DNA of 64,000 nucleotides from Verrucomicrobiaceae bacterium (GTDB taxonomy: Bacteria; Verrucomicrobiota; Verrucomicrobiia; Verrucomicrobiales; Verrucomicrobiaceae): contig JAEUHN010000017.1 of assembly GCA_016795365.1 (NCBI GenBank), positions 372,001 to 436,000 of the forward strand. Reading direction: 5' to 3'. The translations under genes were made by a program, and so were the position numbers. Shown in pieces: positions 1 through 64,000 of the stretch. How positions within the stretch are numbered: position 1 is the stretch's first letter; each line of letters starts with the position of its first letter. The notes beneath the pieces are model-generated. The model searched no databases. It had not been told where the DNA came from and was given only the letters and a program-made list of their open reading frames with translations.

Positions 1-619
1 AGCTGGTGAACTGGCCATTGATGAATATGAAAGCGCCTGCCCATGTTTGGAGCGAGACCTCAGCGTGACTGGAATTAGGATCGAACCATGACATCAAGAC
101 AGCTGGCACGGGATTGCCGCCGTCAAAGGTTGACCCGGCAGTATCAGGGGATGTGTGTCCACTATACCATCCGCTCCGGAATGCATGATAGATGCCATGC
201 ACGGTGAACTGCCCTCCATCGAAGTAGAACGAGTTGTTCGCGGGGTCTGAAGGATGGTCGTCCCAAATGTCAGGCAGGCCATCCTGGTCGGCGTCCACCA
301 TGACGGGCGTCTGGTTCGTCGCATCGGGAACTGCGGGCACTCACTGACCAGTGAAGGCGATGAGTTGCCCATCAATAGCCCACGTGCCACCCTGCCAGAA
401 CGCGATGGACCCATTATCGCGGGCGGCTTCGAACTGAGTTAACCAGACGGGCTTCCCCACAGGATTTCCCTCCGGGTCCAGCATGGGGGACCAATCTGGC
501 CCCGACGGCTCGGGGTCAGGATTCAACATCGGCTGCCACAGGGGATCGCCGTTGCTACCAGGCACGTAGAGCGCACGGACTGGGGAGTTTGGCGGGAACA
601 TCGTGGCTACAGCTGCCAA
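1..619 (-). pseudogene. Interrupted, edge-truncated secreted-type protein gene
   Basis: On the minus strand one reading frame runs from about 619 off the left edge, but it is cut by an in-frame TGA at 341-343. The part before the stop (about 92 codons) ends GGTWAIDGQLIAFTGQ. The part after it continues in the same frame with VPAVPDATNQTPVMV and a calcium-binding-type DADQDGLPDIWDD motif, and reaches TWAGAFIFINGQFTS at the edge. The two ends resemble each other (TWA-x(3-6)-I-x-GQ), as if a module were repeated. The frame opens directly after a stop, with only a TTG (619) or an internal ATG (601) as start and no ribosome-binding site. The thrombospondin-3-like Asp motif is common in secreted Verrucomicrobia proteins. 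The function is unknown. It could also be two adjacent coding pieces or a sequencing error. Confidence 0.5.
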
Positions 620-1019
620 GACCTGAATTCAGCGGATGGAGGACCTACGGATATGGCTAAGTGGCGTGCGCTGATGAGACGATAGTTCTCGGTTGCCCTG
701 CGGGTCAGTTTGCATGGCTTTAAGAGGTTGATGAGTTGATGACTGCGGAAAACCGGTATTTTCCTCAGCGGATTGATGGTCTAACAAATATCCTGAGCTG
801 ATGTCGATGAAAATCTCTGGAGTAGTGAGTTTTTGTTTGGCGGCATGAGATTGAGAGATGGCTTTGCCTGGGTTTGGTGGTCAGCTGGTTAGGTCTGTTG
901 TTTAATCCGACAGCAGGGCGCTGGCGAGGGCTCGTCAAATGAACGGCCGCCAGTTGCAGAGCCCTCGCCTTTGAGCTAAGCGGGGCGGCTTCCGTTTCCC
1001 TTCTGGTCAAGCTCCTCCC
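620..1019. other. Non-coding stretch between broken gene and MBOAT operon
   Basis: No convincing gene is present. The minus-strand open frame at 765-1010 (81 codons, rich in Arg, Gln and Ser) has no recognisable domain. The only structured element seen is the inverted repeat at 923-969. A promoter for the operon starting at 1020 should lie here, but I cannot assign one. Confidence 0.5.
923..969 (+). promoter_or_regulatory. Perfect 11-bp inverted repeat upstream of the MBOAT operon
   Basis: GGCGAGGGCTC (923-933) and GAGCCCTCGCC (959-969) are perfect complements separated by 25 bases. TTTGAG follows the right arm on the plus strand. The repeat ends 50 bases before the GTG of the first MBOAT gene, so it could be a weak terminator isolating the operon, a leader hairpin, or a protein-binding site. 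The T-run is too short to call a terminator with confidence. Confidence 0.45.
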
Positions 1020-2444
1020 GTGTTATTCAACAGTTACCTCTTCTGGCTTTTCTTCGCGATTGTCGCGCTCGTTTACTGGCGGCTGGAACGTCGCGCGCAG
1101 AACGTCTGGCTGCTAACGGTGAGCTATGTGTTCTACGCCTGCTGGGACTGGCGGTTCACCTGGCTGCTGGCATTGGCGACAGCGCTGACCTACCACTGCG
1201 CGCTGGCGATTGACAAGCCAGACGCCACGGACAGGCAACGCAAGCTCTGGCTGACCATCGGCCTTGTGTGGAATCTCGGCAGCCTGTTCTTCTTCAAGTA
1301 TTGCGGCTGGTTCGTGGACAGCCTCGGCGCGCTGATGCAGGTCGCGGGGATGCCAGCACCGGGATGGGTCGTTCACATCGCCCTGCCGGTGGGTATCTCG
1401 TTCTTCAGTTTCCAGCTCGTGAGCTACCTCGCGGACGTCTATCGGCAGAAGTCGCCCGCCACCACCGACTGGCTGAGCTTTGGGTTGTATGCCGCCTTTT
1501 TCCCCAAGCTGGTCGCGGGACCGATCGAGCGTCAGGACCGGCTGCAACCGCAATTTGAGGAAGCCCGTCCACCCATGACGGAGGAGACCTTCCGCGAGGG
1601 CTTGTTCCATGTGCTCACGGGTTTGTTTAAGAAGGTGGTGATCGCGGACAACCTCGCGGTGATCGCCAATCATGTGTATGACCGGCCAGCGGGCGACGTG
1701 CCGTTTCCCGAGTTCATCATCGGCACGTATGCGCTGGCGTTTCAGGTCTATGGCGACTTCTCGGGTTACAGTTCGATTGCTCAGGGCGTGGCCAAGTGGC
1801 TGGGCATCGACTTGATGACGAACTTCAAGAACCCCTACTTCTCGGAGAACCCGAGCGAGTTCTGGAAGCGCTGGCATGTCAGCCTCTCGTCGGCGCTGCG
1901 CGATTACATCTTCATGCCGCTGAGCTTTCAGCGGAACACCTTGTTCTACAACTGCCGCAACCTCATGATCACGATGCTGCTGGGCGGTCTGTGGCATGGC
2001 GCTTCGTGGACCTTTGTGGCCTGGGGCGCGTTCCATGGTCTGTGGCTGTGTGTGGAGGCGGTGTGGCGGAAGAAGAGCGGTGCCACGGCCTCGCAGAAGT
2101 CCAAGGGATTCACCCATCTGGCCAAGGTGCTGGGGTGTTTCCATCTCGTGTGCCTGAGCTTCGTGCTGTTCCGCAGCGGGTCGATGGAGCAGATCGTGGG
2201 CTTGCTCGGCGGAGTGCTGCGCTCATGGCAGTGGACTCACTTTGCCTCGTTCGGCATGGGCTACCTCGCCTTCTTGATCGTGCCGCTGATCGGCTATGAA
2301 TTCTGGACCGAGAAACGACGCGATCTCCTCGCGCTCACGAGTGTTCACTGGGGTTGGCGCACGGCGGTTTATTCCTTCATCGTGCTGCTGATGCTGTTCT
2401 TCCCGCCACCAAGTTCCAATGAGTTCGTTTACTTCCGTTTTTAA
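1020..2444 (+). CDS. MBOAT family O-acyltransferase (AlgI-like)
   Basis: A 474-residue polytopic membrane protein of the MBOAT family. These enzymes pass an acyl group across the cytoplasmic membrane to an acceptor at the outer face; AlgI (alginate), PatA (peptidoglycan) and DltB (teichoic acid, from the carrier protein DltC) are relatives. The signature GGLWHGASWTFVAWGAF contains the conserved membrane His, and FWKRWHVSLSSALRDYIF is the usual preceding MBOAT motif. Length is normal. Translation starts at GTG 1020 (MLFNSYLFWLFF), which matches the start of the paralogue at 8602-10020. The SGNH-like gene overlaps its 3' end by 26 bases. The carrier-protein gene two positions downstream suggests an acyl-ACP donor, which is inference. 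Confidence 0.9.
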   Translation: MLFNSYLFWLFFAIVALVYWRLERRAQNVWLLTVSYVFYACWDWRFTWLLALATALTYHCALAIDKPDATDRQRKLWLTIGLVWNLGSLFFFKYCGWFVDSLGALMQVAGMPAPGWVVHIALPVGISFFSFQLVSYLADVYRQKSPATTDWLSFGLYAAFFPKLVAGPIERQDRLQPQFEEARPPMTEETFREGLFHVLTGLFKKVVIADNLAVIANHVYDRPAGDVPFPEFIIGTYALAFQVYGDFSGYSSIAQGVAKWLGIDLMTNFKNPYFSENPSEFWKRWHVSLSSALRDYIFMPLSFQRNTLFYNCRNLMITMLLGGLWHGASWTFVAWGAFHGLWLCVEAVWRKKSGATASQKSKGFTHLAKVLGCFHLVCLSFVLFRSGSMEQIVGLLGGVLRSWQWTHFASFGMGYLAFLIVPLIGYEFWTEKRRDLLALTSVHWGWRTAVYSFIVLLMLFFPPPSSNEFVYFRF

Positions 2445-3360
2445 GCTAGCCGAGACGCGTGTCGTGCTCAGCCTGGCAGCTCTGCTGCTGGTGCTGGAGT
2501 CCGTGTTCGCGATCACCGGTCACCGGCTTTCTCACGACGTGGAAAACATCCGCCAGATCAGCGCCACGGCGAAGGCTCTGCAATTGGCGTCGCCGCCGCG
2601 TGTTCTCTTCGTGGGCAATTCGCTCACGCAGGCCGGACTGGACCCCGACTTGCTCAAGGAAGAGGCGGTGAAACGCGGTTTCGATCCCCGACTGAGCATC
2701 TTCACGGCGTATCCCGACAGCTCGCACGCCACGATCTGGGGCTACCTCCTTGATCGCTACTTCCTGGAGACCGACTGCGTGCCGGAGAATGTGGTGATCA
2801 TCACGGGGAGCAGGCACCTCCTGGATGCGCCGCCGAATCACAACGCCCTCGGTGCCTACTACGTGTCGAATCGCGACGTCCCATACTACCTCCGTCACGA
2901 TGCGGGTTCGGTTGAGAACGCCATGGACTTCCTGCTCGGTCGATTCTCTTCCACTATCACGCTGCGTCGGCGCGTAAGCCCGCGCGTGTTTGACGCCCTG
3001 CTGCCCTACTATCAGGAGAACTGGTATCTCCTCAGCCAGGCCTCGATGAAAGGTGCGCTGGTGGCTGGACATCAGTCGAATGAAGACGTGAGCACGAACC
3101 ACTTCCGACGCTTCGCCGCAAAGCTCAAGGAACGCGGGGTCCGCCTGACCATTGTGGCCGCCCCCTTGCCGAATCCGTATGTCATCCATCCCAGCGTGGT
3201 CGCAGCGATGAAGGAGAATCATCTGGAAGTTTTGGACATGAATCCCATCCCTGGGCTGACATCCGAGCACTTCGCCGATGCCGACCATCTCAATGCCCGT
3301 GGCAAAGAGATCTTCACTCGCGCGCTCGCAGCGGAACTGCCGAATCGCTGGCGCAAGTAG
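2419..3360 (+). CDS. Membrane-anchored SGNH-like protein, MBOAT partner
   Basis: A 313-residue protein with one N-terminal membrane segment (about 12-32), so the rest is probably periplasmic. VLFVGNSLTQAG fits SGNH block I, with GNS in place of GDS and Ser as the nucleophile. DADHLNARG near the C-terminus fits the Asp-x-x-His block. SGNH-like proteins paired with MBOATs (AlgX/AlgJ, PatB) complete acyl transfer to the polymer outside the membrane. ATG 2419 lies inside the MBOAT gene in another frame, indicating translational coupling. Overall similarity to a named family is low, so the substrate is unknown. It could act as an acyltransferase or as an esterase. Confidence 0.75.
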   Translation: MSSFTSVFKLAETRVVLSLAALLLVLESVFAITGHRLSHDVENIRQISATAKALQLASPPRVLFVGNSLTQAGLDPDLLKEEAVKRGFDPRLSIFTAYPDSSHATIWGYLLDRYFLETDCVPENVVIITGSRHLLDAPPNHNALGAYYVSNRDVPYYLRHDAGSVENAMDFLLGRFSSTITLRRRVSPRVFDALLPYYQENWYLLSQASMKGALVAGHQSNEDVSTNHFRRFAAKLKERGVRLTIVAAPLPNPYVIHPSVVAAMKENHLEVLDMNPIPGLTSEHFADADHLNARGKEIFTRALAAELPNRWRK

Positions 3361-3406
3361 TCATCGTGTGGTCTGACTGAGCCCGCAATTTCCCGCTCCC
3401 AAGTCC

Positions 3407-4750
3407 ATGATGATCGAAGACACTCTCCGCCGGCTGTTCAGTCAGGTCACACAGCTTCCCGAAGCCAAAATCAAATCGACAGCCCACGTCATGGATGATC
3501 TGGGCGCGGACTCGCTCCAGTTCCTCGATTACATCGCGCGTGTGGAGAAGGAGTTTGGCATCACGCTAAAGGGATCGGATTCCGATCATTTCGCGACGAT
3601 GAAAAAGGCCACAGCACTGCTGGAGAAACGCCTGCCCCAGACGCTTGCGCCATCGACGCCGCCCCCGCTGCCTGCGACAGCTCCCGTGGCGGCGGCTTCA
3701 CCGGCTCCTGCGCCAGCCGCTGTGTCCGTTCCAGCGCGGCAAGGTGTGTGGCTGGATGAGCAGGGTTACCTGCATTATCCCACCGAAGTGGGCATGCCGC
3801 TCACCGGTCGCAACAACCTCGGCGAATCGCCGCTGCTCAAGATGATCGGCGATCTGCGCTGGCAGCACATCAGTTTGTTCTCGGGTGTGCCCAGCCGTTT
3901 GCTCACCGACGACACGGGCGAGCGACTTTATGCCACCTTCTTCTACGTGGAGATCAATTTCAGCGAACACGTGCCGATGGCCGCCTTCGGCGAGAACGAC
4001 CAACTCCACATCGTCTCGTCGATCCAGTCCAGCGGCGGCAGTGTGCTCGATGGCTATCACTGGCTCCTGCGCGGTCCGGTGACGGAATTGCCGCAGGAGC
4101 CCTCCAGGCTGAATGTGCCGTATTTCCGCACCTCGAACATCTTCGTGAAGATGCTGCAAGGCGCGCAATGGCTGAAAAAATCGAAGCCCTGCCAGCCCGG
4201 CATGGCGAAGATTCCCGAGGCTGGTGCTCCACCCGACTCGGCAGACTTCTGCCGCGTTGCGGACCAGGACAACACCTTCGGCGGACCACCTCCAGGATGG
4301 CTCGTGCTCACACCGGCACCCGTGGAGGTGTTTTACGACATCGTGCCTGATCGCGACCTCAATGGCGCTGGCCTGCTCTACTTCGCCAACTACCCGCAGA
4401 TCCTCGACATCGTTGAGCGTCAGGTGCTGGAGACCAAGCTGCCCGTGCCCTTCGAGACCGAGGTGGTGGACCAGCGCACCGTCGTGCGCCGCCAGACCGC
4501 CTACCTTAGCAACGCGAATCAGAGCGACCGCCTGCGCGTGCAGGTCACCGTCGCTGTGGAAGAAGCCGCTGCCACCGAGGCTGGCTTGAACCTGCCGATC
4601 CGTCTGTGGCTGAACTTTGTCATGTGGCGCTGCTCCGATGACCGCAAGATGATGGTGTCCACCGTGCGCAAGCTCATCACCGGCCGCACCTGGGGCCAAA
4701 CCAGCGCGTGGCAGGCATTGAAGTCCTGGAAGCAGTCCGCTAGCGCATGA
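3407..4750 (+). CDS. Acyl carrier protein fused to LnmK-like acyltransferase/decarboxylase
   Basis: This 447-residue protein has three parts. Residues 1-80 are an acyl carrier domain with GADSLQ, where Ser36 would carry phosphopantetheine. Residues 82-112 are a Pro/Ala-rich linker. Residues 112-447 resemble the double-hot-dog LnmK/Pnap_2097 group: GMPLTGRNNLGES followed by LLKMIGDLRW, then LYATFFYVEINFSE and a GENDQL stretch. LnmK of leinamycin biosynthesis takes methylmalonyl-CoA, loads it on a carrier and decarboxylates it to propionyl-S-ACP. The genes directly downstream encode methylmalonyl-CoA mutase and MeaB, which would supply that substrate. The stop overlaps the next start as ATGA (4747-4750). 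The ACP call is firm. The LnmK call rests on remembered family motifs and on context. The start is ATG 3407 or the adjacent ATG 3410. Confidence 0.75.
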   Translation: MMIEDTLRRLFSQVTQLPEAKIKSTAHVMDDLGADSLQFLDYIARVEKEFGITLKGSDSDHFATMKKATALLEKRLPQTLAPSTPPPLPATAPVAAASPAPAPAAVSVPARQGVWLDEQGYLHYPTEVGMPLTGRNNLGESPLLKMIGDLRWQHISLFSGVPSRLLTDDTGERLYATFFYVEINFSEHVPMAAFGENDQLHIVSSIQSSGGSVLDGYHWLLRGPVTELPQEPSRLNVPYFRTSNIFVKMLQGAQWLKKSKPCQPGMAKIPEAGAPPDSADFCRVADQDNTFGGPPPGWLVLTPAPVEVFYDIVPDRDLNGAGLLYFANYPQILDIVERQVLETKLPVPFETEVVDQRTVVRRQTAYLSNANQSDRLRVQVTVAVEEAAATEAGLNLPIRLWLNFVMWRCSDDRKMMVSTVRKLITGRTWGQTSAWQALKSWKQSASA

Positions 4751-5541
4751 ACGTCTTCTCTCCATCGTCGGACTCATGGTCATGGCCATCATGTAACTGG
4801 CAGCGATGGGCATCGGCGGTGGGCGAGGCTGTGGCCGCGCGTCAGAATCCTGCGCCGCTGTGCGATGCGCAGACCGCACCGCCTCCGCGACCACTGCGTG
4901 AGGGACCGCTGCCCTGGCGGCTGGTCCATGTGGATGAACTGAGAGAAGTCGCTGCCACCCTAGAAGTCACCGCCTCTTCACCGGTTCACGAGATCGCCCG
5001 CGCGCTGCACTCGCTGGTGCAAGCCTGGCGCGCACAGACATCAAACGGCTCCGACTTGCCGCATCGTCTGACGATCCGCTCCGGCACGGACATCTTCACC
5101 GTGGTCAGCAAGCTGCGGGCGGTGCGCACGCTCGCCTCCGCCTTAGCAGCTCATTGCGAACGGATGATGCCGGTGATCCGCGTTCGCGTCGAAGTCGTTG
5201 GACCGCGTGCTCAAGATGCCGCCACCGCCCTCGTGCGCCAGACCGTGGAAGCGATGGCTGGCGTGCTCGGCCTTGCTGATGAACTGGAGATCGTGCCCCT
5301 GGCCGCCGATGACGACGCAAGCTGGCGCGCCCAGGCCTTGGGCCATGTGCTTCGGGAGGAGTCCGGCCTCGGAAATGTCGCTGATCCTGTCGCAGGCAGC
5401 CATTGGATGGAGCAGACCACGGCAACGCTGAGCCGTGAGGCATGGACTTTGTTTCAGCGGCTGGAGGCGGGAGAAGATTTGCCTGCCGAACAAGCCTCCG
5501 AACCTAACATCATCGTGGGAGTCACTGATTTCGTGTCATGA
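4747..5541 (+). CDS. Truncated methylmalonyl-CoA mutase small-subunit-like protein
   Basis: A 264-residue protein resembling only part of the mutase barrel: KLRAVRTLASALAAHC matches the KLRAARxLWAxL helix, and NVADPVAGSHWMEQTT matches the VIDPWxGSxYVExLT region. Classical small subunits (MutA) are about 620 residues with a degenerate cobalamin domain. Here the N-terminal CoA-binding strands and the whole cobalamin-binding domain are missing. No catalytic His or DxHxxG motif is present, so it is probably a structural partner of the next gene product. The gene overlaps its neighbours by ATGA at both ends, which favours fixed stoichiometry. It could instead be a decaying subunit, but the frame is intact and coding-like. 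Confidence 0.75.
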   Translation: MNVFSPSSDSWSWPSCNWQRWASAVGEAVAARQNPAPLCDAQTAPPPRPLREGPLPWRLVHVDELREVAATLEVTASSPVHEIARALHSLVQAWRAQTSNGSDLPHRLTIRSGTDIFTVVSKLRAVRTLASALAAHCERMMPVIRVRVEVVGPRAQDAATALVRQTVEAMAGVLGLADELEIVPLAADDDASWRAQALGHVLREESGLGNVADPVAGSHWMEQTTATLSREAWTLFQRLEAGEDLPAEQASEPNIIVGVTDFVS

Positions 5542-7595
5542 AGCCGATTCCCTCGCTCGCCGATCTTGCCTTTGAGGAACTGAAGCTTCCGCACACCACT
5601 GCGCGTGCCGATGATCCAGGGCTGCCCGGCTTCGCCCCCTTCGTGCGCGGGCCTTACGCCAGCATGTATGTGACCAATCCGTGGACGCTGCGCCAGTATG
5701 CGGGCTTCTCCACGGCGGAGGAAACGAATGCCTTCTTCCGCCAAGCTCTCGCGGGCGGCCAGACGGGTTTGTCGGTGGCCTTCGATCTACCCACGCATCG
5801 CGGCTACGACTCTGACCATCCACGTGTGACCGGTGACGTGGGCAAGGCAGGTGTGGCCATCGACACGGTGGAGGACATGAAGCGTCTCATGGACGGCATC
5901 CCTCTTGATCGCACGTCCGTGTCCATGACCATGAACGGTGCCGTGCTGCCCGTGCTCGCCTTCTTCATCGTCACAGCGGAGGAGCAAGGCGTCGCTGCCC
6001 GCGCACTCAGCGGCACCATTCAGAACGACATCCTCAAGGAATACATGGTGCGGAACACCTACATCTACCCGCCAGCGGCTTCCGTCCGCATCGTTGGTGA
6101 GATCATGGCGTGGTTGTCCGCTCATGCGCCGCGTTTCAATTCCATCTCCGTCTCCGGCTATCACATGCACGAGGCCGGGGCGACCGCTGCGCAGGAGCTG
6201 GCCTACACCCTGGCCAATGGCCTCGCGTATGTGCAGGCCGGACGCGCCGCCGGAGTGAACATGGAGACGTTGGCCGAGCGAATGTCGTTTTTCTGGGCGC
6301 AAGGAATGGACTACCTCACCGAAGTGGCCAAGCTCCGCGCCGCACGCGGCCTGTGGGCCCGCCTGCTCTGGCAGCTCGGCGTGCGGTCGCCCAAGGCGCT
6401 CGCTCTGCGCTGCCATTGCCAGACGAGCGGCTGGAGCCTCACGCGGCACGATCCGCTGAACAACGTGGTGCGGACAACCATCGAGGCGCTCTCTGCCGTC
6501 CACGGCCACACGCAATCGCTGCACACGAACTCATTGGACGAAGCGGTCGCCCTGCCCTCGGACGAGGCCGCCCGCATTTCCCGCCAGACCCAGCTCATCC
6601 TCCGGCATGAAACCGATGCGTGTGCGTTGATTGATCCGTGGGGCGGCTCGCTGGAGATCAAGCAACGCATCACCGCGCTGGCCACTGAGGCTCTCGCCTT
6701 GATCGAAGAAATCGACGCTGCCGGTGGCATGATCACCGCCATCTCCCAAGGCATTCCACAGCGTCGCATCGAGCACGCAGCCGCCACCCGCCAGCGCCGT
6801 ATTGATCAGGCTCACGACCGCATCGTTGGCGTGAACTGTCATCATCGCGACAACGTGGAGCCCATCGCGATCCGCAACATCGACAACCGCGCCGTGCGCG
6901 AAGCCCAGGTCGCCCGGCTCGCTGCCGTGCGGGCCAGCCGCGACCAGCAGCGCGTGAACGAAACCCTCGCCGCGCTTGAGCACGCCGCCACCACGGGTGA
7001 AGGCAACCTTTTGGAACTCACCATCCACGCCGCCCGTGCCCGCGCCACGCTGGGCGAGATCTCCGATGCTCTGGAGCGTATCTTCACCCGGCACAACGCA
7101 GTGGTGCAAGTCATGACCGGTGCCTATGGTGGCAGCATGGCTCCCGATGATGAAATCCAGGCTGTGCGCGACCGCGTGGCTCGCTTCGCCGCCAGCAACG
7201 GCCGTCGCCCACGCCTGCTCGTCGCCAAGATGGGCCAGGACGGGCACGACCGCGGAGCCAAGGTGGTCGCCGGTGCATTCGCGGACTTTGGCTTCGATGT
7301 CGATGTGGCCCCCATGTTCCGCACGCCCGAGGAGGTGTGCCGTCAGGCCCTCGACAACGACGTTCACGTCATCGGCATCAGCACCCTCGCCGGTGCGCAC
7401 CAGACGCTGGTGCCCGAGCTGATGACCTTGCTCAACGACTCTGGTGCAGCTCACGTCCGCGTCGTTGTGGGCGGCATCATTCCTGACACCGATCACGACG
7501 CACTGTGTTCAGCGGGCGTCGTTGCCATCTTTGGCCCTGGCTCGCGATTGCCAGACTGCGCCCATCAAGTCCTCGACCACCTCGACCCCGCATGA
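5538..7595 (+). CDS. mutB: Methylmalonyl-CoA mutase, large (catalytic) subunit
   Basis: A 685-residue adenosylcobalamin-dependent mutase interconverting succinyl-CoA and (R)-methylmalonyl-CoA. Barrel motifs include GPYASMYVTNPWTLRQYAGF, DLPTHRGYDSDHPRVTGDVG and GYHMHEAGATAAQE. Tyr54 (RQYAGF) and the Arg in MVRNTY (about 172) correspond to Tyr89 and Arg207 of the Propionibacterium enzyme, which hold the substrate carboxylate; isobutyryl-CoA mutases carry Phe and Gln there. The active-site His is at about 209. The C-terminal cobalamin domain has GQDGHDRGAKVVA (DxHxxG). Asn47 stands where the reference enzyme has Arg82 near the CoA phosphates. The N-terminus is about 35 residues shorter than usual. 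ATGA overlaps exist at both ends. Its product is expected to feed the LnmK-like enzyme. Confidence 0.93.
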   Translation: MKPIPSLADLAFEELKLPHTTARADDPGLPGFAPFVRGPYASMYVTNPWTLRQYAGFSTAEETNAFFRQALAGGQTGLSVAFDLPTHRGYDSDHPRVTGDVGKAGVAIDTVEDMKRLMDGIPLDRTSVSMTMNGAVLPVLAFFIVTAEEQGVAARALSGTIQNDILKEYMVRNTYIYPPAASVRIVGEIMAWLSAHAPRFNSISVSGYHMHEAGATAAQELAYTLANGLAYVQAGRAAGVNMETLAERMSFFWAQGMDYLTEVAKLRAARGLWARLLWQLGVRSPKALALRCHCQTSGWSLTRHDPLNNVVRTTIEALSAVHGHTQSLHTNSLDEAVALPSDEAARISRQTQLILRHETDACALIDPWGGSLEIKQRITALATEALALIEEIDAAGGMITAISQGIPQRRIEHAAATRQRRIDQAHDRIVGVNCHHRDNVEPIAIRNIDNRAVREAQVARLAAVRASRDQQRVNETLAALEHAATTGEGNLLELTIHAARARATLGEISDALERIFTRHNAVVQVMTGAYGGSMAPDDEIQAVRDRVARFAASNGRRPRLLVAKMGQDGHDRGAKVVAGAFADFGFDVDVAPMFRTPEEVCRQALDNDVHVIGISTLAGAHQTLVPELMTLLNDSGAAHVRVVVGGIIPDTDHDALCSAGVVAIFGPGSRLPDCAHQVLDHLDPA

Positions 7596-8578
7596 GCCGC
7601 GCCTTGCCGCCGCAGGAACTCGCCGAGCGCCTCCAGCAAGGCGACCGCCATGCGCTGGCTCGTGCCATCACGCTCGTGGAGAGCACGCTCGAGAAGGATC
7701 AAGTGGCTGCCGATGAACTCTTCGCCCATCTGAAAAGCCCGGCATCGCCCAGCTTTCGGCTCGGCATCACCGGCGCACCCGGCGTGGGCAAGAGCACGTT
7801 CATCGACACCTTCGGCACCCACCTTTGTGACCAAGGTCATCGCGTCGCCGTGCTCGCGATTGATCCATCGAGTCCCACCAGCGGCGGCAGCCTGCTCGGG
7901 GACAAGACACGCATGGACCAGCTCAGCCTGCGCGACTCCGCCTTCATTCGTCCGTCACCCGCCTCCACCGTGCTCGGCGGTCTGGCCATCGCCACCAGTG
8001 CCGCCGCCCGGCTCTGCGAAGCCGCGGGCTATGACTTCATCATCATTGAAACCGTCGGCACCGGGCAGAGCGAACGCCACGTGGTCGATGTCGCCGATGC
8101 CGTGCTCCTGCTTGTGGAGCCGGGCGGTGGCGATGGCCTGCAAGCCAGCAAACGCGGCCTGATCGAGCACGCGGACTTCATCGCCGTGACCAAAGCCGAC
8201 GGCGATCTGCGCGCCCTCGCTGAGAAGACCTTGATGGAGTTCACCCACGCTCCTTCGGCCTACACCCCACGCCTGCCCGCGCGGAGCCGGACCTTTCACC
8301 TGCTCAGCATGCACGACCCCGCGTCCGTCGCGTCCGTGAGCGTGGAGATCGCCGCCTTCGCCGAACTCGCCCGCCCGCACCAACCCGCGTGGCGCAGCCA
8401 GCAAGCCGAATCCGAATTCCTCCAAGTGATGGAACGAACCCTGATCGAGCGCGTGAGATCACACCCCCTCATCCAAGCTCAAGCCCAGGCCTATGCGTCT
8501 GCCGAGCACGTGCGTCGCCTCCCATTCGTCTTGGCGAAGCAAACGATCGATCAATTGCTCGTCGATAAGGCGGAGTAA
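7592..8578 (+). CDS. meaB: MeaB/ArgK family GTPase, mutase chaperone
   Basis: A 328-residue G3E-type GTPase that protects methylmalonyl-CoA mutase and gates cofactor loading. The P-loop is GITGAPGVGKSTFID. AIDPSSPTSGGSLLGDKTRM is the diagnostic MeaB segment. ETVGTGQSE is the G3 region, and TKAD is the nucleotide-specificity motif. ATG 7592 overlaps the stop of mutB as ATGA and gives normal family length; the frame stays open upstream from 7505, but that extension is unsupported. It is the last gene of the run and converges with the second MBOAT gene 23 bases away. Confidence 0.93.
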   Translation: MSRALPPQELAERLQQGDRHALARAITLVESTLEKDQVAADELFAHLKSPASPSFRLGITGAPGVGKSTFIDTFGTHLCDQGHRVAVLAIDPSSPTSGGSLLGDKTRMDQLSLRDSAFIRPSPASTVLGGLAIATSAAARLCEAAGYDFIIIETVGTGQSERHVVDVADAVLLLVEPGGGDGLQASKRGLIEHADFIAVTKADGDLRALAEKTLMEFTHAPSAYTPRLPARSRTFHLLSMHDPASVASVSVEIAAFAELARPHQPAWRSQQAESEFLQVMERTLIERVRSHPLIQAQAQAYASAEHVRRLPFVLAKQTIDQLLVDKAE

Positions 8579-8601
8579 AGTGTTCGGCTTTCAGCAGCTC
8601 G

Positions 8602-10020
8602 CTAGAACTGGAAGTAGATGAACTCGCTGGAGCGCTCGGGAGCGAAACAGATCAGCGCCATCACGATCGCGAGATAGACGAGCGCACGCGCCATCCAGGA
8701 CACACGGGTCAGCGCGAGCAGGTTCGAGCGACGCTCCACCCAGGCCTCGTAGATCAGCAAGGGCACGGCGAGGACTGCGATGGTGCTCAGGGAGTGCGAT
8801 GCGAAGCTCGTCCAGCGCCAGTCCGTTGTGAAACGCGCCGCCATCTGCCAGGCCTGATCGAGAGTCGTGGAGCGGAAGAGCAGCCAGGTGAGGCAGACAA
8901 GGTGAAAGGTGCCGAGGATCTTCAGAAGATGCACGGACATCGACGAAGACGATGATGATCCGGCTTTCCGGTGGTTCATCCAGCGATGCATCACGAGCCA
9001 TGCACCATGCACCGCACCCCACGCGATGAAGGTCCAGCTGGCCCCATGCCATAGGCCGCCGATGAGCATGGTGATCATGAGATTGCGTGCCGTGAACCAC
9101 GAACTGCCACGATTGCCGCCGAGCGGAATGTAGAGGTAGTCACGCAGCCAGGTGGAAAGGCTGATGTGCCAGCGGCTCCAAAAGTCGCGTGGCGACTGAG
9201 CGAAGTAAGGATGGCGGAAATTGTCCATCAACTCGAAGCCGAGCCAACGTGCGATGCCCTGGGCGATGGTGCTGTAGCCTGAGAAGTCACCATAAATTTG
9301 GAAGGCGAAGGCATACACACCCACAAGCACCTCCCAGGCGGACAACTCCGAAGCCGGACGCGTGAACACCGAGTCAGCGATGAGAGCGAAGTTGTCCGCG
9401 ATGACCACTTTGCGAAACAAGCCCGTCAGCACGTAATACAAGCCCTCGCTGAACCGCTGGTCGTTGAGCGGCTCTCGTGGCTTCTCGACTTGTCCCAGCA
9501 GATGCGCCGGTCGCTCAATGGGGCCGGCGAGGAGTTGCGGAAAGAAGGAGACGTAAGTCGCATAATCGAAGAGCGACCGTGCAGGCTGGATGCGTCGTCG
9601 ATGCAAGTCGATGGTGTAGGCCAAGGACTGGAAGGTGTAGAACGAGATGCCCACCGGCAGGATCACTTGAGGCACCCACCACGGGCCGCTGTAGCCGAAC
9701 CAATGCGCGAGCGATCCGAGCTGCGCGGTGGCAAATCCGAGATACTTGAACACACCGAGCAGACCGATATTGAACACGAGCGAGACCACCAACCAGCGTT
9801 TGCGCACGTGCTCGTCGGTTGCCTCGTGGATGCGCGCACCCACGAAGTAGTCAGTGACCGTCGAGAGCGCGATCAGGATGAGGAAGCGCCAGTCCCACCA
9901 GCCGTAGAACACATAGCCTGCGATGAGCAGGAGCGCGTTCTGCCCTCGATGCTTCAGCATCGCGTAGAGCGAGGCCACCACGGCGAAGAAGGTCCAGAAA
10001 GTGAAGGTGTGAAAAAGCAT
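8602..10020 (-). CDS. MBOAT family O-acyltransferase, second copy
   Basis: A 472-residue MBOAT protein, clearly paralogous to the one at 1020-2444: same start (MLFHTFTFWTFFAVV), same FWSRWHISLSTWLRDYLYIP and GGLWHGASWTFIAWGAVHGA, and a matching C-terminus (SSEFIYFQF versus SNEFVYFRF). The conserved His is in GGLWHGA. The frame is open to 10083, but ATG 10020 aligns with the paralogue and leaves room for the divergent gene. It is convergent with meaB and divergent from a second SGNH-like gene. Whether it shares the carrier protein with the first MBOAT cannot be told from sequence. Confidence 0.9.
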   Translation of the reverse strand: MLFHTFTFWTFFAVVASLYAMLKHRGQNALLLIAGYVFYGWWDWRFLILIALSTVTDYFVGARIHEATDEHVRKRWLVVSLVFNIGLLGVFKYLGFATAQLGSLAHWFGYSGPWWVPQVILPVGISFYTFQSLAYTIDLHRRRIQPARSLFDYATYVSFFPQLLAGPIERPAHLLGQVEKPREPLNDQRFSEGLYYVLTGLFRKVVIADNFALIADSVFTRPASELSAWEVLVGVYAFAFQIYGDFSGYSTIAQGIARWLGFELMDNFRHPYFAQSPRDFWSRWHISLSTWLRDYLYIPLGGNRGSSWFTARNLMITMLIGGLWHGASWTFIAWGAVHGAWLVMHRWMNHRKAGSSSSSSMSVHLLKILGTFHLVCLTWLLFRSTTLDQAWQMAARFTTDWRWTSFASHSLSTIAVLAVPLLIYEAWVERRSNLLALTRVSWMARALVYLAIVMALICFAPERSSEFIYFQF

Positions 10021-10057
10021 CCTGCCGAGGAGGCGAACGTGGCGGGAAAAGAAACGG

Positions 10058-11428
10058 GTGCAACCCATGCCATCGCGTTGCAATCTCGCGCTCGTGACAA
10101 GCGCGAACCATGACGTAGCACCTCATCGCTGGCCCTTCTGGCTGCTCGCCGGGCTGGTGATCCTTGCTGCGCTCTGGGTGGCGGTGGGAGACGGACATAC
10201 CTTGCACGAACGCCGTTCGCAGGCTGCACTATGGGCTGGTGGGGCGATCGCAAGTGCCATCATGCTGATGAGTTCCAGACTCCACGGCGAGCGTTGGCAG
10301 CGGTGGATCGTTCGTGGGTTGAGCGCAGGAGCTTTGATTTTCGGGCTGCCTGAACTCGTGGCCCAGCGCACGGGCATTGCCTGGGATGTGAGGCTGGGTG
10401 TGACGGCACCTGAGAGCGAGTGCCCGGTGTTTTATCGAATGCCAACGCGAGTGCTCGATGGTCTTTACCTTCAGCGCGAGGGCGGACTCTCCTGGTCCGG
10501 CAAACCTTTGTCAGCGCTCATGAAGTGGAAGCGATGCTCCGACGAGGCTTATGCCGGAGAGCAGGCTTTTGACTCGCACTACGATCGCGACGGCTTTCGC
10601 AATCTAGCCGACCTGCGCGATTGGGATGTCGTCGTCGTCGGTGACTCGCAAGTGGAGCTGGCCAGTCTGCCGGAGGAGAAATCCATCACCGGTGTGTTGG
10701 CGAAGCAGTCGGGGTTGCGCGTGAAGAACCTCGGCACCGCTGGCACCGGGATGCTGACGCACCTCGCCTACCTTCGTCACTTCGGACGTGCTGAGTCTTG
10801 TCGCGATGCCATCCTCTTTCTCAATGAGCACGATCTCACCGAACTGGCAGATGAATGGTCGCGAGTGCAAGCGCATCAACCACCTCCACAAGGCGTGCAG
10901 AATCACTCGCTGCTGCTCGCTGCCTGGCGACGGCTGGGCCAGACGATGAGATCGAGCGAAGGACGATCCTTTTTGAATGCCGAACTGAAGGGACCCGAGG
11001 GCAGGGTGGTGCCGGTATCGTTTTATCCGCCCGTGTCGCATGGCTCGGATCGCATGACCGCGCTCGAACGACAGGCGTTGGCGGAAGCGATGAGCCAGTT
11101 CGCCGAGCTTGCCCATCAACTTCACATGCGCGCCTGGCTGGTGCTCGAGCCCAGTGCGTTGCGAGTGTGGCATGGTCGGCTGGCGTTTCGGGCGGAGGCG
11201 TCGGCAGAGGTGCGCGGCTGGCAGCCCAATGATGCGATGGAAGTGATGCGCCGAGCTGCTGAGGCTGCGGGCGTCGATGTGATCGACCTCGCACCACCTC
11301 TGAGCGCGGCTGTGGATCGAGGCTTGCTGTTCAACCCGATCCTCGACAAGCACCTCACAAGTCTTGGCGCGGAGGTCGTCGCGGATACCATCGCCGCAGC
11401 CCTTGCGAAATCGAAGCCCAAGCCATGA
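10058..11428 (+). CDS. Membrane-anchored SGNH-like protein, second copy
   Basis: About 456 residues. The N-terminus has two or more hydrophobic segments (about 28-46, 57-72 and 88-100), and a soluble domain follows. DVVVVGDSQVELASL fits SGNH block I with GDS, and VKNLGTAGTGMLTH fits block II (Gly). A clear Asp-x-x-His block V is not obvious; LDKHLTSLGAEVVAD near the end is the candidate. It probably works outside the membrane with the divergently encoded MBOAT. The start is uncertain: GTG 10058, ATG 10067 and GTG 10094 are all possible. The stop overlaps the next start as ATGA. Confidence 0.7.
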   Translation: MQPMPSRCNLALVTSANHDVAPHRWPFWLLAGLVILAALWVAVGDGHTLHERRSQAALWAGGAIASAIMLMSSRLHGERWQRWIVRGLSAGALIFGLPELVAQRTGIAWDVRLGVTAPESECPVFYRMPTRVLDGLYLQREGGLSWSGKPLSALMKWKRCSDEAYAGEQAFDSHYDRDGFRNLADLRDWDVVVVGDSQVELASLPEEKSITGVLAKQSGLRVKNLGTAGTGMLTHLAYLRHFGRAESCRDAILFLNEHDLTELADEWSRVQAHQPPPQGVQNHSLLLAAWRRLGQTMRSSEGRSFLNAELKGPEGRVVPVSFYPPVSHGSDRMTALERQALAEAMSQFAELAHQLHMRAWLVLEPSALRVWHGRLAFRAEASAEVRGWQPNDAMEVMRRAAEAAGVDVIDLAPPLSAAVDRGLLFNPILDKHLTSLGAEVVADTIAAALAKSKPKP

Positions 11429-12489
11429 GTTCTTTGTCTCGCATTCCCGCGCTCGACTCGCTGCGCTTCCTGGCCGCAACCGTGGTGGTGTTCGTCCACG
11501 CGCGGGCGATGATGGGCTGGTCAGCCGGCGAGCATGGATGGATCGAACGACTGCTGGATGCGCGGTCAGCTGTGATCTTCTTCTTTGTGCTGAGCGGCTA
11601 TGTTTTGCAGCGAAGCTGGGGCACGGAAAAGCCAACGGTGAGATCGTGGGTTGCCTTCGTGGTGCGGCGGTGGTTTCGGATGGTCCCGCTTTACTATGCT
11701 GCCTTGCTGCTGGCGGTGCTCCTGTTTGCTCTGCTGCCGCTGGCGAGTTGTCCGTGGTTTCGCGATGGCGTGTCGGGTGCCACGACCCTGCACCGCGATC
11801 ATGCGGATCTCCGCCAATGGTTGGCTCACGTGCTCCTGATCGATCCACGCATGGACAGCTCCTTCATCAATCCGCCCGTGTGGACTCTGGTGGTCGAACT
11901 GCAGATGGCGCTGCTGTTTCCATGGCTGGCGTGGTTGGTGGCACGAGCACGTTCGGTCTGGTTCTTGGGGCTGTGGGCGGGAGTTACGTTGCTCAGCCAG
12001 TGGTTGGAGTCCGTCGGTGTTGCCAATGCGAGCTGCTTCTCGCTGTTCATCGCCGGGATGGGGCTGGCAGTTCATGGTGAATCATGGGTGCCATCCCTGA
12101 AACCTCAGGCGTCCGCTTGTATCATGGTCGGCGGATTGATGTTTTACACCTGTCCCGAATTGCCCGGCGCGTGGTGGCGCTTGCACGCGACGCTCATTGC
12201 CGTGGGCTCGGCCTTGATCATGGCGAGCGCGATGGCGCTGCCTGTGATGCGTCGGCTGCTGGAGCATCGCCTTCTGGTGCATGGCGGCGAGGCATCTTAC
12301 GGGATCTATGTTCTGCATTTCCCGCTGCTCATGGCCGTGAGTTTCGAGCTCTGGAAGAACCATCTTCCGGCGTGGTTGATCCTGCCGCTTGGGTTTGGAA
12401 TCTCGTGGCTGCTGGCGAGTGCGCTGCGGGCGAGGATCGAGCTGCCGATGATCGAAGTGGGCCGGCGTCTGGCCCGGAAGCTTCGCTGA
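11425..12489 (+). CDS. Acyltransferase family 3 (OafA/YrhL-like) membrane protein
   Basis: A 354-residue integral membrane acyltransferase of the type that O-acetylates surface glycans and lipids. The N-terminus IPALDSLRFLAATVVVFVHA is the family signature, with RFLA followed by the catalytic-helix His. FFFVLSGYVLQRSW is the second conserved element. About ten hydrophobic segments follow, which is normal. It is translationally coupled to the SGNH-like gene (ATGA at 11425-11428), so the pair may act on one acceptor. The acyl donor for this family is usually an acyl-CoA. Confidence 0.9.
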   Translation: MSSLSRIPALDSLRFLAATVVVFVHARAMMGWSAGEHGWIERLLDARSAVIFFFVLSGYVLQRSWGTEKPTVRSWVAFVVRRWFRMVPLYYAALLLAVLLFALLPLASCPWFRDGVSGATTLHRDHADLRQWLAHVLLIDPRMDSSFINPPVWTLVVELQMALLFPWLAWLVARARSVWFLGLWAGVTLLSQWLESVGVANASCFSLFIAGMGLAVHGESWVPSLKPQASACIMVGGLMFYTCPELPGAWWRLHATLIAVGSALIMASAMALPVMRRLLEHRLLVHGGEASYGIYVLHFPLLMAVSFELWKNHLPAWLILPLGFGISWLLASALRARIELPMIEVGRRLARKLR

Positions 12490-12492
12490 ACC

Positions 12493-13812
12493 TTACGGCG
12501 TGTAGGTGTAACCGACGCGACCAAAGCGGCGCTCCCGAGCGGGCACGAAGATTTCATCTTCAACGACGAGCGCTTCATGCGTCGCGCTGGTGGCGAGCAC
12601 GGTGGGGGTGGCTGTCGCATTCGACCAGCCGGTCAGATTGTCGCCAAACTGCACCGTCGCGCTCACGGTCGAATCTCCCAGGCGTCGCAGGAACACGACA
12701 CGCAGGCGACGTTGGTCGCCAGTGCCCACGACGGTGATGGCGGGGAGTCCGGTCTGGGTGATGGAGTTGCCGGTCACCACGACGGTTGGCTTGGTGCCAA
12801 GCAGCGGGCTGAGGCCAGACTCGTATTCGATCAAGTTTGTCAGGCCATCCTTGTCCGGGTCCCCCGTGCGGAGCGCATCGTTGCCGCTCAAGCTGTAACC
12901 ACCCGTCCAGGTGACGAAGGGATCGACGGGCGTGTTGTTCACGGTGATGGAAGAGGTCACGCCGAAGGGCAGGGGAGTGAAGCTTTCGCGGCCCCAAGAG
13001 GTGACCTGGGTCCCCGAGGTGTTCGACATGCTGATGCCCCACCGATAAGTGCCCGCCGCACTGCCTTGTGGGACAGTGATGGTCATTCGATACACGCCAT
13101 TCGCCTGATTGCCGCTGACGCGATTGCCTGCAGGCGAGTTGGCTGGAACGACGGGAGTTGAGGCTACCACATTGTTAGACGGTCCGTAGAGCTTCAGGGT
13201 GCCGGTTTCAAAAGTGGCCGTCGAGGTCAGGGCGATGTCGAAGGTAATGTTGGCAGCGCTGGCACCTACATCCACCGTGGTGGCTGAGAGCGTGGCGGCC
13301 GTGACCGTGGAAATGGGGTCAGGCACCTGGAAGGCGCTGAGGGCTACCGCACCTCGTGAGGCTGTCTTGCTCGCCACGGAAATCAGGTAGGGCTGAGGAT
13401 TGAAGAGGTCCACAACCGCAAAGAATCGGATGCGGCTGAAGCTGCCTGCGGGTGATTCGTCATTCACATGCACCAGACTGAGCGAGCCGTAGGTGCTGCC
13501 AGTCCAGACCGCCAGCACCGTGTCGGTGGCGCTCCCATCGGTGGTGACCTCATACCATCCAGAGAATGGAGGTGTCCACTTCCACCATACGGTGCCCTGG
13601 TAACTGGAAGCGTTGTAGCCCGTGGGAAAAGGTTCGCCACTGTCCATCGTCGCATCTACCGTGGTTCCTGTTTCGCCCGTTTCGATGTCGGCGGGTTCGA
13701 TCGCATTGACGATGTTGTCATTGTCTGGTGGCAGAGCCTGCACAACGGGAACCCCAAGACCGGCAAGCAAAAGAGATGCTGCCACGATGAACGCGAAGGA
13801 AGGCTTGCTCAT
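12493..13812 (-). CDS. Secreted beta-rich protein with PPC-like domain and Asp motif
   Basis: A 439-residue exported protein with a signal peptide (MSKPSFAFIVAASLLLAGLG, probable cleavage near VQA). Residues about 30-165 resemble bacterial pre-peptidase C-terminal-like domains: VWWKWTPPFSGWYEVTT, then DTVLAVWTGSTYGSL. A central Ser/Thr-rich beta region (about 165-310) follows. DPDKDGLTNLIEYESGL (about 325-341) is a thrombospondin-3-like calcium motif typical of secreted proteins in this phylum. No catalytic domain is recognised. Its 3' end converges with the acyltransferase gene. Confidence 0.75.
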   Translation of the reverse strand: MSKPSFAFIVAASLLLAGLGVPVVQALPPDNDNIVNAIEPADIETGETGTTVDATMDSGEPFPTGYNASSYQGTVWWKWTPPFSGWYEVTTDGSATDTVLAVWTGSTYGSLSLVHVNDESPAGSFSRIRFFAVVDLFNPQPYLISVASKTASRGAVALSAFQVPDPISTVTAATLSATTVDVGASAANITFDIALTSTATFETGTLKLYGPSNNVVASTPVVPANSPAGNRVSGNQANGVYRMTITVPQGSAAGTYRWGISMSNTSGTQVTSWGRESFTPLPFGVTSSITVNNTPVDPFVTWTGGYSLSGNDALRTGDPDKDGLTNLIEYESGLSPLLGTKPTVVVTGNSITQTGLPAITVVGTGDQRRLRVVFLRRLGDSTVSATVQFGDNLTGWSNATATPTVLATSATHEALVVEDEIFVPARERRFGRVGYTYTP

Positions 13813-14030
13813 GAATGAGAGTAGGTCCGGGAGAGATTCGGAAGCAGAGGCCGCATCGAGCAGCAGGAATGCCAGCCGTGTGTGTGCCCTCGTTCAGAGA
13901 AAAATCAAGGGGCGATCAGGACCCGCAGAACCGCCCGGCGAATGGATGCTTCGAGGTCCGTCACCACCAGGACGAGGTGGAAGACAGATTCATTCCGTGA
14001 ATCGTGAGCACTGGCGCCAGCCAGCCGGGC

Positions 14031-14288
14031 TCAGGGCTTCTGGCAGAAGGTGTAAAGATACAGTTCTTCGACTTTCTGGCGTGCCCAGGGGGTGCGGCGG
14101 AGGAACTTGAGGCTCGATTTCACGCTGGGGTCGAAGTTGAAGCAGTTGATGCGGATCATGCTGCCCAGCTCCTCCCAGCCGTAGTGCGCCTGCAATTGGG
14201 TTACCATCATTTCGAGGGTGATGCCATGAAGAGGATTGTTGGGGCCAGCAGCGTGCATGGTGGTGTTTGTGAACCGAATCGTCGGCAA
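14031..14288 (-). CDS. VF530 family DNA-binding protein
   Basis: A small protein (85 residues from ATG 14288; 75 from the internal ATG 14258, [12 protein letters not shown], which is nearer the usual family start). [31 protein letters not shown] and [17 protein letters not shown] are the hallmark segments of the VF530/DUF2132 family, described as double-stranded DNA-binding. The biological role is not established. It stands alone; about 220 bases separate it from the next minus-strand gene. Confidence 0.88.
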
Positions 14289-14390
14289 TGCAAGTCCGGG
14301 TCGTGAATTCGCTCTTGCTCAGGAGGGTGCAGGGTTTCATGGGTTCGCGATGAAGAGATCCTCACGGTTTTGTCTGGTCGCCCGGCGTGC

Positions 14391-15920
14391 ATGAGCCTGG
14401 CGCGTCAAATTCTTCGTGGGTCAATGCTGAGCGTGGCTGAGCAGGGTGTGCGGGCGCTGGCAGCGCTGGTGATGACACCGGTGATGGTGCGTTGTCTGGG
14501 TGTGGCGGACTTCGGATTGTGGGGACTTGTGACGGCGTTCTTCGCGCAGTTCGCGGCTTTGGATCTCGGTCTGCAATCGTCGATGCCGAAGTTCCTCCTG
14601 CAGCGCGATGATGATCAGCGTCGAGGTCTGGCAAGCACGGCTCTGGGGCTTTACGGAGGTGTTGCGATGGTGGGTGTGGTGCTCACCGGGATCGCGTGGC
14701 TGATGGTGCCGGTGTTTGTTCATGAGCCGTCGAGGATCGCGACGGTGCGCTGGGTGCTCGTGGTTCTCGGTTTCTCGAATGCCTTGTCCACGGCGGTGCG
14801 ATTGCTGGTGATTCAGGTGCAGTGCCTGATGCGGCAGGATTTGATTTCGAGCGTGGCGATCGTGCGCGTGCTGACATGCAGCGGCGTGCTGTGGTGGTGC
14901 CTGACGAGGCGCGGCGGTGGATTGCTGGAAGTGGGTCTGGTGCAAGCCGGTGGTGCGGTGGCCGAAGCGTTGGTCCTCGCGTGGTTCGGGCGATCCTTGC
15001 TCAAGGACATCGCCAGACGCTGGGTTACCAAGGCGGCAGCGCGGCGGCTCGTGGGGTTTGCGGGATGGTCGTATCTTTATGTGACGAGCGAACGACTGCG
15101 CTCGGGGCTCGATGGTTTTGTGCTCGGGTGGTTGCGTGGTAGTTCAGCGGCCGGCATCTACGGGCTAGGACTGCGGCCGGTGATGATGATGTTCGACACG
15201 GTGTATGCGGGCATCGGCATGCAATTGCTGCCCACGTTCGGCAAGGTCCATGAGGCTCAGGGTCATGAACGATTGAATGCTGTCTTCATTGTGGTGACCC
15301 GTCTGGCCTCGCGAATCGCGATCACCGCTGCCGTGCTCGTGCTAGCGCTGGGGCTCGGCTTCCTGAGATGCTGGGTGTCCGATCATGCGACGGAGGCGTG
15401 GCCTGTTCTGGCCTGTTTGGCGCTGCCGCTGGCGCTTCAGACGGCGCAGGTGCCGGTGGTGCATCTGCTCTTCGCCCTGGCGAGGCATCGCCCGCTGGCG
15501 GTGGCTCAGGCAGTGGCGGTGGTGATCAATCTGATGCTGAGTTGGATACTCGCGATGCGCCTGGGCATCGTCGGTGCAGCCCTGGGCACAGCGATTGAAA
15601 TCGTCATCATGCACGGGCTCGTGGTGCCACTGATGGTGCGAAGGCTGGCGGGCATACCTTGGACAATTTTTGTTGGTAGAGGCCTGTTGTTACCCATGAC
15701 AGCCTCGCTGGCGGCTCTGCTGCCCGTGGTCCTGCTGAGCTGGACCTGGTTGTCCGCGCTGGACTCATGGGGAACCTTCCTGCTGGCGGCCATGGGTCTT
15801 GTGCTCTGCGCGGCGGGCAGCCTGGTCTTCGGCGGTGGAAGGCGCGACTGGCGGGAGCTAAAGGACCTCATCCGCCCACACGGCGAGGAAGAGCATTTGC
15901 CACTGCCGGTGCAGCTCTGA
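14391..15920 (+). CDS. Polysaccharide flippase (Wzx/MOP superfamily)
   Basis: A 509-residue protein with about 12-14 hydrophobic segments. The N-terminus (LRGSMLSVAEQGVRALAALV, then RCLGVADFGLWGLVTAF) is typical of oligosaccharide flippases that move lipid-linked repeat units to the outer face of the membrane. ATG 14391 (MSLARQILRG) is preferred over an upstream TTG at 14370 because families of this type start just before the first helix. Neighbouring asparagine synthase, methyltransferase and glycosyltransferase genes fit a surface-polysaccharide locus. Its 3' end overlaps the convergent asparagine synthase gene by 63 bases. Confidence 0.87.
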   Translation: MSLARQILRGSMLSVAEQGVRALAALVMTPVMVRCLGVADFGLWGLVTAFFAQFAALDLGLQSSMPKFLLQRDDDQRRGLASTALGLYGGVAMVGVVLTGIAWLMVPVFVHEPSRIATVRWVLVVLGFSNALSTAVRLLVIQVQCLMRQDLISSVAIVRVLTCSGVLWWCLTRRGGGLLEVGLVQAGGAVAEALVLAWFGRSLLKDIARRWVTKAAARRLVGFAGWSYLYVTSERLRSGLDGFVLGWLRGSSAAGIYGLGLRPVMMMFDTVYAGIGMQLLPTFGKVHEAQGHERLNAVFIVVTRLASRIAITAAVLVLALGLGFLRCWVSDHATEAWPVLACLALPLALQTAQVPVVHLLFALARHRPLAVAQAVAVVINLMLSWILAMRLGIVGAALGTAIEIVIMHGLVVPLMVRRLAGIPWTIFVGRGLLLPMTASLAALLPVVLLSWTWLSALDSWGTFLLAAMGLVLCAAGSLVFGGGRRDWRELKDLIRPHGEEEHLPLPVQL

Positions 15921-17726
15921 GGAGTGCAGGACACTGCGCAGCGTGCCCGCATCGAACCACTGGCGCAGAGGGCTCCCGGTGCTTTCGAGGGCGCTGCGCA
16001 GCCGTTCGCGAGTGGAGGAATCATGCACCAGCCACTGCTCCAGCGGAGCAGTGAAGCCCTGCTTCCGGCGATGCGTGAGTTCCGGCGGCATCTGGCGTGC
16101 GATCCAGTTTTTGAGCGGCTTCTTGCCCACCCAGGTGGCGGCATTGCTGGGATCGCCGCTAGCAAGGACCGAGGATGGAATCGTGGCGGCGAACTCGGCC
16201 AGACGCACGTCCACCAGCGGCGTGCGTGCCTCGAGGCTGTGCGCCATGCTCGCCGCATCCACCTTGGGAAGAATGTCGCCAGGAAGATAGACGGCGAGAT
16301 CGCACGACTGCGGGCGCGTGATGCCGCGCAATCCGGGATGATCTGCGAAGCACCGTTGCAATGCCTCCGGTGCTGAGGCGGCGAAGGCTTCCTGCCAGCG
16401 GTCTTCCCGCCACAACGAGCGCCGAAACTCGGGCGTGCCGTATTCCACGCACTGCGCCCACAGGGAAGCATCAGGATCGCCAGCGGAGAGGGCTGGGAAT
16501 CGAAGCGGGCGAAGACGATTCAGCACGGGCTGGAGGAGTCTTTTCCAGGTCGAGTGCGGGCCGGTGCTCCAATCAGAGCGGCGCTGCCATTCGCGATACA
16601 AAGGGTAGCCACCGAACAACTCATCGCATCCATCGCCCGTGAGGACGACATCGACTTGCTCCTTCGCGAAGCGGCAGACCTCCCAGGCGCAGAGCAGCGA
16701 GCTGTCGGCAAACGGTTCGCCACAGGCACGGGCGGCGGCTGGCAGTAAATCGGTGATCGAGGCGGGCACCATCGTCTCGTGGTGGTCCGTCTCCAGCGCG
16801 CGAGCCACCTGCAAAGCATAGGCGCGCTCGTCGCGTCCCGATTGATCGGAGAATCCGGTGGTGAAGGTCTTCAGCTCGCTGCCGAGGCGCTGCATCTCCA
16901 TCGCCACGAGCGTGCTGTCCACGCCGCCGGAGAGCAGGGCTCCCACTTTGACATCGGCGGCGGTGTGCAGACGGATGCTCTCGCGGATCGCCTCCTCGGT
17001 CGCCTCCTGCCACTCAGCGGAGGAGCGCTTGTCATCCGGCTGATAGCGGGGCTGCCAGAAGCGCTGCAACGAACGCCTGCCCGTCTGCCACTCGATGGTT
17101 AGCGTGTGTCCGGGAGGCAACTTGCGAATGCGCTGGAAGATGGTTCGCGGTGCCGGGATGTAGAGCAGGCGGAGGTAGTCATCGAGTGCGACGAGGTCGA
17201 TCTCACTCGCATCGCGAACGGCCCGCAGATGGCGCAACGCCTGAATCTCGGAGGCAAAGGCGAAGAGCTGGGGCGAGTCGAAATAGACCAGCGGCTTGAT
17301 GCCGAGAGGGTCGCGGGCGAGCAGGAGTTCGTGCTTGGTCCAGTCGGCGAGTGCGAGGGCGAACATGCCGCGCAGTCGAGGAATGCAGGCGGTGCCCCAG
17401 GCCTGGTAGGCGGCGAGCACCACTTCGGTATCGGTTCTCGTGGTGAAGTGATGCCCTTGGGCTTCCAATTCACGACGGAGGTCGGGTGCATTGTAGATCT
17501 CGCCATTGAAGACGAGCGATAGCGAATCGCCGCGATGCATCGGCTGGAGTCCGTGCCCAGGGTCCATGATGGGCAGGTAGCGATGGCCGAGCCACACGCG
17601 CTCGCGCTGATACACGCCCTCGCCGCCAGGCCCTCGATGGGCGAGGGAGGCGGTGGCTGCCCTGACTTCATCGTCAATGCCTGCGCTGGTCTGGTCGAAG
17701 GCTATGACTCCCGCTATTCCGCACAT
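15858..17726 (-). CDS. asnB: Asparagine synthase (glutamine-hydrolysing)
   Basis: A 622-residue two-domain enzyme. Cys2 of MCGIAGV is the glutaminase nucleophile; LVFNGEIYN and RTDTEVV complete the N-terminal domain. The synthetase domain has the ATP PP-loop SGGVDSTL at 266-273. Homologues within exopolysaccharide loci often amidate sugar acids or are simply co-located, so the substrate here may be a glycan rather than aspartate. HRGPGGEGVY has Gly where Asp is usual. The start overlaps the end of the upstream methyltransferase gene by 13 bases on the same strand, suggesting an operon. Confidence 0.9.
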   Translation of the reverse strand: MCGIAGVIAFDQTSAGIDDEVRAATASLAHRGPGGEGVYQRERVWLGHRYLPIMDPGHGLQPMHRGDSLSLVFNGEIYNAPDLRRELEAQGHHFTTRTDTEVVLAAYQAWGTACIPRLRGMFALALADWTKHELLLARDPLGIKPLVYFDSPQLFAFASEIQALRHLRAVRDASEIDLVALDDYLRLLYIPAPRTIFQRIRKLPPGHTLTIEWQTGRRSLQRFWQPRYQPDDKRSSAEWQEATEEAIRESIRLHTAADVKVGALLSGGVDSTLVAMEMQRLGSELKTFTTGFSDQSGRDERAYALQVARALETDHHETMVPASITDLLPAAARACGEPFADSSLLCAWEVCRFAKEQVDVVLTGDGCDELFGGYPLYREWQRRSDWSTGPHSTWKRLLQPVLNRLRPLRFPALSAGDPDASLWAQCVEYGTPEFRRSLWREDRWQEAFAASAPEALQRCFADHPGLRGITRPQSCDLAVYLPGDILPKVDAASMAHSLEARTPLVDVRLAEFAATIPSSVLASGDPSNAATWVGKKPLKNWIARQMPPELTHRRKQGFTAPLEQWLVHDSSTRERLRSALESTGSPLRQWFDAGTLRSVLHSSELHRQWQMLFLAVWADEVL

Positions 17727-18463
17727 GTGGTTGGTTGATCAATGGACGGAGCGACCAGCATCGCAACCGCGTTGTTTTCCAATCGTGCCGCCTTTCGTGC
17801 CTTCACGTAAACGAAGGTGCTCATCGCACCAAAGCGACGACCCTCGGCCATGGTTTCAATCTCAAGGCCGCTTGTCCGGACAAGGCTGGCGAGGTGATTC
17901 GCCGAGAGCGCGAGCGTGTCTCCCAGCCATCCGGGCAAGCGTCGGGCGAAGAGCCGGAACACCAGTGCATTGGCCAGCATGCGGAGCCCGAACAATCGTC
18001 CAAGACCCGATCGTTCGATCGCCGTGTAAAGCGCGTAGCCAGCCCCTGCGGTGGCGATCAAGGCGGTGCCGCTGGGCTTCAGCACGCGATGCACCTCGCG
18101 AACCGCAGCAGGCACGTCGGTGAACTGGATCACCTGATCGAGCAGGCAGCCGTCGAGGCTTTCGTCGTCAGCAGGCAGCGCCTCAGCTCGTCCCTCATCG
18201 GCCGCGAGCCCAAGGTGGCGGCAATACTCGACCGCCGTGGGATCAGGGTCGATCCCCGTCGCGTGGATGCCTTTTTGCACCAGCGTGCCGAGGTTCTTTC
18301 CGCACCCGCAGCCAATATCGAGCACGCGGGCTCCGGGCGGGAAGTCAGTCAGATGGAAGTCCGCCCGCATGTGCTCAGCCACCCACGCATTAGGCTGGGC
18401 GAACGTGATGGCGGAAGGATGATGCATGAACGGTGAGAGAGGCTTGTTCATGTGTAGCGTCAT
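17714..18463 (-). CDS. SAM-dependent class I methyltransferase
   Basis: A 249-residue protein with motif I VLDIGCGCGKNLGTLVQKG and the acidic post-motif GIDPDPT. LLDQVIQFTDVPAAVREVHRVLKPSG is a typical UbiE/Methyltransf_11 segment (shown here in outline: DQVIQF, REVHRVLKPSG). The frame is open from 18754, but that N-terminal part is Arg/Gln-rich and overlaps the divergent glycosyltransferase gene, so ATG 18463 (or ATG 18451) is more likely. It lies in a glycan locus and so may methylate a sugar or a lipid carrier product, which is inference. Confidence 0.8.
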   Translation of the reverse strand: MTLHMNKPLSPFMHHPSAITFAQPNAWVAEHMRADFHLTDFPPGARVLDIGCGCGKNLGTLVQKGIHATGIDPDPTAVEYCRHLGLAADEGRAEALPADDESLDGCLLDQVIQFTDVPAAVREVHRVLKPSGTALIATAGAGYALYTAIERSGLGRLFGLRMLANALVFRLFARRLPGWLGDTLALSANHLASLVRTSGLEIETMAEGRRFGAMSTFVYVKARKAARLENNAVAMLVAPSIDQPTTCAE

Positions 18464-18550
18464 GATCCACGGTGGCAACAACTGCGGAAAATGGTTCTCG
18501 CTCGCGGAGTCTCGCTCTACAGTTTTCGAATTCGCCTCCCGATTGCGACC

Positions 18551-19741
18551 ATGTCCCTGCGCCTTGCCTTTGTTTCCAATCTCTTTCCCGACCGTGCCGC
18601 GCCCTACTTCGGTCTCGACAATGCAACGGTGCTGCACTGGCTGGCTCGCGAGCATGGATGGGACATCCGGGTGATCTGCCCGCGTCCGTCGTTGTCGCTG
18701 AAGCGGCATTGGAAACCCGGCGGCGGATGGACGGCGCGCGAAGGCGATGAGCAATTCAAACCTGAGTTCGTGCCCGTTCCCTACGTGCCCAAACTCGGCA
18801 GCATCGCGAATCGACCGTTGATGGCAGCTGCACTGCGGTCACGACTGAAGAAGCTCAAGGCCGAGTTCGCTTTCGATGTGGTCCTTGCGTCGTGGTTGTT
18901 CCCCGATGGCTGTGCTGTGGCTCAGCTGGCGACCGAATTGAAGAGCCCGTGTGCACTGATCACGCAGGGCAGTGACACGCATCAATACCTCGCGATGCCT
19001 GCCCGACGACGGCAGATCCTTCACGCCATCGAGCAAGCTCAAGGTGTCATCGCACGCAGCAGCGATCTGGCTCGACGGCTCGGCAGCGCTGGCGCTGAGG
19101 CTTCGAAGTTGCACACCATCTACAATGGGGTGGACCCGCTCGTCTTCCATCCTCGTGATCAAGCCGATGCTAGACGAGTCCTCGGACTCGATCCTGCGGT
19201 GCGGGTTTTGCTTTTCGTGGGCAATTTTCTCCCAGTGAAAAACCCAGCGCTCCTCATTCGTGCCTTCGCTCAGTATCGCGAGGCCGCAGGTGAGGCATCG
19301 TCCGTGCTGCTCATGGCTGGCAAGGGACCGATGCAGGACGAGATGCGCGACCTCGCCGCATCGCTGGGCCTTGCTGAGCATGTGCGGCAGACCGGCCCGC
19401 TCAACTCCGAGCAAATCGCGCAGCACATGGCCGCAGCGGATCTGCTTTGCCTCAGCAGCGTGAACGAAGGTCTGCCCAATGTGATCCTGGAGGCCATGGC
19501 CTGTGGACTGCCTGTGCTGAGCACGCGAGTCGGTGGCATTGCCGAAGTGGTCGATGAGTCGCGAGGATTGCTCACGGAGGAGGGGAATCTTGCCTCGTAT
19601 GCCAAAGCGATGCAGCAGATGCTGGCAGAGCCTCGCGATCGCTTGGCGATTGCCATGTATGGTTCGCACTTCACGTGGACGCGTGCGGCGTCCGAATACG
19701 ATGCCTTGCTGCGCCGGATCGCCGCGAAACCCGTCGCGTGA
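18551..19741 (+). CDS. Glycosyltransferase family 4
   Basis: A 396-residue GT-B fold enzyme. The N-terminal domain begins MSLRLAFVSNLFPDRAAPYF. The C-terminal nucleotide-sugar domain includes LLFVGNFLPVKNPALLIRAF, LLMAGKGPMQDEM and the ExxxxxxxE motif in NEGLPNVILEAMACGLPV. It transfers a sugar from a nucleotide donor to a glycan or lipid-linked acceptor at the inner face of the membrane. ATG 18551 is chosen over the open frame from 18491 because it begins directly at the first beta strand. The methyltransferase gene diverges from it. Confidence 0.9.
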   Translation: MSLRLAFVSNLFPDRAAPYFGLDNATVLHWLAREHGWDIRVICPRPSLSLKRHWKPGGGWTAREGDEQFKPEFVPVPYVPKLGSIANRPLMAAALRSRLKKLKAEFAFDVVLASWLFPDGCAVAQLATELKSPCALITQGSDTHQYLAMPARRRQILHAIEQAQGVIARSSDLARRLGSAGAEASKLHTIYNGVDPLVFHPRDQADARRVLGLDPAVRVLLFVGNFLPVKNPALLIRAFAQYREAAGEASSVLLMAGKGPMQDEMRDLAASLGLAEHVRQTGPLNSEQIAQHMAAADLLCLSSVNEGLPNVILEAMACGLPVLSTRVGGIAEVVDESRGLLTEEGNLASYAKAMQQMLAEPRDRLAIAMYGSHFTWTRAASEYDALLRRIAAKPVA

Positions 19742-19772
19742 AGCGGGCTCGTTGCGGCGTTGAGGGGACTCG

Positions 19773-21194
19773 ATGAATCCGCGTGTTTTTCTCGTTCTCG
19801 GCCTGCTGGCAGCCTTTCTCAGTCCCGCCTTCGCCGCGCCCCCGAATGTGGTCTTCATCCTCTGCGACAATCTCGGCAACGGCGACATCGCGTGCTTCAA
19901 TCCTGCCACGAAGCATCGCACGCCGAACCTGGATCGCATGGCCGCCGAGGGACGGAAGTTCACCAACTTCTACTCCGCGAGCGGCGTCTGCACGCCCAGC
20001 CGAGCGGCCTTGATGACGGGTTGTTATCCACGTCGTGTCGGCTTGCACACCAACTGGGAAGGCAGCGCGGTGCTTCGTCCGGTGGATAAGAAGGGGTTGC
20101 ATCCGAATGAGCAAACGATGGCCGAAGTGCTCAAGGCGGCAGGCTATGCGACCCAGTGCATCGGCAAGTGGCACCTCGGTGATCAGCCTGAGTTCTTGCC
20201 CACTCGCCAAGGCTTCGATGCCTACTTCGGCATTCCTTACAGCGAGGACATGGAACGCGGGAAAGTGCCGGGCAAGGACTGGCCCGAGCTGCCGCTGATG
20301 CGTGATGAGCAAGTGATCGAGGCACCCGTGGCGGCGGAGACTCTGACCAAGCGTTTCACCGAGGAGGCCGTGCGCTTCATCGCGGAACACAAGGACAAGC
20401 CCTTTTTCCTCTACTTCCCGGAGGCGGGTCCGGGCAGTCGGAAGGAGTGCTACCCCGGCGAGGCCTTTCGCGGCAAGTCCGCGAACGGGCTCTACGGCGA
20501 CTCCATTGAAGAACTCGACTGGTCAGCTGGCGAGATCTTGAAGGCCCTCAAAGCCAATGGCGTTGATGACAACACGCTTGTCATCTGGACCAACGACAAC
20601 GGCGCGGTGAATCGTAATCCACCGCAGGGGAGCAACGCCCCCTACAAAGGCATGGGCTACAGCACCAGCGAGGGCGCGATGCGCATGCCCTGCATCGTCC
20701 GCTGGCCGGGCAAGGTCCCGGCGGGCACCGTGTGCGATGAACTGTGCAGCATGATGGACTTCGTGCCTACGCTCGCCGCCATCGCTGGCGCATCGCCACC
20801 TGCTCAACAGATTGATGGACACAACATCAAGCCCCTCATCCTCGGCGAAGCGGGGGCGGTCTCGCCTTATGACGATCACGGATTCTTCTTCTACAGCCTC
20901 TCCCAGCTCCAGGCGGTGCGTGCCGGATCATGGAAGCTCTACCTCCCGCTCACATCGAAGAAGGGACTCGGAGCCAATGCCAAGAAGCCACCCACGCAAT
21001 CGCTCGCTCTCTACGATGTGCGCCACGATGTCGGCGAGGCGCAGGAAGTGTCGGCGCAGCATCCCGAGGTAGTGAAGCGTTTGCTCGGATTCGCGGATCA
21101 AGCGCGCGCGACTCTTGGAGACGGGGATCAACGTGGCAGTGGACAGCGCGATCCCGGCTGGGTGGAGCATCCGCAGCCGCGAGTGATGAAGTGA
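19773..21194 (+). CDS. Secreted sulfatase
   Basis: A 473-residue exported sulfatase. The signal peptide is MNPRVFLVLGLLAAFLSPAF (cleavage near AFA). VCTPSRAALMTG carries the CxPSR formylglycine motif (Cys73), and GKWHLGD is the second conserved segment. The first metal-binding pair is Asp32-Asn33 (CDNLGNGD) instead of Asp-Asp. NDNGAVNR supplies the distal metal-binding Asp-Asn. The likely substrate is a sulfated polysaccharide, but the specificity cannot be read. No maturase gene is in the window. It abuts the aquaporin gene tail to tail. Confidence 0.92.
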   Translation: MNPRVFLVLGLLAAFLSPAFAAPPNVVFILCDNLGNGDIACFNPATKHRTPNLDRMAAEGRKFTNFYSASGVCTPSRAALMTGCYPRRVGLHTNWEGSAVLRPVDKKGLHPNEQTMAEVLKAAGYATQCIGKWHLGDQPEFLPTRQGFDAYFGIPYSEDMERGKVPGKDWPELPLMRDEQVIEAPVAAETLTKRFTEEAVRFIAEHKDKPFFLYFPEAGPGSRKECYPGEAFRGKSANGLYGDSIEELDWSAGEILKALKANGVDDNTLVIWTNDNGAVNRNPPQGSNAPYKGMGYSTSEGAMRMPCIVRWPGKVPAGTVCDELCSMMDFVPTLAAIAGASPPAQQIDGHNIKPLILGEAGAVSPYDDHGFFFYSLSQLQAVRAGSWKLYLPLTSKKGLGANAKKPPTQSLALYDVRHDVGEAQEVSAQHPEVVKRLLGFADQARATLGDGDQRGSGQRDPGWVEHPQPRVMK

Positions 21195-22010
21195 TTACTT
21201 GCTCACGCTGGCATACGCGGGCTTCAAGATGAAGCGATGCACTGCCCCACCCAGAATGCCACCGAGCAGCGGAGCCAGGATATACACCGTGAGCCAGCCA
21301 TGACCATTGGTGCTGAACGGCACGCTACCCCAGCCTGCGAGCGATGAGAACAAGCGCGGTGCCAGATCGCGGGCCGGATTCAGGCAGCAACCGGTGAGCG
21401 GACCGAGCAGCGAGATCAAAAGCGTCACCGTGAGGCCGATCGTTGCCGCTGTGAGCAGTTGAGGACGCGAGTGGTTACGCTCGTCCGTGGCTCCACACAC
21501 CACGATCAGCAGCATCGCGGTGCCGATCACCTCTGCACCAAATGCAGGCCACCATGTCATCACCGTGCGCGCCGTCGCATCCAGGGGCTTGCCACCCGGT
21601 GAGGGAAAGAACTCACCGAAGATCATCGCCGTCGCTTCACCACCGGCCTGCGATCGAACGATCTGGTTCTTCAGCTCATAGGCCTGAAACGCGTCGCCAA
21701 AGATGAAGAACACCACGGCGGCGGCGAGGAAGGCACCCAGCATCTGCGCAGCGAGGTAGGGCAACACTTTGGACTTCGGGAAGTCGGACCAGGTGGCCAT
21801 GCAGACCGTCACCGCCGGATTGAGGTGCGCACCGCTGAGGGAGCCCGTCAGATAAATCGCCGTCGCCACGGCCAGACCCCAGACAATCGCCACCTGAAAC
21901 ACACCCACCTGGGCACCCGTCAGCACAGCCGCTGCGACCGCGCCGCAGCCAAAGAACACGATGATGAAGGTGCCGAGGATTTCGCCGATGAGCCAGGGAG
22001 AGAGTTTCAT
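21195..22010 (-). CDS. aqpS: Aquaglyceroporin, probable arsenite channel
   Basis: A 271-residue MIP-family channel with both pore motifs: GAHLNPAVT (NPA 64-66) and GCCLNPARDLAPR; the Asp after NPAR marks the glycerol-facilitator type. It is divergent from arsR, DUF6428 and arsC with a dyad operator between them. In Sinorhizobium meliloti the AqpS channel replaces an arsenite pump: arsenate enters, ArsC reduces it, and arsenite leaves by facilitated diffusion. No ArsB or Acr3 gene is in this window. The arsenic role is inferred from this context; the protein could simply be GlpF. Confidence 0.85.
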   Translation of the reverse strand: MKLSPWLIGEILGTFIIVFFGCGAVAAAVLTGAQVGVFQVAIVWGLAVATAIYLTGSLSGAHLNPAVTVCMATWSDFPKSKVLPYLAAQMLGAFLAAAVVFFIFGDAFQAYELKNQIVRSQAGGEATAMIFGEFFPSPGGKPLDATARTVMTWWPAFGAEVIGTAMLLIVVCGATDERNHSRPQLLTAATIGLTVTLLISLLGPLTGCCLNPARDLAPRLFSSLAGWGSVPFSTNGHGWLTVYILAPLLGGILGGAVHRFILKPAYASVSK

Positions 22011-22043
22011 GAGGAAGTGATGAACGGACTTGCATCCTGAAAC

Positions 22044-22065
22044 TATTTGGCCATTTTGCCAAGTA
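22044..22065. promoter_or_regulatory. Candidate ArsR operator
   Basis: TTGGC (22047-22051) and GCCAA (22058-22062) are perfect inverted arms separated by CATTTT. Flanking TA (22044-22045) and TA (22064-22065) extend the symmetry with one mismatch. It sits in the 57-base gap between the divergent aqpS and arsR starts, just upstream of the arsR ATG, so one bound repressor could close both genes. Confidence 0.6.
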
Positions 22066-22067
22066 TA

Positions 22068-22400
22068 ATGTCAGCTCAACGACAAGCTCGCGCCGCCACC
22101 CGTGCCACGGTGATCAAGGCCATGGCCCATCCCTCCCGGCTTCTCTGCTTGGAGGCCTTGATGGCTGGCGAGCGTTGCGTGGCGGATCTCACCAACCTCG
22201 TCGGAGCCGATATTTCCACCGTTTCCAAGCACCTCGCCCTCCTGCGTTCGGTCGGCCTCGTCACCGTGGAGAAACGCGGGCTGCAGGTCTTCTATCAAAT
22301 CGCCTGTCCATGCCTCGGCACCTTCTTCGAGTGCATGGATGATCTGGCCTCATCGGCGCGCAGTTCAAAGCGCCGTGCGGCTGCCCGTTGCCAATGTTAA
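22068..22400 (+). CDS. arsR: ArsR family As(III)-responsive repressor
   Basis: A 110-residue winged-helix repressor. VIKAMAHPSRLLCLEALMAG and LTNLVGADISTVSKHLALLR are the HTH core, and VTVEKRGLQVFYQI is the wing. The metal site seems to be C-terminal: Cys80, Cys82 and Cys89 (ACPCLGTFFEC) resemble the C-terminal three-Cys site of Acidithiobacillus ArsR; the classic ELCVCDL motif is reduced to ERCVADL. A further CQC ends the protein. ATG 22068 is preferred to TTG 22047, which lies inside the operator. It is the first gene of the arsR-DUF6428-arsC run. Confidence 0.88.
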   Translation: MSAQRQARAATRATVIKAMAHPSRLLCLEALMAGERCVADLTNLVGADISTVSKHLALLRSVGLVTVEKRGLQVFYQIACPCLGTFFECMDDLASSARSSKRRAAARCQC

Positions 22401-22413
22401 CCCCCACCTACCC

Positions 22414-22863
22414 ATGACTCTTCGCGATCTTCAAACCAGCCTGCTTCAGCGCCCCGAGGCGCTCGTTCGTTTCGTCCTGCCCGATGGCGGGCTCATCCCC
22501 GTCCATGCCCATGTCACGGAAGTCGGTCGCGTGGACAAGCGCTTCATCGACTGCGGCGGCACACGTCGCAATGACAGCCATTGCCTGCTTCAGACCTGGG
22601 TGGCGGATGACGTTCATCATCGTCTGAATGCCGCCAAGCTTGCTGGCATCATCGGCAAAGGACTCGCCGTGGTGGAAGACGATTCCCTGCCTGTGCAGGT
22701 GGAGTATGAGGAAGGGCTCGTCTCCCAGTTCCCCATCGCCAGCGTCTCCGCCGATGAGGATGCGCTCTACATCCACACCGGACTTCGCCACACGGACTGC
22801 CTGGCGAAGGAACTGTGCACGCCAGCCACCGGCTGCTGCGGCTCGAACGATTGCTGCAACTAA
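22414..22863 (+). CDS. DUF6428 family protein, arsenic-operon linked
   Basis: A 149-residue protein. RVDKRFIDCGGTRRN and LQTWVADDVHHRLNAAKL match the DUF6428 family, often found in ars operons; its biochemical role is not known to me. The C-terminus has a Cys cluster (CTPATGCCGSNDCCN), five Cys in fifteen residues plus another at DCLAKELC, which could hold As(III) or another soft metal. It lies 13 bases after arsR and 6 bases before arsC. A chaperone or sink for arsenite is a reasonable guess only. Confidence 0.8.
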   Translation: MTLRDLQTSLLQRPEALVRFVLPDGGLIPVHAHVTEVGRVDKRFIDCGGTRRNDSHCLLQTWVADDVHHRLNAAKLAGIIGKGLAVVEDDSLPVQVEYEEGLVSQFPIASVSADEDALYIHTGLRHTDCLAKELCTPATGCCGSNDCCN

Positions 22864-22869
22864 GCGTTT

Positions 22870-23310
22870 ATGTCTGACCAAGCACCTCTCGTTTTGATTC
22901 TTTGCACCGGCAACTCATGCCGCAGTCATCTGGCCGAAGGCATCCTCCGCGCTGCTGCGGACGGCGTTGTCCGCGTCGCCAGCGCCGGCTCCAAGCCTGC
23001 TGGCTATGTCCACCCACTGGCGGTTGCTGCCATGCAGGAGATCGGTATCGACATCTCCGCGCATCACTCGAAGCACCTCGATGAGTTCCTCAGCCAGGAC
23101 GTGGAAACGGTGATCACCGTCTGTGGCAATGCGGATCAGGTGTGCCCCATGTTCCCCGGTCAGGTCAATCGTCACCACTGGGGCTTCGACGACCCTGCTC
23201 ATGCCGAAGGCAGTGACGAAGAAAAGATGGCTGTCTTCCGTCGCGTCCGCGACGAGATCCGCCGCGTCTTCGAAGCCTACGCCGCAGGGCGGAAGGATGG
23301 GAAGCGGTAG
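22870..23310 (+). CDS. arsC: Arsenate reductase, low-molecular-weight phosphatase type
   Basis: A 146-residue enzyme reducing arsenate to arsenite. The P-loop LCTGNSCRS gives Cys12-x5-Arg18. Cys85 and Cys92 ([11 protein letters not shown]) correspond to the second and third redox Cys of thioredoxin-coupled ArsC (pI258 type). [13 protein letters not shown] carries the general-acid Asp. Its arsenite product would leave through the divergently encoded channel. It is the last gene of the arsR run. Confidence 0.92.
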
Positions 23311-23348
23311 CGCCCACCGCCATCACACAACTGGGTTCAAGGGGGGCG

Positions 23349-23996
23349 CTACACGCGATACGTAATCGCCCCTTTATCATCCACATTCAGGTAACCAGCC
23401 TTGCGTAGCTTCTCGATCAGGCTCGCAACGGTTGTCGTCGTCCCGGTCTTGCCCGCAAAGGCGAGGAGATGGCTCGTCAGCGTCTTCTGGCGCTTGGGAC
23501 GATTGTTGCTGTGCTTGCGCAGGTGCTCCAAGGCTCGCTCAAACAAGTCGTCCTTCGCTCGAGGCACGGGCGGAACAGGAGTCTGGGGCGAAGCCTTGGG
23601 CAAGTGGCCGAACGTCAGAGTTGAGAAGTCATCGTAACGCCGCACATGCACATGTCTGCTGCGCAGATGTTCGATGAGCGGGTCATAGCCCTGGTCTTTC
23701 GAGATGAGGTGAAAATAGGCCGTGGGATCAGAAAGCACTGCGCGTCCCAGATAATACGCCAGCGCGAAATCAACCGCGTTCTTGCCTACGGAGGTGAGTC
23801 TGATCAGGTTGGTGGACGCAGAGTGCTGCATCAATTTCTCCACCAGCGCGACATCGAGCTTCTTTTGATTCGCTCCGAGCAACAGCGTGAAGTTCACAGC
23901 TTTGCTACCAATGAGCGAAGCATCCACCTCATGCACGTTCTCGAAGTCCACGAAGACATGGTTCATCGGTGGGGAAACTTCAGCAGTGGTAGCCAT
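23349..23996 (-). CDS. NYN/PIN-like domain protein
   Basis: A 215-residue protein. VFVDFENVHEVD at the N-terminus has the conserved Asp and Asn of NYN/PIN nucleases, GKNAVDFALAYYLG supplies the next acidic residue, and SKDQGYDPLIEHLRSR the last. A Pro-rich hinge (about 135-148) leads to a C-terminal region (about 150-215) that looks like a small helical or winged domain (LLAFAGKTGTTTTVASLIEK). It may be an RNase, but no partner antitoxin lies beside it. The gene converges with arsC. Confidence 0.75.
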   Translation of the reverse strand: MATTAEVSPPMNHVFVDFENVHEVDASLIGSKAVNFTLLLGANQKKLDVALVEKLMQHSASTNLIRLTSVGKNAVDFALAYYLGRAVLSDPTAYFHLISKDQGYDPLIEHLRSRHVHVRRYDDFSTLTFGHLPKASPQTPVPPVPRAKDDLFERALEHLRKHSNNRPKRQKTLTSHLLAFAGKTGTTTTVASLIEKLRKAGYLNVDDKGAITYRV

Positions 23997-24065
23997 GGTA
24001 GATGTTGTTCTCTGGGGAACGTCACTACCAACTGACCAAACACAAGCGGAGAAGCGAGCCCGACC

Positions 24066-25019
24066 CTAGCTCACCACATTGATCGGGCGTCCAGCCTGCC
24101 ATTGGCGAAGGTTGTCGGCGGCGATGGTGATGAGGCGGGCGCGGGAGGTGCGGCTGGCCCAGGCGGTGTGGGGGGTGATGAGGCAGTTCTTCGCGGTGAA
24201 GAGGGGATTGTCTTTGGAAGGCGGCTCCACACTGAGCACATCGAGCCCGGCTCCGGCGATGCGGCCTTCGTTGAGGGCGGTGGCGAGGGCGGGCTCGTCA
24301 ATCAGGGGGCCGCGGGCGGTGTTGATGAGCAGGGCGGAGGACTTCATCTGCGCGAGGGAGGCAGCATTGATGAGGTGCTTGGTTTCATCGGTGAGCGGGC
24401 AGTGCAGGCTGATGACGTCGCTTTCGCGCAACACCTTGTCGAGCGGGGCGGGTGTGATGCCTGCGGGAGGTGGCACGGCCCAGGTGCGGCGTGTGGCGAT
24501 CACCTTCATGCCGAAGGCTAAGGCGATGCGAGCGACGGAGGCACCGATGTCGCCCAGGCCGACAAGGCCGAGCGTGAGGCCCTGAAGCTCGATGATCGGC
24601 TTGTCCCAGAAGCAGAAGTCCGGGCAGGCAGCCCAGCGTCCCTTGCTCACGTCTTGCGTCTGCTGGCCGGTGTGGTTGGTGAGTTCAAGCAGGAGCGCGA
24701 AGACAGCCTGCGCGACGCTGGGTGATCCGTAGCCGGGCACATTGGCGACGATGATCCCGCGTTCACGGGCGGCGGCGATGTCCACGACATTGTAGCCGGT
24801 GGCGATGACGCCGATGTAGCGGAGCTTGGGCAGGGACTCGATGACTGCGCGGGAGAGCACTGCCTTGTTCGTGATCACCACCTCGGCGTCCTTGGCGCGC
24901 TCGATGGTCTGATCGGCGGGCGTGCGATCGTGAATCGTGCAGCGGCCGAGCGATTCGAATTCAGACCAGGAGAGGTCGCCGGGGTTGGCGGTGAAGGCGT
25001 CGAGAAAAACAATACTCAT
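24066..25019 (-). CDS. D-2-hydroxyacid dehydrogenase (glycerate dehydrogenase-like)
   Basis: A 317-residue NAD(P)-dependent oxidoreductase. GLVGLGDIGASVARIALAFG is the Rossmann motif, NTARGPLIDEPAL holds the catalytic Arg/Glu region, and LITPHTAWAS the catalytic His. Length matches glycerate/hydroxypyruvate dehydrogenases. ATG 25019 (MSIVFLDAFTANPGDL) is chosen over the open frame from 25055 because it starts at the first strand. The exact substrate (glycerate, lactate or phosphoglycerate-like) cannot be read. Confidence 0.9.
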   Translation of the reverse strand: MSIVFLDAFTANPGDLSWSEFESLGRCTIHDRTPADQTIERAKDAEVVITNKAVLSRAVIESLPKLRYIGVIATGYNVVDIAAARERGIIVANVPGYGSPSVAQAVFALLLELTNHTGQQTQDVSKGRWAACPDFCFWDKPIIELQGLTLGLVGLGDIGASVARIALAFGMKVIATRRTWAVPPPAGITPAPLDKVLRESDVISLHCPLTDETKHLINAASLAQMKSSALLINTARGPLIDEPALATALNEGRIAGAGLDVLSVEPPSKDNPLFTAKNCLITPHTAWASRTSRARLITIAADNLRQWQAGRPINVVS

Positions 25020-25067
25020 CGCCGCGCATGATGCGCGGGCGGTCAGGCGTGGCAAGGCGCAGGATGC

Positions 25068-28000
25068 TCAGGGCTGAGGGGCGGCATCAATGATGACCTG
25101 GCCGGACAGCTTCTTGGTGAGCGTCACAGCGGTCGCTGGAGTGGAAAGCTCCGGCAGGATGAAGTGGCCGTATCCGGTCTGACCGGAGGCATCCTTCACG
25201 AACATGCCGGCGAAGGTGGCGGTGCGCTTCTCATCCTTGGGCACGGCGAGGTTATTGTTCTTTTGCGTGAGGGTGAAGCCGCCAGTGAACAAACCGGTGG
25301 TCGGGTAGGGCTTGAGGCTGATGACGTTGGTGTTGGGATTGGGATACACCACAATGCCGCCTTTCTTGAGTTGCACGGTGCAGTCAGGAACGGGGTCGTT
25401 GGCGTTGGAGCCGAGGCCGCCTTGATTGAAGTCGAGGATGGCATTCCCTGCCTGATCGGGCAGATACATCATGATCTCGGTTGCGGCGATGACCTTGTAG
25501 CGTCCGCCGAAAGCGGTCACCGTCGCATTGGTGAAGCCGACGGTGTAGGTGCGGTTCACCGTGCTGGGAATGACCGGATCACGGGTCCAGATGGCTGATC
25601 CCGTCAATGTGCTGTCGGAGAAGTCTGCGAGCGAGCCCGGCGCGATGTCGAGCAGTCCGAGGATGGAACCTTTGTTGGTGTAGAGCATCTGATAGACAAG
25701 CACTTCGCCTTCCGGCCCCACGAAACCCGACGTCGTGAAAGGTGTGCCGTCGGCCACCACGCCGCTCACGGACAGCGTGCCAGTGGTGGCAATGGTGAAG
25801 GAGGCATACCCATGGCCGAGTGGCACGGGATTGGTCTGAGGTGCTGGAGGATTGAAGGCCATGGTGTAGTAGCCCGCGTAGGGTTTCACCAAGGGGGCTG
25901 GGTTCCAGATGTTGCGCCAGCCGGTGACGGTCACGGTGTTCGAGCCGTTGGTAAGCGTAGCGCTGCTGAGTTTTCCTGTGCTGCCGGTGTAGGTGAAACT
26001 GAAGACAAGGTTGGTGGGAGTGATGGGGATGACGGCCGTGCTCACGTCCGGGGTGGCAAAGGAGGTGTTGAGCGCGCCAGTGAAGCTGTAGGAGGTGATG
26101 CCCAGGAGAAACTTGCCGGTCACGACGCCTGTGGCCGCGATCGAGAAATCGACCCTGCCGCCGCGAGGATTGATCACCGAATCTTGAGCAACGTGTCCCA
26201 GGTAGGATCCCACAATCTTGTCGGGGATATTGTTGACGATGAGCGTGACGGGCACGCCAAGTGTTTCGCCCTTGGGGTTCTTGGCGAAGACCTTGAAGCT
26301 GTAGCCGGTGGGCTTGGCCACCGTGGGGCGTCCGCTGATGATGCCGGTGAAGGGATCCAGCTTGATCCCTGCGGGCAAAACGTCGGCACGGAATGTGGCC
26401 GTGGCCCGGTCGTCCGTGGCAGTGTTGGTATTCGAGGTGTGGATCTGAAACGGCACGATAAGCTCGCTGACGACGACGGTTCCCAGGTTGATCACCGTGT
26501 CCGTGATCACTGGCTTTTCAGTGACCACTTTCAGGTTGTGGCGCACATCAATCTGTTGGGCGGGATCTGGTCCCTTCACGCGGCAGATGTAGGTGCCCGT
26601 GTCCGTCGTGGTCAGGCCCTTGATGGTGAGGGACTTCGTTTTGACGTTGAGCAGCCGTGTGCTGGCGACCAGGGGCACTTCGTTGCTGTCCAGCCACTCG
26701 TAAGTCAAAAGTTTGCCGGCGGTGGAAACGGTGAACACGGCATTGCTCGTTGTGCCAGCAGCCAGCACGAAGGTCTTCTCGGTCTTGTCCACCACGCAGA
26801 GTTCGGCCGTGTTGCTGGTCGCGGTGTAAGTCACGGTGCCCATCTTGTTCGAGGCGCGCAGGGAAAAGCTGGCGGCGGCGGCGAGTGGCACGTTGGCGAT
26901 GGAGATGCCGTTCGTGGTGAGTCCGGCCGCAGCGACGCCGTTTTTGAGCCATTGCAAGGTGGGGGCAGGTAGGCCCGATGCACCACCCACGAAGACCGCG
27001 AGAGGCTGTCCCACATACGCGAGCACGTGCTGCGGATGCGCCGTGATGGCAGGCTTCACTTCGTTGTCGGCGATGGTCAGAGTGTGGACGTTCCGAGTGC
27101 CGTCCAGCACCGCACCCACCGCGTTGGGGATGGTAAACACGATGGTCTCATCGGGCTCGGGTGTGGTGTCATTCACCAGGGTGACGGTGATGCTTTTGGT
27201 TTGCTCGCCCACCGCGAAGGTCAGAGGAGATGCGGGGCTGGTGGAGTAGTCCTTGGGCGTCTTCGCGGGACCGAAGGCGGTGCCGCTAATGGTGAAGGGC
27301 ACGGTCACCGCGCTCGTGGCGGGAGACGAAAGATCCACCGGCACCGTCACTGTCAGCGTGTCTTCGGTTACTGTCTGAGTGGGCGTGCGGAAGATAACCA
27401 CGGGCTGACCACCGGAAACGTCGCCATCTTGAATCGTGATCGTCGAGAGGCGGTTCGTTCCGAGGCGGACCGGTCCCACACCCACAATCTGAACGCCAAA
27501 GGTCTCATCATTCTCCAGCGTGCCATCAAGCGGCAGGGGGACGGAAATCGTTTTCGTGGTCGTGTCGCCATCTGCCCAGGTGACGGTTCCGGAAATGCCC
27601 GAGAAGTCGAAAGGCTGCGTCGCGGTCCCTTCGATGGCACCATACACGACTGAAAGGCTGCCTGTGCTGCCGCCCACGCGTTCGAGCGTGAGCGTCACGG
27701 AGGTGCCTTCCGTGCCCACGGCTGTCGGGCTGGTGAACTGTATCACACCAGCGTCGGGCACCGTATTGCTGAGGCGTCGCAGCATCTTCGTAGTGTCCGT
27801 GGCGCCATACAAACCGGCCAGCACGAGGCCGTCCTTTTGAAGGCGTAGGCCTGCGAGTCCGATGGCTGCCGTCGTGTCGGCGGCAAAGGTGGTGTCGCGC
27901 GTGCCGGTCGCATGGTAACGGACCAAGCCGGGAGCGGCGCTGCCAGAAGCGGTCGTGAAGAATCCACCCGCGAGGATCTTGCCATCGGGCTGGACCACGA

Positions 28001-28988
28001 CCTTGAAGACCTCGGCAGAACTTCCGGTGATTCCCGCGCCCACGCTGGAATTGAAGGCCGTGTCATTGGAGCCATCGCTGTTGAGGCGAACGAAGCTGTG
28101 GTTCGCCGCTCCATTGAAGGAACCGAAGACGCCCCCAACCAGGATCTTGCCATCGGCCTGCACGGTCACAGCGCTGACGGGCGAGACACTGGTTCCAGCG
28201 AACGATCCTGCGCCAATCGCGAAGGTGGTATCACGAACTCCGGTCGAGGTGAGGCGCACGACGCCACCGTGATTCGTCCCGGACCAGGTGCCGTAGAACA
28301 CGCCGACGACAAGGACATTGAAATAAGGAGCCGAAGTCGTGGTCTGCAAGGCAACGGACTTCACCATTTCAGCGCCCGCAAAGAAGTTCACCGTGTCATC
28401 CAGATTGGCGAAGGTGGTGTCCAGCGAGCCATCGGAATTGAGCCGGACGAGACCAGCGCGTGCGATGCCATTCCAGGTCGTGAACTGGCCTCCGAGAATG
28501 ATTTTGCCGTCGGGCTGAATCACCATTGAGTAGCCGATGCGCGAGCCTGCGATGCGGTTGGGTCCCGTTCCCGGATTAAAGGTGGTGTCCAGTGTTCCAT
28601 CTGCGTTGAGACGTGCCACGGAGTTGCGCGCCACGCCGTGCATCTGGCTGAAGGCACCGCACATCACATACTTGCCATCGTGCTGGCGGACCACGGCGGT
28701 GACCGGCAGGACATTGGCCCCTGCCAGCCCGGCGGCGAAGGTGCTGTCCACGGCCCCTGCGGACGTCAGTTTCACGATGCCCGCGTGTGGCACGGCGGCT
28801 GATGCGGCGAACTGCCCGACGGCGATGCAGCTCCCATCATCCTCCGTGAGCACATCGAAGATACCCGTGCTCATGGCGGGTGGTGAAAAGCTCGTATCGA
28901 GTGCTCCATTGCCTGCATAAGCGGATGTAAGTAAACAAACCAGCGTGGCGGCACAAAGCGCAGGAAGCAGGGTGGGGCGAGTCGGCAT
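25068..28988 (-). CDS. Giant secreted delta-60 / Calx-beta / Ig-like protein
   Basis: A 1306-residue exported protein. A signal peptide (ALCAATLVCLLTSAYA) is followed by about seven delta-60 repeats (26-430) with units such as QPDGKIILGGQFT and LNSDGSLDTTF. Two Calx-beta domains follow (about 435-655, with NDETFGVQI and PEPDETIVFTI), then two Ig-like domains (about 660-835), a He-PIG-type Ig domain (KLDPFTGIISGRPT) and a C-terminal region of two similar beta modules (GSYLGHVAQ, AGYYTMAF). Such proteins are thought to be surface adhesins. No catalytic motif or C-terminal sorting signal was recognised. Confidence 0.85.
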   Translation of the reverse strand: MPTRPTLLPALCAATLVCLLTSAYAGNGALDTSFSPPAMSTGIFDVLTEDDGSCIAVGQFAASAAVPHAGIVKLTSAGAVDSTFAAGLAGANVLPVTAVVRQHDGKYVMCGAFSQMHGVARNSVARLNADGTLDTTFNPGTGPNRIAGSRIGYSMVIQPDGKIILGGQFTTWNGIARAGLVRLNSDGSLDTTFANLDDTVNFFAGAEMVKSVALQTTTSAPYFNVLVVGVFYGTWSGTNHGGVVRLTSTGVRDTTFAIGAGSFAGTSVSPVSAVTVQADGKILVGGVFGSFNGAANHSFVRLNSDGSNDTAFNSSVGAGITGSSAEVFKVVVQPDGKILAGGFFTTASGSAAPGLVRYHATGTRDTTFAADTTAAIGLAGLRLQKDGLVLAGLYGATDTTKMLRRLSNTVPDAGVIQFTSPTAVGTEGTSVTLTLERVGGSTGSLSVVYGAIEGTATQPFDFSGISGTVTWADGDTTTKTISVPLPLDGTLENDETFGVQIVGVGPVRLGTNRLSTITIQDGDVSGGQPVVIFRTPTQTVTEDTLTVTVPVDLSSPATSAVTVPFTISGTAFGPAKTPKDYSTSPASPLTFAVGEQTKSITVTLVNDTTPEPDETIVFTIPNAVGAVLDGTRNVHTLTIADNEVKPAITAHPQHVLAYVGQPLAVFVGGASGLPAPTLQWLKNGVAAAGLTTNGISIANVPLAAAASFSLRASNKMGTVTYTATSNTAELCVVDKTEKTFVLAAGTTSNAVFTVSTAGKLLTYEWLDSNEVPLVASTRLLNVKTKSLTIKGLTTTDTGTYICRVKGPDPAQQIDVRHNLKVVTEKPVITDTVINLGTVVVSELIVPFQIHTSNTNTATDDRATATFRADVLPAGIKLDPFTGIISGRPTVAKPTGYSFKVFAKNPKGETLGVPVTLIVNNIPDKIVGSYLGHVAQDSVINPRGGRVDFSIAATGVVTGKFLLGITSYSFTGALNTSFATPDVSTAVIPITPTNLVFSFTYTGSTGKLSSATLTNGSNTVTVTGWRNIWNPAPLVKPYAGYYTMAFNPPAPQTNPVPLGHGYASFTIATTGTLSVSGVVADGTPFTTSGFVGPEGEVLVYQMLYTNKGSILGLLDIAPGSLADFSDSTLTGSAIWTRDPVIPSTVNRTYTVGFTNATVTAFGGRYKVIAATEIMMYLPDQAGNAILDFNQGGLGSNANDPVPDCTVQLKKGGIVVYPNPNTNVISLKPYPTTGLFTGGFTLTQKNNNLAVPKDEKRTATFAGMFVKDASGQTGYGHFILPELSTPATAVTLTKKLSGQVIIDAAPQP

Positions 28989-29100
28989 AAATGAATTCCC
29001 AGGCTACCGGGTTAAGCACGCGAGTGTCAAGGGAGAGGTCGGTCTCGACCGAATCGCCTTCACTCTTGATTCAGCAGCGCGCCCTCGGCATTCCTTCGCC

Positions 29101-31638
29101 GTGCCCGACCTTCCCATCTTCGAACTCCAGTCCTCGCTTACCGAAGCCCTGCGCGATCCCGCGACTCCGAACCTGCTGATCAAAGCACCCACGGGCTCCG
29201 GCAAGTCCACGCAGGTGCCGAAGTTCGTGCTCGACTCCGGCGTGCTGGCGGAAGGTCAGCGCGTGTATGTGCTGCAGCCGCGACGCATTGCCGCACGCAT
29301 GTTGGCACAACGCGTGGCCCAGGAGCGCAAAGGCAGACTCGGCGAGGAAGTCGGTTATCAGGTGCGCTTTGAGAACGTGAGCAGCAAGGACACGCGCCTG
29401 CTTTATGTGACCGAGGGCGTGTTCCTGCGTCTCTTGCTCGAAGACCCCGACTTGAAAAAGGTCGGCTGCCTCGTCATCGACGAGTTCCACGAGCGCCACA
29501 TCGACGGCGACCTTTGCCTCGCGTGGGCACATGCCTTGCAGAAGGCGCGACGGCCCGATTTGAAGATCATCGTCATGTCCGCCACGCTGGTGCCGGGGCC
29601 GCTTGTCGAGTTCTTGAAGCCCTCGAAGATGTTTGAGTCCGAGGGCCGCACCTTCCCCGTGGAGATTCGTTATCAGACGCCGGGGAAGAACAAGGCAGGC
29701 TTCGTGGAAGACGTGTGGGATCAGGCCGCGCGTGCGTGTGAAGACCTCGCGCGCAGTCCGTCGTTTGATGGCGACATGCTGATCTTCATGCCCGGTGGTC
29801 ACGAGATTCGCAAGACCATCGCCGCGATCAGCGGACGCAGCTTTGCCAAGGGCTACAAGGTGCTGCCACTGCATGGCGAACTCACGCCTGCGCAGCAAGA
29901 CGAGGCCGTGACGCCCTCTTCGCAGCGCCGAATCATCGTCAGCACCAACGTCGCCGAGACCTCGCTCACCATCGAAGGCGTGAAGGCCGTGATCGACGCT
30001 GGCCTCGCGCGTGTCGCGGCCTTCGATTCGCGTCGCGGCATCAACACACTCACCGTGCAAAAGATCAGTCGTGCCTCAGCCGAGCAGCGCGCTGGACGCG
30101 CGGGCCGACTGGGTCCCGGCGTCGCTGTTCGTCTTTGGTCGCAGCACGACCACCTGAACCGTGCCGAGAGCGATGCCGCTGAAATCCATCGCCTGGAACT
30201 CAGCGAGACTGTGCTCGCAACTCGCGTCGCGTCTGGAAAAGCAGGGCTGAAGATCGACTGGTTCGAGCAACCACCCGAGCGCTCGCTCGCTCGCGCTGAG
30301 CGACTGCTGCACGACCTCGGCGCCGTCGATCATGAGAACAACGTGACGCGCCTCGGCCTCAAGATGGCCGCCTTCCCGCTGGAGCCGCGCTTTGCCCGCA
30401 TGTTGCTCGCGGCTGCTGAGCAGGGCTGTCTCGAAGACGCCGCCATCTGCGCGGCGATCGCGCAAGGTCGTGAGATCCTGATGGTGTCGTCGAAGCAGTC
30501 GCATCGTGGCAACGAAGACTTCTGGGAGCGCGATGACATCAGCGAATTTCAGGCGCAGATCAGGGCCTTCCGTCGCGCCTATGAGTTGCGCTTTGATGTC
30601 GGTCAATGTCAGCCGCTCGGCATTCATGCTCGCGCCGCGTATGATGCCGCTCGCGCAGCGGAGCAGTTCCTCAAGCTCGCCCAACGCATCGGTTTGAAGG
30701 ACGAACGCGAGCCCGATGAGTCCTCGCTGGCGAAGACCTTGCTCGCGGCCTTCAGCGATCACGTTGGCTGCGAAACAAGCGAAGGCTCGCGAGTCTATAA
30801 TCTCACCGGCGGCAATCGTGGTCATCTCAAGGACCCGCATATCAAAGCGCCGAAACTGCTCGTCGCCGCCGAAGCCATCGAGATTCAAGGCAAGGCGCTT
30901 CAAGTCCAGATCAACAACGTCACTCGCATCGAGGAAGCGTGGCTGCGCGAGCTGTATCCCGATGACCTCACGGTCTTCAAAGGCGCGACGTATGATGCGG
31001 GCATGAAGCGTGTCTTTGCCCGCGAAGAACTGCGCTTCCGCGATCTCGTGCTTACCGCCAAGGATCGCAGCGACGTCGATCCCGCGCTGGCTGCACCTTT
31101 GCTCGCGCAGGAAGTGCTTGCCGGTCGCCTCAAGCTCGAAGGCTGGGGCGAGCGTGCGGATCAATTCATCGCGCGTCTGAATTGCCTGTCGAAGTGGATG
31201 CCCGAACTCGAGCTGCCACCGATCACCGAAGAAGATCGACCACTCATCATTGAGCAGGTCTGCCAGGGCTGCGTGAGTGCCAAGCAGCTTCAAGACAAGT
31301 CCGTGGAACCCGCCTTGCACCAATGGCTCAACCACATGCAACGTGAGCTGCTCGACAAGTATGCCCCCGAGCGCCTGACGCTGAAGAACGGCAAGTCCGC
31401 CCGCATCACTTATGATGAGAAGCAGCAGCCCAGTGTCGGGGTCGTGCTCCAGCAGCTCTACGATGTGAACGAGAACCCGAAGGTCGCCGGTGGTCGCGTG
31501 ACTGTCGTGGTGCATCTGCTTTCCCCCGCGCAGCGCCCGATCCAGACTACTGGTGATCTCGGACGCTTCTGGAAGGAAAGCTATCCTGCCGTGAAAACCC
31601 AGCTCAAAGGCCGCTATCCGAAGCACGAGTGGCGCTGA
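29101..31638 (+). CDS. hrpB: ATP-dependent helicase HrpB
   Basis: An 845-residue DEAH-type helicase. Walker A APTGSGKST is at 29-37, the DEFH box with HER at 127-132, and SATL follows as motif III. ETSLTIEGVKAVIDAG and QRAGRAGRLGPG are motifs V and VI. The C-terminus GRFWKESYPAVKTQLKGRYP is the HrpB-specific tail, separating it from HrpA. GTG 29101 (VPDLPIFELQ) is chosen because the open frame upstream to 28945 overlaps the start of the divergent giant gene and looks non-coding. The cellular role of HrpB is poorly defined. Confidence 0.88.
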   Translation: MPDLPIFELQSSLTEALRDPATPNLLIKAPTGSGKSTQVPKFVLDSGVLAEGQRVYVLQPRRIAARMLAQRVAQERKGRLGEEVGYQVRFENVSSKDTRLLYVTEGVFLRLLLEDPDLKKVGCLVIDEFHERHIDGDLCLAWAHALQKARRPDLKIIVMSATLVPGPLVEFLKPSKMFESEGRTFPVEIRYQTPGKNKAGFVEDVWDQAARACEDLARSPSFDGDMLIFMPGGHEIRKTIAAISGRSFAKGYKVLPLHGELTPAQQDEAVTPSSQRRIIVSTNVAETSLTIEGVKAVIDAGLARVAAFDSRRGINTLTVQKISRASAEQRAGRAGRLGPGVAVRLWSQHDHLNRAESDAAEIHRLELSETVLATRVASGKAGLKIDWFEQPPERSLARAERLLHDLGAVDHENNVTRLGLKMAAFPLEPRFARMLLAAAEQGCLEDAAICAAIAQGREILMVSSKQSHRGNEDFWERDDISEFQAQIRAFRRAYELRFDVGQCQPLGIHARAAYDAARAAEQFLKLAQRIGLKDEREPDESSLAKTLLAAFSDHVGCETSEGSRVYNLTGGNRGHLKDPHIKAPKLLVAAEAIEIQGKALQVQINNVTRIEEAWLRELYPDDLTVFKGATYDAGMKRVFAREELRFRDLVLTAKDRSDVDPALAAPLLAQEVLAGRLKLEGWGERADQFIARLNCLSKWMPELELPPITEEDRPLIIEQVCQGCVSAKQLQDKSVEPALHQWLNHMQRELLDKYAPERLTLKNGKSARITYDEKQQPSVGVVLQQLYDVNENPKVAGGRVTVVVHLLSPAQRPIQTTGDLGRFWKESYPAVKTQLKGRYPKHEWR

Positions 31639-31641
31639 AGA

Positions 31642-32952
31642 TCAGCGTGCGGCGACGGCTTGCTTCCACGCTGCGGGTGCATCGGGAAGTGTGGTGGCGA
31701 GGATGCTCATGATGTTCTTCCGCTCGCGCTCGCCCAGGTAGTCGTAGCGATTGAGCTTGGCCTTGCCTTCGAGGGCTTCGGTGAGGCGTTCGAAGACGGT
31801 GGCCTTGAGCTGTGGCAGCAGGTTCTGAAACGTGATGCCGTAGATCGTGTAGCTGCAGCGGTATTTAAAGAGGCGGGTGAGCAGCTGCATGTCTTTGAGC
31901 GAGCGGCCTTCGGCGGTGCGTGGCGCATTCTTTTCAAACGCGGCCTGGAATTCGCCGTGCCCTTCGATGCCGCCTTCAGGCAGTGCGGCTTCGTCCTTGA
32001 AGAGAAGCGCATCCACCACGTCTTCAGCGCAGTGGTCGATGATGCGACGTGCGGTTCCCGTGGGCTCGTCCGAGACTGGCTCGCCAAGTTCCTTCTGCAG
32101 GCTCTTCTGCATGTGCATCGCGCGGACGGAGGCTTGATGGGCCTTGGTCAGGATGTTCTGTGTGCTGGTCTGGTGCTCCAGCACCATGAGGGCGACGATG
32201 TCGCTGGTCTTGCGAGGGTAGGGCTCGATGTCGAAGAACTTGCCGAGGTCCGTGATGTTCTGGCCGGGCAGGGGATTGAGCTTCACGCTTTCGCCATTCT
32301 CTTCGGCGGTGACGTTGCCTTTGTGGACGGCCTTGCCGTGCTTGCCGGTGACATACCATCCGCCCCAGCGGTCTTCAAAAGGCGTTGTGGTGTCCACCAC
32401 GGTGCTGCCCTGGCTCATGATCGGATGACCTTCGGGACCGGGGCACACGCTGCGCACGATCACGCCCGGCACTTCGGGTGAGAAGGGACCGCCATGGCAG
32501 CTGAGGCAGCTTTGATCGCGGGTGAAGCGAATGGGTTCCTTTTTGTCGACGTGAGGATCGGCGAGGTAGAAGATGGGGCCGAGCTTGGGGTCCACGACGC
32601 TGACTTCGAGGAGGCCGCCGTAGCTGTAACCGACATACGCGTTGTCTCCGAAATACACCACGCGGGGCGTCGCGGGACTGATGCGGTCGTTTTGTTTGCT
32701 GGTCTTGCTGAAGACCATGACCTGCGACTCCTGGGGGATGTGAAACTCCTTGAGCACGCCGTAGAGCACTGCCCAGTCGTCCTTGCGATCGATGGCCACC
32801 TTGCCCTGCTCCTGCGCCTTTTCGAGAGCCATCGCCATGTCGTTAGGCGTGGTGGCGGAGTAGTTGATGGGCGGGTTCTCGTATTCATTCTCTGCCCACA
32901 GGGCGGACGAAGCCAGCAGCGTGACAAGGGTGACGAGCGATGGGGTTTTCAT
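31642..32952 (-). CDS. Exported CxxCH heme-binding-type protein
   Basis: A 436-residue protein with a signal peptide (MKTPSLVTLVTLLASSALWA). SCLSCHGGPFSPEVPG carries one CxxCH heme c motif, so it is probably a periplasmic monoheme protein. I do not recognise the rest; it is soluble, rich in charged residues, with His and Met available as distal ligands. ATG 32952 overlaps the stop of the upstream Rrf2 regulator (ATGA), so both are made from one transcript and the protein may belong to the nitric-oxide or redox response that the regulator senses. The open frame up to 33129 is the shadow of the regulator. Confidence 0.7.
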   Translation of the reverse strand: MKTPSLVTLVTLLASSALWAENEYENPPINYSATTPNDMAMALEKAQEQGKVAIDRKDDWAVLYGVLKEFHIPQESQVMVFSKTSKQNDRISPATPRVVYFGDNAYVGYSYGGLLEVSVVDPKLGPIFYLADPHVDKKEPIRFTRDQSCLSCHGGPFSPEVPGVIVRSVCPGPEGHPIMSQGSTVVDTTTPFEDRWGGWYVTGKHGKAVHKGNVTAEENGESVKLNPLPGQNITDLGKFFDIEPYPRKTSDIVALMVLEHQTSTQNILTKAHQASVRAMHMQKSLQKELGEPVSDEPTGTARRIIDHCAEDVVDALLFKDEAALPEGGIEGHGEFQAAFEKNAPRTAEGRSLKDMQLLTRLFKYRCSYTIYGITFQNLLPQLKATVFERLTEALEGKAKLNRYDYLGERERKNIMSILATTLPDAPAAWKQAVAAR

Positions 32953-33398
32953 GCGACAGGGGAATTGAGGAGGAGATCGGTCATGCGCTTGCGGGCCGGG
33001 CCGGAGACGAGATCGCGCAAGGTGTAGAGATTGAGGGTGGCGTAGTAGGCCTGAACGGCTTCGCCAAGAACGCCTTTGAGCCTGCACATGCCGTTGACCG
33101 GGCAGCGGTTGGTTTTCGGATCGAAGCACTCAACGACGATGGGTGAGTTTTCCGTTCGCTGCACGAGCACGCCCACCTTGATCTGCTCGGGTGGAAGCCC
33201 CAGCGCGATACCGCCATTGCGGCCGCGCTTGGTCTCGAGGTAGCCGAGTTTGGCGAGGAAGTTGACCACCTTGACGAGGTGGTTGCGCGAGATGCCGTAG
33301 GCCTCGGAGACTTCCGTCAGCGAGAACGCGGCACCGTCCTTCAGCGCGCCAAACATCAGCACGCGGAGGGCGTAGTCGGAGAACAGGCTCAAGCGCAT
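32949..33398 (-). CDS. nsrR: Rrf2 family regulator, NsrR-like
   Basis: A 149-residue Rrf2-type transcription factor: MRLSLFSDYALRVLMFGAL, then HTH residues about 26-50 (SLTEVSEAYGISRNHLVKVV). Cys91, Cys99 and Cys105 in ECFDPKTNRCPVNGMCRLKG have the C-x7-C-x5-C arrangement seen in nitrite/NO-sensing NsrR proteins, which hold an iron-sulfur cluster. IscR has a different spacing. ATG 33398 is the natural start. A perfect dyad lies 30 bases upstream and may be its autoregulatory site. The gene overlaps the CxxCH gene. Calling it NsrR rests on the Cys pattern and on globin/NnrS genes elsewhere in the window. Confidence 0.82.
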   Translation of the reverse strand: MRLSLFSDYALRVLMFGALKDGAAFSLTEVSEAYGISRNHLVKVVNFLAKLGYLETKRGRNGGIALGLPPEQIKVGVLVQRTENSPIVVECFDPKTNRCPVNGMCRLKGVLGEAVQAYYATLNLYTLRDLVSGPARKRMTDLLLNSPVA

Positions 33399-33427
33399 GG
33401 CAGAGTTACGGGCAGGGGGTGTTAAAC

Positions 33428-33444
33428 TTGCATATTCGATGCAA
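33428..33444. promoter_or_regulatory. 17-bp dyad upstream of the Rrf2 regulator
   Basis: TTGCAT (33428-33433) and ATGCAA (33439-33444) are perfect inverted arms around ATTCG. The site lies 30-46 bases upstream of the regulator ATG, in the divergent gap to the transglutaminase-like gene. Position and symmetry fit an autoregulatory operator; the ATGCA core is also seen in NsrR half-sites of other bacteria. Confidence 0.6.
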
Positions 33445-33527
33445 CAATACTTGTGCTCGACCGTGCTGCGATTGCGCCGGATGCCTTCGGTGCTATCCAC
33501 TGACAAAATCCAGCGTAAACCTCTTCC

Positions 33528-34346
33528 GTGTTCCGTCGTCAGCTCTCTCTCAGCGCTCGAAGTGTGTCCCTGATCAGGGCAGCATGGTTGTCAATCCTGA
33601 TCGTGGCGACGGGTGGTGCCGTTGCCTTGTTTTTGATGGACAGAGCCGAGCAAAAAGAGTTCGAGACGCTGGTCACTGAAGCCCGTGCGGATGCTCTGGC
33701 TGTCGAGAGTGAGAATGATGTTCTGTCCATCATGAGCACGGTCAATCGAAGGCTAAAGCGGATCCACCTTCCCGACCAGCCAGCTTCGGGTGAAACCACG
33801 GAGGTGTCGATTCGATCAAGTCATGATCACTTGCTGGCACCCACCGGTGCGTGTGCGAGCTACTCACATGTGCTGGCCAAGGCGCTGATGACCGCAGGCT
33901 ACGACGTGAGAAAGGTGGGGCTGGGCAAGGATGGGAAACTGGCCATTCACCATGTAATCGAAGCCCGCATCGGTCCATCATGGGTGTTGCTGGATGCCTT
34001 TTACAATCAGGCATTTCGCGCCAAGGACGGCCATCTGGCCGGGGCCAGCTCCGTTCACGGCGACTGGAACTGGTATCGACAGCAGGTGGTGGCGGACTAC
34101 GATCAGCGCTTCGATTACAGCACCTACTACTACACCAACTGGGCACGAATCCCGGTCGTCGGCTGGGTGGTGAAATCGTGGCCGTCCCTTCACGCATGGT
34201 TACATGAGCACCGGGTTTCGGTCCGGTTTTGGTTTTTCAATACCTACCGGTGGCTTGCCTTCCTTTGCTTCATGCTGGCGATCGTGGCCGTGTGGGCGTT
34301 GCGCAGGATGGTCAGAGCGGCGGGGGCCTTTCGTCGGGTGGGGTAA
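33528..34346 (+). CDS. Membrane protein with transglutaminase-like domain
   Basis: A 272-residue protein. There is one membrane segment near the N-terminus (about 19-37) and one near the C-terminus (about 238-258). Between them GACASYSHVLAKALMTAGYD (Cys109), AIHHVIEARIG (His141/142) and WVLLDAFYN (Asp156) form a plausible Cys-His-Asp transglutaminase/protease triad facing the periplasm. Start is GTG 33528. It is divergent from the Rrf2 regulator, with the dyad between them. The function (peptidase, cross-linking or scaffold) is unknown, and no operon partner is visible. Confidence 0.65.
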   Translation: MFRRQLSLSARSVSLIRAAWLSILIVATGGAVALFLMDRAEQKEFETLVTEARADALAVESENDVLSIMSTVNRRLKRIHLPDQPASGETTEVSIRSSHDHLLAPTGACASYSHVLAKALMTAGYDVRKVGLGKDGKLAIHHVIEARIGPSWVLLDAFYNQAFRAKDGHLAGASSVHGDWNWYRQQVVADYDQRFDYSTYYYTNWARIPVVGWVVKSWPSLHAWLHEHRVSVRFWFFNTYRWLAFLCFMLAIVAVWALRRMVRAAGAFRRVG

Positions 34347-34434
34347 ACGACGCCATTGATCGACGAAAAGATTGCGTGTCGCCCTGCGTTCAGGCTAGGC
34401 TCTGAATTCCTCAACCCTGAGCTTCACCAATCCC

Positions 34435-35973
34435 ATGAATAACACACTCCAATCCAATCGCCGCCAGTTCATCGGCGGAGCCCTCGGCGCCGCAGGTCTG
34501 GCCGCCATGCCCACCTGGGCCAACGCCATCGGTGCCAACGACGAAGTGCGCGTCGCAGTCATCGGTTTCAACGGTCGTGGCAAAGGCCACATCGGCAGCT
34601 TGCTCGCCATCAAGGGCGTGCGCATCACCGCTCTCTGCGACGTTGACCAGAAGGTCATGGACAAGCAGGTGGCCGACTTCAAAAAGAAGAACATCGAGGT
34701 CAAGCAATACAGCGACTACCGGAAGCTGCTGGAAGACAAGGACGTGGACGCGGTCACGATTGCCACGCCGAACCACAGCCATACGCTGATCGCGCTCGCT
34801 GCACTCGCCGCTGGCAAGCACGTTTACGTCGAAAAGCCCGTCTGCCACAACCCGATCGAAGGCCGCAAGCTGCTGGAAGCCAGCGCCGTCGTCCTGCCCC
34901 GTGGCCAGATCCTTCAGCACGGCATGCAGCGCCGCTCGTCGCCGGGCTGGGCTGAGGCCGTGGCGTTCGCGCAGAGCGGTCAGATCGGCAAAGTGACGCT
35001 TTCCCGCGGTATCAACTACAAGGCCCGCAAGAGCATCGGCAAGACCGCCGCTCCCGCGCAGCCCGATGCGAATGGCCGCATCGCCGGCACCTTCCGCGAC
35101 ACGGGCGGCAAGCCCCAGATCGTCGATGTGGACTACAAGCTCTGGTCGGCTCCGCGTCCGGTCGCTCCGATGCAACGCGAGCAGTTCCACTATGACTGGC
35201 ACTGGCAGTGGGCCTATGGCAATGGCGACATCGGCAACCAGGGACCGCATCAGCTCGACGTGGCCCGCTGGGCGCTCGGCAACCCGACGCTGCTGCCCAA
35301 GCGCGTGATGAGCTTCGGCGGACGCTGGGGCTATCAGGATGACGGCCAGACGGCTAACAACCAGATGGCGTTCTACAACTACGAGCCCGCTCCGCTGCTC
35401 TTCGACAATCGTGGCCTGCCCAGCAAGGACATGAACTGGAAGCCCGGCTATGAGCCCGTCTATCTGGTCAATGGCAAGGCCGCTGCCGCCCGTATCGGCA
35501 ACGTGATCCATTGCGAAGGCGGCTTCGTCGCCGAAGGCAAGGCCTACGACAACGACGGCAAGCAGATCAAGAAGTTCGACAACTTCAATGATGGCGCCGA
35601 CCACATGAAGAACTTCATCGACTCGATCCGCGCCGGCAAGCTGGTGAACGACAACCTGCACGTCTCGCACGGCTACCACGCCGCCGCGCTGGCCCATCTG
35701 GCGAATGCTTCGTTCCGCCTGGGCAAGCAGATGTCGAACGATGAGATCCGCGAGCGCCTCAGCAATGACAAGGCTGGTCAGGAGACCTTCGAGCACTTCG
35801 TGAAGAACCTCGAAGCCAACCAGATCAACATGGCAACCGACAAGATCGTGGTGGGTCCCTGGCTCGACTACGATCCGCAGAGCAACCAGTTCACCGGTGA
35901 GTTCGCTGCTGAGGCCAACAAGCTCTTCGCTGAAGAGTATGCCCCGGGCTTCGAGCTGCCGACGGTGTCGTAA
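34435..35973 (+). CDS. Tat-exported Gfo/Idh/MocA oxidoreductase
   Basis: A 512-residue NAD(P)-dependent sugar oxidoreductase-like protein. The N-terminus NNTLQSNRRQFIGGALGAAG is a twin-arginine signal, so it is exported folded with its cofactor. The Rossmann strand VRVAVIGFNGRGKGHIG and VYVEKPVCHNPIEGRK (the EKP motif) define the family. HYDWHWQWAYGNGDIGNQG belongs to the C-terminal domain used by many Planctomycetes/Verrucomicrobia members. The role is probably in sugar degradation outside the cytoplasm. A strong terminator follows at 35999, so it is likely monocistronic. Confidence 0.92.
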   Translation: MNNTLQSNRRQFIGGALGAAGLAAMPTWANAIGANDEVRVAVIGFNGRGKGHIGSLLAIKGVRITALCDVDQKVMDKQVADFKKKNIEVKQYSDYRKLLEDKDVDAVTIATPNHSHTLIALAALAAGKHVYVEKPVCHNPIEGRKLLEASAVVLPRGQILQHGMQRRSSPGWAEAVAFAQSGQIGKVTLSRGINYKARKSIGKTAAPAQPDANGRIAGTFRDTGGKPQIVDVDYKLWSAPRPVAPMQREQFHYDWHWQWAYGNGDIGNQGPHQLDVARWALGNPTLLPKRVMSFGGRWGYQDDGQTANNQMAFYNYEPAPLLFDNRGLPSKDMNWKPGYEPVYLVNGKAAAARIGNVIHCEGGFVAEGKAYDNDGKQIKKFDNFNDGADHMKNFIDSIRAGKLVNDNLHVSHGYHAAALAHLANASFRLGKQMSNDEIRERLSNDKAGQETFEHFVKNLEANQINMATDKIVVGPWLDYDPQSNQFTGEFAAEANKLFAEEYAPGFELPTVS

Positions 35974-35998
35974 GAGAGTCGAAGATCACCATTCTGAG

Positions 35999-36029
35999 AG
36001 CGCGCGATCGAAGGGTCGCGCGCTTTTTT
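35999..36029 (+). terminator. Rho-independent terminator of the oxidoreductase gene
   Basis: AGCGCGCGA (35999-36007) and TCGCGCGCT (36016-36024) form a perfect 9-bp GC-rich stem with an 8-base loop, followed by five more T. It lies 26 bases after the stop codon. Confidence 0.9.
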
Positions 36030-36030
36030 G

Positions 36031-36232
36031 TGGTTCGGAAAAGAAGTTTCAAAAACGGAGAAACCTTCAGCGCGGACTGTGCCTATACCCCGAATGAAGA
36101 CGCTGAAGGTGGTTAGGAATGCCAAGCCCCACCCCAGAGTCGGCCGACACCACACTGAAGACTCAACAACGACAGAGCGGTAAGAGCTAGCAAGATGCGC
36201 GGAGGTATTGGGCTGCCTCCGCGCATTTTATT
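36031..36232 (+). ncRNA. Candidate small structured RNA with its own terminator
   Basis: About 200 bases between a terminator and the next gene, without an open frame, contain two perfect helices. ACCTTCAGCG (36063-36072) pairs with CGCTGAAGGT (36101-36110). ATGCGCGGAGG (36195-36205) pairs with CCTCCGCGCAT (36216-36226) and is followed by TTTATT, a terminator shape with no coding gene ahead of it. GTCGGCCGAC near 36147 is self-complementary. The simplest reading is an independently transcribed RNA ending near 36232, but a leader of the gene at 36427 is also possible. I do not recognise a known RNA family. Confidence 0.4.
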
Positions 36233-36426
36233 GCGCGCGTCAGCCATCGCGGGTTAAGTGATGCTACTATAGGGTAGGAAATATACTGCATTGATCGAAG
36301 CTTCTGCCGCTACAATAATAATGAACGTGGGCGAAAGGACGTGGTCTTCTAGTTCCCTCGTTTTGATCCCCGCAATTCCCCCCGTCATTAATGCATCTGT
36401 TTCGCTATCGAAGAATTGACCCAGGC

Positions 36427-37713
36427 ATGTTGAAAACATCTCTTTTGGCTTTGTGCTTTGCTCCGCTGGCAATAGCTCAGTTCGTGGTGCCACAAGTTGA
36501 CGCTCCCGTGGTTGTGTCCCAGAGCCCGATTTTGGTCGGGCAGTTATCGAACGGAGTCGGCGGGGCAACGCCAGAGCCTTCAGCGAAGTCAAAGAGCGAG
36601 CGACTGGTGGTATCCGAACCTGGACCCTGGGGACGGATAGCCTATTACCCCGTGTTTCTTGAGGCACCTTCGTTCTTGATCGAAAAGTTTCCGCTTCCCA
36701 ATTCGCGGCCTCGGTGGGCGTTCCCTGCTTCTCGTGCGGCTGAGTTGGCGGACATTTTCAAGACGGCCTCTCTCGATTCATCCTTTGTTCAGGCGCTGCT
36801 TGCTCCTAGCTCATTGGTCACGGAGGGTGAGTGGACTTATGTGTTTCCGCCTCTCCCGTTTTTGGAGGCAATGACCAGTTTGCAGCGGGAAATCATCTAT
36901 GCGGAGCTTCGGAAGTATTCCGTGAATGAGTATCACTTCGAGCCCGTGCTCATCGCCAGTGGTGATGTCGACGAATGGTTCCATTCCAGCGAGCTTCGTC
37001 CCGAGTTGATCGACAAGATTAAAACCTACTCGTATCACCGTGGAGATGCACTTGCGTTTAGCGATCTGCCAGCCTTGATGAATTATGTCAAAGGCGAGGC
37101 TGAAGGACGCGAGATGCTGAAAGCCTTCACCCGCACGCGGAGTCTTGTGGCTCGTCTGATGGTCAACGACAAGTCCGACATCCCGGCTATCATCAACTAC
37201 TGGACGACGGGCATGAACCTGCGGCGCAAGGACTTGGAGCCACTGCTTCGATCCGTGTTGGAGACGGAAGGTGTCGATTCGATCGATGTGGTCCACATGC
37301 TGCCTGCGCTGCCTCGCAAGCTGCTGCTGACCTACCCTGACATGGGCCTCGCTACGGATGGCATCTTCCCCGACTGTCACTGGACCTCGTTGAACTTCTT
37401 CAACTACAACCCGCAGGGCTACTTGCTCGATTCTCGTCTGGCCACCACCTCTGTGCTTGAGCGCTTCAATGCCGTGGAGCCCCCCTACAAGTTTGGTGAC
37501 ATCCTGTTCTTTCTTGATGCCAAGAACGGGGACGCGTTCCATTCATGTGTCTATATCGCCGATGACATTGTCTTCACCAAGAACGGTCGCAATGTGCTGT
37601 CCCCTTGGATTCTTAGCCGGCTCGAAGACGTGAAGAAGGTCTATCTGTTCGATAACAACGGGCGAGTGCAGGGCTTCCGAAACAAGCAGGCCCCGCCGTT
37701 GCAATCCAACTAA
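36427..37713 (+). CDS. Exported NlpC/P60-like cysteine-peptidase candidate
   Basis: A 428-residue protein with a signal peptide (MLKTSLLALCFAPLAIAQ). The first 300 residues are not recognised. Near the C-terminus PDCHWTSLNFFNYNP (Cys about 317) and FGDILFFLDAKNGDAFHSCV (His about 372), followed by YIADDIVFTKNG, look like the Cys, GD-hydrophobic and His segments of NlpC/P60 or CHAP-type papain-like enzymes. Cell-wall peptide cleavage is therefore possible. ATG 36427 is preferred to 36391 because it opens the signal peptide. The upstream 200 bases are AT-richer than the surroundings. It overlaps the convergent RidA gene by 4 bases. Confidence 0.55.
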   Translation: MLKTSLLALCFAPLAIAQFVVPQVDAPVVVSQSPILVGQLSNGVGGATPEPSAKSKSERLVVSEPGPWGRIAYYPVFLEAPSFLIEKFPLPNSRPRWAFPASRAAELADIFKTASLDSSFVQALLAPSSLVTEGEWTYVFPPLPFLEAMTSLQREIIYAELRKYSVNEYHFEPVLIASGDVDEWFHSSELRPELIDKIKTYSYHRGDALAFSDLPALMNYVKGEAEGREMLKAFTRTRSLVARLMVNDKSDIPAIINYWTTGMNLRRKDLEPLLRSVLETEGVDSIDVVHMLPALPRKLLLTYPDMGLATDGIFPDCHWTSLNFFNYNPQGYLLDSRLATTSVLERFNAVEPPYKFGDILFFLDAKNGDAFHSCVYIADDIVFTKNGRNVLSPWILSRLEDVKKVYLFDNNGRVQGFRNKQAPPLQSN

Positions 37714-38087
37714 GCCTCGCAAGTCACCTCGATCTCAATCAGCGCACCGAGGGGCAGACCTGCCACCTGCACGGTGGAACGTGCGGGCTTGTGGCCTGAG
37801 AACGCGGCGTCGTAGATCGGATTCACCTTGGGGAAATCGGTCATGTTCTGGAGGAACACAGTGGCCTTCACCACACTGGCCAGCGACAGGCCTTGCGAGC
37901 CCAGCACGGCGCGAATGTTGGCCAGGACCTGGTGAGCTTGCCCTTCCACGTCCAGAGCCTCTATTTTTCCAGAGGCTGGATTGATGGGGATCTGACCTGA
38001 GCAAAACAGGAAGCCCTGAGATTTCACAGCTTGCGAGTAGGGGCCAACCGCCTTCGGAGCATTCGGGACATCATTGATCAAGGTCAT
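37710..38087 (-). CDS. ridA: RidA family enamine/imine deaminase
   Basis: A 125-residue member of the Rid (YjgF/YER057c) family, trimeric enzymes that hydrolyse reactive enamines and imines such as 2-aminoacrylate. KAVGPYSQAVKSQGFLFCSG and QIPINPASGKI are the N-terminal hallmarks. ARSTVQVAGLPLGALIEIEV holds the conserved Arg that binds the carboxylate, plus the terminal Glu. ATG 38087 (MTLINDVPNAP) is the usual start. Cytoplasmic, apparently alone on its strand. Confidence 0.94.
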   Translation of the reverse strand: MTLINDVPNAPKAVGPYSQAVKSQGFLFCSGQIPINPASGKIEALDVEGQAHQVLANIRAVLGSQGLSLASVVKATVFLQNMTDFPKVNPIYDAAFSGHKPARSTVQVAGLPLGALIEIEVTCEA

Positions 38088-38176
38088 GATCGCCAGATGC
38101 ATTCAGAACACTGGAAGGTCAAAGGCGAAAGATTCCTCTTTTCATCTCTGATCCTTCATCCTTCATCTGCGCACCC

Positions 38177-38665
38177 ATGCCCCTTCAATTTGTTCGCTAC
38201 AAGCACGCCCGCTTCTCGGCACGTTTTCCCGAATCGTTCCGCTACTCGCCCAGCCACTACTGGATGGCACCGGTCGAGGGCGAGGCCGGATTGTGGAGGG
38301 TAGGATTCACCAAGTTCGCCACTCGTATGCTGGGCGAGTTGGTCGATTGTGAATGGCAGCTGCCCCAAGGCGGGCCGGTGGAGCTTGGGCAGGTGGTTGG
38401 ATGGGTGGAAGGCTTCAAGGCCGCCAGTGATGTGTTCTGCGTCATGAACGGCACCTTTGAGTCTGGGAATCCTTACCTCAAACAGGATGCCTGCATTGTC
38501 CGCAGCGATCCTTACGAGCAGGGCTGGCTCTACAGCGTGCGAGGCGAGCCTGAGCCTGAGAGCCTGGATGTGCATGGCTACATCGAGCTTCTGGATGCCA
38601 CCATCAAGCGCATGGCCGAGACGACTCATGCCGAGGATTCGCCTCCCGCAGTTGACGAAGACTAG
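38177..38665 (+). CDS. Solitary GcvH-like lipoyl-domain protein
   Basis: A 162-residue protein resembling the glycine cleavage H protein: WRVGFTKFATRMLGELVDCE, GQVVGWVEGFKAASDVFCVM with candidate lipoyl Lys81, NPYLKQDACIVRSDPYEQGW at the end of the domain. It differs in the N-terminal third and in an acidic C-terminal tail (AEDSPPAVDED). No gcvT, gcvP, lipA or lipB lies in the window. Solitary GcvH-like proteins elsewhere act as lipoate carriers or in stress pathways. It lies 25 bases before rfbA, but a functional link is not obvious. Confidence 0.75.
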   Translation: MPLQFVRYKHARFSARFPESFRYSPSHYWMAPVEGEAGLWRVGFTKFATRMLGELVDCEWQLPQGGPVELGQVVGWVEGFKAASDVFCVMNGTFESGNPYLKQDACIVRSDPYEQGWLYSVRGEPEPESLDVHGYIELLDATIKRMAETTHAEDSPPAVDED

Positions 38666-38689
38666 CCGTCACGCGAGACTTCGCGTCTT

Positions 38690-39562
38690 ATGTCAGCACG
38701 CAAAGGAATCGTTCTCGCCGGAGGTTCGGGCACCCGCCTCTATCCACTCACCATCGCCGTGAGCAAGCAGCTCATGCCCGTCTATGACAAGCCGATGGTC
38801 TATTACCCGATCTCCTGCCTGATGCTGGCTGACATCCGTGAGATCCTCATCATCTCCACACCGCACGACTTGCCGAACTTTCGCAAGCTCCTCGGTGATG
38901 GTTCTCAATGGGGCGTTCGTTTCGAGTATGCCGAGCAGCCCAAGCCCGAAGGCCTCGCCCAGGCCTTCTTGATTGGCGAAGAATTCCTCGCGGGCTCCAA
39001 GGCAGCCCTCGTGCTCGGCGATAACCTTTTCTACGGCTCGCAGTTCCGCAAGGCGGTCGAGAACGCGGCCCATCAAGAACATGGGGCTACCATCTTTGGC
39101 TACTACACCGCGACTCCCGAAGCTTATGGCGTGGTCGAGTTCGACCCCACGGGCAAAGCCATCAGCCTTGAGGAGAAACCGAAGCAACCGAAGAGCAACT
39201 ACGCCGTGCCAGGCATCTACTTCTACGATGAGCAGGTGGTCGAGATCGCCAAGGCGCTCAAACCAAGCCCTCGTGGGGAACTTGAGATCACCGACCTGAA
39301 TCGCGTGTATCTTGAGAAAGGCGAGTTGAACGTCGAAGTCCTCGGCCGTGGCACCGCCTGGCTGGACACCGGCTCACCTGATGCCCTCGCTGAGGCCACC
39401 ACCTTCGTGAAGGTCATTCAGCATCGTCAGGGACTCAAGATCGCCTGTCTCGAAGAAATCGCCGTTGGCAAAGGCTGGATCAGCAAGGCTGAGCTTCTCG
39501 CGACCGCCGAAAAACTCGGCAAGACCGAGTATGCCGACTACCTCAAGAAGCTAGCGCAGTAA
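38690..39562 (+). CDS. rfbA: Glucose-1-phosphate thymidylyltransferase
   Basis: A 290-residue nucleotidyltransferase that makes dTDP-glucose from dTTP and glucose-1-phosphate, the first step to dTDP-rhamnose. [17 protein letters not shown] is the nucleotide-binding signature, [17 protein letters not shown] the sugar-phosphate segment, and VLGDNLFYG the metal-binding Asp. Length is normal. The rest of the rhamnose pathway (rfbB, C, D) is not in the window. A hairpin without a T-run follows. Confidence 0.95.
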
Positions 39563-39574
39563 GGTCATTCAAGA

Positions 39575-39600
39575 AGGCCGCGCTCGAAGGAGTGCGGCCT
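39575..39600 (+). terminator. GC-rich hairpin after rfbA
   Basis: AGGCCGCGCTC (39575-39585) pairs with GAGTGCGGCCT (39590-39600) across a GAAG loop with one G-T pair. It starts 13 bases after the rfbA stop. There is no T-run, so termination strength is uncertain. Confidence 0.5.
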
Positions 39601-39650
39601 GATCGCGAATGGCGGGTCGTATCTGCTTGGCGTCGCTCTTGGTGTGGCGA

Positions 39651-41711
39651 TCACTGCGCCAGCCACTGCACTGCGTCGATGATGACGTGGCCGTTCGTGC
39701 CCGCGTTGCTGACTTCCACGAAACCGCCCTTGCCCGCTTCGAAGCGGAAACTGCCAAGCACATGCAACAGTCCATCCACCTCGGGCTTCTTCTTCTGATC
39801 AACGACGAAAGCCTTGTCGCCATCGGCGGAGTGCACCGTCACTGGCACATTGGTCGCGCGATTGTTCAGCGCCGTGTAGGCGATCGCGACACGATACGTT
39901 CCCGCCTTCGGTAGATCAGCGACAAAGCGAGCGGTCTGCTCGCCTTTGCGTTCGTTGCCGTCGTGAGCATAGCCTTCGCCGACAAAGGGTGAAGTCGTGT
40001 GGCCGAGGCTCTCGAAGCCCTTGAGCACAGCCTCCGTGTCGTCCACCACGATGCCACCGACCTTGTCCTTCTTGAGGCTGACGTGGTCCGGCATCGGCGC
40101 AGATTCGAAGTCGAGCATCTGACCATCCTTCAGCATCTGTTCCTTCAGCTTCGCGTAGTCGATGCCCTGCACTGTTGTCTTCTGATCAATGGCGTGCGCG
40201 GCAGCTGTTGCAGCACTCTGGCCCATCACCATGAAGACGGGCTCCATCCGAATGCTGCCATACGCGATGTGACTCGCCGCGAGACACACAGGCACGAGCA
40301 GGTTCGTGCACTGCTCGGCTTTCGGACGGATGCTGCGATAGCTGATCGGATAGGGCCGCGTGCCGATTTGGATGTCGCCCTCATTCCGCGCGAAGCCTTC
40401 CTTCGTCACGTAACGCTGCGTGTGATGTGAGTCCATGTTGTAGGCACCCATGCCCACGCTGTCCTCCACGATCTCCTTCCGCTTGCAGTTCTTCTCGCTC
40501 ATCACGTAGTCGCTCACCATGCGGCGTGCCTCGCGCACGTAGAGCTGACGCGGCCAGTTGCCGTTCTCGGTGAACTCATCTTTGGCGAGGCCTGACTTCG
40601 CATACACGGCACGGATCTTCTCCGGCACGCGCGGATGATTCGCGAGCGTCCACATCAGGCCCTTCTGGTAGTCCTCGTGAGCCTGCCAAATCTTCGCGCG
40701 CGTCGCGTAGTCGCCATCGGGGTAGTCGTAGTTCATCCCGATCATGTCGGTGCTAAACGCGAAATTGTTGTTCGTGTCCGTCTTGTGATTGGGCATCGGC
40801 GTCGGTGCCCACGGGAAGCGTTCGTCGCCCGCCTCGAAGTTGCGCAGCAGCAACTCGAACATCTTCTCGTCGTAGTTCGCCGGCTTCGGGAACGGCACGC
40901 GGATCGCGTCGTCGCTCGTGTTGCACATGCGGAAGTTGTAAGCCTGGATGTTCTTGTCGCCGTCGCCATCCTGGCCGGAAGGCATTGGCTTGATACCCCA
41001 CACGAGTCCGCTCGATGGATCGCCTGGCTTCACATACGGGTCCACGTTCTTCACGAACTGATGATGCTTCGCGCCCGCCATTTGGAGGCCGTTGATCGTC
41101 TCGCCATACTGCGCGTTCGGCTCACGACCGACGTGATAACTCACGCCCGCCTTCGCCATCAGATCGCCTTCATAGGTCGCATCGATAAACATCTTCCCTT
41201 CAAACACTCGCCCGCTCTCCATCACGATCTTCACGATGCGCGCGCCTTCCTTCACCACGCCGCTTTTCAAGTCCAGCCGCTCACCAAACACGACCGGCAC
41301 CTTCGCCTCGCGGATCATGTCATCGTAAACTTTCGACGCCACATGCGGTTCGAAGGTCCACATCGTCTCCTCGTCCGCCGAGTTGCCATGCGGCTTCTTT
41401 TTGAAGTAGTCCTCACGCGTTTGCAGCGTCCATGACTCCGGCTTCGAGTAGTGCTGCCAGATGCGATGATAAAACTCCCGCGACATGCCGCCGATGGCCT
41501 TCTTGTTGCCAATGTCTGTCGCGCCCAGGCCGCCTGTGGTGAGGCCGCCGAGAAACTTCGTTGGCTCGATCAGCACCACACTTTTGCCCAGACGAGCCGC
41601 TTGCACCGCAGAGGTGACCCCACCCGAGGTGCCGCCGTAAACGACGATGTCGTAGCTGTCAGCGGCTGAGACAGCAGAGGCGAGGGCGAGGAAAGCGAGG
41701 AGCGATTTCAT
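39651..41711 (-). CDS. Exported FAD-dependent oxidoreductase with golvesin-like C-terminus
   Basis: A 686-residue protein with a signal peptide (MKSLLAFLALASAVSAADSY). The FAD Rossmann motif is VVYGGTSGGVTSAVQAARLG with VVLIEP after it, and FIDATYEGDLMAKAG is typical of the FAD-dependent hydrolase/oxidoreductase group common in this phylum. Residues about 550-686 look like the golvesin/xanthan-lyase-type beta domain (GTYRVAIAYTALNNRATNVP, HVIIDAVQWL), which may bind polysaccharide. The substrate is probably a sugar. Start is ATG 41711; the ATG at 41717 is two codons upstream. Confidence 0.85.
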   Translation of the reverse strand: MKSLLAFLALASAVSAADSYDIVVYGGTSGGVTSAVQAARLGKSVVLIEPTKFLGGLTTGGLGATDIGNKKAIGGMSREFYHRIWQHYSKPESWTLQTREDYFKKKPHGNSADEETMWTFEPHVASKVYDDMIREAKVPVVFGERLDLKSGVVKEGARIVKIVMESGRVFEGKMFIDATYEGDLMAKAGVSYHVGREPNAQYGETINGLQMAGAKHHQFVKNVDPYVKPGDPSSGLVWGIKPMPSGQDGDGDKNIQAYNFRMCNTSDDAIRVPFPKPANYDEKMFELLLRNFEAGDERFPWAPTPMPNHKTDTNNNFAFSTDMIGMNYDYPDGDYATRAKIWQAHEDYQKGLMWTLANHPRVPEKIRAVYAKSGLAKDEFTENGNWPRQLYVREARRMVSDYVMSEKNCKRKEIVEDSVGMGAYNMDSHHTQRYVTKEGFARNEGDIQIGTRPYPISYRSIRPKAEQCTNLLVPVCLAASHIAYGSIRMEPVFMVMGQSAATAAAHAIDQKTTVQGIDYAKLKEQMLKDGQMLDFESAPMPDHVSLKKDKVGGIVVDDTEAVLKGFESLGHTTSPFVGEGYAHDGNERKGEQTARFVADLPKAGTYRVAIAYTALNNRATNVPVTVHSADGDKAFVVDQKKKPEVDGLLHVLGSFRFEAGKGGFVEVSNAGTNGHVIIDAVQWLAQ

Positions 41712-41798
41712 GAGCATCCCTTAGCGAGCGCTGGGCAGGCGAACTTTCAAGGGCTCGCTAAGGGAATGCTTTGGCCTTTGGAGATTCGGCTTGCGTGA

Positions 41799-43010
41799 TC
41801 ATGCTTCGTCTCGGGTGACGAAACGTCGGCGGTGCCAGACCAACCAGCACACGGCGAGCACGGCCCAGGTGAGGCTTGCGTAAATGTGATGCGATACCGT
41901 CGTGGATGGCACCCAGGCGGGAGTTGCGCGCGTGGTCGCCGCCAGGACGCCGAGGAAGATGAGAAACCGCACCCACTTGCTCTTCACAAAGAAGCCGTCG
42001 AGATCGCCGCTGTGTCCGAAGAGCACGCGGCTGCCGACGATCAGCATCAGCATGCCAAAGCCTCCGATGTAAACGAGATGCTCGATGGACACATGCTGGG
42101 CGTAGTGAAGCGGCGCCAGCACCAAACCCAGCCAGCCTGTGATCAAAGCCCAGAACAAGCCGGTGGTCAGCGAGCCCCGAGGCTCATCGTCAGGTGACTT
42201 CCGCCAGCGCACCTCGATCAAGAGATAGCCCGCCGCCACCAATGCTCGGATGGCAAAGCCGAGGCCGCTGTGGGCGAAGGCTTCCACCCAGAAGCTCAAA
42301 ACCAGCAGTGCGGCGGCGGCGACGGCACGAAGGCGCTTGGCCTGGCTTTGGGATAGGGTCTTGGGATCACCAAAATCACCTCCCAGCATTCTCGGAAAAA
42401 CGAATGAGCCAATGCCAAGCACAGGGGGCAGGAGCATCCCTCGATAAAGCAGGAGTGATGCAAGACGGAGCTGCTGAGGGTCTGCGTAAGTGGATGAAAG
42501 GGTCATCAACACGGCCCCTGTGATGCCACAGAGGATGCCTGTGAGTGCGAGCAACATTTGTGGCGGTGGAGCTTCTTTGCGGAATCTCACCACGCGAATG
42601 ATGAGGCTGAGCAGCAGCGAGCCGAGCAAGGCCGCGAAAAGAATGTCCCCGGCCTGCGGGTGCAGGAACAAGTGGCTGATGCCGCAGGCACAGTGAAGGG
42701 CTAGAAGCCAGACCAACTCCGCTGGCGAGAGCTTGGGGGCTGACGCCATTCGAGGGCCGGCGGTGCCAAGGAAACCAACGATGAATGCACCGCCGAAGGA
42801 CTCGATCATGAGGCGGGCATGGACGAAGCCGGGGTAGAAGCTGATCGCGTGAGCGTAAAACATCGGCCACAGGAGGACGCCAATGATGCTCCACACGGTG
42901 CCGATGAAAAAGAAGAGCCGGTAAGGCTCCGAGGCCACCCATTCGAGCCCCAGCCGTCGAGTCGCTCGCGACTTGTGCTTCTTGTGCTTGCAGGCAGGGA
43001 ATTCGCTCAT
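41799..43010 (-). CDS. nnrS: NnrS family membrane protein
   Basis: A 403-residue protein with about twelve hydrophobic segments. YRLFFFIGTVWSIIGVLLWP, HARLMIESFGGAFIVGFLG and LHYAQHVSIEHLVYIGGFGM are characteristic of NnrS, a heme- and copper-binding protein that protects against nitric oxide stress, with several conserved His. Its ATG overlaps the stop of the globin gene (ATGA), so both form one operon, plausibly under the dyad at 43475-43506. The Cys/His-rich N-terminus (PACKHKKHK) may be a metal site. Confidence 0.9.
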   Translation of the reverse strand: MSEFPACKHKKHKSRATRRLGLEWVASEPYRLFFFIGTVWSIIGVLLWPMFYAHAISFYPGFVHARLMIESFGGAFIVGFLGTAGPRMASAPKLSPAELVWLLALHCACGISHLFLHPQAGDILFAALLGSLLLSLIIRVVRFRKEAPPPQMLLALTGILCGITGAVLMTLSSTYADPQQLRLASLLLYRGMLLPPVLGIGSFVFPRMLGGDFGDPKTLSQSQAKRLRAVAAAALLVLSFWVEAFAHSGLGFAIRALVAAGYLLIEVRWRKSPDDEPRGSLTTGLFWALITGWLGLVLAPLHYAQHVSIEHLVYIGGFGMLMLIVGSRVLFGHSGDLDGFFVKSKWVRFLIFLGVLAATTRATPAWVPSTTVSHHIYASLTWAVLAVCWLVWHRRRFVTRDEA

Positions 43011-43489
43011 GGCTTGGGAGGAGACTCTTGCTTGTAGCGGGCGTAGCGTTCCCGCTGCTCGGGCGTGAGTCGTGCCGGATCAAAACGCGGGTCCGGCACC
43101 TGATTGATCTTCGCGTGAATCACATTCGCCATGTCTTCGGCGCAGCGTTTGATGTGGTCCGCGTGTTCGCCTTCAAAGAGGTCGTCCACCGTGGCGCAGA
43201 AGAGCTGGAGCCAGTGATCGAACTTGTCGCGGCCCATGTCCGTCAGCGGCACCAGCTTGGCATGGGCCACGAGAGGATTGCCCGTGAACCCGCCACTGCG
43301 GAACATCACCGTCTCCCAGAAGGCATACATCTTGGGCAGATGCGCTTCCCAGTTCGTCTTCGCCACCTGATCAAAGATGAAGCCCAGCGTCTCGTCGGAG
43401 CGAACGCGGTCGTAGAAGGCATTCACGAGCCTTTCAATCTCAGGGCGACCGTTCAGATCACCTTTGGTGGAGTCAGTTGTCATAAACAT
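43007..43489 (-). CDS. Group III truncated hemoglobin
   Basis: A 160-residue globin. ERLVNAFYDRVRSDETLGFI, FWETVMFRSGGFTGNP and VAHAKLVPLTDMGRDKFDHW (with proximal His in AHAKL) are typical of group III truncated hemoglobins. Members are thought to bind O2 or NO, and the nnrS partner gene points to NO. A 30-residue C-terminal extension (DPRFDPARLTPEQRERYARY) goes beyond the globin core. The start is ATG 43489 or ATG 43483; both lie within the dyad, so repressor binding would cover the start of the gene. Confidence 0.9.
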   Translation of the reverse strand: MFMTTDSTKGDLNGRPEIERLVNAFYDRVRSDETLGFIFDQVAKTNWEAHLPKMYAFWETVMFRSGGFTGNPLVAHAKLVPLTDMGRDKFDHWLQLFCATVDDLFEGEHADHIKRCAEDMANVIHAKINQVPDPRFDPARLTPEQRERYARYKQESPPKP

Positions 43490-43506
43490 GCATTGTTTAT
43501 ACAACT
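43475..43506. promoter_or_regulatory. 32-bp near-perfect dyad at the globin/nnrS start
   Basis: AGTTGT (43475-43480), C, ATAAAC (43482-43487), seven bases ATGCATT, GTTTAT (43495-43500) and ACAACT (43501-43506) form nested perfect arms broken only by one extra C. The site spans both candidate start codons of the globin gene. Size and location fit a repressor operator controlling globin and nnrS. Confidence 0.65.
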
Positions 43507-43691
43507 ATAATCCAGTCTGTCATTCCGCTGATGATGCTGTGAACTGCGCACGGATTGAGAATGGAACTTCGATTGTTTCTCGGTTCGCGAGCGTGAGCCG
43601 AAAAAAGCGCGACGACGTGCGCTCTTGGGATTCGCCATGAGCATTCGATCGCGCTCTCGATCCCTCGCTGTCTCGGGTGGCGAGACTCCAT

Positions 43692-43739
43692 GCAAAACAA
43701 AGGCTCATTCCGTCCGAGGGCACGGACAGGAATGAGCCT
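43692..43739 (-). terminator. Terminator of msrA
   Basis: On the minus strand AGGCTCATTCC (43739-43729) and GGAATGAGCCT (43711-43701) form an 11-bp stem, extended inside by GTCCG/CGGAC past a one-base bulge. TTGTTTTG follows. It lies 30 bases after the msrA stop. Confidence 0.85.
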
Positions 43740-43768
43740 GGGGGAACTGCGAACGCAGTCAGGGCAGG

Positions 43769-44434
43769 TCAGGGCTTGGCCTTCGAGCGAGCTTCCAGCT
43801 TCTCTTTGAACTTCTTGATCTTGGGCCCGACCACGGCGCTGCAATACGGCTGGTTCGGGTTGTTCTTGAAGTAGTCCTGGTGGTAGTCCTCGGCGGGATA
43901 GAACTTCTTGAGTTGCACGATCTCGGTCACGATGGGGGCCTCGAACTTGGGCTTTGCATCGGCCTTGGCCTGCTCGGCGATTTTCTTTTGCTCCTCGGTT
44001 TCGAAGAGGATGATCGAGCGGTATTGCGTGCCGTAGTCATGGCCCTGGTAGGGGGTGCCTTTGGGCATGAATTTGCCGTGAATGATCGCGTCTTCCTTGG
44101 TGACCGTCGTCGGATCATGAAGATCAAAGAACAGGTCGAGCACGTCCTTGTAGCTCAGCTTGTTGGCATCGTAGGTCACTTGAACCACTTCGGCGTGGCC
44201 AGTGGTGCCGGTGCAGATGTCTTCGTAACTGGGGTTTTCTTTGGCACCGCCCGAGTAGCCACTGACCACCTTGAGCACGCCGGGCACGATCTTGTAAGCA
44301 CCCTCCGTGCACCAAAAGCAGCCGCCACCCACAATGGCGGTCTCGGGCTTGGCGGGCTTTTCATCGGCGGCGCTGGCAGTGAGGGTGATGGAAGACATGA
44401 GAGCTAGGAGCAGGGTGAGAGGGTGGAGTTTCAT
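43769..44434 (-). CDS. msrA: Peptide-methionine (S)-S-oxide reductase, exported
   Basis: A 221-residue MsrA with a signal peptide (MKLHPLTLLLALMSSITLTA). The catalytic motif GGGCFWCTEG places the nucleophilic Cys at 39 with a second Cys at 42. GYSGG, GHAEVVQV and YQGHDYGTQYRS are family blocks. Export implies repair of oxidised methionine in periplasmic proteins. A C-terminal Lys-rich tail (KIKKFKEKLEARSKAKP) is present. The gene is monocistronic with a clear terminator. Confidence 0.95.
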   Translation of the reverse strand: MKLHPLTLLLALMSSITLTASAADEKPAKPETAIVGGGCFWCTEGAYKIVPGVLKVVSGYSGGAKENPSYEDICTGTTGHAEVVQVTYDANKLSYKDVLDLFFDLHDPTTVTKEDAIIHGKFMPKGTPYQGHDYGTQYRSIILFETEEQKKIAEQAKADAKPKFEAPIVTEIVQLKKFYPAEDYHQDYFKNNPNQPYCSAVVGPKIKKFKEKLEARSKAKP

Positions 44435-44568
44435 CGCTGGTGGGAAGAGTTACGAGTGAGGTTATTCCAGAGGATCGTGATAAATGCGCCCAGCCTTTCG
44501 GGTTTTCCACATTGGCGGCTACCTTTGCCGCTAGACTTCCGGTATCAATTCGCTCCAATCCACGCCCC

Positions 44569-45540
44569 ATGCACCCCAGGGATCTCCGCCTCGCTGCCGC
44601 AGCACTGCTGCTCGCCACCACCGCACCACTTTCTGCCCAGGAAGCGGCACCCGCCACGGCAAGTCAGCCCGCCAGTTTCGAGTTCAAGAGCGACGACACC
44701 ATTGTCCTACTGGGCAGCACGGTCATTGAACGTGAGCAGCGCTACGGTCATTTGGAGACCAGCCTCCGTCTTGCCTTGGGCGACAAGAACGTCAGCATCC
44801 GCAACCTCGGCTGGAGCGGCGACACGGTCTTCGGCCACGCGCGATCCTATTTTGGTCCGCCCGAAGAGGGCATCCAAAGACTCACGGCCCATCTGGAGCT
44901 ATTGAAACCTGACGTGGTCATCCTTTGCTATGGCACCGAACTCGCTCACGAAGGTCTCAGCGGACTGCCGGCCTTTCTGTCCGGGTATCGTGCCCTGCTC
45001 GACCTTGTTCGTGAAAAGTCACCTGGAGTTCGCCTCATCATCGCCTCGCCGCCGCCGCTGGAAAACCTCGCGCCACCGCTGCCCGATCAGGCCCCGGCCA
45101 ATAAGAACCTCGCTTCCCTGCGCGACGCCCTGGCGAAGTTTGCTGGCAGTCAGAACGCTTTCTTCGTCGATTGGTTTCAGGCCATGGGCGGTGCGCCCAA
45201 GCCCGGTCGCGTGGAGAAACCGCTGACCGAGAACGGCATCCACTACACCGAGGCCGGTTATCAAAAGCTCACGACCAAGTTCATCGAAGCCCTTGGCCTC
45301 AAGCTCCCTGACGCCCCACCCACCGCCACCGAGCCTCTGCGCAAGGCCGTCATCGCGAAAGACTTCCTCTTCTTCAATCGCTGGCGTCCGCAGAACGAGA
45401 CCTACCTCTTCGGCTTCCGCAAACACGAGCAAGGCCAGAATGCGAAGGAAATCCCGATGTTCGACCCGCTCATCGCCGACGCTGACAAGAAGCTCGTCGA
45501 GCTGAAGAACACCGCGCTCGCCGCAGCGAAGCGTCCGTAA
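44569..45540 (+). CDS. Exported SGNH/GDSL-type hydrolase
   Basis: A 323-residue protein with a signal peptide (MHPRDLRLAAAALLLATTAP). IVLLGSTVIEREQRYGHLE replaces the block I GDS by GST; NLGWSGDTVFGHAR is block II, VVILCYGTELAHEG block III-like (Gly-Thr-Glu instead of Gly-x-Asn), and ENGIHYTEAGYQK block V with His. The Ser nucleophile position is therefore altered, and activity is uncertain. It lies 47 bases upstream of the PVC CxxCH gene; this pairing recurs in the phylum to my knowledge. ATG 44569 begins the signal peptide. Confidence 0.8.
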   Translation: MHPRDLRLAAAALLLATTAPLSAQEAAPATASQPASFEFKSDDTIVLLGSTVIEREQRYGHLETSLRLALGDKNVSIRNLGWSGDTVFGHARSYFGPPEEGIQRLTAHLELLKPDVVILCYGTELAHEGLSGLPAFLSGYRALLDLVREKSPGVRLIIASPPPLENLAPPLPDQAPANKNLASLRDALAKFAGSQNAFFVDWFQAMGGAPKPGRVEKPLTENGIHYTEAGYQKLTTKFIEALGLKLPDAPPTATEPLRKAVIAKDFLFFNRWRPQNETYLFGFRKHEQGQNAKEIPMFDPLIADADKKLVELKNTALAAAKRP

Positions 45541-45587
45541 CGAACGCTGCACTATCCGTGACCACCCTTTTCCCACTCCGCGCCGCC

Positions 45588-48500
45588 ATGCTCCGACCCC
45601 TGCTTTTTGTTTTCACTTTCACCGCTGCTGCCGCCCTGCACGCCGCGCAGCCCAAGACGCTCGCTGACATCCCGAGCACCGACCCGAAGGTCGAGCAGGA
45701 GAAGTTCGTCGTGCCCGAGGGCTTTGAGATCAATCTCTTCGCCAGCGAGCCGATGATTCAGAAGCCGGTGCAGATGAACTGGGATGCGCAGGGTCGTCTG
45801 TGGATCGTCAGCAGCACCACGTATCCGCACATCAAGCCAGGCGAGGAAGCAAAGGACCAGATCGTGGTGCTCGAGGACACGAACCACGATGGCAAGGCCG
45901 ATAAATCGACCGTCTTCGCCGAAGGTCTGCACATTCCGACCGCGGTGATTCCGGGCGATGGCGGCTGCTACGTGGCGAACTCCACGGAGATCCTGTTCCT
46001 CAAGGACACCAACGGCGACCTGAAGGCCGACGAGCGCACGATCCTCCTCAGCGGCTTCGGCACCGAGGACACGCATCACTTGGTTCACACGATGCGCTTC
46101 GGCCCCGAGGGACTGCTGTATTTCCTCCAGTCGATCTACATCCACACGCATGTGGAGACGCCCCATGGCATTCGCCGTCTGATGGGCGGCGGCGTGTGGG
46201 AGTTCCGTCCGGAGACCCGCAAGCTGGAGATCATCAGCAAGGGACTGATCAATCCGTGGGGCTTCGAGTTCGATCGCTGGGGCCAGAGCTTCGCGGCGGA
46301 TGGCGCGGGCAGCGAAGGTGTCAATTTTATTTTCCCCGGCAGCGTCTTTGCTACCTCGCCTGGGGCCAAGCGCATCCTGCATGGCATGACGCCCGGACAG
46401 CCGAAGCACGCTGGCCAGGAGAATGTGGATGATCCGTATTGGCCCGCTGACTGGCAGGGCTCGATCATTCAGAACGACTTCCGCGGCGGCCGCATCAATC
46501 GCTTCACACTCACACCGAATGGCAGCAGCTACCTCGCGAAGCAGGAGAAGGATGTTCTCGCAAGCACGCACGTCGCCTTCCGTCCGATCGATCTGAAGTT
46601 CGGACCCGATGGCGCGCTCTACATCGCCGACTGGTATAACCCAATCATCCAGCACGGGGAGGTTGATTTCCGCGACCCACGTCGCGACCACACGAACGGC
46701 CGCATCTGGCGTCTCACGCCGAAGGGCGCATCCGCTCCCGCCTTGCCCGCGATCGTTGGCAAGCCGGTGCCCGAGCTGCTGGAGATGCTCAAGTCGCCGC
46801 GCAAATACGTGCGCCACTTCGCGAAGCGCGAACTGCGTGATCAAGGCGCGACCGCTGTGCTGCCCGCGCTGAAGACTTGGATCGACGCGCTCGACAAATC
46901 CTCGCCCGACTACGAGCACAACCTCCTCGAAGCCGCCTGGACGCGCGAGTGCGTGAACAAGTTTTCGCCGGGTCTGTGGCGCACACTTTGGGCCGCCAAG
47001 GACTACCGCGTGCGTGCTGCCGCGCTGCGCATTCTCTCGCATCGCTGGCGTGAACTGCCCGATGCGATGGACGTGCTGAAGAAAGCGATCGCTGACGAGA
47101 ACGCTCAGGTGCGTCTCTGGGCTGTGGCCGTGCTGTCCGACATGCGCACCGCTCCGGCCTTCGAGGTCGCGCTGCGTGCGCTCGACAACCCGATGGACGA
47201 GAGCCTCGACTTCCTGCTCGAACTCACGGGCCGCGAGCAAGCCGACGTGTGGATGCCTTTGGTCAACAAGGGCGAACTCAAGCTCACCAATCCGAAGCAC
47301 CTCGTCTATGCGCTCAAGAGCAGTGGTCGCAGCGAAGCGCTGCCCACGTTGTTCGCCACGCTCAAGTCCGGCAAGCTCGCTGCGGAAGATGTCGCCGCCG
47401 TGCTCGCCGTGGCAGGCGATGCCGCCGATGCCGTGCAGGCCAAGGAGATGGCCGACATGGTCAATGATCCCGCGATGAAGGACCACACCATCGGCCTCAT
47501 GGATGCGCTCGTGAAGGCTGGCAGCACGCGTGGTGTGAAGCCCGAGGGCGCGAAGGAAATCGTCACCGCCTGGCTCTCCGACTCGCGCATCGAAGTGAAG
47601 CACCGCGCCTCCATCCTCGCTGGCTCCTGGAAAGTCGAGAGCGCACGCGCCACGCTCGAAGCCCTGCTCACCGATTCCGCCACCATCGCCCCGGTCAAAG
47701 ACGGAGCGCTGCGCGGTCTCACCGCGCTCGGTGGTGTGAAGACGCGTGACTTGTTCGACAAGCTCTTCACCACCAGCACGGACCTCGGCATGAAGTCGCT
47801 CTGCATTGACGGCCTCACCAGCGTGGGACCTCAGCTCGCCGCGAAGCGTGCCGTGGAATTCCTTGCCGCCGCCAAGACTGCGCAGGAAGCCACCGCCGTG
47901 CTCACTGCCTTCCTCAAGAACAAGCAGCTGCCCAATCAGCTCGCCAAGGAACTCGCAGGCAAAAAGATCCCCGAAGCCATCGCGATCGAAGGCGTGCGCC
48001 TCGTGTCCCAGCGCGGTGTGCAGGGCGGACTCATTGATGCCCTGCGCAATGCCGGTGGCGTGAAACCGATGGATCAGCAGCTCACGCCCGAGGCCATGAC
48101 GGCCCTCGTTGAGAAGGTGAAAACACTCGGCGATCCGAAGCGCGGCGAACTCGTGTTCCGCCGTCAGCAACTGCTCTGCTTCTCCTGCCACGCCATCGGC
48201 GATGCGGGCGGCGTGCTCGGCCCCAACCTCGTCTCCATCGGTGCCAGCGCTCCAGTCGATTACCTCATCGAGTCGCTCATCAATCCCAGCGCCAAGATCA
48301 AAGAAGGCTATCACATGGTGCTCGTGACCAAGAAAGACGGCAGCATCGTCAGCGGCGGACTCGTGCAGGATGGCAATGACGAACTCGTCATCCGCGACCC
48401 CGCCAACCAGATTCAGAAGGTGGCCAAGTCCCAGGTCGCCAGCCGCACCATCAGCCCCGCCAGCATGATGCCGCCCGGCCTCACCGCCAGCCTGCGCGAG

Positions 48501-49001
48501 GACGAGTTCATCGACTTGGTCAGCTTCCTCAGCAAGCTCGGCAAGGAAGGCGACTTCAAGATCGCGCCTAACAAGTATGTGCGCACCTGGAAGACCATGG
48601 GCGTCATGGAGCAGGCCGATATCGACCACGTCCGCCACGATGGCCTGCCCAACCTCAACGACCGCAACTACAAATTCCCGTGGAACCTCACCATCAGCAA
48701 GGTCAACGGCGACCTCCCGCTCGACGAGCTGCCGGCCGCTGCGAAGATGTATCCCTGGTTCCCCAAGATCGGCCAGTTCGGTCTCAAACTCGCCGGCGAT
48801 GGCAAGGTGAAGCTCGGCCTCAACGAAACCAAAGGCGTCATCGTCGTCCTCGACGGCGAAGAAGTCCGCGACCTCAAGCCTCAATTCGAGCTCAACCTCA
48901 AAGCCGGCAGCCACCTCGTGAGCGTCGTCGTCACTCGTGACGCCGGTGAACTGAAGGCCCTCCGCGTGGAGATCCTCGAAGGCGCAGCGGTGGTGGAGTA
49001 G
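45588..49001 (+). CDS. PVC-type heme-binding CxxCH protein with propeller and HEAT-like repeats
   Basis: A 1137-residue exported protein (signal MLRPLLFVFTFTAAAALHA). The N-terminal third is a membrane-bound-dehydrogenase-type beta propeller (GFEINLFASEPMIQKPVQM, LKFGPDGALYIADWYNP). The middle (about 385-840) is helical HEAT-like repeat (VRHFAKRELRDQGATAVLPA). CFSCHAIGDAGGVLGPNL carries the CxxCH heme motif in a cytochrome c-like domain, followed by a C-terminal region of about 130 residues (LTISKVNGDLPLDELP). Such proteins are abundant in Planctomycetes and Verrucomicrobia and probably oxidise sugars outside the membrane; the substrate is unknown. GTG 45558 is an alternative start. Confidence 0.92.
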   Translation: MLRPLLFVFTFTAAAALHAAQPKTLADIPSTDPKVEQEKFVVPEGFEINLFASEPMIQKPVQMNWDAQGRLWIVSSTTYPHIKPGEEAKDQIVVLEDTNHDGKADKSTVFAEGLHIPTAVIPGDGGCYVANSTEILFLKDTNGDLKADERTILLSGFGTEDTHHLVHTMRFGPEGLLYFLQSIYIHTHVETPHGIRRLMGGGVWEFRPETRKLEIISKGLINPWGFEFDRWGQSFAADGAGSEGVNFIFPGSVFATSPGAKRILHGMTPGQPKHAGQENVDDPYWPADWQGSIIQNDFRGGRINRFTLTPNGSSYLAKQEKDVLASTHVAFRPIDLKFGPDGALYIADWYNPIIQHGEVDFRDPRRDHTNGRIWRLTPKGASAPALPAIVGKPVPELLEMLKSPRKYVRHFAKRELRDQGATAVLPALKTWIDALDKSSPDYEHNLLEAAWTRECVNKFSPGLWRTLWAAKDYRVRAAALRILSHRWRELPDAMDVLKKAIADENAQVRLWAVAVLSDMRTAPAFEVALRALDNPMDESLDFLLELTGREQADVWMPLVNKGELKLTNPKHLVYALKSSGRSEALPTLFATLKSGKLAAEDVAAVLAVAGDAADAVQAKEMADMVNDPAMKDHTIGLMDALVKAGSTRGVKPEGAKEIVTAWLSDSRIEVKHRASILAGSWKVESARATLEALLTDSATIAPVKDGALRGLTALGGVKTRDLFDKLFTTSTDLGMKSLCIDGLTSVGPQLAAKRAVEFLAAAKTAQEATAVLTAFLKNKQLPNQLAKELAGKKIPEAIAIEGVRLVSQRGVQGGLIDALRNAGGVKPMDQQLTPEAMTALVEKVKTLGDPKRGELVFRRQQLLCFSCHAIGDAGGVLGPNLVSIGASAPVDYLIESLINPSAKIKEGYHMVLVTKKDGSIVSGGLVQDGNDELVIRDPANQIQKVAKSQVASRTISPASMMPPGLTASLREDEFIDLVSFLSKLGKEGDFKIAPNKYVRTWKTMGVMEQADIDHVRHDGLPNLNDRNYKFPWNLTISKVNGDLPLDELPAAAKMYPWFPKIGQFGLKLAGDGKVKLGLNETKGVIVVLDGEEVRDLKPQFELNLKAGSHLVSVVVTRDAGELKALRVEILEGAAVVE

Positions 49002-49010
49002 CTACTTTTT

Positions 49011-49073
49011 CTCACACAAAGGCACGAAGACACGAAGGTATAAATTCTTTGTGTCTTTGTGCCTTTGTGTGAG
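49011..49073. repeat. CACGAAG-type inverted repeat, copy A
   Basis: The left arm begins CTCACACAAAGGCACGAAG (49011) and continues with ACACGAAGG to 49038. After a 9-base AT-rich spacer the right arm (49048-49073) ends TGCCTTTGTGTGAG. The mismatches are mainly C to T changes that remain G-U pairs in RNA. It sits directly upstream of the GxxExxY gene. Confidence 0.85.
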
Positions 49074-49082
49074 CCATTCTTC

Positions 49083-49460
49083 ATGACCGAAGAACTCGAA
49101 CGCATTGCGAAGGACGTTGTAGATGCCGCGATGAAGCTACACATCGCGCTCGGGCCTGGATTGCTGGAGAGCGTTTACACCATCTTGCTGGAAAAGAAGC
49201 TCCAGGAACGCGGCTACTCCGTGGAACGAGAGAAGCCTATCCCGTTCGAGTTCGAGGGCGTGAAGTTTGAGATGGGCTTTCGCGCCGATCTCATCATCAA
49301 TGACTGCTTCATCTTAGAACTGAAGTCCGTGGAGAAGCTGCTCCCCGTTCACTCGAAGCAACTGCTCACCTACCTCAAGCTCACCAGTATGAGACTCGGC
49401 CTGCTGATCAATTTCGGCGAAGCGCGTTTGAGGGATGGCATCAAGCGAGTGGCGAACTGA
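49083..49460 (+). CDS. GxxExxY family protein, PD-(D/E)XK-like fold
   Basis: A 125-residue protein. GPGLLESVYTILLEKKLQER holds the GxxExxY signature. FRADLIINDCFILELKSVEK gives the D...E-x-K pattern of the PD-(D/E)XK nuclease superfamily to which this family is assigned. ATG 49083 (MTEELERIAKDVVDAAMKLH). The gene lies between inverted-repeat copies A and B, 9 and 11 bases away, so repeat-gene-repeat looks like one unit. The function is not established; a role in moving or maintaining the repeat is an idea only. Confidence 0.9.
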   Translation: MTEELERIAKDVVDAAMKLHIALGPGLLESVYTILLEKKLQERGYSVEREKPIPFEFEGVKFEMGFRADLIINDCFILELKSVEKLLPVHSKQLLTYLKLTSMRLGLLINFGEARLRDGIKRVAN

Positions 49461-49471
49461 GTTTTTCTATT

Positions 49472-49560
49472 CTCACACAAAGGCACGAAGGCACAAAGGG
49501 GCTCTGAAGAGCTGGCACGCGACATCCCGATTCCTTCTTCCCTTCGTGCCTTTGTGTGAG
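49472..49560. repeat. CACGAAG-type inverted repeat, copy B
   Basis: CTCACACAAAGGCACGAAGG (49472-49491) and CCTTCGTGCCTTTGTGTGAG (49541-49560) are perfect 20-base inverted arms around a 49-base spacer. It follows the GxxExxY gene and ends 7 bases before a minus-strand gene remnant. Confidence 0.88.
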
Positions 49561-49566
49561 ACATCC

Positions 49567-49746
49567 TCACCGCATCGCCGCGCGGAGCTTCGTGTAGAGG
49601 TCGTCGAGGTAGGCGCGCATCTTCACGGCCTTGTTGGCCCAGTTCACTTTGAACTGTTGTTTGCTCACGTCGGCTCCTGCGGATTGCTGGCGGTAGAGTT
49701 TGGCGAGTTGTTCGTGGGCTTGGTGGGGGCAAAGGGTATGGAGCAA
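49567..49746 (-). pseudogene. C-terminal fragment of an unidentified gene
   Basis: The minus strand reads HEQLAKLYRQQSAGADV, then SKQQFKVNWANKAVKMRAYL and DDLYTKLRAAMR with a TGA at 49567-49569. Codon choice is strongly coding-like (many C/G third positions) up to about 49735, but there is no start codon except a TTG at 49746. The frame then runs into the end of the DUF1080 gene in another phase. It looks like the tail of a gene cut off by rearrangement at the repeat element. I cannot name the family. Confidence 0.45.
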
Positions 49747-49760
49747 GAAAGGTAGCGCGG

Positions 49761-51380
49761 TTACTTTGGGATGACGCGTTGGGCTCCAAACTTTCGCCCA
49801 GCCTTGTCCTCACAGACGAGCTCCTTGTTGCCTGATTTCATGCGAATTGTGTCAACAAACTTGCCGCCGGACCAGTTGGCTTCGTAGCGGTCTCCGCCCA
49901 GGGAGCGCCATGTCCCCCTTTCACCATTTTGCCACTCCATGTATGCCATGCCGTCTTCTCTGAAATGCACGGTGCCAGGTCCCTTCCAATGCCAGCGGCC
50001 CACCAGCAGGTCAACGTTGGGTGCTGGCCCCGTGCGCCTTCCGCTCACATTCGAATTATTACTGCTGTTGAAGGAGGTGATACCGGGATCGAACTGCAAC
50101 ACCAATCCAACGCGAGGATCGGGACCACAATTATGCAGGCGGATGGAGTTGGGAGTGATCACCTCCCAGCGAGCCTCGTGAAGGATGCGTTGATCGTGCC
50201 ATGCGGTGAATCTGCCCTGCCCCCGAAATCGCAATCCCAGCCACGCTCCATCTTTCGTGACGCTTCCACCTCCAGGAACCGAAACAACATCCATCCTATC
50301 AGTGTATGCCCACTGGGTGTTCTCGAGTTTCCTGGCAATCGCATTGGCGTCAGCCTGAGACAATGGTGCTGGGGCTGCGGCAGCTTGATTGCTCGGTGCA
50401 GTAGCGGGCAAAGGCGCGGCACGCACTGCGAATGTCTGTTTATCGGGAGAGTCGAATCTCGTGTAGTCTGCATTGAACGCGAAGAATCTATCAACGTCGC
50501 CCTTCGTGTAGTTGATGATCAGGCCTTGCCTCGTGGCATCGTAGCGCCAATGCCACCCGTAAACGTTTCCGCCAGTGGGCGATCGCATGGTCCCGTTTGC
50601 CTCAAACACCACTTGGTGACCACTGGGGCTTCGTCCATTCGCATTCCACGCCCACGCATGCCCCAGAATCGCAGCCTTCACTTGCTCGACTGCGATTGCG
50701 GATTGAGTGGCCCCTGGAGGATGCTGGTTGGCGTCGGTTTGGATGGTGACAAGCGGGGCAGCAGAGAGTTCTTTGATGCGCATGTTGCGGAAACGCACGA
50801 AACCTCGGTTGTGGTTCTCAAGGCCAATGTGACCACTCAGGTTTTTGCTTCCCACGAAGTCGTTCACAACCTTGCCGTTTAACATCACGACATAGCGCTG
50901 GCCCGTTGCGACGACACTCATTTCATTCCACTGACCCCGTGGTCGCAATTCCGAAGACGTGGGTGGTTGGTATCGTTGGATGCCACCAGTTAAGAATGTA
51001 TCTCGCGCATTGGGGTCGTTGATGCAGACCTCGTAGCCGTTCACACTCACGCTTTTCGGATCGTCGCCTGGATCGGAAAATCGAAGGCGAATGCCAGAAT
51101 TGAACTCCGGTCCCTCCGGCTGAAACTCTAGCTTCAGTTCAAAGTCAGCAAACATCCTCTGGCTATACCAAGCGACTCCGTAATAGCCTCCATCCTTGGG
51201 AAGCCAAGTGGTTCCAACTCCATTCTCGATCTTCAGTCCGCCTTTGCCCGATTGCTTCCAGAATTGGCCTTGCTGGCCCTCTAGCAACGGAACAAACCCC
51301 GGCTCAACTGCCCTGGACTCAGAAACGTAGAAGGCAACAAACAGTGAGGCGGCAGTAATGAGATGGCGGGGGCGGTTCAT
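49761..51380 (-). CDS. Exported DUF1080 (LamG-like) protein
   Basis: A 539-residue protein with a signal peptide (MNRPRHLITAASLFVAFYVS). Residues about 28-210 form a DUF1080/3-keto-disaccharide-hydrolase-like domain: GGYYGVAWYSQRMFADFELK, FNSGIRLRF, RGQWNEMSVVATGQRYVVML and FVRFRNMRIKEL. The C-terminal part has three similar beta modules about 100 residues each, centred on W-x-F-x-x-GTM-type strands (VVFEANGTMRSPTGG, RFTAWHDQRI, TVHFREDGMAYMEWQNG). The role is likely sugar binding or hydrolysis outside the cell. The same DUF1080 type is fused to the kinase encoded at 51948-55277. Confidence 0.82.
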   Translation of the reverse strand: MNRPRHLITAASLFVAFYVSESRAVEPGFVPLLEGQQGQFWKQSGKGGLKIENGVGTTWLPKDGGYYGVAWYSQRMFADFELKLEFQPEGPEFNSGIRLRFSDPGDDPKSVSVNGYEVCINDPNARDTFLTGGIQRYQPPTSSELRPRGQWNEMSVVATGQRYVVMLNGKVVNDFVGSKNLSGHIGLENHNRGFVRFRNMRIKELSAAPLVTIQTDANQHPPGATQSAIAVEQVKAAILGHAWAWNANGRSPSGHQVVFEANGTMRSPTGGNVYGWHWRYDATRQGLIINYTKGDVDRFFAFNADYTRFDSPDKQTFAVRAAPLPATAPSNQAAAAPAPLSQADANAIARKLENTQWAYTDRMDVVSVPGGGSVTKDGAWLGLRFRGQGRFTAWHDQRILHEARWEVITPNSIRLHNCGPDPRVGLVLQFDPGITSFNSSNNSNVSGRRTGPAPNVDLLVGRWHWKGPGTVHFREDGMAYMEWQNGERGTWRSLGGDRYEANWSGGKFVDTIRMKSGNKELVCEDKAGRKFGAQRVIPK

Positions 51381-51506
51381 GGCGGGATGGTTCGAGTTCG
51401 GAAGGTGGATTCGAGAGTGACAGATGAAGGCGGCGGTGGGTGAAGTGGCAAGGTTCGAAGACAGCTTCGCAAAACATCAAGGCGGGTTGCAGAGAAAATG
51501 AGATTT

Positions 51507-51594
51507 CTCACACAAAGACACCAAGGCACGAAGAAGAGAGCGGTCGTCGAGTTTCATCTGGGAAGTTCTTGGTGTCTTCGTGCCTTTGTGTGAG
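51507..51594. repeat. CACGAAG-type inverted repeat, copy C
   Basis: The left arm starts CTCACACAAAGACACCAAGG (51507) and continues to 51535. The right arm (51566-51594) ends TTCGTGCCTTTGTGTGAG. Arms are imperfect, with the order of the internal 9-base units swapped. It precedes a truncated GxxExxY gene by 9 bases, the same spacing as copy A. Confidence 0.85.
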
Positions 51595-51603
51595 CCTTTT
51601 TCA

Positions 51604-51702
51604 ATGAACGAAGAACACGAGCGCATCGCACAGGACGTAATGGGCTCGGCGATGAAGCCGCACACGTTCTTATCTCAGGAGCGAGGCGTGGTCACGCGGT
51701 AG
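51604..51702 (+). pseudogene. Truncated GxxExxY gene remnant
   Basis: A 32-codon frame reads MNEEHERIAQDVMGSAMKPH and then diverges to a TAG at 51700-51702. The first 20 residues match the start of the intact GxxExxY protein at 49083 (ERIA-x-DV-x(3)-AMK-x-H), and the spacing from the repeat is the same. The GxxExxY motif and the nuclease core are gone. Confidence 0.8.
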
Positions 51703-51900
51703 TAGCTCTGTGATTCGGGTGTCTCGCAGTGGCCAAGATAGGCCAGCAAGCCTATGGCGGTGCGCCCTGCCTTTTCGGTCGTGCCCCAGGAGCCGTCGGC
51801 GTTTTGTTTTGCCCTTCAGATAGAAATAGAGCGCGGCTGATCGCCTCCATTCGCGAGCGCGGCGGCTATGCGCTCGGCATCGATGCAGCGGGGCCGCCAA
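51675..51900 (-). pseudogene. Frameshifted prenyltransferase/squalene-cyclase-like fragment
   Basis: One minus-strand frame reads RSAALYFYLKGK (about 51845-51810), and the neighbouring frame continues QNADGSWGTTEKAGRTAIGL and LAYLGHCETPESQSY before a TGA at 51675-51677. Together they match the QNxDGSWG repeat of secreted prenyltransferase/squalene-oxidase-repeat proteins common in this phylum. The frameshift lies in an A-rich run near 51805. Only about 70 codons remain, next to the GxxExxY remnant. Confidence 0.6.
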
Positions 51901-51947
51901 TGCGGCAAAAATTGGGTTGGTTGGGTTTCATGGCGCTGGGGAGTCAG

Positions 51948-54900
51948 TTACTTTGCGATCACGCTTCGCTTCGATTTGATGATCTGAAAAGAAGCGCCGT
52001 TGGCCGCCAGCCCAGCGATCTCACACGTTGTGTCACCTAGCCTGAAAGCGTCTTTGATCAGGAATGCCTCTGTCGTCCAATTGAATTTGCCGTCTCCATT
52101 CAGGTCGAGGAAGAGGCTATTGGTAGGAGCACTGAAGTCGCCTTTGCCCTCTGCGTCGGTAAGCACTGCAATGGTGGCTTTGCCATTGATCGTCACTGTG
52201 CCAGAGCGGGCATAGTCGGGGTAATAGGCGAAACGAGTGTGATAGGCGTTGGGGTCGTCGCCGGGGTCAAACCTTTCCGCGATGTAGGCACTAAAGTAGG
52301 CGGTGTGAGATTCGTCACCGCATCTGATGTCCAGCTGGAACTCGCCCCCATACAAAGGTGCCCTGCTGCCTTCTTTGCTTTTTATGGGTCTGGGTTCCCA
52401 CCTGGCAGGCGGATCGTCGGTGAGATCACCATTGGCATTGCTGTCAACAAAGAGGCGCTGGCTGTTGCTGTGCGCTCTATCCCAGATGAAGGCATGGGTG
52501 CGTTCGCTGCCGGGACGTCCCATCTTGAACTCGCCATACACTGCCATCGTGTCACCAAACTTGGCAGTCGAGATGTCATTGGGAGCTTTGGTTATCGACG
52601 CGGGTCTTTTGCTTGAAGTCGGTGCGAGCAAAGGGCGATAGCCCTGCGTCTTCTGGTAAGCACCCTTCGCGAGGTAGTCTAACTTCACATCAATGAACTG
52701 CGAAGTTGTTGCTGGTGGCGAGCTTGGGAGTTCCTTGATGCGCACGTTGCGGAAGCGGAAGGCGTTGAGCTTATCGGTGAAGCATTGGATGGCGATGTAG
52801 CCTGAGGTGTTGCGATTGCCGGTGAACGTGTTGATGAGCACGCCATTGAGTTTCACGCTGTAATTCTGCCCACTAGCGGTGACCTCGTAATCGTTCCAGG
52901 CGTTGGCTTTGAAGGGTAATGTGAGGTCCAGTTTTGGCTTCACCCAAGGGATGGCACCCGTTTCATCGCCTTTAATCTCGAACTCGTAGCTTCCATCAAT
53001 CCAAAGGGTCTGCGGGCCATCTCGCAGTGGAGGGGTTCGCAGGAAGATGCCAGAGTTCACCCCTGCGTCTGCGGTCATGAATTCGAGGCGCAGAACGAAG
53101 TCCGTGAAGGTTCGTGCGGCATACCAATACATGCCGACGTCTGTGCTGTGCGGACGTGGATGCCAGAGGCTGAAGGTGCCGTTGTCGTTCTTGGCTTCAC
53201 CCGAGCCGACATACTTCCAGCCACTTTGATGGGCTTTGTCGAGCAGTTGGGTGAAGCCGTCGTCATTGACCGTGGACGATGGTTTGGGTGGTGCCACAGG
53301 AGGCATCGGAGCCGGGCTGTCAGCGAGTGGCTTTTCTTTCGCGATCTCCTTGGGTGAATCGGGGGTGCTTTCGTCGGGGATGCCGGGCTTGTCCAGGATG
53401 GCATACTCGAACCGATCAATGATCGCGCCCTGTGGCACGAGGCATTGAATAAGTCCTGCCTCGGCCTGCCCGCGCTCGTTGTATTTGCCGGACCAATCAC
53501 GGGCAAGCGCGTTGTTGTTGCCATCCATTCGGAAGGAAGTGGACTTGCCGACTGCCCGCACTTCAAAGGTGTGAGCACGGCCACGATCCAGTTCCTTCAG
53601 TGGACCACCTTCGCCGAACTCCTTTCCACCTGAGTCGATCGCTGAGAGGTATCTGGAACTTGGGCTAGAGCCCCCGTCTTTGTTCGTGACGGTGATACCT
53701 GCGAAGTAACCGGATTGGAACGGATTATCCTTGATCGCGCTAGTGTTCGATTTCACCGACGAGCGGAAGGCGATACCCAATCCATCATACGCTGGCCTGT
53801 TCGCCATGGGGTCTTTGGTATCCGGCCATCGCCACAGGACTCGAATTGCCACGTCGCGCATCGGCTTGGTCTTCGGGTCCAGGGGCCAGAAGACGGCTCT
53901 CTCCTTGAGACCACGAACGCCGTTCACTCCTTCGCGAGCAAACAAGGTGTCGTCCTTCCAATCACCTGCCCAGTAGGCCGCGAGCCCATCCACCCAGGTT
54001 TCGCCATTCGATGGCGCGAACTCTGGCGCGGACGCGTTCTCCGCAACAGACGATGTGGTTGCGGAAGATGTCTGGGTCGTGCCGGTGAAGAAGTGAAACA
54101 GCGCCCAGGCTCCTGCGGCTACGATGCAGATGATCATGAACACCTTCGCTCCGGCTGATTTCTTCACAGGAGGTTTCGGTGTCGGCTGTCGGGATGCACC
54201 CGGAACGGCGCGCGGCTGGGAGGGTGGCTTGATCACCGCGCGCGGCATCGTCGGCGCAGCAGCAGTGGGTGGTTTGGCGGCGGGAGGTTGAGGCGGTAGC
54301 GGTTGCGTCGCGGCCTGCACGTCCGCCTTCATCTGCTCCACCTTCTGGTAGCGGGCACCGGGGTCGATCTCGAGTGCCTTCACCACGACCTTATCGACGC
54401 GGTGATCCACCGGAGCCATGACCGAGGGGAGCTGGAAGTAGCCCTTGGGCGGTGCGCCGGTGAGCATCTCGTAGAGCATGATGCCCAGCGCGTAGATGTC
54501 GGAGCGCTCGTCCGCTTTGCCTTCATACACTTCGGGGGCGGCGTAGTCGGGTGTGCCCATCGCCGCGCCAGGTTGGGTGAAACGCATCGCAGCGACATCG
54601 ATCGATGCGTGCTGGAAGTAAGCGCCGGGCTTCGGCGGCTCGGGCGTGTGACCAGGATCGGCGGGCTTCATCGCGAGGCCGAAGTCAGCGAGCTTCGCGC
54701 GGCCGTCTTTGGTGACGAGCACGTTGGCAGGTTTGATGTCGCGATGCACCACGCCGTTGTCATGCGCATACTGCATCGCCTCGCAGATCTGCACCGTGAG
54801 GCTCAGCGCTTGTTTGGCGTCCAGGCGGGACTTGGAGCCGTGAATCAGTTTGTTGAGGTCGGTGCCATCCACATACTCCATGACGAAGTAGAGGTGGCCC

Positions 54901-55277
54901 TCCGTGGTCTGGCCGAAGTCGAAGATCGTGACGATGCCCTGATGGCTGAGGCTGGCGAGCAGCTGAGCCTCCCGATGGAAACGCGCGACGAACTCGGAGT
55001 TTCGCGCGAGTTCGGCGGGCAGCACCTTGATGGCGACAGGTCGCTGAAGGGTGATCTGCTTGCCTCTGTAAACTGCACCCATGCCGCCGCGGCCAATGAG
55101 CTTCTCGATCTGGTATTGCGGCAGCAACACCGCGATGTGCGCGGGTGTCGGGGGCTCCCAATGATCCGGCACCTCCACCTCGCTGTGGGGCAAGACAGGG
55201 CCAGCCGCCAGCCCGAGAATGCCGGACATGGGGTTGCCGTGGAGCGGATCTTCTTCAGGGGAGGATGGGGGTGTCAT
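51948..55277 (-). CDS. Ser/Thr protein kinase fused to extracytoplasmic DUF1080 domain
   Basis: An 1109-residue membrane protein. Kinase domain about 55-325: GRGGMGAVY P-loop, VAIK Lys84, HRDIKPAN at 178-185, DFG at 198-200 and APE at 247-249, all intact. A Pro/Ala-rich linker leads to one membrane segment (379-397). Outside are a region at about 410-640 with its own DUF1080-like strands, a DUF1080 domain at about 690-870 (GVNSGIFLRTPP, WNDYEVTASGQNYSVKLNG) and a C-terminal domain with LFLDLNGDGKFNW. The extracellular part may sense a glycan and drive the kinase. No phosphatase or partner is adjacent. Confidence 0.9.
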   Translation of the reverse strand: MTPPSSPEEDPLHGNPMSGILGLAAGPVLPHSEVEVPDHWEPPTPAHIAVLLPQYQIEKLIGRGGMGAVYRGKQITLQRPVAIKVLPAELARNSEFVARFHREAQLLASLSHQGIVTIFDFGQTTEGHLYFVMEYVDGTDLNKLIHGSKSRLDAKQALSLTVQICEAMQYAHDNGVVHRDIKPANVLVTKDGRAKLADFGLAMKPADPGHTPEPPKPGAYFQHASIDVAAMRFTQPGAAMGTPDYAAPEVYEGKADERSDIYALGIMLYEMLTGAPPKGYFQLPSVMAPVDHRVDKVVVKALEIDPGARYQKVEQMKADVQAATQPLPPQPPAAKPPTAAAPTMPRAVIKPPSQPRAVPGASRQPTPKPPVKKSAGAKVFMIICIVAAGAWALFHFFTGTTQTSSATTSSVAENASAPEFAPSNGETWVDGLAAYWAGDWKDDTLFAREGVNGVRGLKERAVFWPLDPKTKPMRDVAIRVLWRWPDTKDPMANRPAYDGLGIAFRSSVKSNTSAIKDNPFQSGYFAGITVTNKDGGSSPSSRYLSAIDSGGKEFGEGGPLKELDRGRAHTFEVRAVGKSTSFRMDGNNNALARDWSGKYNERGQAEAGLIQCLVPQGAIIDRFEYAILDKPGIPDESTPDSPKEIAKEKPLADSPAPMPPVAPPKPSSTVNDDGFTQLLDKAHQSGWKYVGSGEAKNDNGTFSLWHPRPHSTDVGMYWYAARTFTDFVLRLEFMTADAGVNSGIFLRTPPLRDGPQTLWIDGSYEFEIKGDETGAIPWVKPKLDLTLPFKANAWNDYEVTASGQNYSVKLNGVLINTFTGNRNTSGYIAIQCFTDKLNAFRFRNVRIKELPSSPPATTSQFIDVKLDYLAKGAYQKTQGYRPLLAPTSSKRPASITKAPNDISTAKFGDTMAVYGEFKMGRPGSERTHAFIWDRAHSNSQRLFVDSNANGDLTDDPPARWEPRPIKSKEGSRAPLYGGEFQLDIRCGDESHTAYFSAYIAERFDPGDDPNAYHTRFAYYPDYARSGTVTINGKATIAVLTDAEGKGDFSAPTNSLFLDLNGDGKFNWTTEAFLIKDAFRLGDTTCEIAGLAANGASFQIIKSKRSVIAK

Positions 55278-55468
55278 GGCGCGGGAGATTCACAGACAAC
55301 TTCGCAGACACGACGATGCCGGTTGCAAAATCAATCGGTGAACTTCGCTTCCCCCTCGGGTTTTTGACTGGTGCCTTGAAAACGATTCCCGTCGAGCTTC
55401 TCGGGGGCGAGGGGGCGGCGGAATGATTTGCTGTGAGTCACGAGGGCCTGATGACGTTGAGCGAGGTC

Positions 55469-56788
55469 ATGGTGCTTCGTTTCCTTTCTCTTTTCATGAT
55501 CATGGCAAGTGCGGCAGTGTCGGCTCCGAATTTCCTCGTGATCGTGGCGGATGATCTGGGCTGGGCGGATGTGAGTTATCATGGTGGGAACGTGCCGACG
55601 CCGAACCTGGACAAACTGACCCGTGAAGGTGTGGAGCTAGACCAGCATTACGTCGCGCCTGTGTGCAGCCCGACACGCTCGGCGCTGTTGAGTGGCAGGT
55701 ATTGGAGCCGATTCGGAGTCACCACGCCGCAAAATGAGCGGGCGTATGAGTGGGACATGGTCACACTGCCGCGCGCGCTGAAGTCGGTGGGCTATGACAC
55801 GGCGATCACGGGCAAGTGGCATCTCGGATCGAAGCCCGAAGAAGGGCCGCGGAAGTTTGGCTTTGATCACAGCTATGGTTCGCTCGCGGGTGGTGTAGGT
55901 CCGTGGAATCATCGCTACAAGCAGGGACCCTTCAGCGAGACGTGGCATCGCGATGATGTCCTCATCAGCGAGCCGGGCCATGTGACGGATATCATTGCCG
56001 GCGAGGCGGTGCAGTGGATCGCGGGCCGGAGTGAAAAGCCGTTCTTTCTGTATGTGCCGTTCACGGCGGTGCATCTGCCCGTGAAGGAACCTGACGAGTG
56101 GCTCCAGCGCGTGCCGGCTTCGATCACCGGCGATGTGCCCAGGCACTACGCGGCGTGCATCATGCATCTGGACGATGCTGTGGGACGACTGGTCAACGCT
56201 CTGGAGAAGGCGGGGAAACGAGACTCGACGATGATCGTCTTCACCAGTGACAACGGAGGATCACAGGCAGGGAATGCGGACAGCAAATACCCGGCTGATG
56301 ATTACCCTAACGGAAAGCTGACGGGCAACAATGCTCCGCTGCGCGGGAACAAGGGCGAGCTTTATGAAGGTGGCATCCGTGTGACTGCCTTCGCGAACTG
56401 GCCAGGCACCCTGAAGCCCTCAAAGCTGGTCGCACCGATCCATGTGGTGGACTGGATGCCGACGCTGTGCGCGCTGGCGGGCTATCTGCCGAAGGTGTCG
56501 CTCAACTGGGATGGCAGAGACATCTGGCCGTTGTTGCACGGCGAAAAGAAGGCGGAACCACGGCTGCTTTACTGGGCGGGTGTGGGATTCAGAGCACGAG
56601 CTGTTCGCGATGGTGACTGGAAGCTCATCGTTCCGCAGAAGGGCAAGCCTGAGCTTTTTGATCTGGCGAACGATCCGCATGAAACCACGGATCTGGCGGC
56701 ACGGATGCCGGACAAGGTGAGCGCTCTGAAAGCGAAGCTGGCGGAGGTCTCCCGTGGCGACCGTGTGGTGAAGGTTACAAAGGAGTAA
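55469..56788 (+). CDS. Secreted sulfatase (arylsulfatase-like)
   Basis: A 439-residue exported sulfatase. Signal MVLRFLSLFMIMASAAVSA. VADDLGWADVSYHGG has the usual Asp-Asp metal pair, PVCSPTRSALLSG the CxPxR formylglycine motif (Cys66), GKWHLG the second signature, and FTSDNGG the distal metal site. ATG 55469 is preferred because GAGG lies 5 bases upstream; ATG 55451 is an alternative. Substrate is unknown. With the sulfatase at 19773 it implies use of sulfated polysaccharides. Confidence 0.93.
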   Translation: MVLRFLSLFMIMASAAVSAPNFLVIVADDLGWADVSYHGGNVPTPNLDKLTREGVELDQHYVAPVCSPTRSALLSGRYWSRFGVTTPQNERAYEWDMVTLPRALKSVGYDTAITGKWHLGSKPEEGPRKFGFDHSYGSLAGGVGPWNHRYKQGPFSETWHRDDVLISEPGHVTDIIAGEAVQWIAGRSEKPFFLYVPFTAVHLPVKEPDEWLQRVPASITGDVPRHYAACIMHLDDAVGRLVNALEKAGKRDSTMIVFTSDNGGSQAGNADSKYPADDYPNGKLTGNNAPLRGNKGELYEGGIRVTAFANWPGTLKPSKLVAPIHVVDWMPTLCALAGYLPKVSLNWDGRDIWPLLHGEKKAEPRLLYWAGVGFRARAVRDGDWKLIVPQKGKPELFDLANDPHETTDLAARMPDKVSALKAKLAEVSRGDRVVKVTKE

Positions 56789-56907
56789 GGCGCGGGAGGC
56801 TGACTTTACTTTCGATCATCGCGCGGGGTAGCATGGTCTCATCTTCAACGGATTGCTCATGCTCGTGGCGTGGTGCCGTGGGCTGGGTGCGCCGGAATGC
56901 CCGCTCT

Positions 56908-57492
56908 ATGAAAACTCATTCGCACTGCTCGTTCGCACGCGCGTTCACTTTGATCGAACTGCTCGTGGTCATCACCTTGATAGGTCTGCTTACTTCGCTG
57001 GCATTCTCGGCGTATCGGGGTGCGGTGTCGCGGGGGCGAAACCTCGTTGCGCTGGCGGCGGTCAAGAATGTGACTCTGGCAGTGCAGAACTACGTGGCGG
57101 ACTACAATCGCATGCCGGTTCGCTCGTCCGTTGATGAGGATGTCGAGTTGAGTGCGGGCAGTCCTTTGCTGAAGGTGCTGATGGGGGAGAACGTGGATCG
57201 ATTGAACCCCAAGGGAACGCGTTTTCTGCCTGACCAGCCCATGGGAAGGAATGGCGCGGGAGGCTTGGTGGGCACGGATGGACAGTGGGCTCTGGTGGAT
57301 TCCTGGGGCACACCTTATCGAGTCGCGGTGGATGCCGATTGGGATCAGCGCGTGAGCAATCCGGATGTGAGGAACGAGGATCCGTCGATTGCAGGCACCG
57401 CATCGTCTTGGTTGCCGCTGCTGGCGATCAGCTACAGCGCCGGAGCGGACAAGAAATTCGGCACTCGTGATGACGTGGTGTCCTGGCGGTGA
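56908..57492 (+). CDS. Type II secretion-like pseudopilin
   Basis: A 194-residue protein with a class III signal: the basic leader MKTHSHCSFARA is followed by FTLIELLVVITLIGLLTSLA, with cleavage before Phe and Glu at position 5. The following helix (YRGAVSRGRNLVALAAVKNV) and the C-terminal SYSAGADKKFGTRDDVVSW resemble GspG-like major pseudopilins, the last segment being the Asp-rich calcium loop. No other secretion genes are adjacent; orphan pseudopilins are frequent in this phylum. ATG 56908 is chosen over 56833. Confidence 0.85.
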   Translation: MKTHSHCSFARAFTLIELLVVITLIGLLTSLAFSAYRGAVSRGRNLVALAAVKNVTLAVQNYVADYNRMPVRSSVDEDVELSAGSPLLKVLMGENVDRLNPKGTRFLPDQPMGRNGAGGLVGTDGQWALVDSWGTPYRVAVDADWDQRVSNPDVRNEDPSIAGTASSWLPLLAISYSAGADKKFGTRDDVVSWR

Positions 57493-57503
57493 AGCCTCCG
57501 CTC

Positions 57504-58412
57504 TTACTTCTTCTTGTCGTCAGGCTGCACCACCTGGCCGCCTTTGAGCTTCGATTTCAGGCGGGACCAGAAGTCGCCCGTCTCGGCGGGTGCGGTGGCA
57601 GGCGTCGTCCCACGAGCATCGGTCGCGGCCTTGATCTTCGACACGGCATCATCCTTGGTGCCCTTGGACCCCGTGGTGCCGCTGCTACCCCGATAGACGG
57701 GAATGCGGAAACCGGTGACCGAAGGTTTGATCTTGGGCGCAGCGGACGCTGCGATGTCCTGACCGTAGGGCGCGAAGCCTTTCAGCGGAATGTCCACCTT
57801 GACGAAGTCGGACGAGGCAGTGCGATGGGCCTGGATGAAAGGCGTGGGGTTGTAGTAGTTGCTGTTGTCGCGGGCAAACTTGCCGCGATTCATGCCGATC
57901 TGGAGGTTCTTGCGAATCTCGAAGTGCAGGTGCACCGGATACTGGCCGAAGTTGCTGCCCATGGTGCCCACGAGGGTGCCGCGATCGACGATGTCTCCCA
58001 CCTTGGCTTTGCGTTCGTTCAAGTGCGCGTAGAGCGAGTCCACCATCTTGATCACTCCATCGGTATCGCGATATGCATGGCGGACGATGATGCAATTGCC
58101 CCAGCCGACACGGACGTTTTCCGAGAGGATCACCACCCCGCGAGCGATGGAGTAAATGGGATCACCGAAATCCGAGTCACCACCCCCGGTGCCATTCCAG
58201 TCCTCGCCAAGGTGGCCATTGGGGACGTAGCCACGAGCCTTGCGATAGCCGGAGGCATCGGGCTTTCCCACCGGGTAATCGAATCCGTCGGCGAGCAAAA
58301 CTCGTGCGGTCTGGGCCTGGACGAGCGCGGTTGTCCAGATCGTCAGAACGGTCACCGCCAGCACGAGACCACGGAGCATGGCAGGCAGGCGAAACAGTTG
58401 GGGACGGCACAT
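57504..58412 (-). CDS. Exported M23 family metallopeptidase
   Basis: A 302-residue protein with an N-terminal hydrophobic signal (LRGLVLAVTVLTIWTTALVQ). GHLGEDWNGTGGG has the first His and Asp zinc ligands, SLYAHLNERKAKVGDIV the central block, and YPVHLHFEIR the HxH motif. M23 enzymes cut peptidoglycan cross-bridges. The C-terminal 90 residues are low-complexity and basic (KTSKIK-type, GSSGTTGSKGTKDD). Start ATG 58412 is uncertain; 58415 and 58379 are alternatives. It converges with the pseudopilin gene. Confidence 0.88.
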   Translation of the reverse strand: MCRPQLFRLPAMLRGLVLAVTVLTIWTTALVQAQTARVLLADGFDYPVGKPDASGYRKARGYVPNGHLGEDWNGTGGGDSDFGDPIYSIARGVVILSENVRVGWGNCIIVRHAYRDTDGVIKMVDSLYAHLNERKAKVGDIVDRGTLVGTMGSNFGQYPVHLHFEIRKNLQIGMNRGKFARDNSNYYNPTPFIQAHRTASSDFVKVDIPLKGFAPYGQDIAASAAPKIKPSVTGFRIPVYRGSSGTTGSKGTKDDAVSKIKAATDARGTTPATAPAETGDFWSRLKSKLKGGQVVQPDDKKK

Positions 58413-58610
58413 CATGAGGGAAAAGAGGGGCGGCATGGTAGGCCATGAAGCCATGAATGCCACCGTGAAATGAATGCGGCGTGCGTGAGTTGAATTGTCA
58501 GAACCAGGAGGCAATTCGGTGTGGTCTTCGTTTCAGTCAATACGAGGGCAATGATGGTTGCAAAGGCGCACCTGCCCGCGAGTGTGCGCGCCTTTTCTCT
58601 CCCGCGCTTC

Positions 58611-59402
58611 ATGCATCCCTGGTCCATCGCCATCATTCTCGGCCTCGTTGAGGGCCTGACTGAATTCATCCCCGTTTCCTCCACTGGCCATCTCTTGATC
58701 GCTGAGCACTGGCTGGGGGAGCAGTCGCAGTTGTTCAATGTGGTGATCCAGCCGGCTGCAGCCCTGGCCTTGATCCCGATTTTCTGGACCAAGATCACGC
58801 GCATGGTTTTCGGCATGGATGCGCCCGAGCACCGCAACATGCTTCTGAAGCTGGCCCTTGCCTTCGGGATCACTGTGGCGGGCGGGGTGATCATGAAGAA
58901 AATGGAAGTCACGCTGCCGAAGACGATCACGCCCGTGGCCTGGGCCACCTTGATCGGAGGTCTGGTGATCATTGCCGTGGAGGCCCTGCGGCGAGGCGAG
59001 CGATCGACCAGTGGCGTCACCTGGACGATGGCGGTGGCTTTTGGTTTGGCTCAACTCGTGGCCATTGCATTTCCGGGAGCGTCGCGCTCAGGCACGACGA
59101 TCATGTTTGCCATGCTCCTCGGGCTGGCTCGTCCAGCGGCCACCGAATTCTCCTTCCTCCTTGGCATCCCAACCCTCTTCGCCGCAGGGGCCAAAGAGAT
59201 GCTGGACGTGGTGAAGGATGGCAAGGTGGGTTCGGTGGACTGGGTGCAACTGGGCCTTGGTGCCTTGGCGGCTTTCATCTCTGCTTTCGTAGTCGTGAAG
59301 TGGCTTATCCGTTTCGTGCAGACGCACAACTTCAATGGCTTTGCGATCTATCGCCTCGTGCTGGGAGCAGGATTGCTGGTGCTTGCGGCGAAGGGTTTCT
59401 GA
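58611..59402 (+). CDS. uppP: Undecaprenyl-diphosphate phosphatase
   Basis: A 263-residue integral membrane enzyme (BacA/UppP) that recycles the lipid carrier for peptidoglycan and O-polysaccharide synthesis. EGLTEFIPVSSTGHLLIAEH and FPGASRSGTTIMFAMLLG are the two catalytic motifs. About eight membrane segments. ATG 58611 (MHPWSIAIILGLVEG) is the family start; the open frame from 58521 is not supported. Its product supports the glycan genes in this window but is a general housekeeping enzyme. Confidence 0.95.
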   Translation: MHPWSIAIILGLVEGLTEFIPVSSTGHLLIAEHWLGEQSQLFNVVIQPAAALALIPIFWTKITRMVFGMDAPEHRNMLLKLALAFGITVAGGVIMKKMEVTLPKTITPVAWATLIGGLVIIAVEALRRGERSTSGVTWTMAVAFGLAQLVAIAFPGASRSGTTIMFAMLLGLARPAATEFSFLLGIPTLFAAGAKEMLDVVKDGKVGSVDWVQLGLGALAAFISAFVVVKWLIRFVQTHNFNGFAIYRLVLGAGLLVLAAKGF

Positions 59403-59408
59403 CCGGCG

Positions 59409-59852
59409 TTAAAGCCGACCAGAAATCTCCTGGCCGATGCTCATGAGGCGGGCCTTTTCGTCATCGCTGAAGTCGTAGGCTTCCATCTTGCCAATGCCGA
59501 GCGTGCCACGCAGCTCGCCAGCGGCGGTGAGGATGGGGACGGCGAGCGAGCCCTGGACTTGCGTTTTCTTGGCATCCGGCTTGGCCACGCCGCTGGTGTC
59601 GGTCTGCAGGTTGCAGATTTCCACCGGTTCCTTTCGCTGGGCCGCAGCTCCGGCCACGCCTTTGCCAATGGGAATGACCTGGATCACTGGGATGAGCACG
59701 TCGGGAATGCGCTCGCAGGTGACGAGCTTGAGCTGGTTGTCGGCCGGATCGAGACGATGAAGCGTGCCGGTGACACATTGAAAACTGGCGAGGACATCAA
59801 GGAGGAAGCTGTGCCAGTCGGCGGCGGTGGGGGATTCAGGAAGCGTGGCCAT
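59409..59852 (-). CDS. GAF domain protein
   Basis: A 147-residue single-domain protein. FQCVTGTLHRLDPADNQLKL, KGVAGAAAQRKEPVEICNLQ and GSLAVPILTAAGELRGTLGI are GAF-domain segments. No output domain follows, so it may be a free ligand-binding or redox-sensing (fRMsr-like) module; the catalytic Cys set of free methionine sulfoxide reductase is not clearly present. It is convergent with uppP. Confidence 0.8.
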   Translation of the reverse strand: MATLPESPTAADWHSFLLDVLASFQCVTGTLHRLDPADNQLKLVTCERIPDVLIPVIQVIPIGKGVAGAAAQRKEPVEICNLQTDTSGVAKPDAKKTQVQGSLAVPILTAAGELRGTLGIGKMEAYDFSDDEKARLMSIGQEISGRL

Positions 59853-59954
59853 GCTGCACTAGACGTTCGAAGGGAGTGCGTTCAACTCCCATCGTTTGGC
59901 GAACTCCAGTCCAGGATTGCCTCCGGGCACAGCTCCGCGTATTCTCGGCGACTT

Positions 59955-60659
59955 ATGAAAGTCCCGGTTACTGCCGCCTTGCTAGTCGTGCTGTCCACCG
60001 TCGCCGCGATGGCGAGGGACACTCGTAATTTCTCCCAGAACGCGCGCACCGTCATTCATGCGGACGAGAGCTACACAGAGTCCGTCCAAGATATCAGTGC
60101 TCGCGAACAACGTGAGGTGACCTACAGCCCCAAGCCGCAGAGCGTTGTGATCGCCAAGAAGGTTTACCTCCTGGATGAGAAGGGGCAGCCGCTGCAGGGC
60201 AATATCTATGATGGACGTGATCAGCTGAAAGCACGCGCTCAGTTCCTTTATGATTCCTTTGGGCGCTTGTCCGAGCAGCGCATGTTCAACCTCCAGGGCG
60301 AGGTCTATCAGACCATCACCTTCGGTTACGATAGCAATGGAAAGGCGCTGCCTCCAAAGAGCCAGACTTTCAATGTCAAAGCGCCAGACATGAAGCCGGG
60401 CACGGTGGACTTCACCAATCAAGGCAGGGCACCCGGCCAGTTGGATCGTAGCCAGGGAGAAACCAATCCGGCCGCGAGGGGAAATGTGCCTTACGTTCAG
60501 GATCTGCCTGGCAATGTGACACCGTCCACCGGACTCGCTCCCATCCGCCCCGATGCGAATGGAAACTATGCACCGTCGGAACCTGAGCAGGGTGCCAAGA
60601 AAAAGACCGGACTGCTCGGACGGCTCTTCGGTGGCAAGAAGAAGGAGGAGAAAAAGTAG
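59955..60659 (+). CDS. Exported protein of unknown function
   Basis: A 234-residue protein with a signal peptide (MKVPVTAALLVVLSTVAAMA). The core contains YD-like strand pairs (QFLYDSFGRLSEQRMFNLQG, TFGYDSNGKALPP) reminiscent of single Rhs/YD-type repeats. The C-terminus is Pro/Gly-rich and ends in a Lys-rich tail (GLLGRLFGGKKKEEKK). No enzyme domain is seen. ATG 59955 is used because the open frame upstream overlaps the GAF gene antisense. Confidence 0.65.
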   Translation: MKVPVTAALLVVLSTVAAMARDTRNFSQNARTVIHADESYTESVQDISAREQREVTYSPKPQSVVIAKKVYLLDEKGQPLQGNIYDGRDQLKARAQFLYDSFGRLSEQRMFNLQGEVYQTITFGYDSNGKALPPKSQTFNVKAPDMKPGTVDFTNQGRAPGQLDRSQGETNPAARGNVPYVQDLPGNVTPSTGLAPIRPDANGNYAPSEPEQGAKKKTGLLGRLFGGKKKEEKK

Positions 60660-60763
60660 GCGCGAGAAGCCTGTCGAGTCTGCCGTTTTTGCACCCGCTT
60701 TACCGCCTCTTCTCACTGACAATTACCTTGACCAGAGCAGACCCTGTCCTGACTATTCGATCC

Positions 60764-60949
60764 ATGTTTTGCTTCACCCGAGCGATCTGCGCATCCGCTC
60801 TTCTCTCTCTCACCATCGCGCTGCTCGCTGCCCTGCCACACCTGGCACCCAGCGCGGTAAGTGCTTCCGCGTTGAAAAGCTCCGGATGCGAGTTTGAAGA
60901 CCTGGCTGATCAAGTGCCTGAGGTCCTCAGCTACTCGTGGGCTGATTGA
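60764..60949 (+). CDS. Small exported peptide (61 residues)
   Basis: ATG 60764 opens MFCFTRAICASALLSLTIAL with a clear signal-peptide shape, cleavage likely near VSA. The mature part is short and acidic (GCEFEDLADQVPEVLSYSWA). It stands alone in a 368-base gap before the desaturase gene. I do not recognise it, and a chance frame cannot be excluded. TTGACC at 60728 is a possible -35 element. Confidence 0.35.
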   Translation: MFCFTRAICASALLSLTIALLAALPHLAPSAVSASALKSSGCEFEDLADQVPEVLSYSWAD

Positions 60950-61027
60950 CGTGATCTAGCAAAATGAAGCAACAAGCCCGCAACCGCAGCGGAGCATTTT
61001 AACCACAACCATGCCAAGCCACCTACG

Positions 61028-62080
61028 ATGAACCAAACCGGTCCCGAACAGCCCGCCAGCCCAAAGAAAACCAAGGTCGATACCAACTCCTGGAAGTCGA
61101 TCGTCCAGCAATACCAGACTCCCTCCCTCCCGCGCGCCATCTGGCAGCTCGTGGACACTCTCGTGCCCTATGCCTTTGTTTGGTATCTCATGTATTTGAG
61201 CCTGTCGTGGTCCTACTGGATCACCGCTGCCCTCGTGGTGCTCGCCGGACTGTTCGTCATTCGCATTTTCATCATCTTCCACGACTGCTGCCACGGTTCG
61301 TTTTTCAAATCGAACACGGCCAACAACATCGTTGGCTTCATCACGGGTGTGCTTACCCTTACCCCGTATCATCACTGGCGATGGGAGCACAACATTCACC
61401 ACGCCAGCTCTGGTGCGCTGGATCGTCGTGGCGTGGGTGACATCTGGACTATGACTGTCCAGGAGTATCTCCAGTCCTCGCGTTGGAAGCGCTTCTCCTA
61501 TCGCATCGTGCGCAATCCGCTCGTGCTGTTCGGCATCGCTCCGGCTTATCTCTTCATCGTCTGGCAGCGCTTCTCGATGCCCAAGGCCAGTTCTCGTGAG
61601 CGGTGGTCGGTGCGCTGGATGAATGTGGCGATCCTGCTCATGGCCGCAGGTTTGAGTTACGCGTTCGGCATCGGCACCTACCTCCTCATTCAGCTCGGCA
61701 TCGTGATGGTCTCAGGCGCTCTCGGCGTCTGGATGTTCTATGTGCAGCATCAATTCGAAGATGTATATTGGGAGCGTGATGGTGACTGGGACTACACCGA
61801 GGCCGCGCTGAAAGGCAGTTCCTACTACAAGCTCCCGCGCATTCTCCAGTGGTTCTCGGGGAACATTGGCTTCCATCACATCCACCATCTCAGCCCACGC
61901 ATCCCAAACTATTATCTGGAGAGCTGCCATGATGCGAATCCGATCTTCCAGGAGGTGAAACCCATCACCTTGCTGTCCAGCCTGAAGCTCATTACGCTTC
62001 GCCTCTGGGACGAGGAAGAGCGGAAGCTGGTCGGCTGGAGCCACTTGCGGAAGTTCCGTCAAGATGTGCCTGCTATGTAA
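61028..62080 (+). CDS. Fatty acid desaturase, membrane di-iron type
   Basis: A 350-residue protein with all three histidine boxes: HDCCH (85-89), HNIHH (121-125, preceded by HHWRWE) and HHIHH near 287-291. Four membrane segments are visible. The pattern with the first box HDCCHGSF and the last GFHHIHHLSPRIPNY is typical of omega-6/delta-12-type bacterial desaturases. It introduces a double bond into membrane lipid acyl chains, using oxygen and ferredoxin. A terminator-like hairpin follows at 62124. Confidence 0.92.
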   Translation: MNQTGPEQPASPKKTKVDTNSWKSIVQQYQTPSLPRAIWQLVDTLVPYAFVWYLMYLSLSWSYWITAALVVLAGLFVIRIFIIFHDCCHGSFFKSNTANNIVGFITGVLTLTPYHHWRWEHNIHHASSGALDRRGVGDIWTMTVQEYLQSSRWKRFSYRIVRNPLVLFGIAPAYLFIVWQRFSMPKASSRERWSVRWMNVAILLMAAGLSYAFGIGTYLLIQLGIVMVSGALGVWMFYVQHQFEDVYWERDGDWDYTEAALKGSSYYKLPRILQWFSGNIGFHHIHHLSPRIPNYYLESCHDANPIFQEVKPITLLSSLKLITLRLWDEEERKLVGWSHLRKFRQDVPAM

Positions 62081-62123
62081 GCCCTCCGCGATCCTCAAGC
62101 ATACCGTTCCTTCCCTTTGACAC

Positions 62124-62160
62124 AACGGCGCGCACTCCCAAGGTGCGCGCCGTTATGTTT
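62124..62160 (+). terminator. Terminator-like hairpin abutting the next start codon
   Basis: AACGGCGCGCAC (62124-62135) and GTGCGCGCCGTT (62143-62154) form a perfect 12-bp stem with a 7-base loop. ATGTTTTTA follows at once, so the T-run overlaps the start codon (62155) of the next gene. It lies 44 bases after the desaturase stop. It is either the desaturase terminator or a structure controlling initiation. Confidence 0.75.
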
Positions 62161-63891
62161 TTATCCCGTCTCCTTGCCTTCACGCTCCTCGTCGCGCCCG
62201 CCTTTGCAGCCGATGACTACCAGCCTGGTCCTGATTCATTGCCGCAGGATGGTGTGCCGAAGGGTGAGTTGCTGAAGTTCGAGTTCAAGGACAGCAAGAT
62301 CTTCCCCGGCACCGTGCGCGACTACTGGGTGTATGTGCCCGCGCAATACACAGGCAAGAAGCCGGCGTGCGTGCATGTGAACCAGGACGGCGTGCAGTTT
62401 CAGGCCCCCGTGGTATTCGACAACCTCATCGCCAAGAACGAGATCCCTGTGCTCATCGGCGTCTTCGTGATGCATGGTCGGGTGCCCGCCAACGATGGCA
62501 ATGCAGCCCTGGACCGGTTCAATCGGAGCTATGAATACGACGGCATGGGCGACAACTACGTCCGCTTCCTGCTTGATGAACTGCTGCCAGACGTGGAGAA
62601 GCAAAAGACCAGTGACGGTCGTCCGATTCGACTCTCGAAGAAAGGCAATGATCGCAGCATCGGCGGCAGCAGCAGCGGAGCCATTTGTGCCTTCACGGCG
62701 GCCTGGGAACGTCCCGAGAAGTTCAGCCGCGTCTTCAGTAGCATCGGAACTTTCGTGGATCAGCGCGGTGGCAATGACTACCCGGCGATGATTCGCAAGA
62801 ACGAGCCCAAGGCGCTGCGTGTCTTCCTTCAAGACGGCAGCAACGATGCGAATGGCACCGGCGGTAACTGGTTCCTCGCCAACCAAGAGATGCTCTCGGC
62901 TTTCGAGTTCGCGGGCTATGAAGTGAATCACGTGTGGGGCGATGGCGGTCACAATGGCAAGCACGCCACCGCCATTTTTCCCGATGCCATGCGCTGGCTG
63001 TGGAAGGATTGGCCCAAGCCCGTGACCAAGGGCGTGGGTTCCAAGGCACCCGTGATGGAAGTGCTCGGCGAAGGCAGCGAATGGCAGGTCGTTGGGGAAG
63101 GCTACGGCTTTACCGAGGGTCCCGCTGTGAATGCAAAAGGGGAAGTGTTCTTCACGGACATCCCCAACAACCGCATCCACAAGGTGGGGCTTGATGGTCA
63201 GGTGGCGATCTTCGCGGAGAACACTGGCGGTGCCAATGGTCTCATGTTTGGCCCCGACGGTCGCCTCTTCGCCTGTGCCAATGGCAACAAGCAGATCGTC
63301 GCGTATGACGAGGCCGCCAAGCCGACCGTGATCGCAGATGGGATCGAATCGAACGACCTGTGCGTGGGCCTCAACGGCAATCTTTACGTGACCGATCCTG
63401 GCCATCGACAGGTGTGGCTGATCAAACCGAATGGCGAAAAGAGTGTCGTGGACAAGGATGGTCCGGGGTTCCCGAATGGCGTGCGCCTTACGCCGGATCA
63501 GAGCCTGTTGCTCGTGGCCGATATGAAGGGGCAGTTCGTCTGGAGTTATCACATCAATGCCGATGGCACATTGGCTGCCCGCCAGCCCTACCACCATCTT
63601 CGCCTCCCCGATGGCTTCACCGAAAGCGGTGCTGATGGCATGACGCTGGACTCGAAAGGCCGCCTCTACGTTACCACCCACCTGGGCATCCAGTTCTGTG
63701 ATCAGGCGGGGCGCGTGAATGGCATCATCGCCCGCCCGCAGCGGCGGTGGACTGCCAACTGCGTCTTCGGCGGTGCGGGCTTCGATGAGCTTTTCGTGTG
63801 CAGCAGCGACAAGGTTTACAAGCGCAAGACCACGGTCAAAGGCGTGAGCAGTGCCGATGCTCCCATCAAGCCGGAGAAGCCTCGCCTGTAG
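62155..63891 (+). CDS. Exported esterase / SMP-30 (gluconolactonase) fusion
   Basis: A 578-residue protein with a signal peptide (MFLSRLLAFTLLVAPAFA). Residues about 20-290 are an esterase D/Fes-like alpha/beta hydrolase: RSIGGSSSGAICAF carries GxSxG-type Ser, and VWGDGGHNGKH the His. Residues about 300-570 are an SMP-30/gluconolactonase propeller: GFTEGPAVNAKGEVFFTDIP, GGANGLMFGPDGRLF and FPNGVRLTPDQSLLLV. The enzyme may release and open sugar esters or lactones outside the cell. ATG 62155 directly follows the hairpin; GTG 62143 inside the stem is an unlikely alternative. Confidence 0.87.
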   Translation: MFLSRLLAFTLLVAPAFAADDYQPGPDSLPQDGVPKGELLKFEFKDSKIFPGTVRDYWVYVPAQYTGKKPACVHVNQDGVQFQAPVVFDNLIAKNEIPVLIGVFVMHGRVPANDGNAALDRFNRSYEYDGMGDNYVRFLLDELLPDVEKQKTSDGRPIRLSKKGNDRSIGGSSSGAICAFTAAWERPEKFSRVFSSIGTFVDQRGGNDYPAMIRKNEPKALRVFLQDGSNDANGTGGNWFLANQEMLSAFEFAGYEVNHVWGDGGHNGKHATAIFPDAMRWLWKDWPKPVTKGVGSKAPVMEVLGEGSEWQVVGEGYGFTEGPAVNAKGEVFFTDIPNNRIHKVGLDGQVAIFAENTGGANGLMFGPDGRLFACANGNKQIVAYDEAAKPTVIADGIESNDLCVGLNGNLYVTDPGHRQVWLIKPNGEKSVVDKDGPGFPNGVRLTPDQSLLLVADMKGQFVWSYHINADGTLAARQPYHHLRLPDGFTESGADGMTLDSKGRLYVTTHLGIQFCDQAGRVNGIIARPQRRWTANCVFGGAGFDELFVCSSDKVYKRKTTVKGVSSADAPIKPEKPRL

Positions 63892-64000
63892 TCGAGGGAC
63901 TGTCGCGACGAGTCAGAGTCGCTTCGTGCGGGATGGTCGCGCCTTGAACACTGGGCGCGGAGAGGGGAGGGGGATAGTTTTTCCTCGTGGTGGTGGATCG

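Follow-up and report, generated by a model that had tools for sequence, protein, structure and literature searches.

A GxxExxY nuclease gene bracketed by inverted heptad arms: one copy of a widespread and probably mobile unit

The closest described systems are the REP/REPIN/BIME systems of the RAYTs (PMC2817692, PMC3116915). In RAYT/REP systems an enzyme gene lies between inverted cognate repeats, with coevolution of the two, a correlation with repeat abundance, and repeat arrays (PMC2817692). The tag of a REP is GTAG or CGTC (PMC3733652). In the openly available literature, searched as full text and without subscription papers, which were outside the scope, we found only incidental mentions of GxxExxY proteins and no published description of the repeat words, or heptads, reported here. 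Cyanobacterial small dispersed repeats are intergenic hairpin repeats that look mobile, like the hairpins described below; to our knowledge, no enzyme has been tied to them.

The locus lies in a stretch of 64,000 nucleotides from a Verrucomicrobiaceae bacterium, here called the window. It has the following features:

49011..49073, no strand: upstream hairpin; arms 49011-49037 and 49047-49073, 27 nt, 93% complementary, 9-nt loop
49083..49460, + strand: GxxExxY gene, 125 aa, RecB/Cas4-like PD-(D/E)XK nuclease as predicted from TIGR04256, PF13366, an alignment and an AF2 model
49471..49561, no strand: downstream hairpin; arms 49471-49499 and 49533-49561, 29 nt, 90% complementary, 33-nt loop
51507..51594, no strand: third hairpin, of the same family; arms 51507-51535 and 51566-51594, 29 nt, 86% complementary
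51604..51664, + strand: what is left of a second GxxExxY gene, its 5' end of about 20 codons, beginning 9 nt beyond the third hairpin

The arm of the upstream hairpin consists of three heptads (CACAAAG-G-CACGAAG-A-CACGAAG) with the tip CTCA, and the downstream hairpin is made of heptads of the same family. The gene begins with the ATG at 49083, 9 nt after the first hairpin, and its stop codon (49458-49460) is followed about 10 nt later by the second. The broken copy begins with the ATG at 51604, and its reading frame is closed downstream of the remnant; positions 51563-51664 share 78% DNA identity over 102 nt with positions 49042-49143. With up to two mismatches, CACAAAGGCACRAAG occurs 10 times in the window, every time inside the three hairpins, compared with an expectation of 0.2 and a maximum of 2 in shuffled sequence. 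Folded as single-stranded DNA, the hairpins have z-scores of -10.6, -7.4 and -3.4 in order of position. In the third, heptads 2 and 3 are permuted between the two arms, and the palindrome is therefore less perfect. The first-pass annotation had described CACGAAG-type repeats bracketing a GxxExxY gene at 9-11 bases and a third repeat copy 9 bases before a broken gene at 51604. Both spacings agree with those given here, the latter exactly; the observation is right but understates what is present.

Profile searches assign the window protein to TIGR04256 (5.5e-38; 129.9 bits against a curated cut-off of 35) and to PF13366, PDDEXK_3 (1.5e-36). In an alignment of 78 diverse GxxExxY members, four residues (D69, E79, K81, Q93) never vary, and three others (E29, Y32, Y97) are at least 90% conserved. 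Judged from the alignment, these residues correspond to the PD-(D/E)XK set (D, ExK) plus a QxxxY motif. The AlphaFold2 model has a pLDDT of 96, and its predicted fold matches Cas4: the best match in the PDB is the Cas4 protein SSO0001 (4ic1, E 4.9e-4, TM 0.58), followed by lambda-type exonucleases. A PDB search with the protein sequence found no relative of solved structure. No Y1/HUH tyrosine transposase (PF01797) is encoded between the repeats, where the protein gave only the TIGR04256 and PF13366 matches. We also considered membership in a defence system, which was rejected because the profile resemblance to Cas4 and to an RT-associated PDDEXK nuclease is only weak, and carriage by phages, rejected with two relatives in IMG/VR in a narrow pattern scan.

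Of the 141 genomes of the class, 82 have TIGR04256, with up to 11 copies per genome. The 186 GxxExxY loci that we read represent at least ten phyla. Of these loci, 111 belong to the class; the other 75 were drawn from a scan across GTDB covering, among others, Planctomycetota, Geobacter and its relatives, Proteobacteria, Ignavibacteria, Chloroflexi, Cyanobacteria and Armatimonadetes. At each locus, the 170 nt on the 5' side of the gene were compared with the 170 nt on the 3' side as inverted repeats, and a score of at least 16 was counted as paired arms. Matching inverted arms flank the gene at 129 of the 186 loci (69%), compared with 1.1% of 930 control places taken within these loci; 57 loci have no detectable paired arms. 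Mispairing the loci gave that score in 8.9% of cases, because arm families resemble one another. Of 20 further loci, read later and all from the window's family, 16 have paired arms. By a similar flank comparison, RAYT genes, the positive control, scored 14 of 20, and Uma2, another small PD-(D/E)XK family, 1 of 16. The unit with paired heptad arms is specific to GxxExxY genes. Uma2 (DUF820) was itself considered as a second repeat-bracketed nuclease and rejected, the single positive locus being one that adjoins a GxxExxY gene. There, two CACGGAA repeats enclose an Uma2 gene that immediately precedes the second GxxExxY gene of the window's genome (G000:C6:96264-97500, L001).

A typical arm contains three heptad copies spaced 8-11 nt. 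The heptads include CACGAAG, CGCAAAG, CACAGAG, CACGGAT, CACTAAT, ACAGGAT and CATGAAG, and the outer tips are, for example, TTAACCAC or TCTCAC. A complete hairpin on each side of the gene, as the first-pass annotation had it, is what the window contains but is not the usual form: it accounts for 14 of the 129 paired cases, whereas in 95 the gene sits within the loop of one long-range hairpin; the remaining 20 have a hairpin on one side. In the gene-in-loop cases, the median distance from the end of the 5' arm to an ATG is 6 nt, and that from the first base of the stop codon to the start of the 3' arm is 7 nt. The elements fit closely into the gaps of operons: between the stop codon of the upstream gene and the 5' arm the median distance is 0, and both neighbours are co-directional with the GxxExxY gene in 64 of 129 cases. 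Elements recur between gatA/gatC and gatB, between lolD and a permease gene, between cysD and cysN, and in a nuo operon; many are old and have been kept vertically at one operon site. When a genome has several GxxExxY copies, their arms usually differ, in contrast to recent IS copies. In one separate case (L375, G029:C59), a hairpin of the CGCAGAG type contains three tandem hairpins of the CGCAAAG type in its loop, an arrangement that is a nested insertion.

The sequence of the arms follows that of the protein. Across 99 elements, arm similarity and protein identity are correlated (Mantel r 0.50), a value reached in none of 2000 permutations, the largest of which gave 0.14. The correlation persists among pairs with less than 60% protein identity (r 0.38), whereas equal-length control sequence 60 nt outside the element gives 0.01 and 0.06. 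Restricted to cross-phylum pairs, r is 0.48, and 0 of 2000 within-phylum permutations reached it. At the lolD-permease site in Opitutaceae, the 12 proteins encoded at this one site fall within one clade of 22, and the heptads of orthologous elements vary among CACGAAA, CGCGAAT and CACGGAA. Median arm complementarity at this site is 23 within an element and 13 between orthologues; therefore, the heptads of one element change together. This covariation, evidence from sequence comparison, supports a putative recognition of the arms by the nuclease.

Only two GxxExxY genes are present in the window's genome (6.7 Mb in 55 contigs). The other one (C6:97073) is bracketed by two hairpins, one directly before the start codon and one beginning at the stop, whose sequence (ACCACGGAATGCACGGAAGACACGGAA ...) is unlike the window type. 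Each gene therefore has its own repeat, rather than both sharing one. Window-type hairpins without a gene are found on contigs C18, C45 and, imperfectly, C30, and gene-less CACGGAA matches at further places. A 21-bp dispersed tandem repeat containing TAATGACGAATGAGGAAG is also present (L003 around 1381-1411, G000:C20, C25 and C44, and the genomes G141 and G144); it is common to the relatives in the family and unrelated to the hairpins.

Comparison with related genomes reveals gain and decay at defined sites. At the site of the window element, a sister species, 88% identical in the upstream gene, retains only the tail of a hairpin and the first codons; in the other genomes of the family with a readable flank, nothing comparable was found at this site. 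Among 30 Opitutaceae genomes, the lolD-permease site carries a clear full element in 9, and in at least 6 the two genes overlap with neither element nor hairpin. Several genomes keep the arms with the gene deleted, and two of them retain recognisable first codons. No target-site duplication is visible between empty and occupied lolD-permease sites, though drift may hide one, and no transposition or excision was seen. The nearest relatives of the window protein (77-81%) come from Planctomycetota and Chthoniobacter. DNA homology between the window and the Planctomycetota copy (L157) extends from the gene start to the outer end of the downstream hairpin, and the surroundings are unrelated; the element is thus present in distant phyla at unrelated sites. 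A Chthoniobacter copy (L371, G133:C1:97500-101500) has about three tandem hairpins, in units of 117 bp, on each side of the gene, and a gene-free array of nine units lies elsewhere in the same genome (L372, G133:C5). Such tandem arrays of whole hairpins suggest local amplification. The solo hairpin on C18 has no counterpart in the relatives G142, G147 and G145. In the gap that holds the C45 hairpin (G000:C45:17842-17918), the sister species bears a hairpin of a different heptad family (L411, G141:C71).

Gene-less hairpins number tens to hundreds per genome in some genomes. We scanned the 141 genomes of the class with a degenerate three-heptad pattern and found at least five matches in 65% of the genomes with GxxExxY and 12% of those without. 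The partial rank correlation of heptad matches with GxxExxY, given Y1_Tnp, is 0.58; that with Y1_Tnp, given GxxExxY, is 0.03. None of these genome-level values is corrected for phylogeny. In the 3-Mb genome G112, about 61 heptad hairpins of several families lie in 448 kb, and all four GxxExxY genes read there bear arms of the abundant solo families. The correspondence failed elsewhere: G142 is rich in window-type hairpins (a dozen or more), and we had predicted a window-type gene in this genome, yet all three of its GxxExxY genes bear arms of other kinds. Loss of a cognate gene would account for these hairpins, but such a loss was not shown. G056 has 46 pattern matches and no detected GxxExxY gene; the high count in G049 was disregarded, as its reversed control equalled it. 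The window's genome also contains 10 Y1_Tnp genes, and inverted REPs of the GTAG type flank the RAYT genes of this and other class genomes (L382-L401). A single genome thus has two repeat-nuclease systems that are unrelated to each other.

Like RAYT/REP systems, the GxxExxY unit has a single small gene for a (here putative) DNA-cutting enzyme lying between inverted copies of its own extragenic palindrome, covariation of repeat and protein, abundant gene-less repeats, and tandem or composite repeat arrays. It differs in that its enzyme belongs to the PD-(D/E)XK nucleases, with a predicted fold like that of Cas4, rather than to the HUH/Y1 transposases, the repeats are tandem heptads with a period of 8-11 and AACCAC or CTCAC tips, the gene usually sits in the loop of one hairpin, and the phylum range is very wide. 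GxxExxY arms lack the GTAG/CGTC tag. Because the HUH transposase and the GTAG tag are both absent, the unit is not a RAYT. IS200/IS605 elements are likewise small, with a single endonuclease gene and hairpins at their ends, but the GxxExxY unit has no Y1 transposase, its long inverted arms span the gene, and no target motif was found. Gene-less inverted-repeat derivatives of a gene-bearing element are familiar from MITEs and their TIR elements; here, however, there is no DDE transposase, and a target-site duplication was not detected. The unit does not qualify as a classical transposon, as it contains no transposase gene. Homing endonucleases, some of them PD-(D/E)XK enzymes, also occur as stand-alone genes at intergenic positions, whereas GxxExxY genes carry their own cognate repeats, occupy many sites per genome, and involve no intron or intein.

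Taken as a whole, the locus is probably one instance of a minimal mobile unit that occurs widely, a PD-(D/E)XK nuclease gene with cognate inverted heptad arms; cleavage and transposition are inferred. The first-pass annotation had suggested an unclassified, non-transposase mobile unit whose repeats would be associated with GxxExxY genes and whose presence would vary between relatives. The association is borne out by the paired arms at 129 of 186 loci, by arm-protein covariation, and, despite exceptions such as G142, by a per-genome abundance that tracks GxxExxY. Presence and absence do vary, with a remnant in the sister species at the window site and full, gene-deleted and empty states at the lolD-permease site. 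With both in hand, an unclassified non-transposase mobile unit is the best reading, with transposition itself unobserved. Since the pattern closely repeats that of RAYT/REP, the most likely interpretation, by analogy, is that the nuclease recognises the heptads, cuts, and drives the copying or transfer of the hairpins; cutting and re-insertion are inferences. The nuclease would recognise its own heptad array or the hairpin formed by single-stranded arms, probably acting on the arms in folded single-stranded form, and would cut at the arms. Hairpins that have been excised or copied, whether or not they contain the gene, would then be re-inserted into intergenic gaps, and loss of the gene would leave a solo hairpin still usable by a cognate nuclease. 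Whether GxxExxY proteins are in general the enzymes behind the widespread, unexplained heptad hairpins, forming a PD-(D/E)XK mobile system convergent with RAYT/REP in which nuclease specificity and the six heptads of its hairpin co-evolve, is a question on which we are evenly divided.

The chief rival is that the nuclease is useful to the host or preserves itself, for instance in defence or repair, and spreads horizontally without mobilising the hairpins. Its arms would be regulatory or insulating: the protein would bind them as a DNA cruciform or as an mRNA stem and so regulate its own expression, or they would loop out the inserted gene so that translation of the operon continues. The long vertical persistence at gatA/C-gatB, lolD-permease, cysD-cysN and nuo with arms kept complementary is what this explanation would lead one to expect, as are the position of the gene directly after an upstream stop codon, often with co-directional neighbours, and the weak profile resemblance to Cas4 and the RT-associated nuclease. 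It leaves unexplained, however, the solo hairpins by the hundred, the tandem arrays of 3-9 hairpins, and the correlation between gene-less hairpins and the gene. An RNA role also receives no support from Rfam, in which no match exceeded the cut-off; the one match (25.8 bits, cut-off 100) was taken as chance. We consider this explanation unlikely.

It is also conceivable that the hairpins belong to an independent REP/MITE family, mobilised by a different transposase, for example a RAYT, and that GxxExxY is a passenger or a homing-type invader of the loop. Gene-less hairpins outnumber the genes, Y1_Tnp/RAYT genes are common (111 of the 141 genomes of the class), and G142 has many hairpins without a cognate gene. 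Yet of 20 RAYTs from these genomes 14 lie between GTAG-type repeats and none between heptad arms, and the hairpins show no partial correlation with Y1_Tnp beyond the 0.03 given above; on these two grounds RAYT was rejected as the mobiliser. Moreover, empty lolD-permease sites lack the hairpin, and some solo hairpins there keep gene remnants. An independent family thus appears quite improbable. That the hairpins are ordinary transcription terminators or chance palindromes beside a gene is scarcely credible. One hairpin does look terminator-like in a loose scan, but the number of terminator-like matches in the region (5) is close to the mean for shuffled sequence (3.4), and the arms also precede the start codon, match across the gene, and are rare at the control places (1.1%). 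The paired-arm comparison refutes terminators and chance palindromes as a sufficient explanation.

Under the preferred reading, that of a nuclease gene mobile with its own arms, GxxExxY, a common protein family without an assigned function, gains a concrete hypothesis, namely that the nuclease acts on the repeats that flank its own gene. The heptad hairpins, through their link to GxxExxY, gain a likely driver. The covariation of arm and protein provides a natural series for studying DNA specificity in a nuclease of 125 residues, and PD-(D/E)XK nucleases would represent a second, independent origin of REP-like systems.
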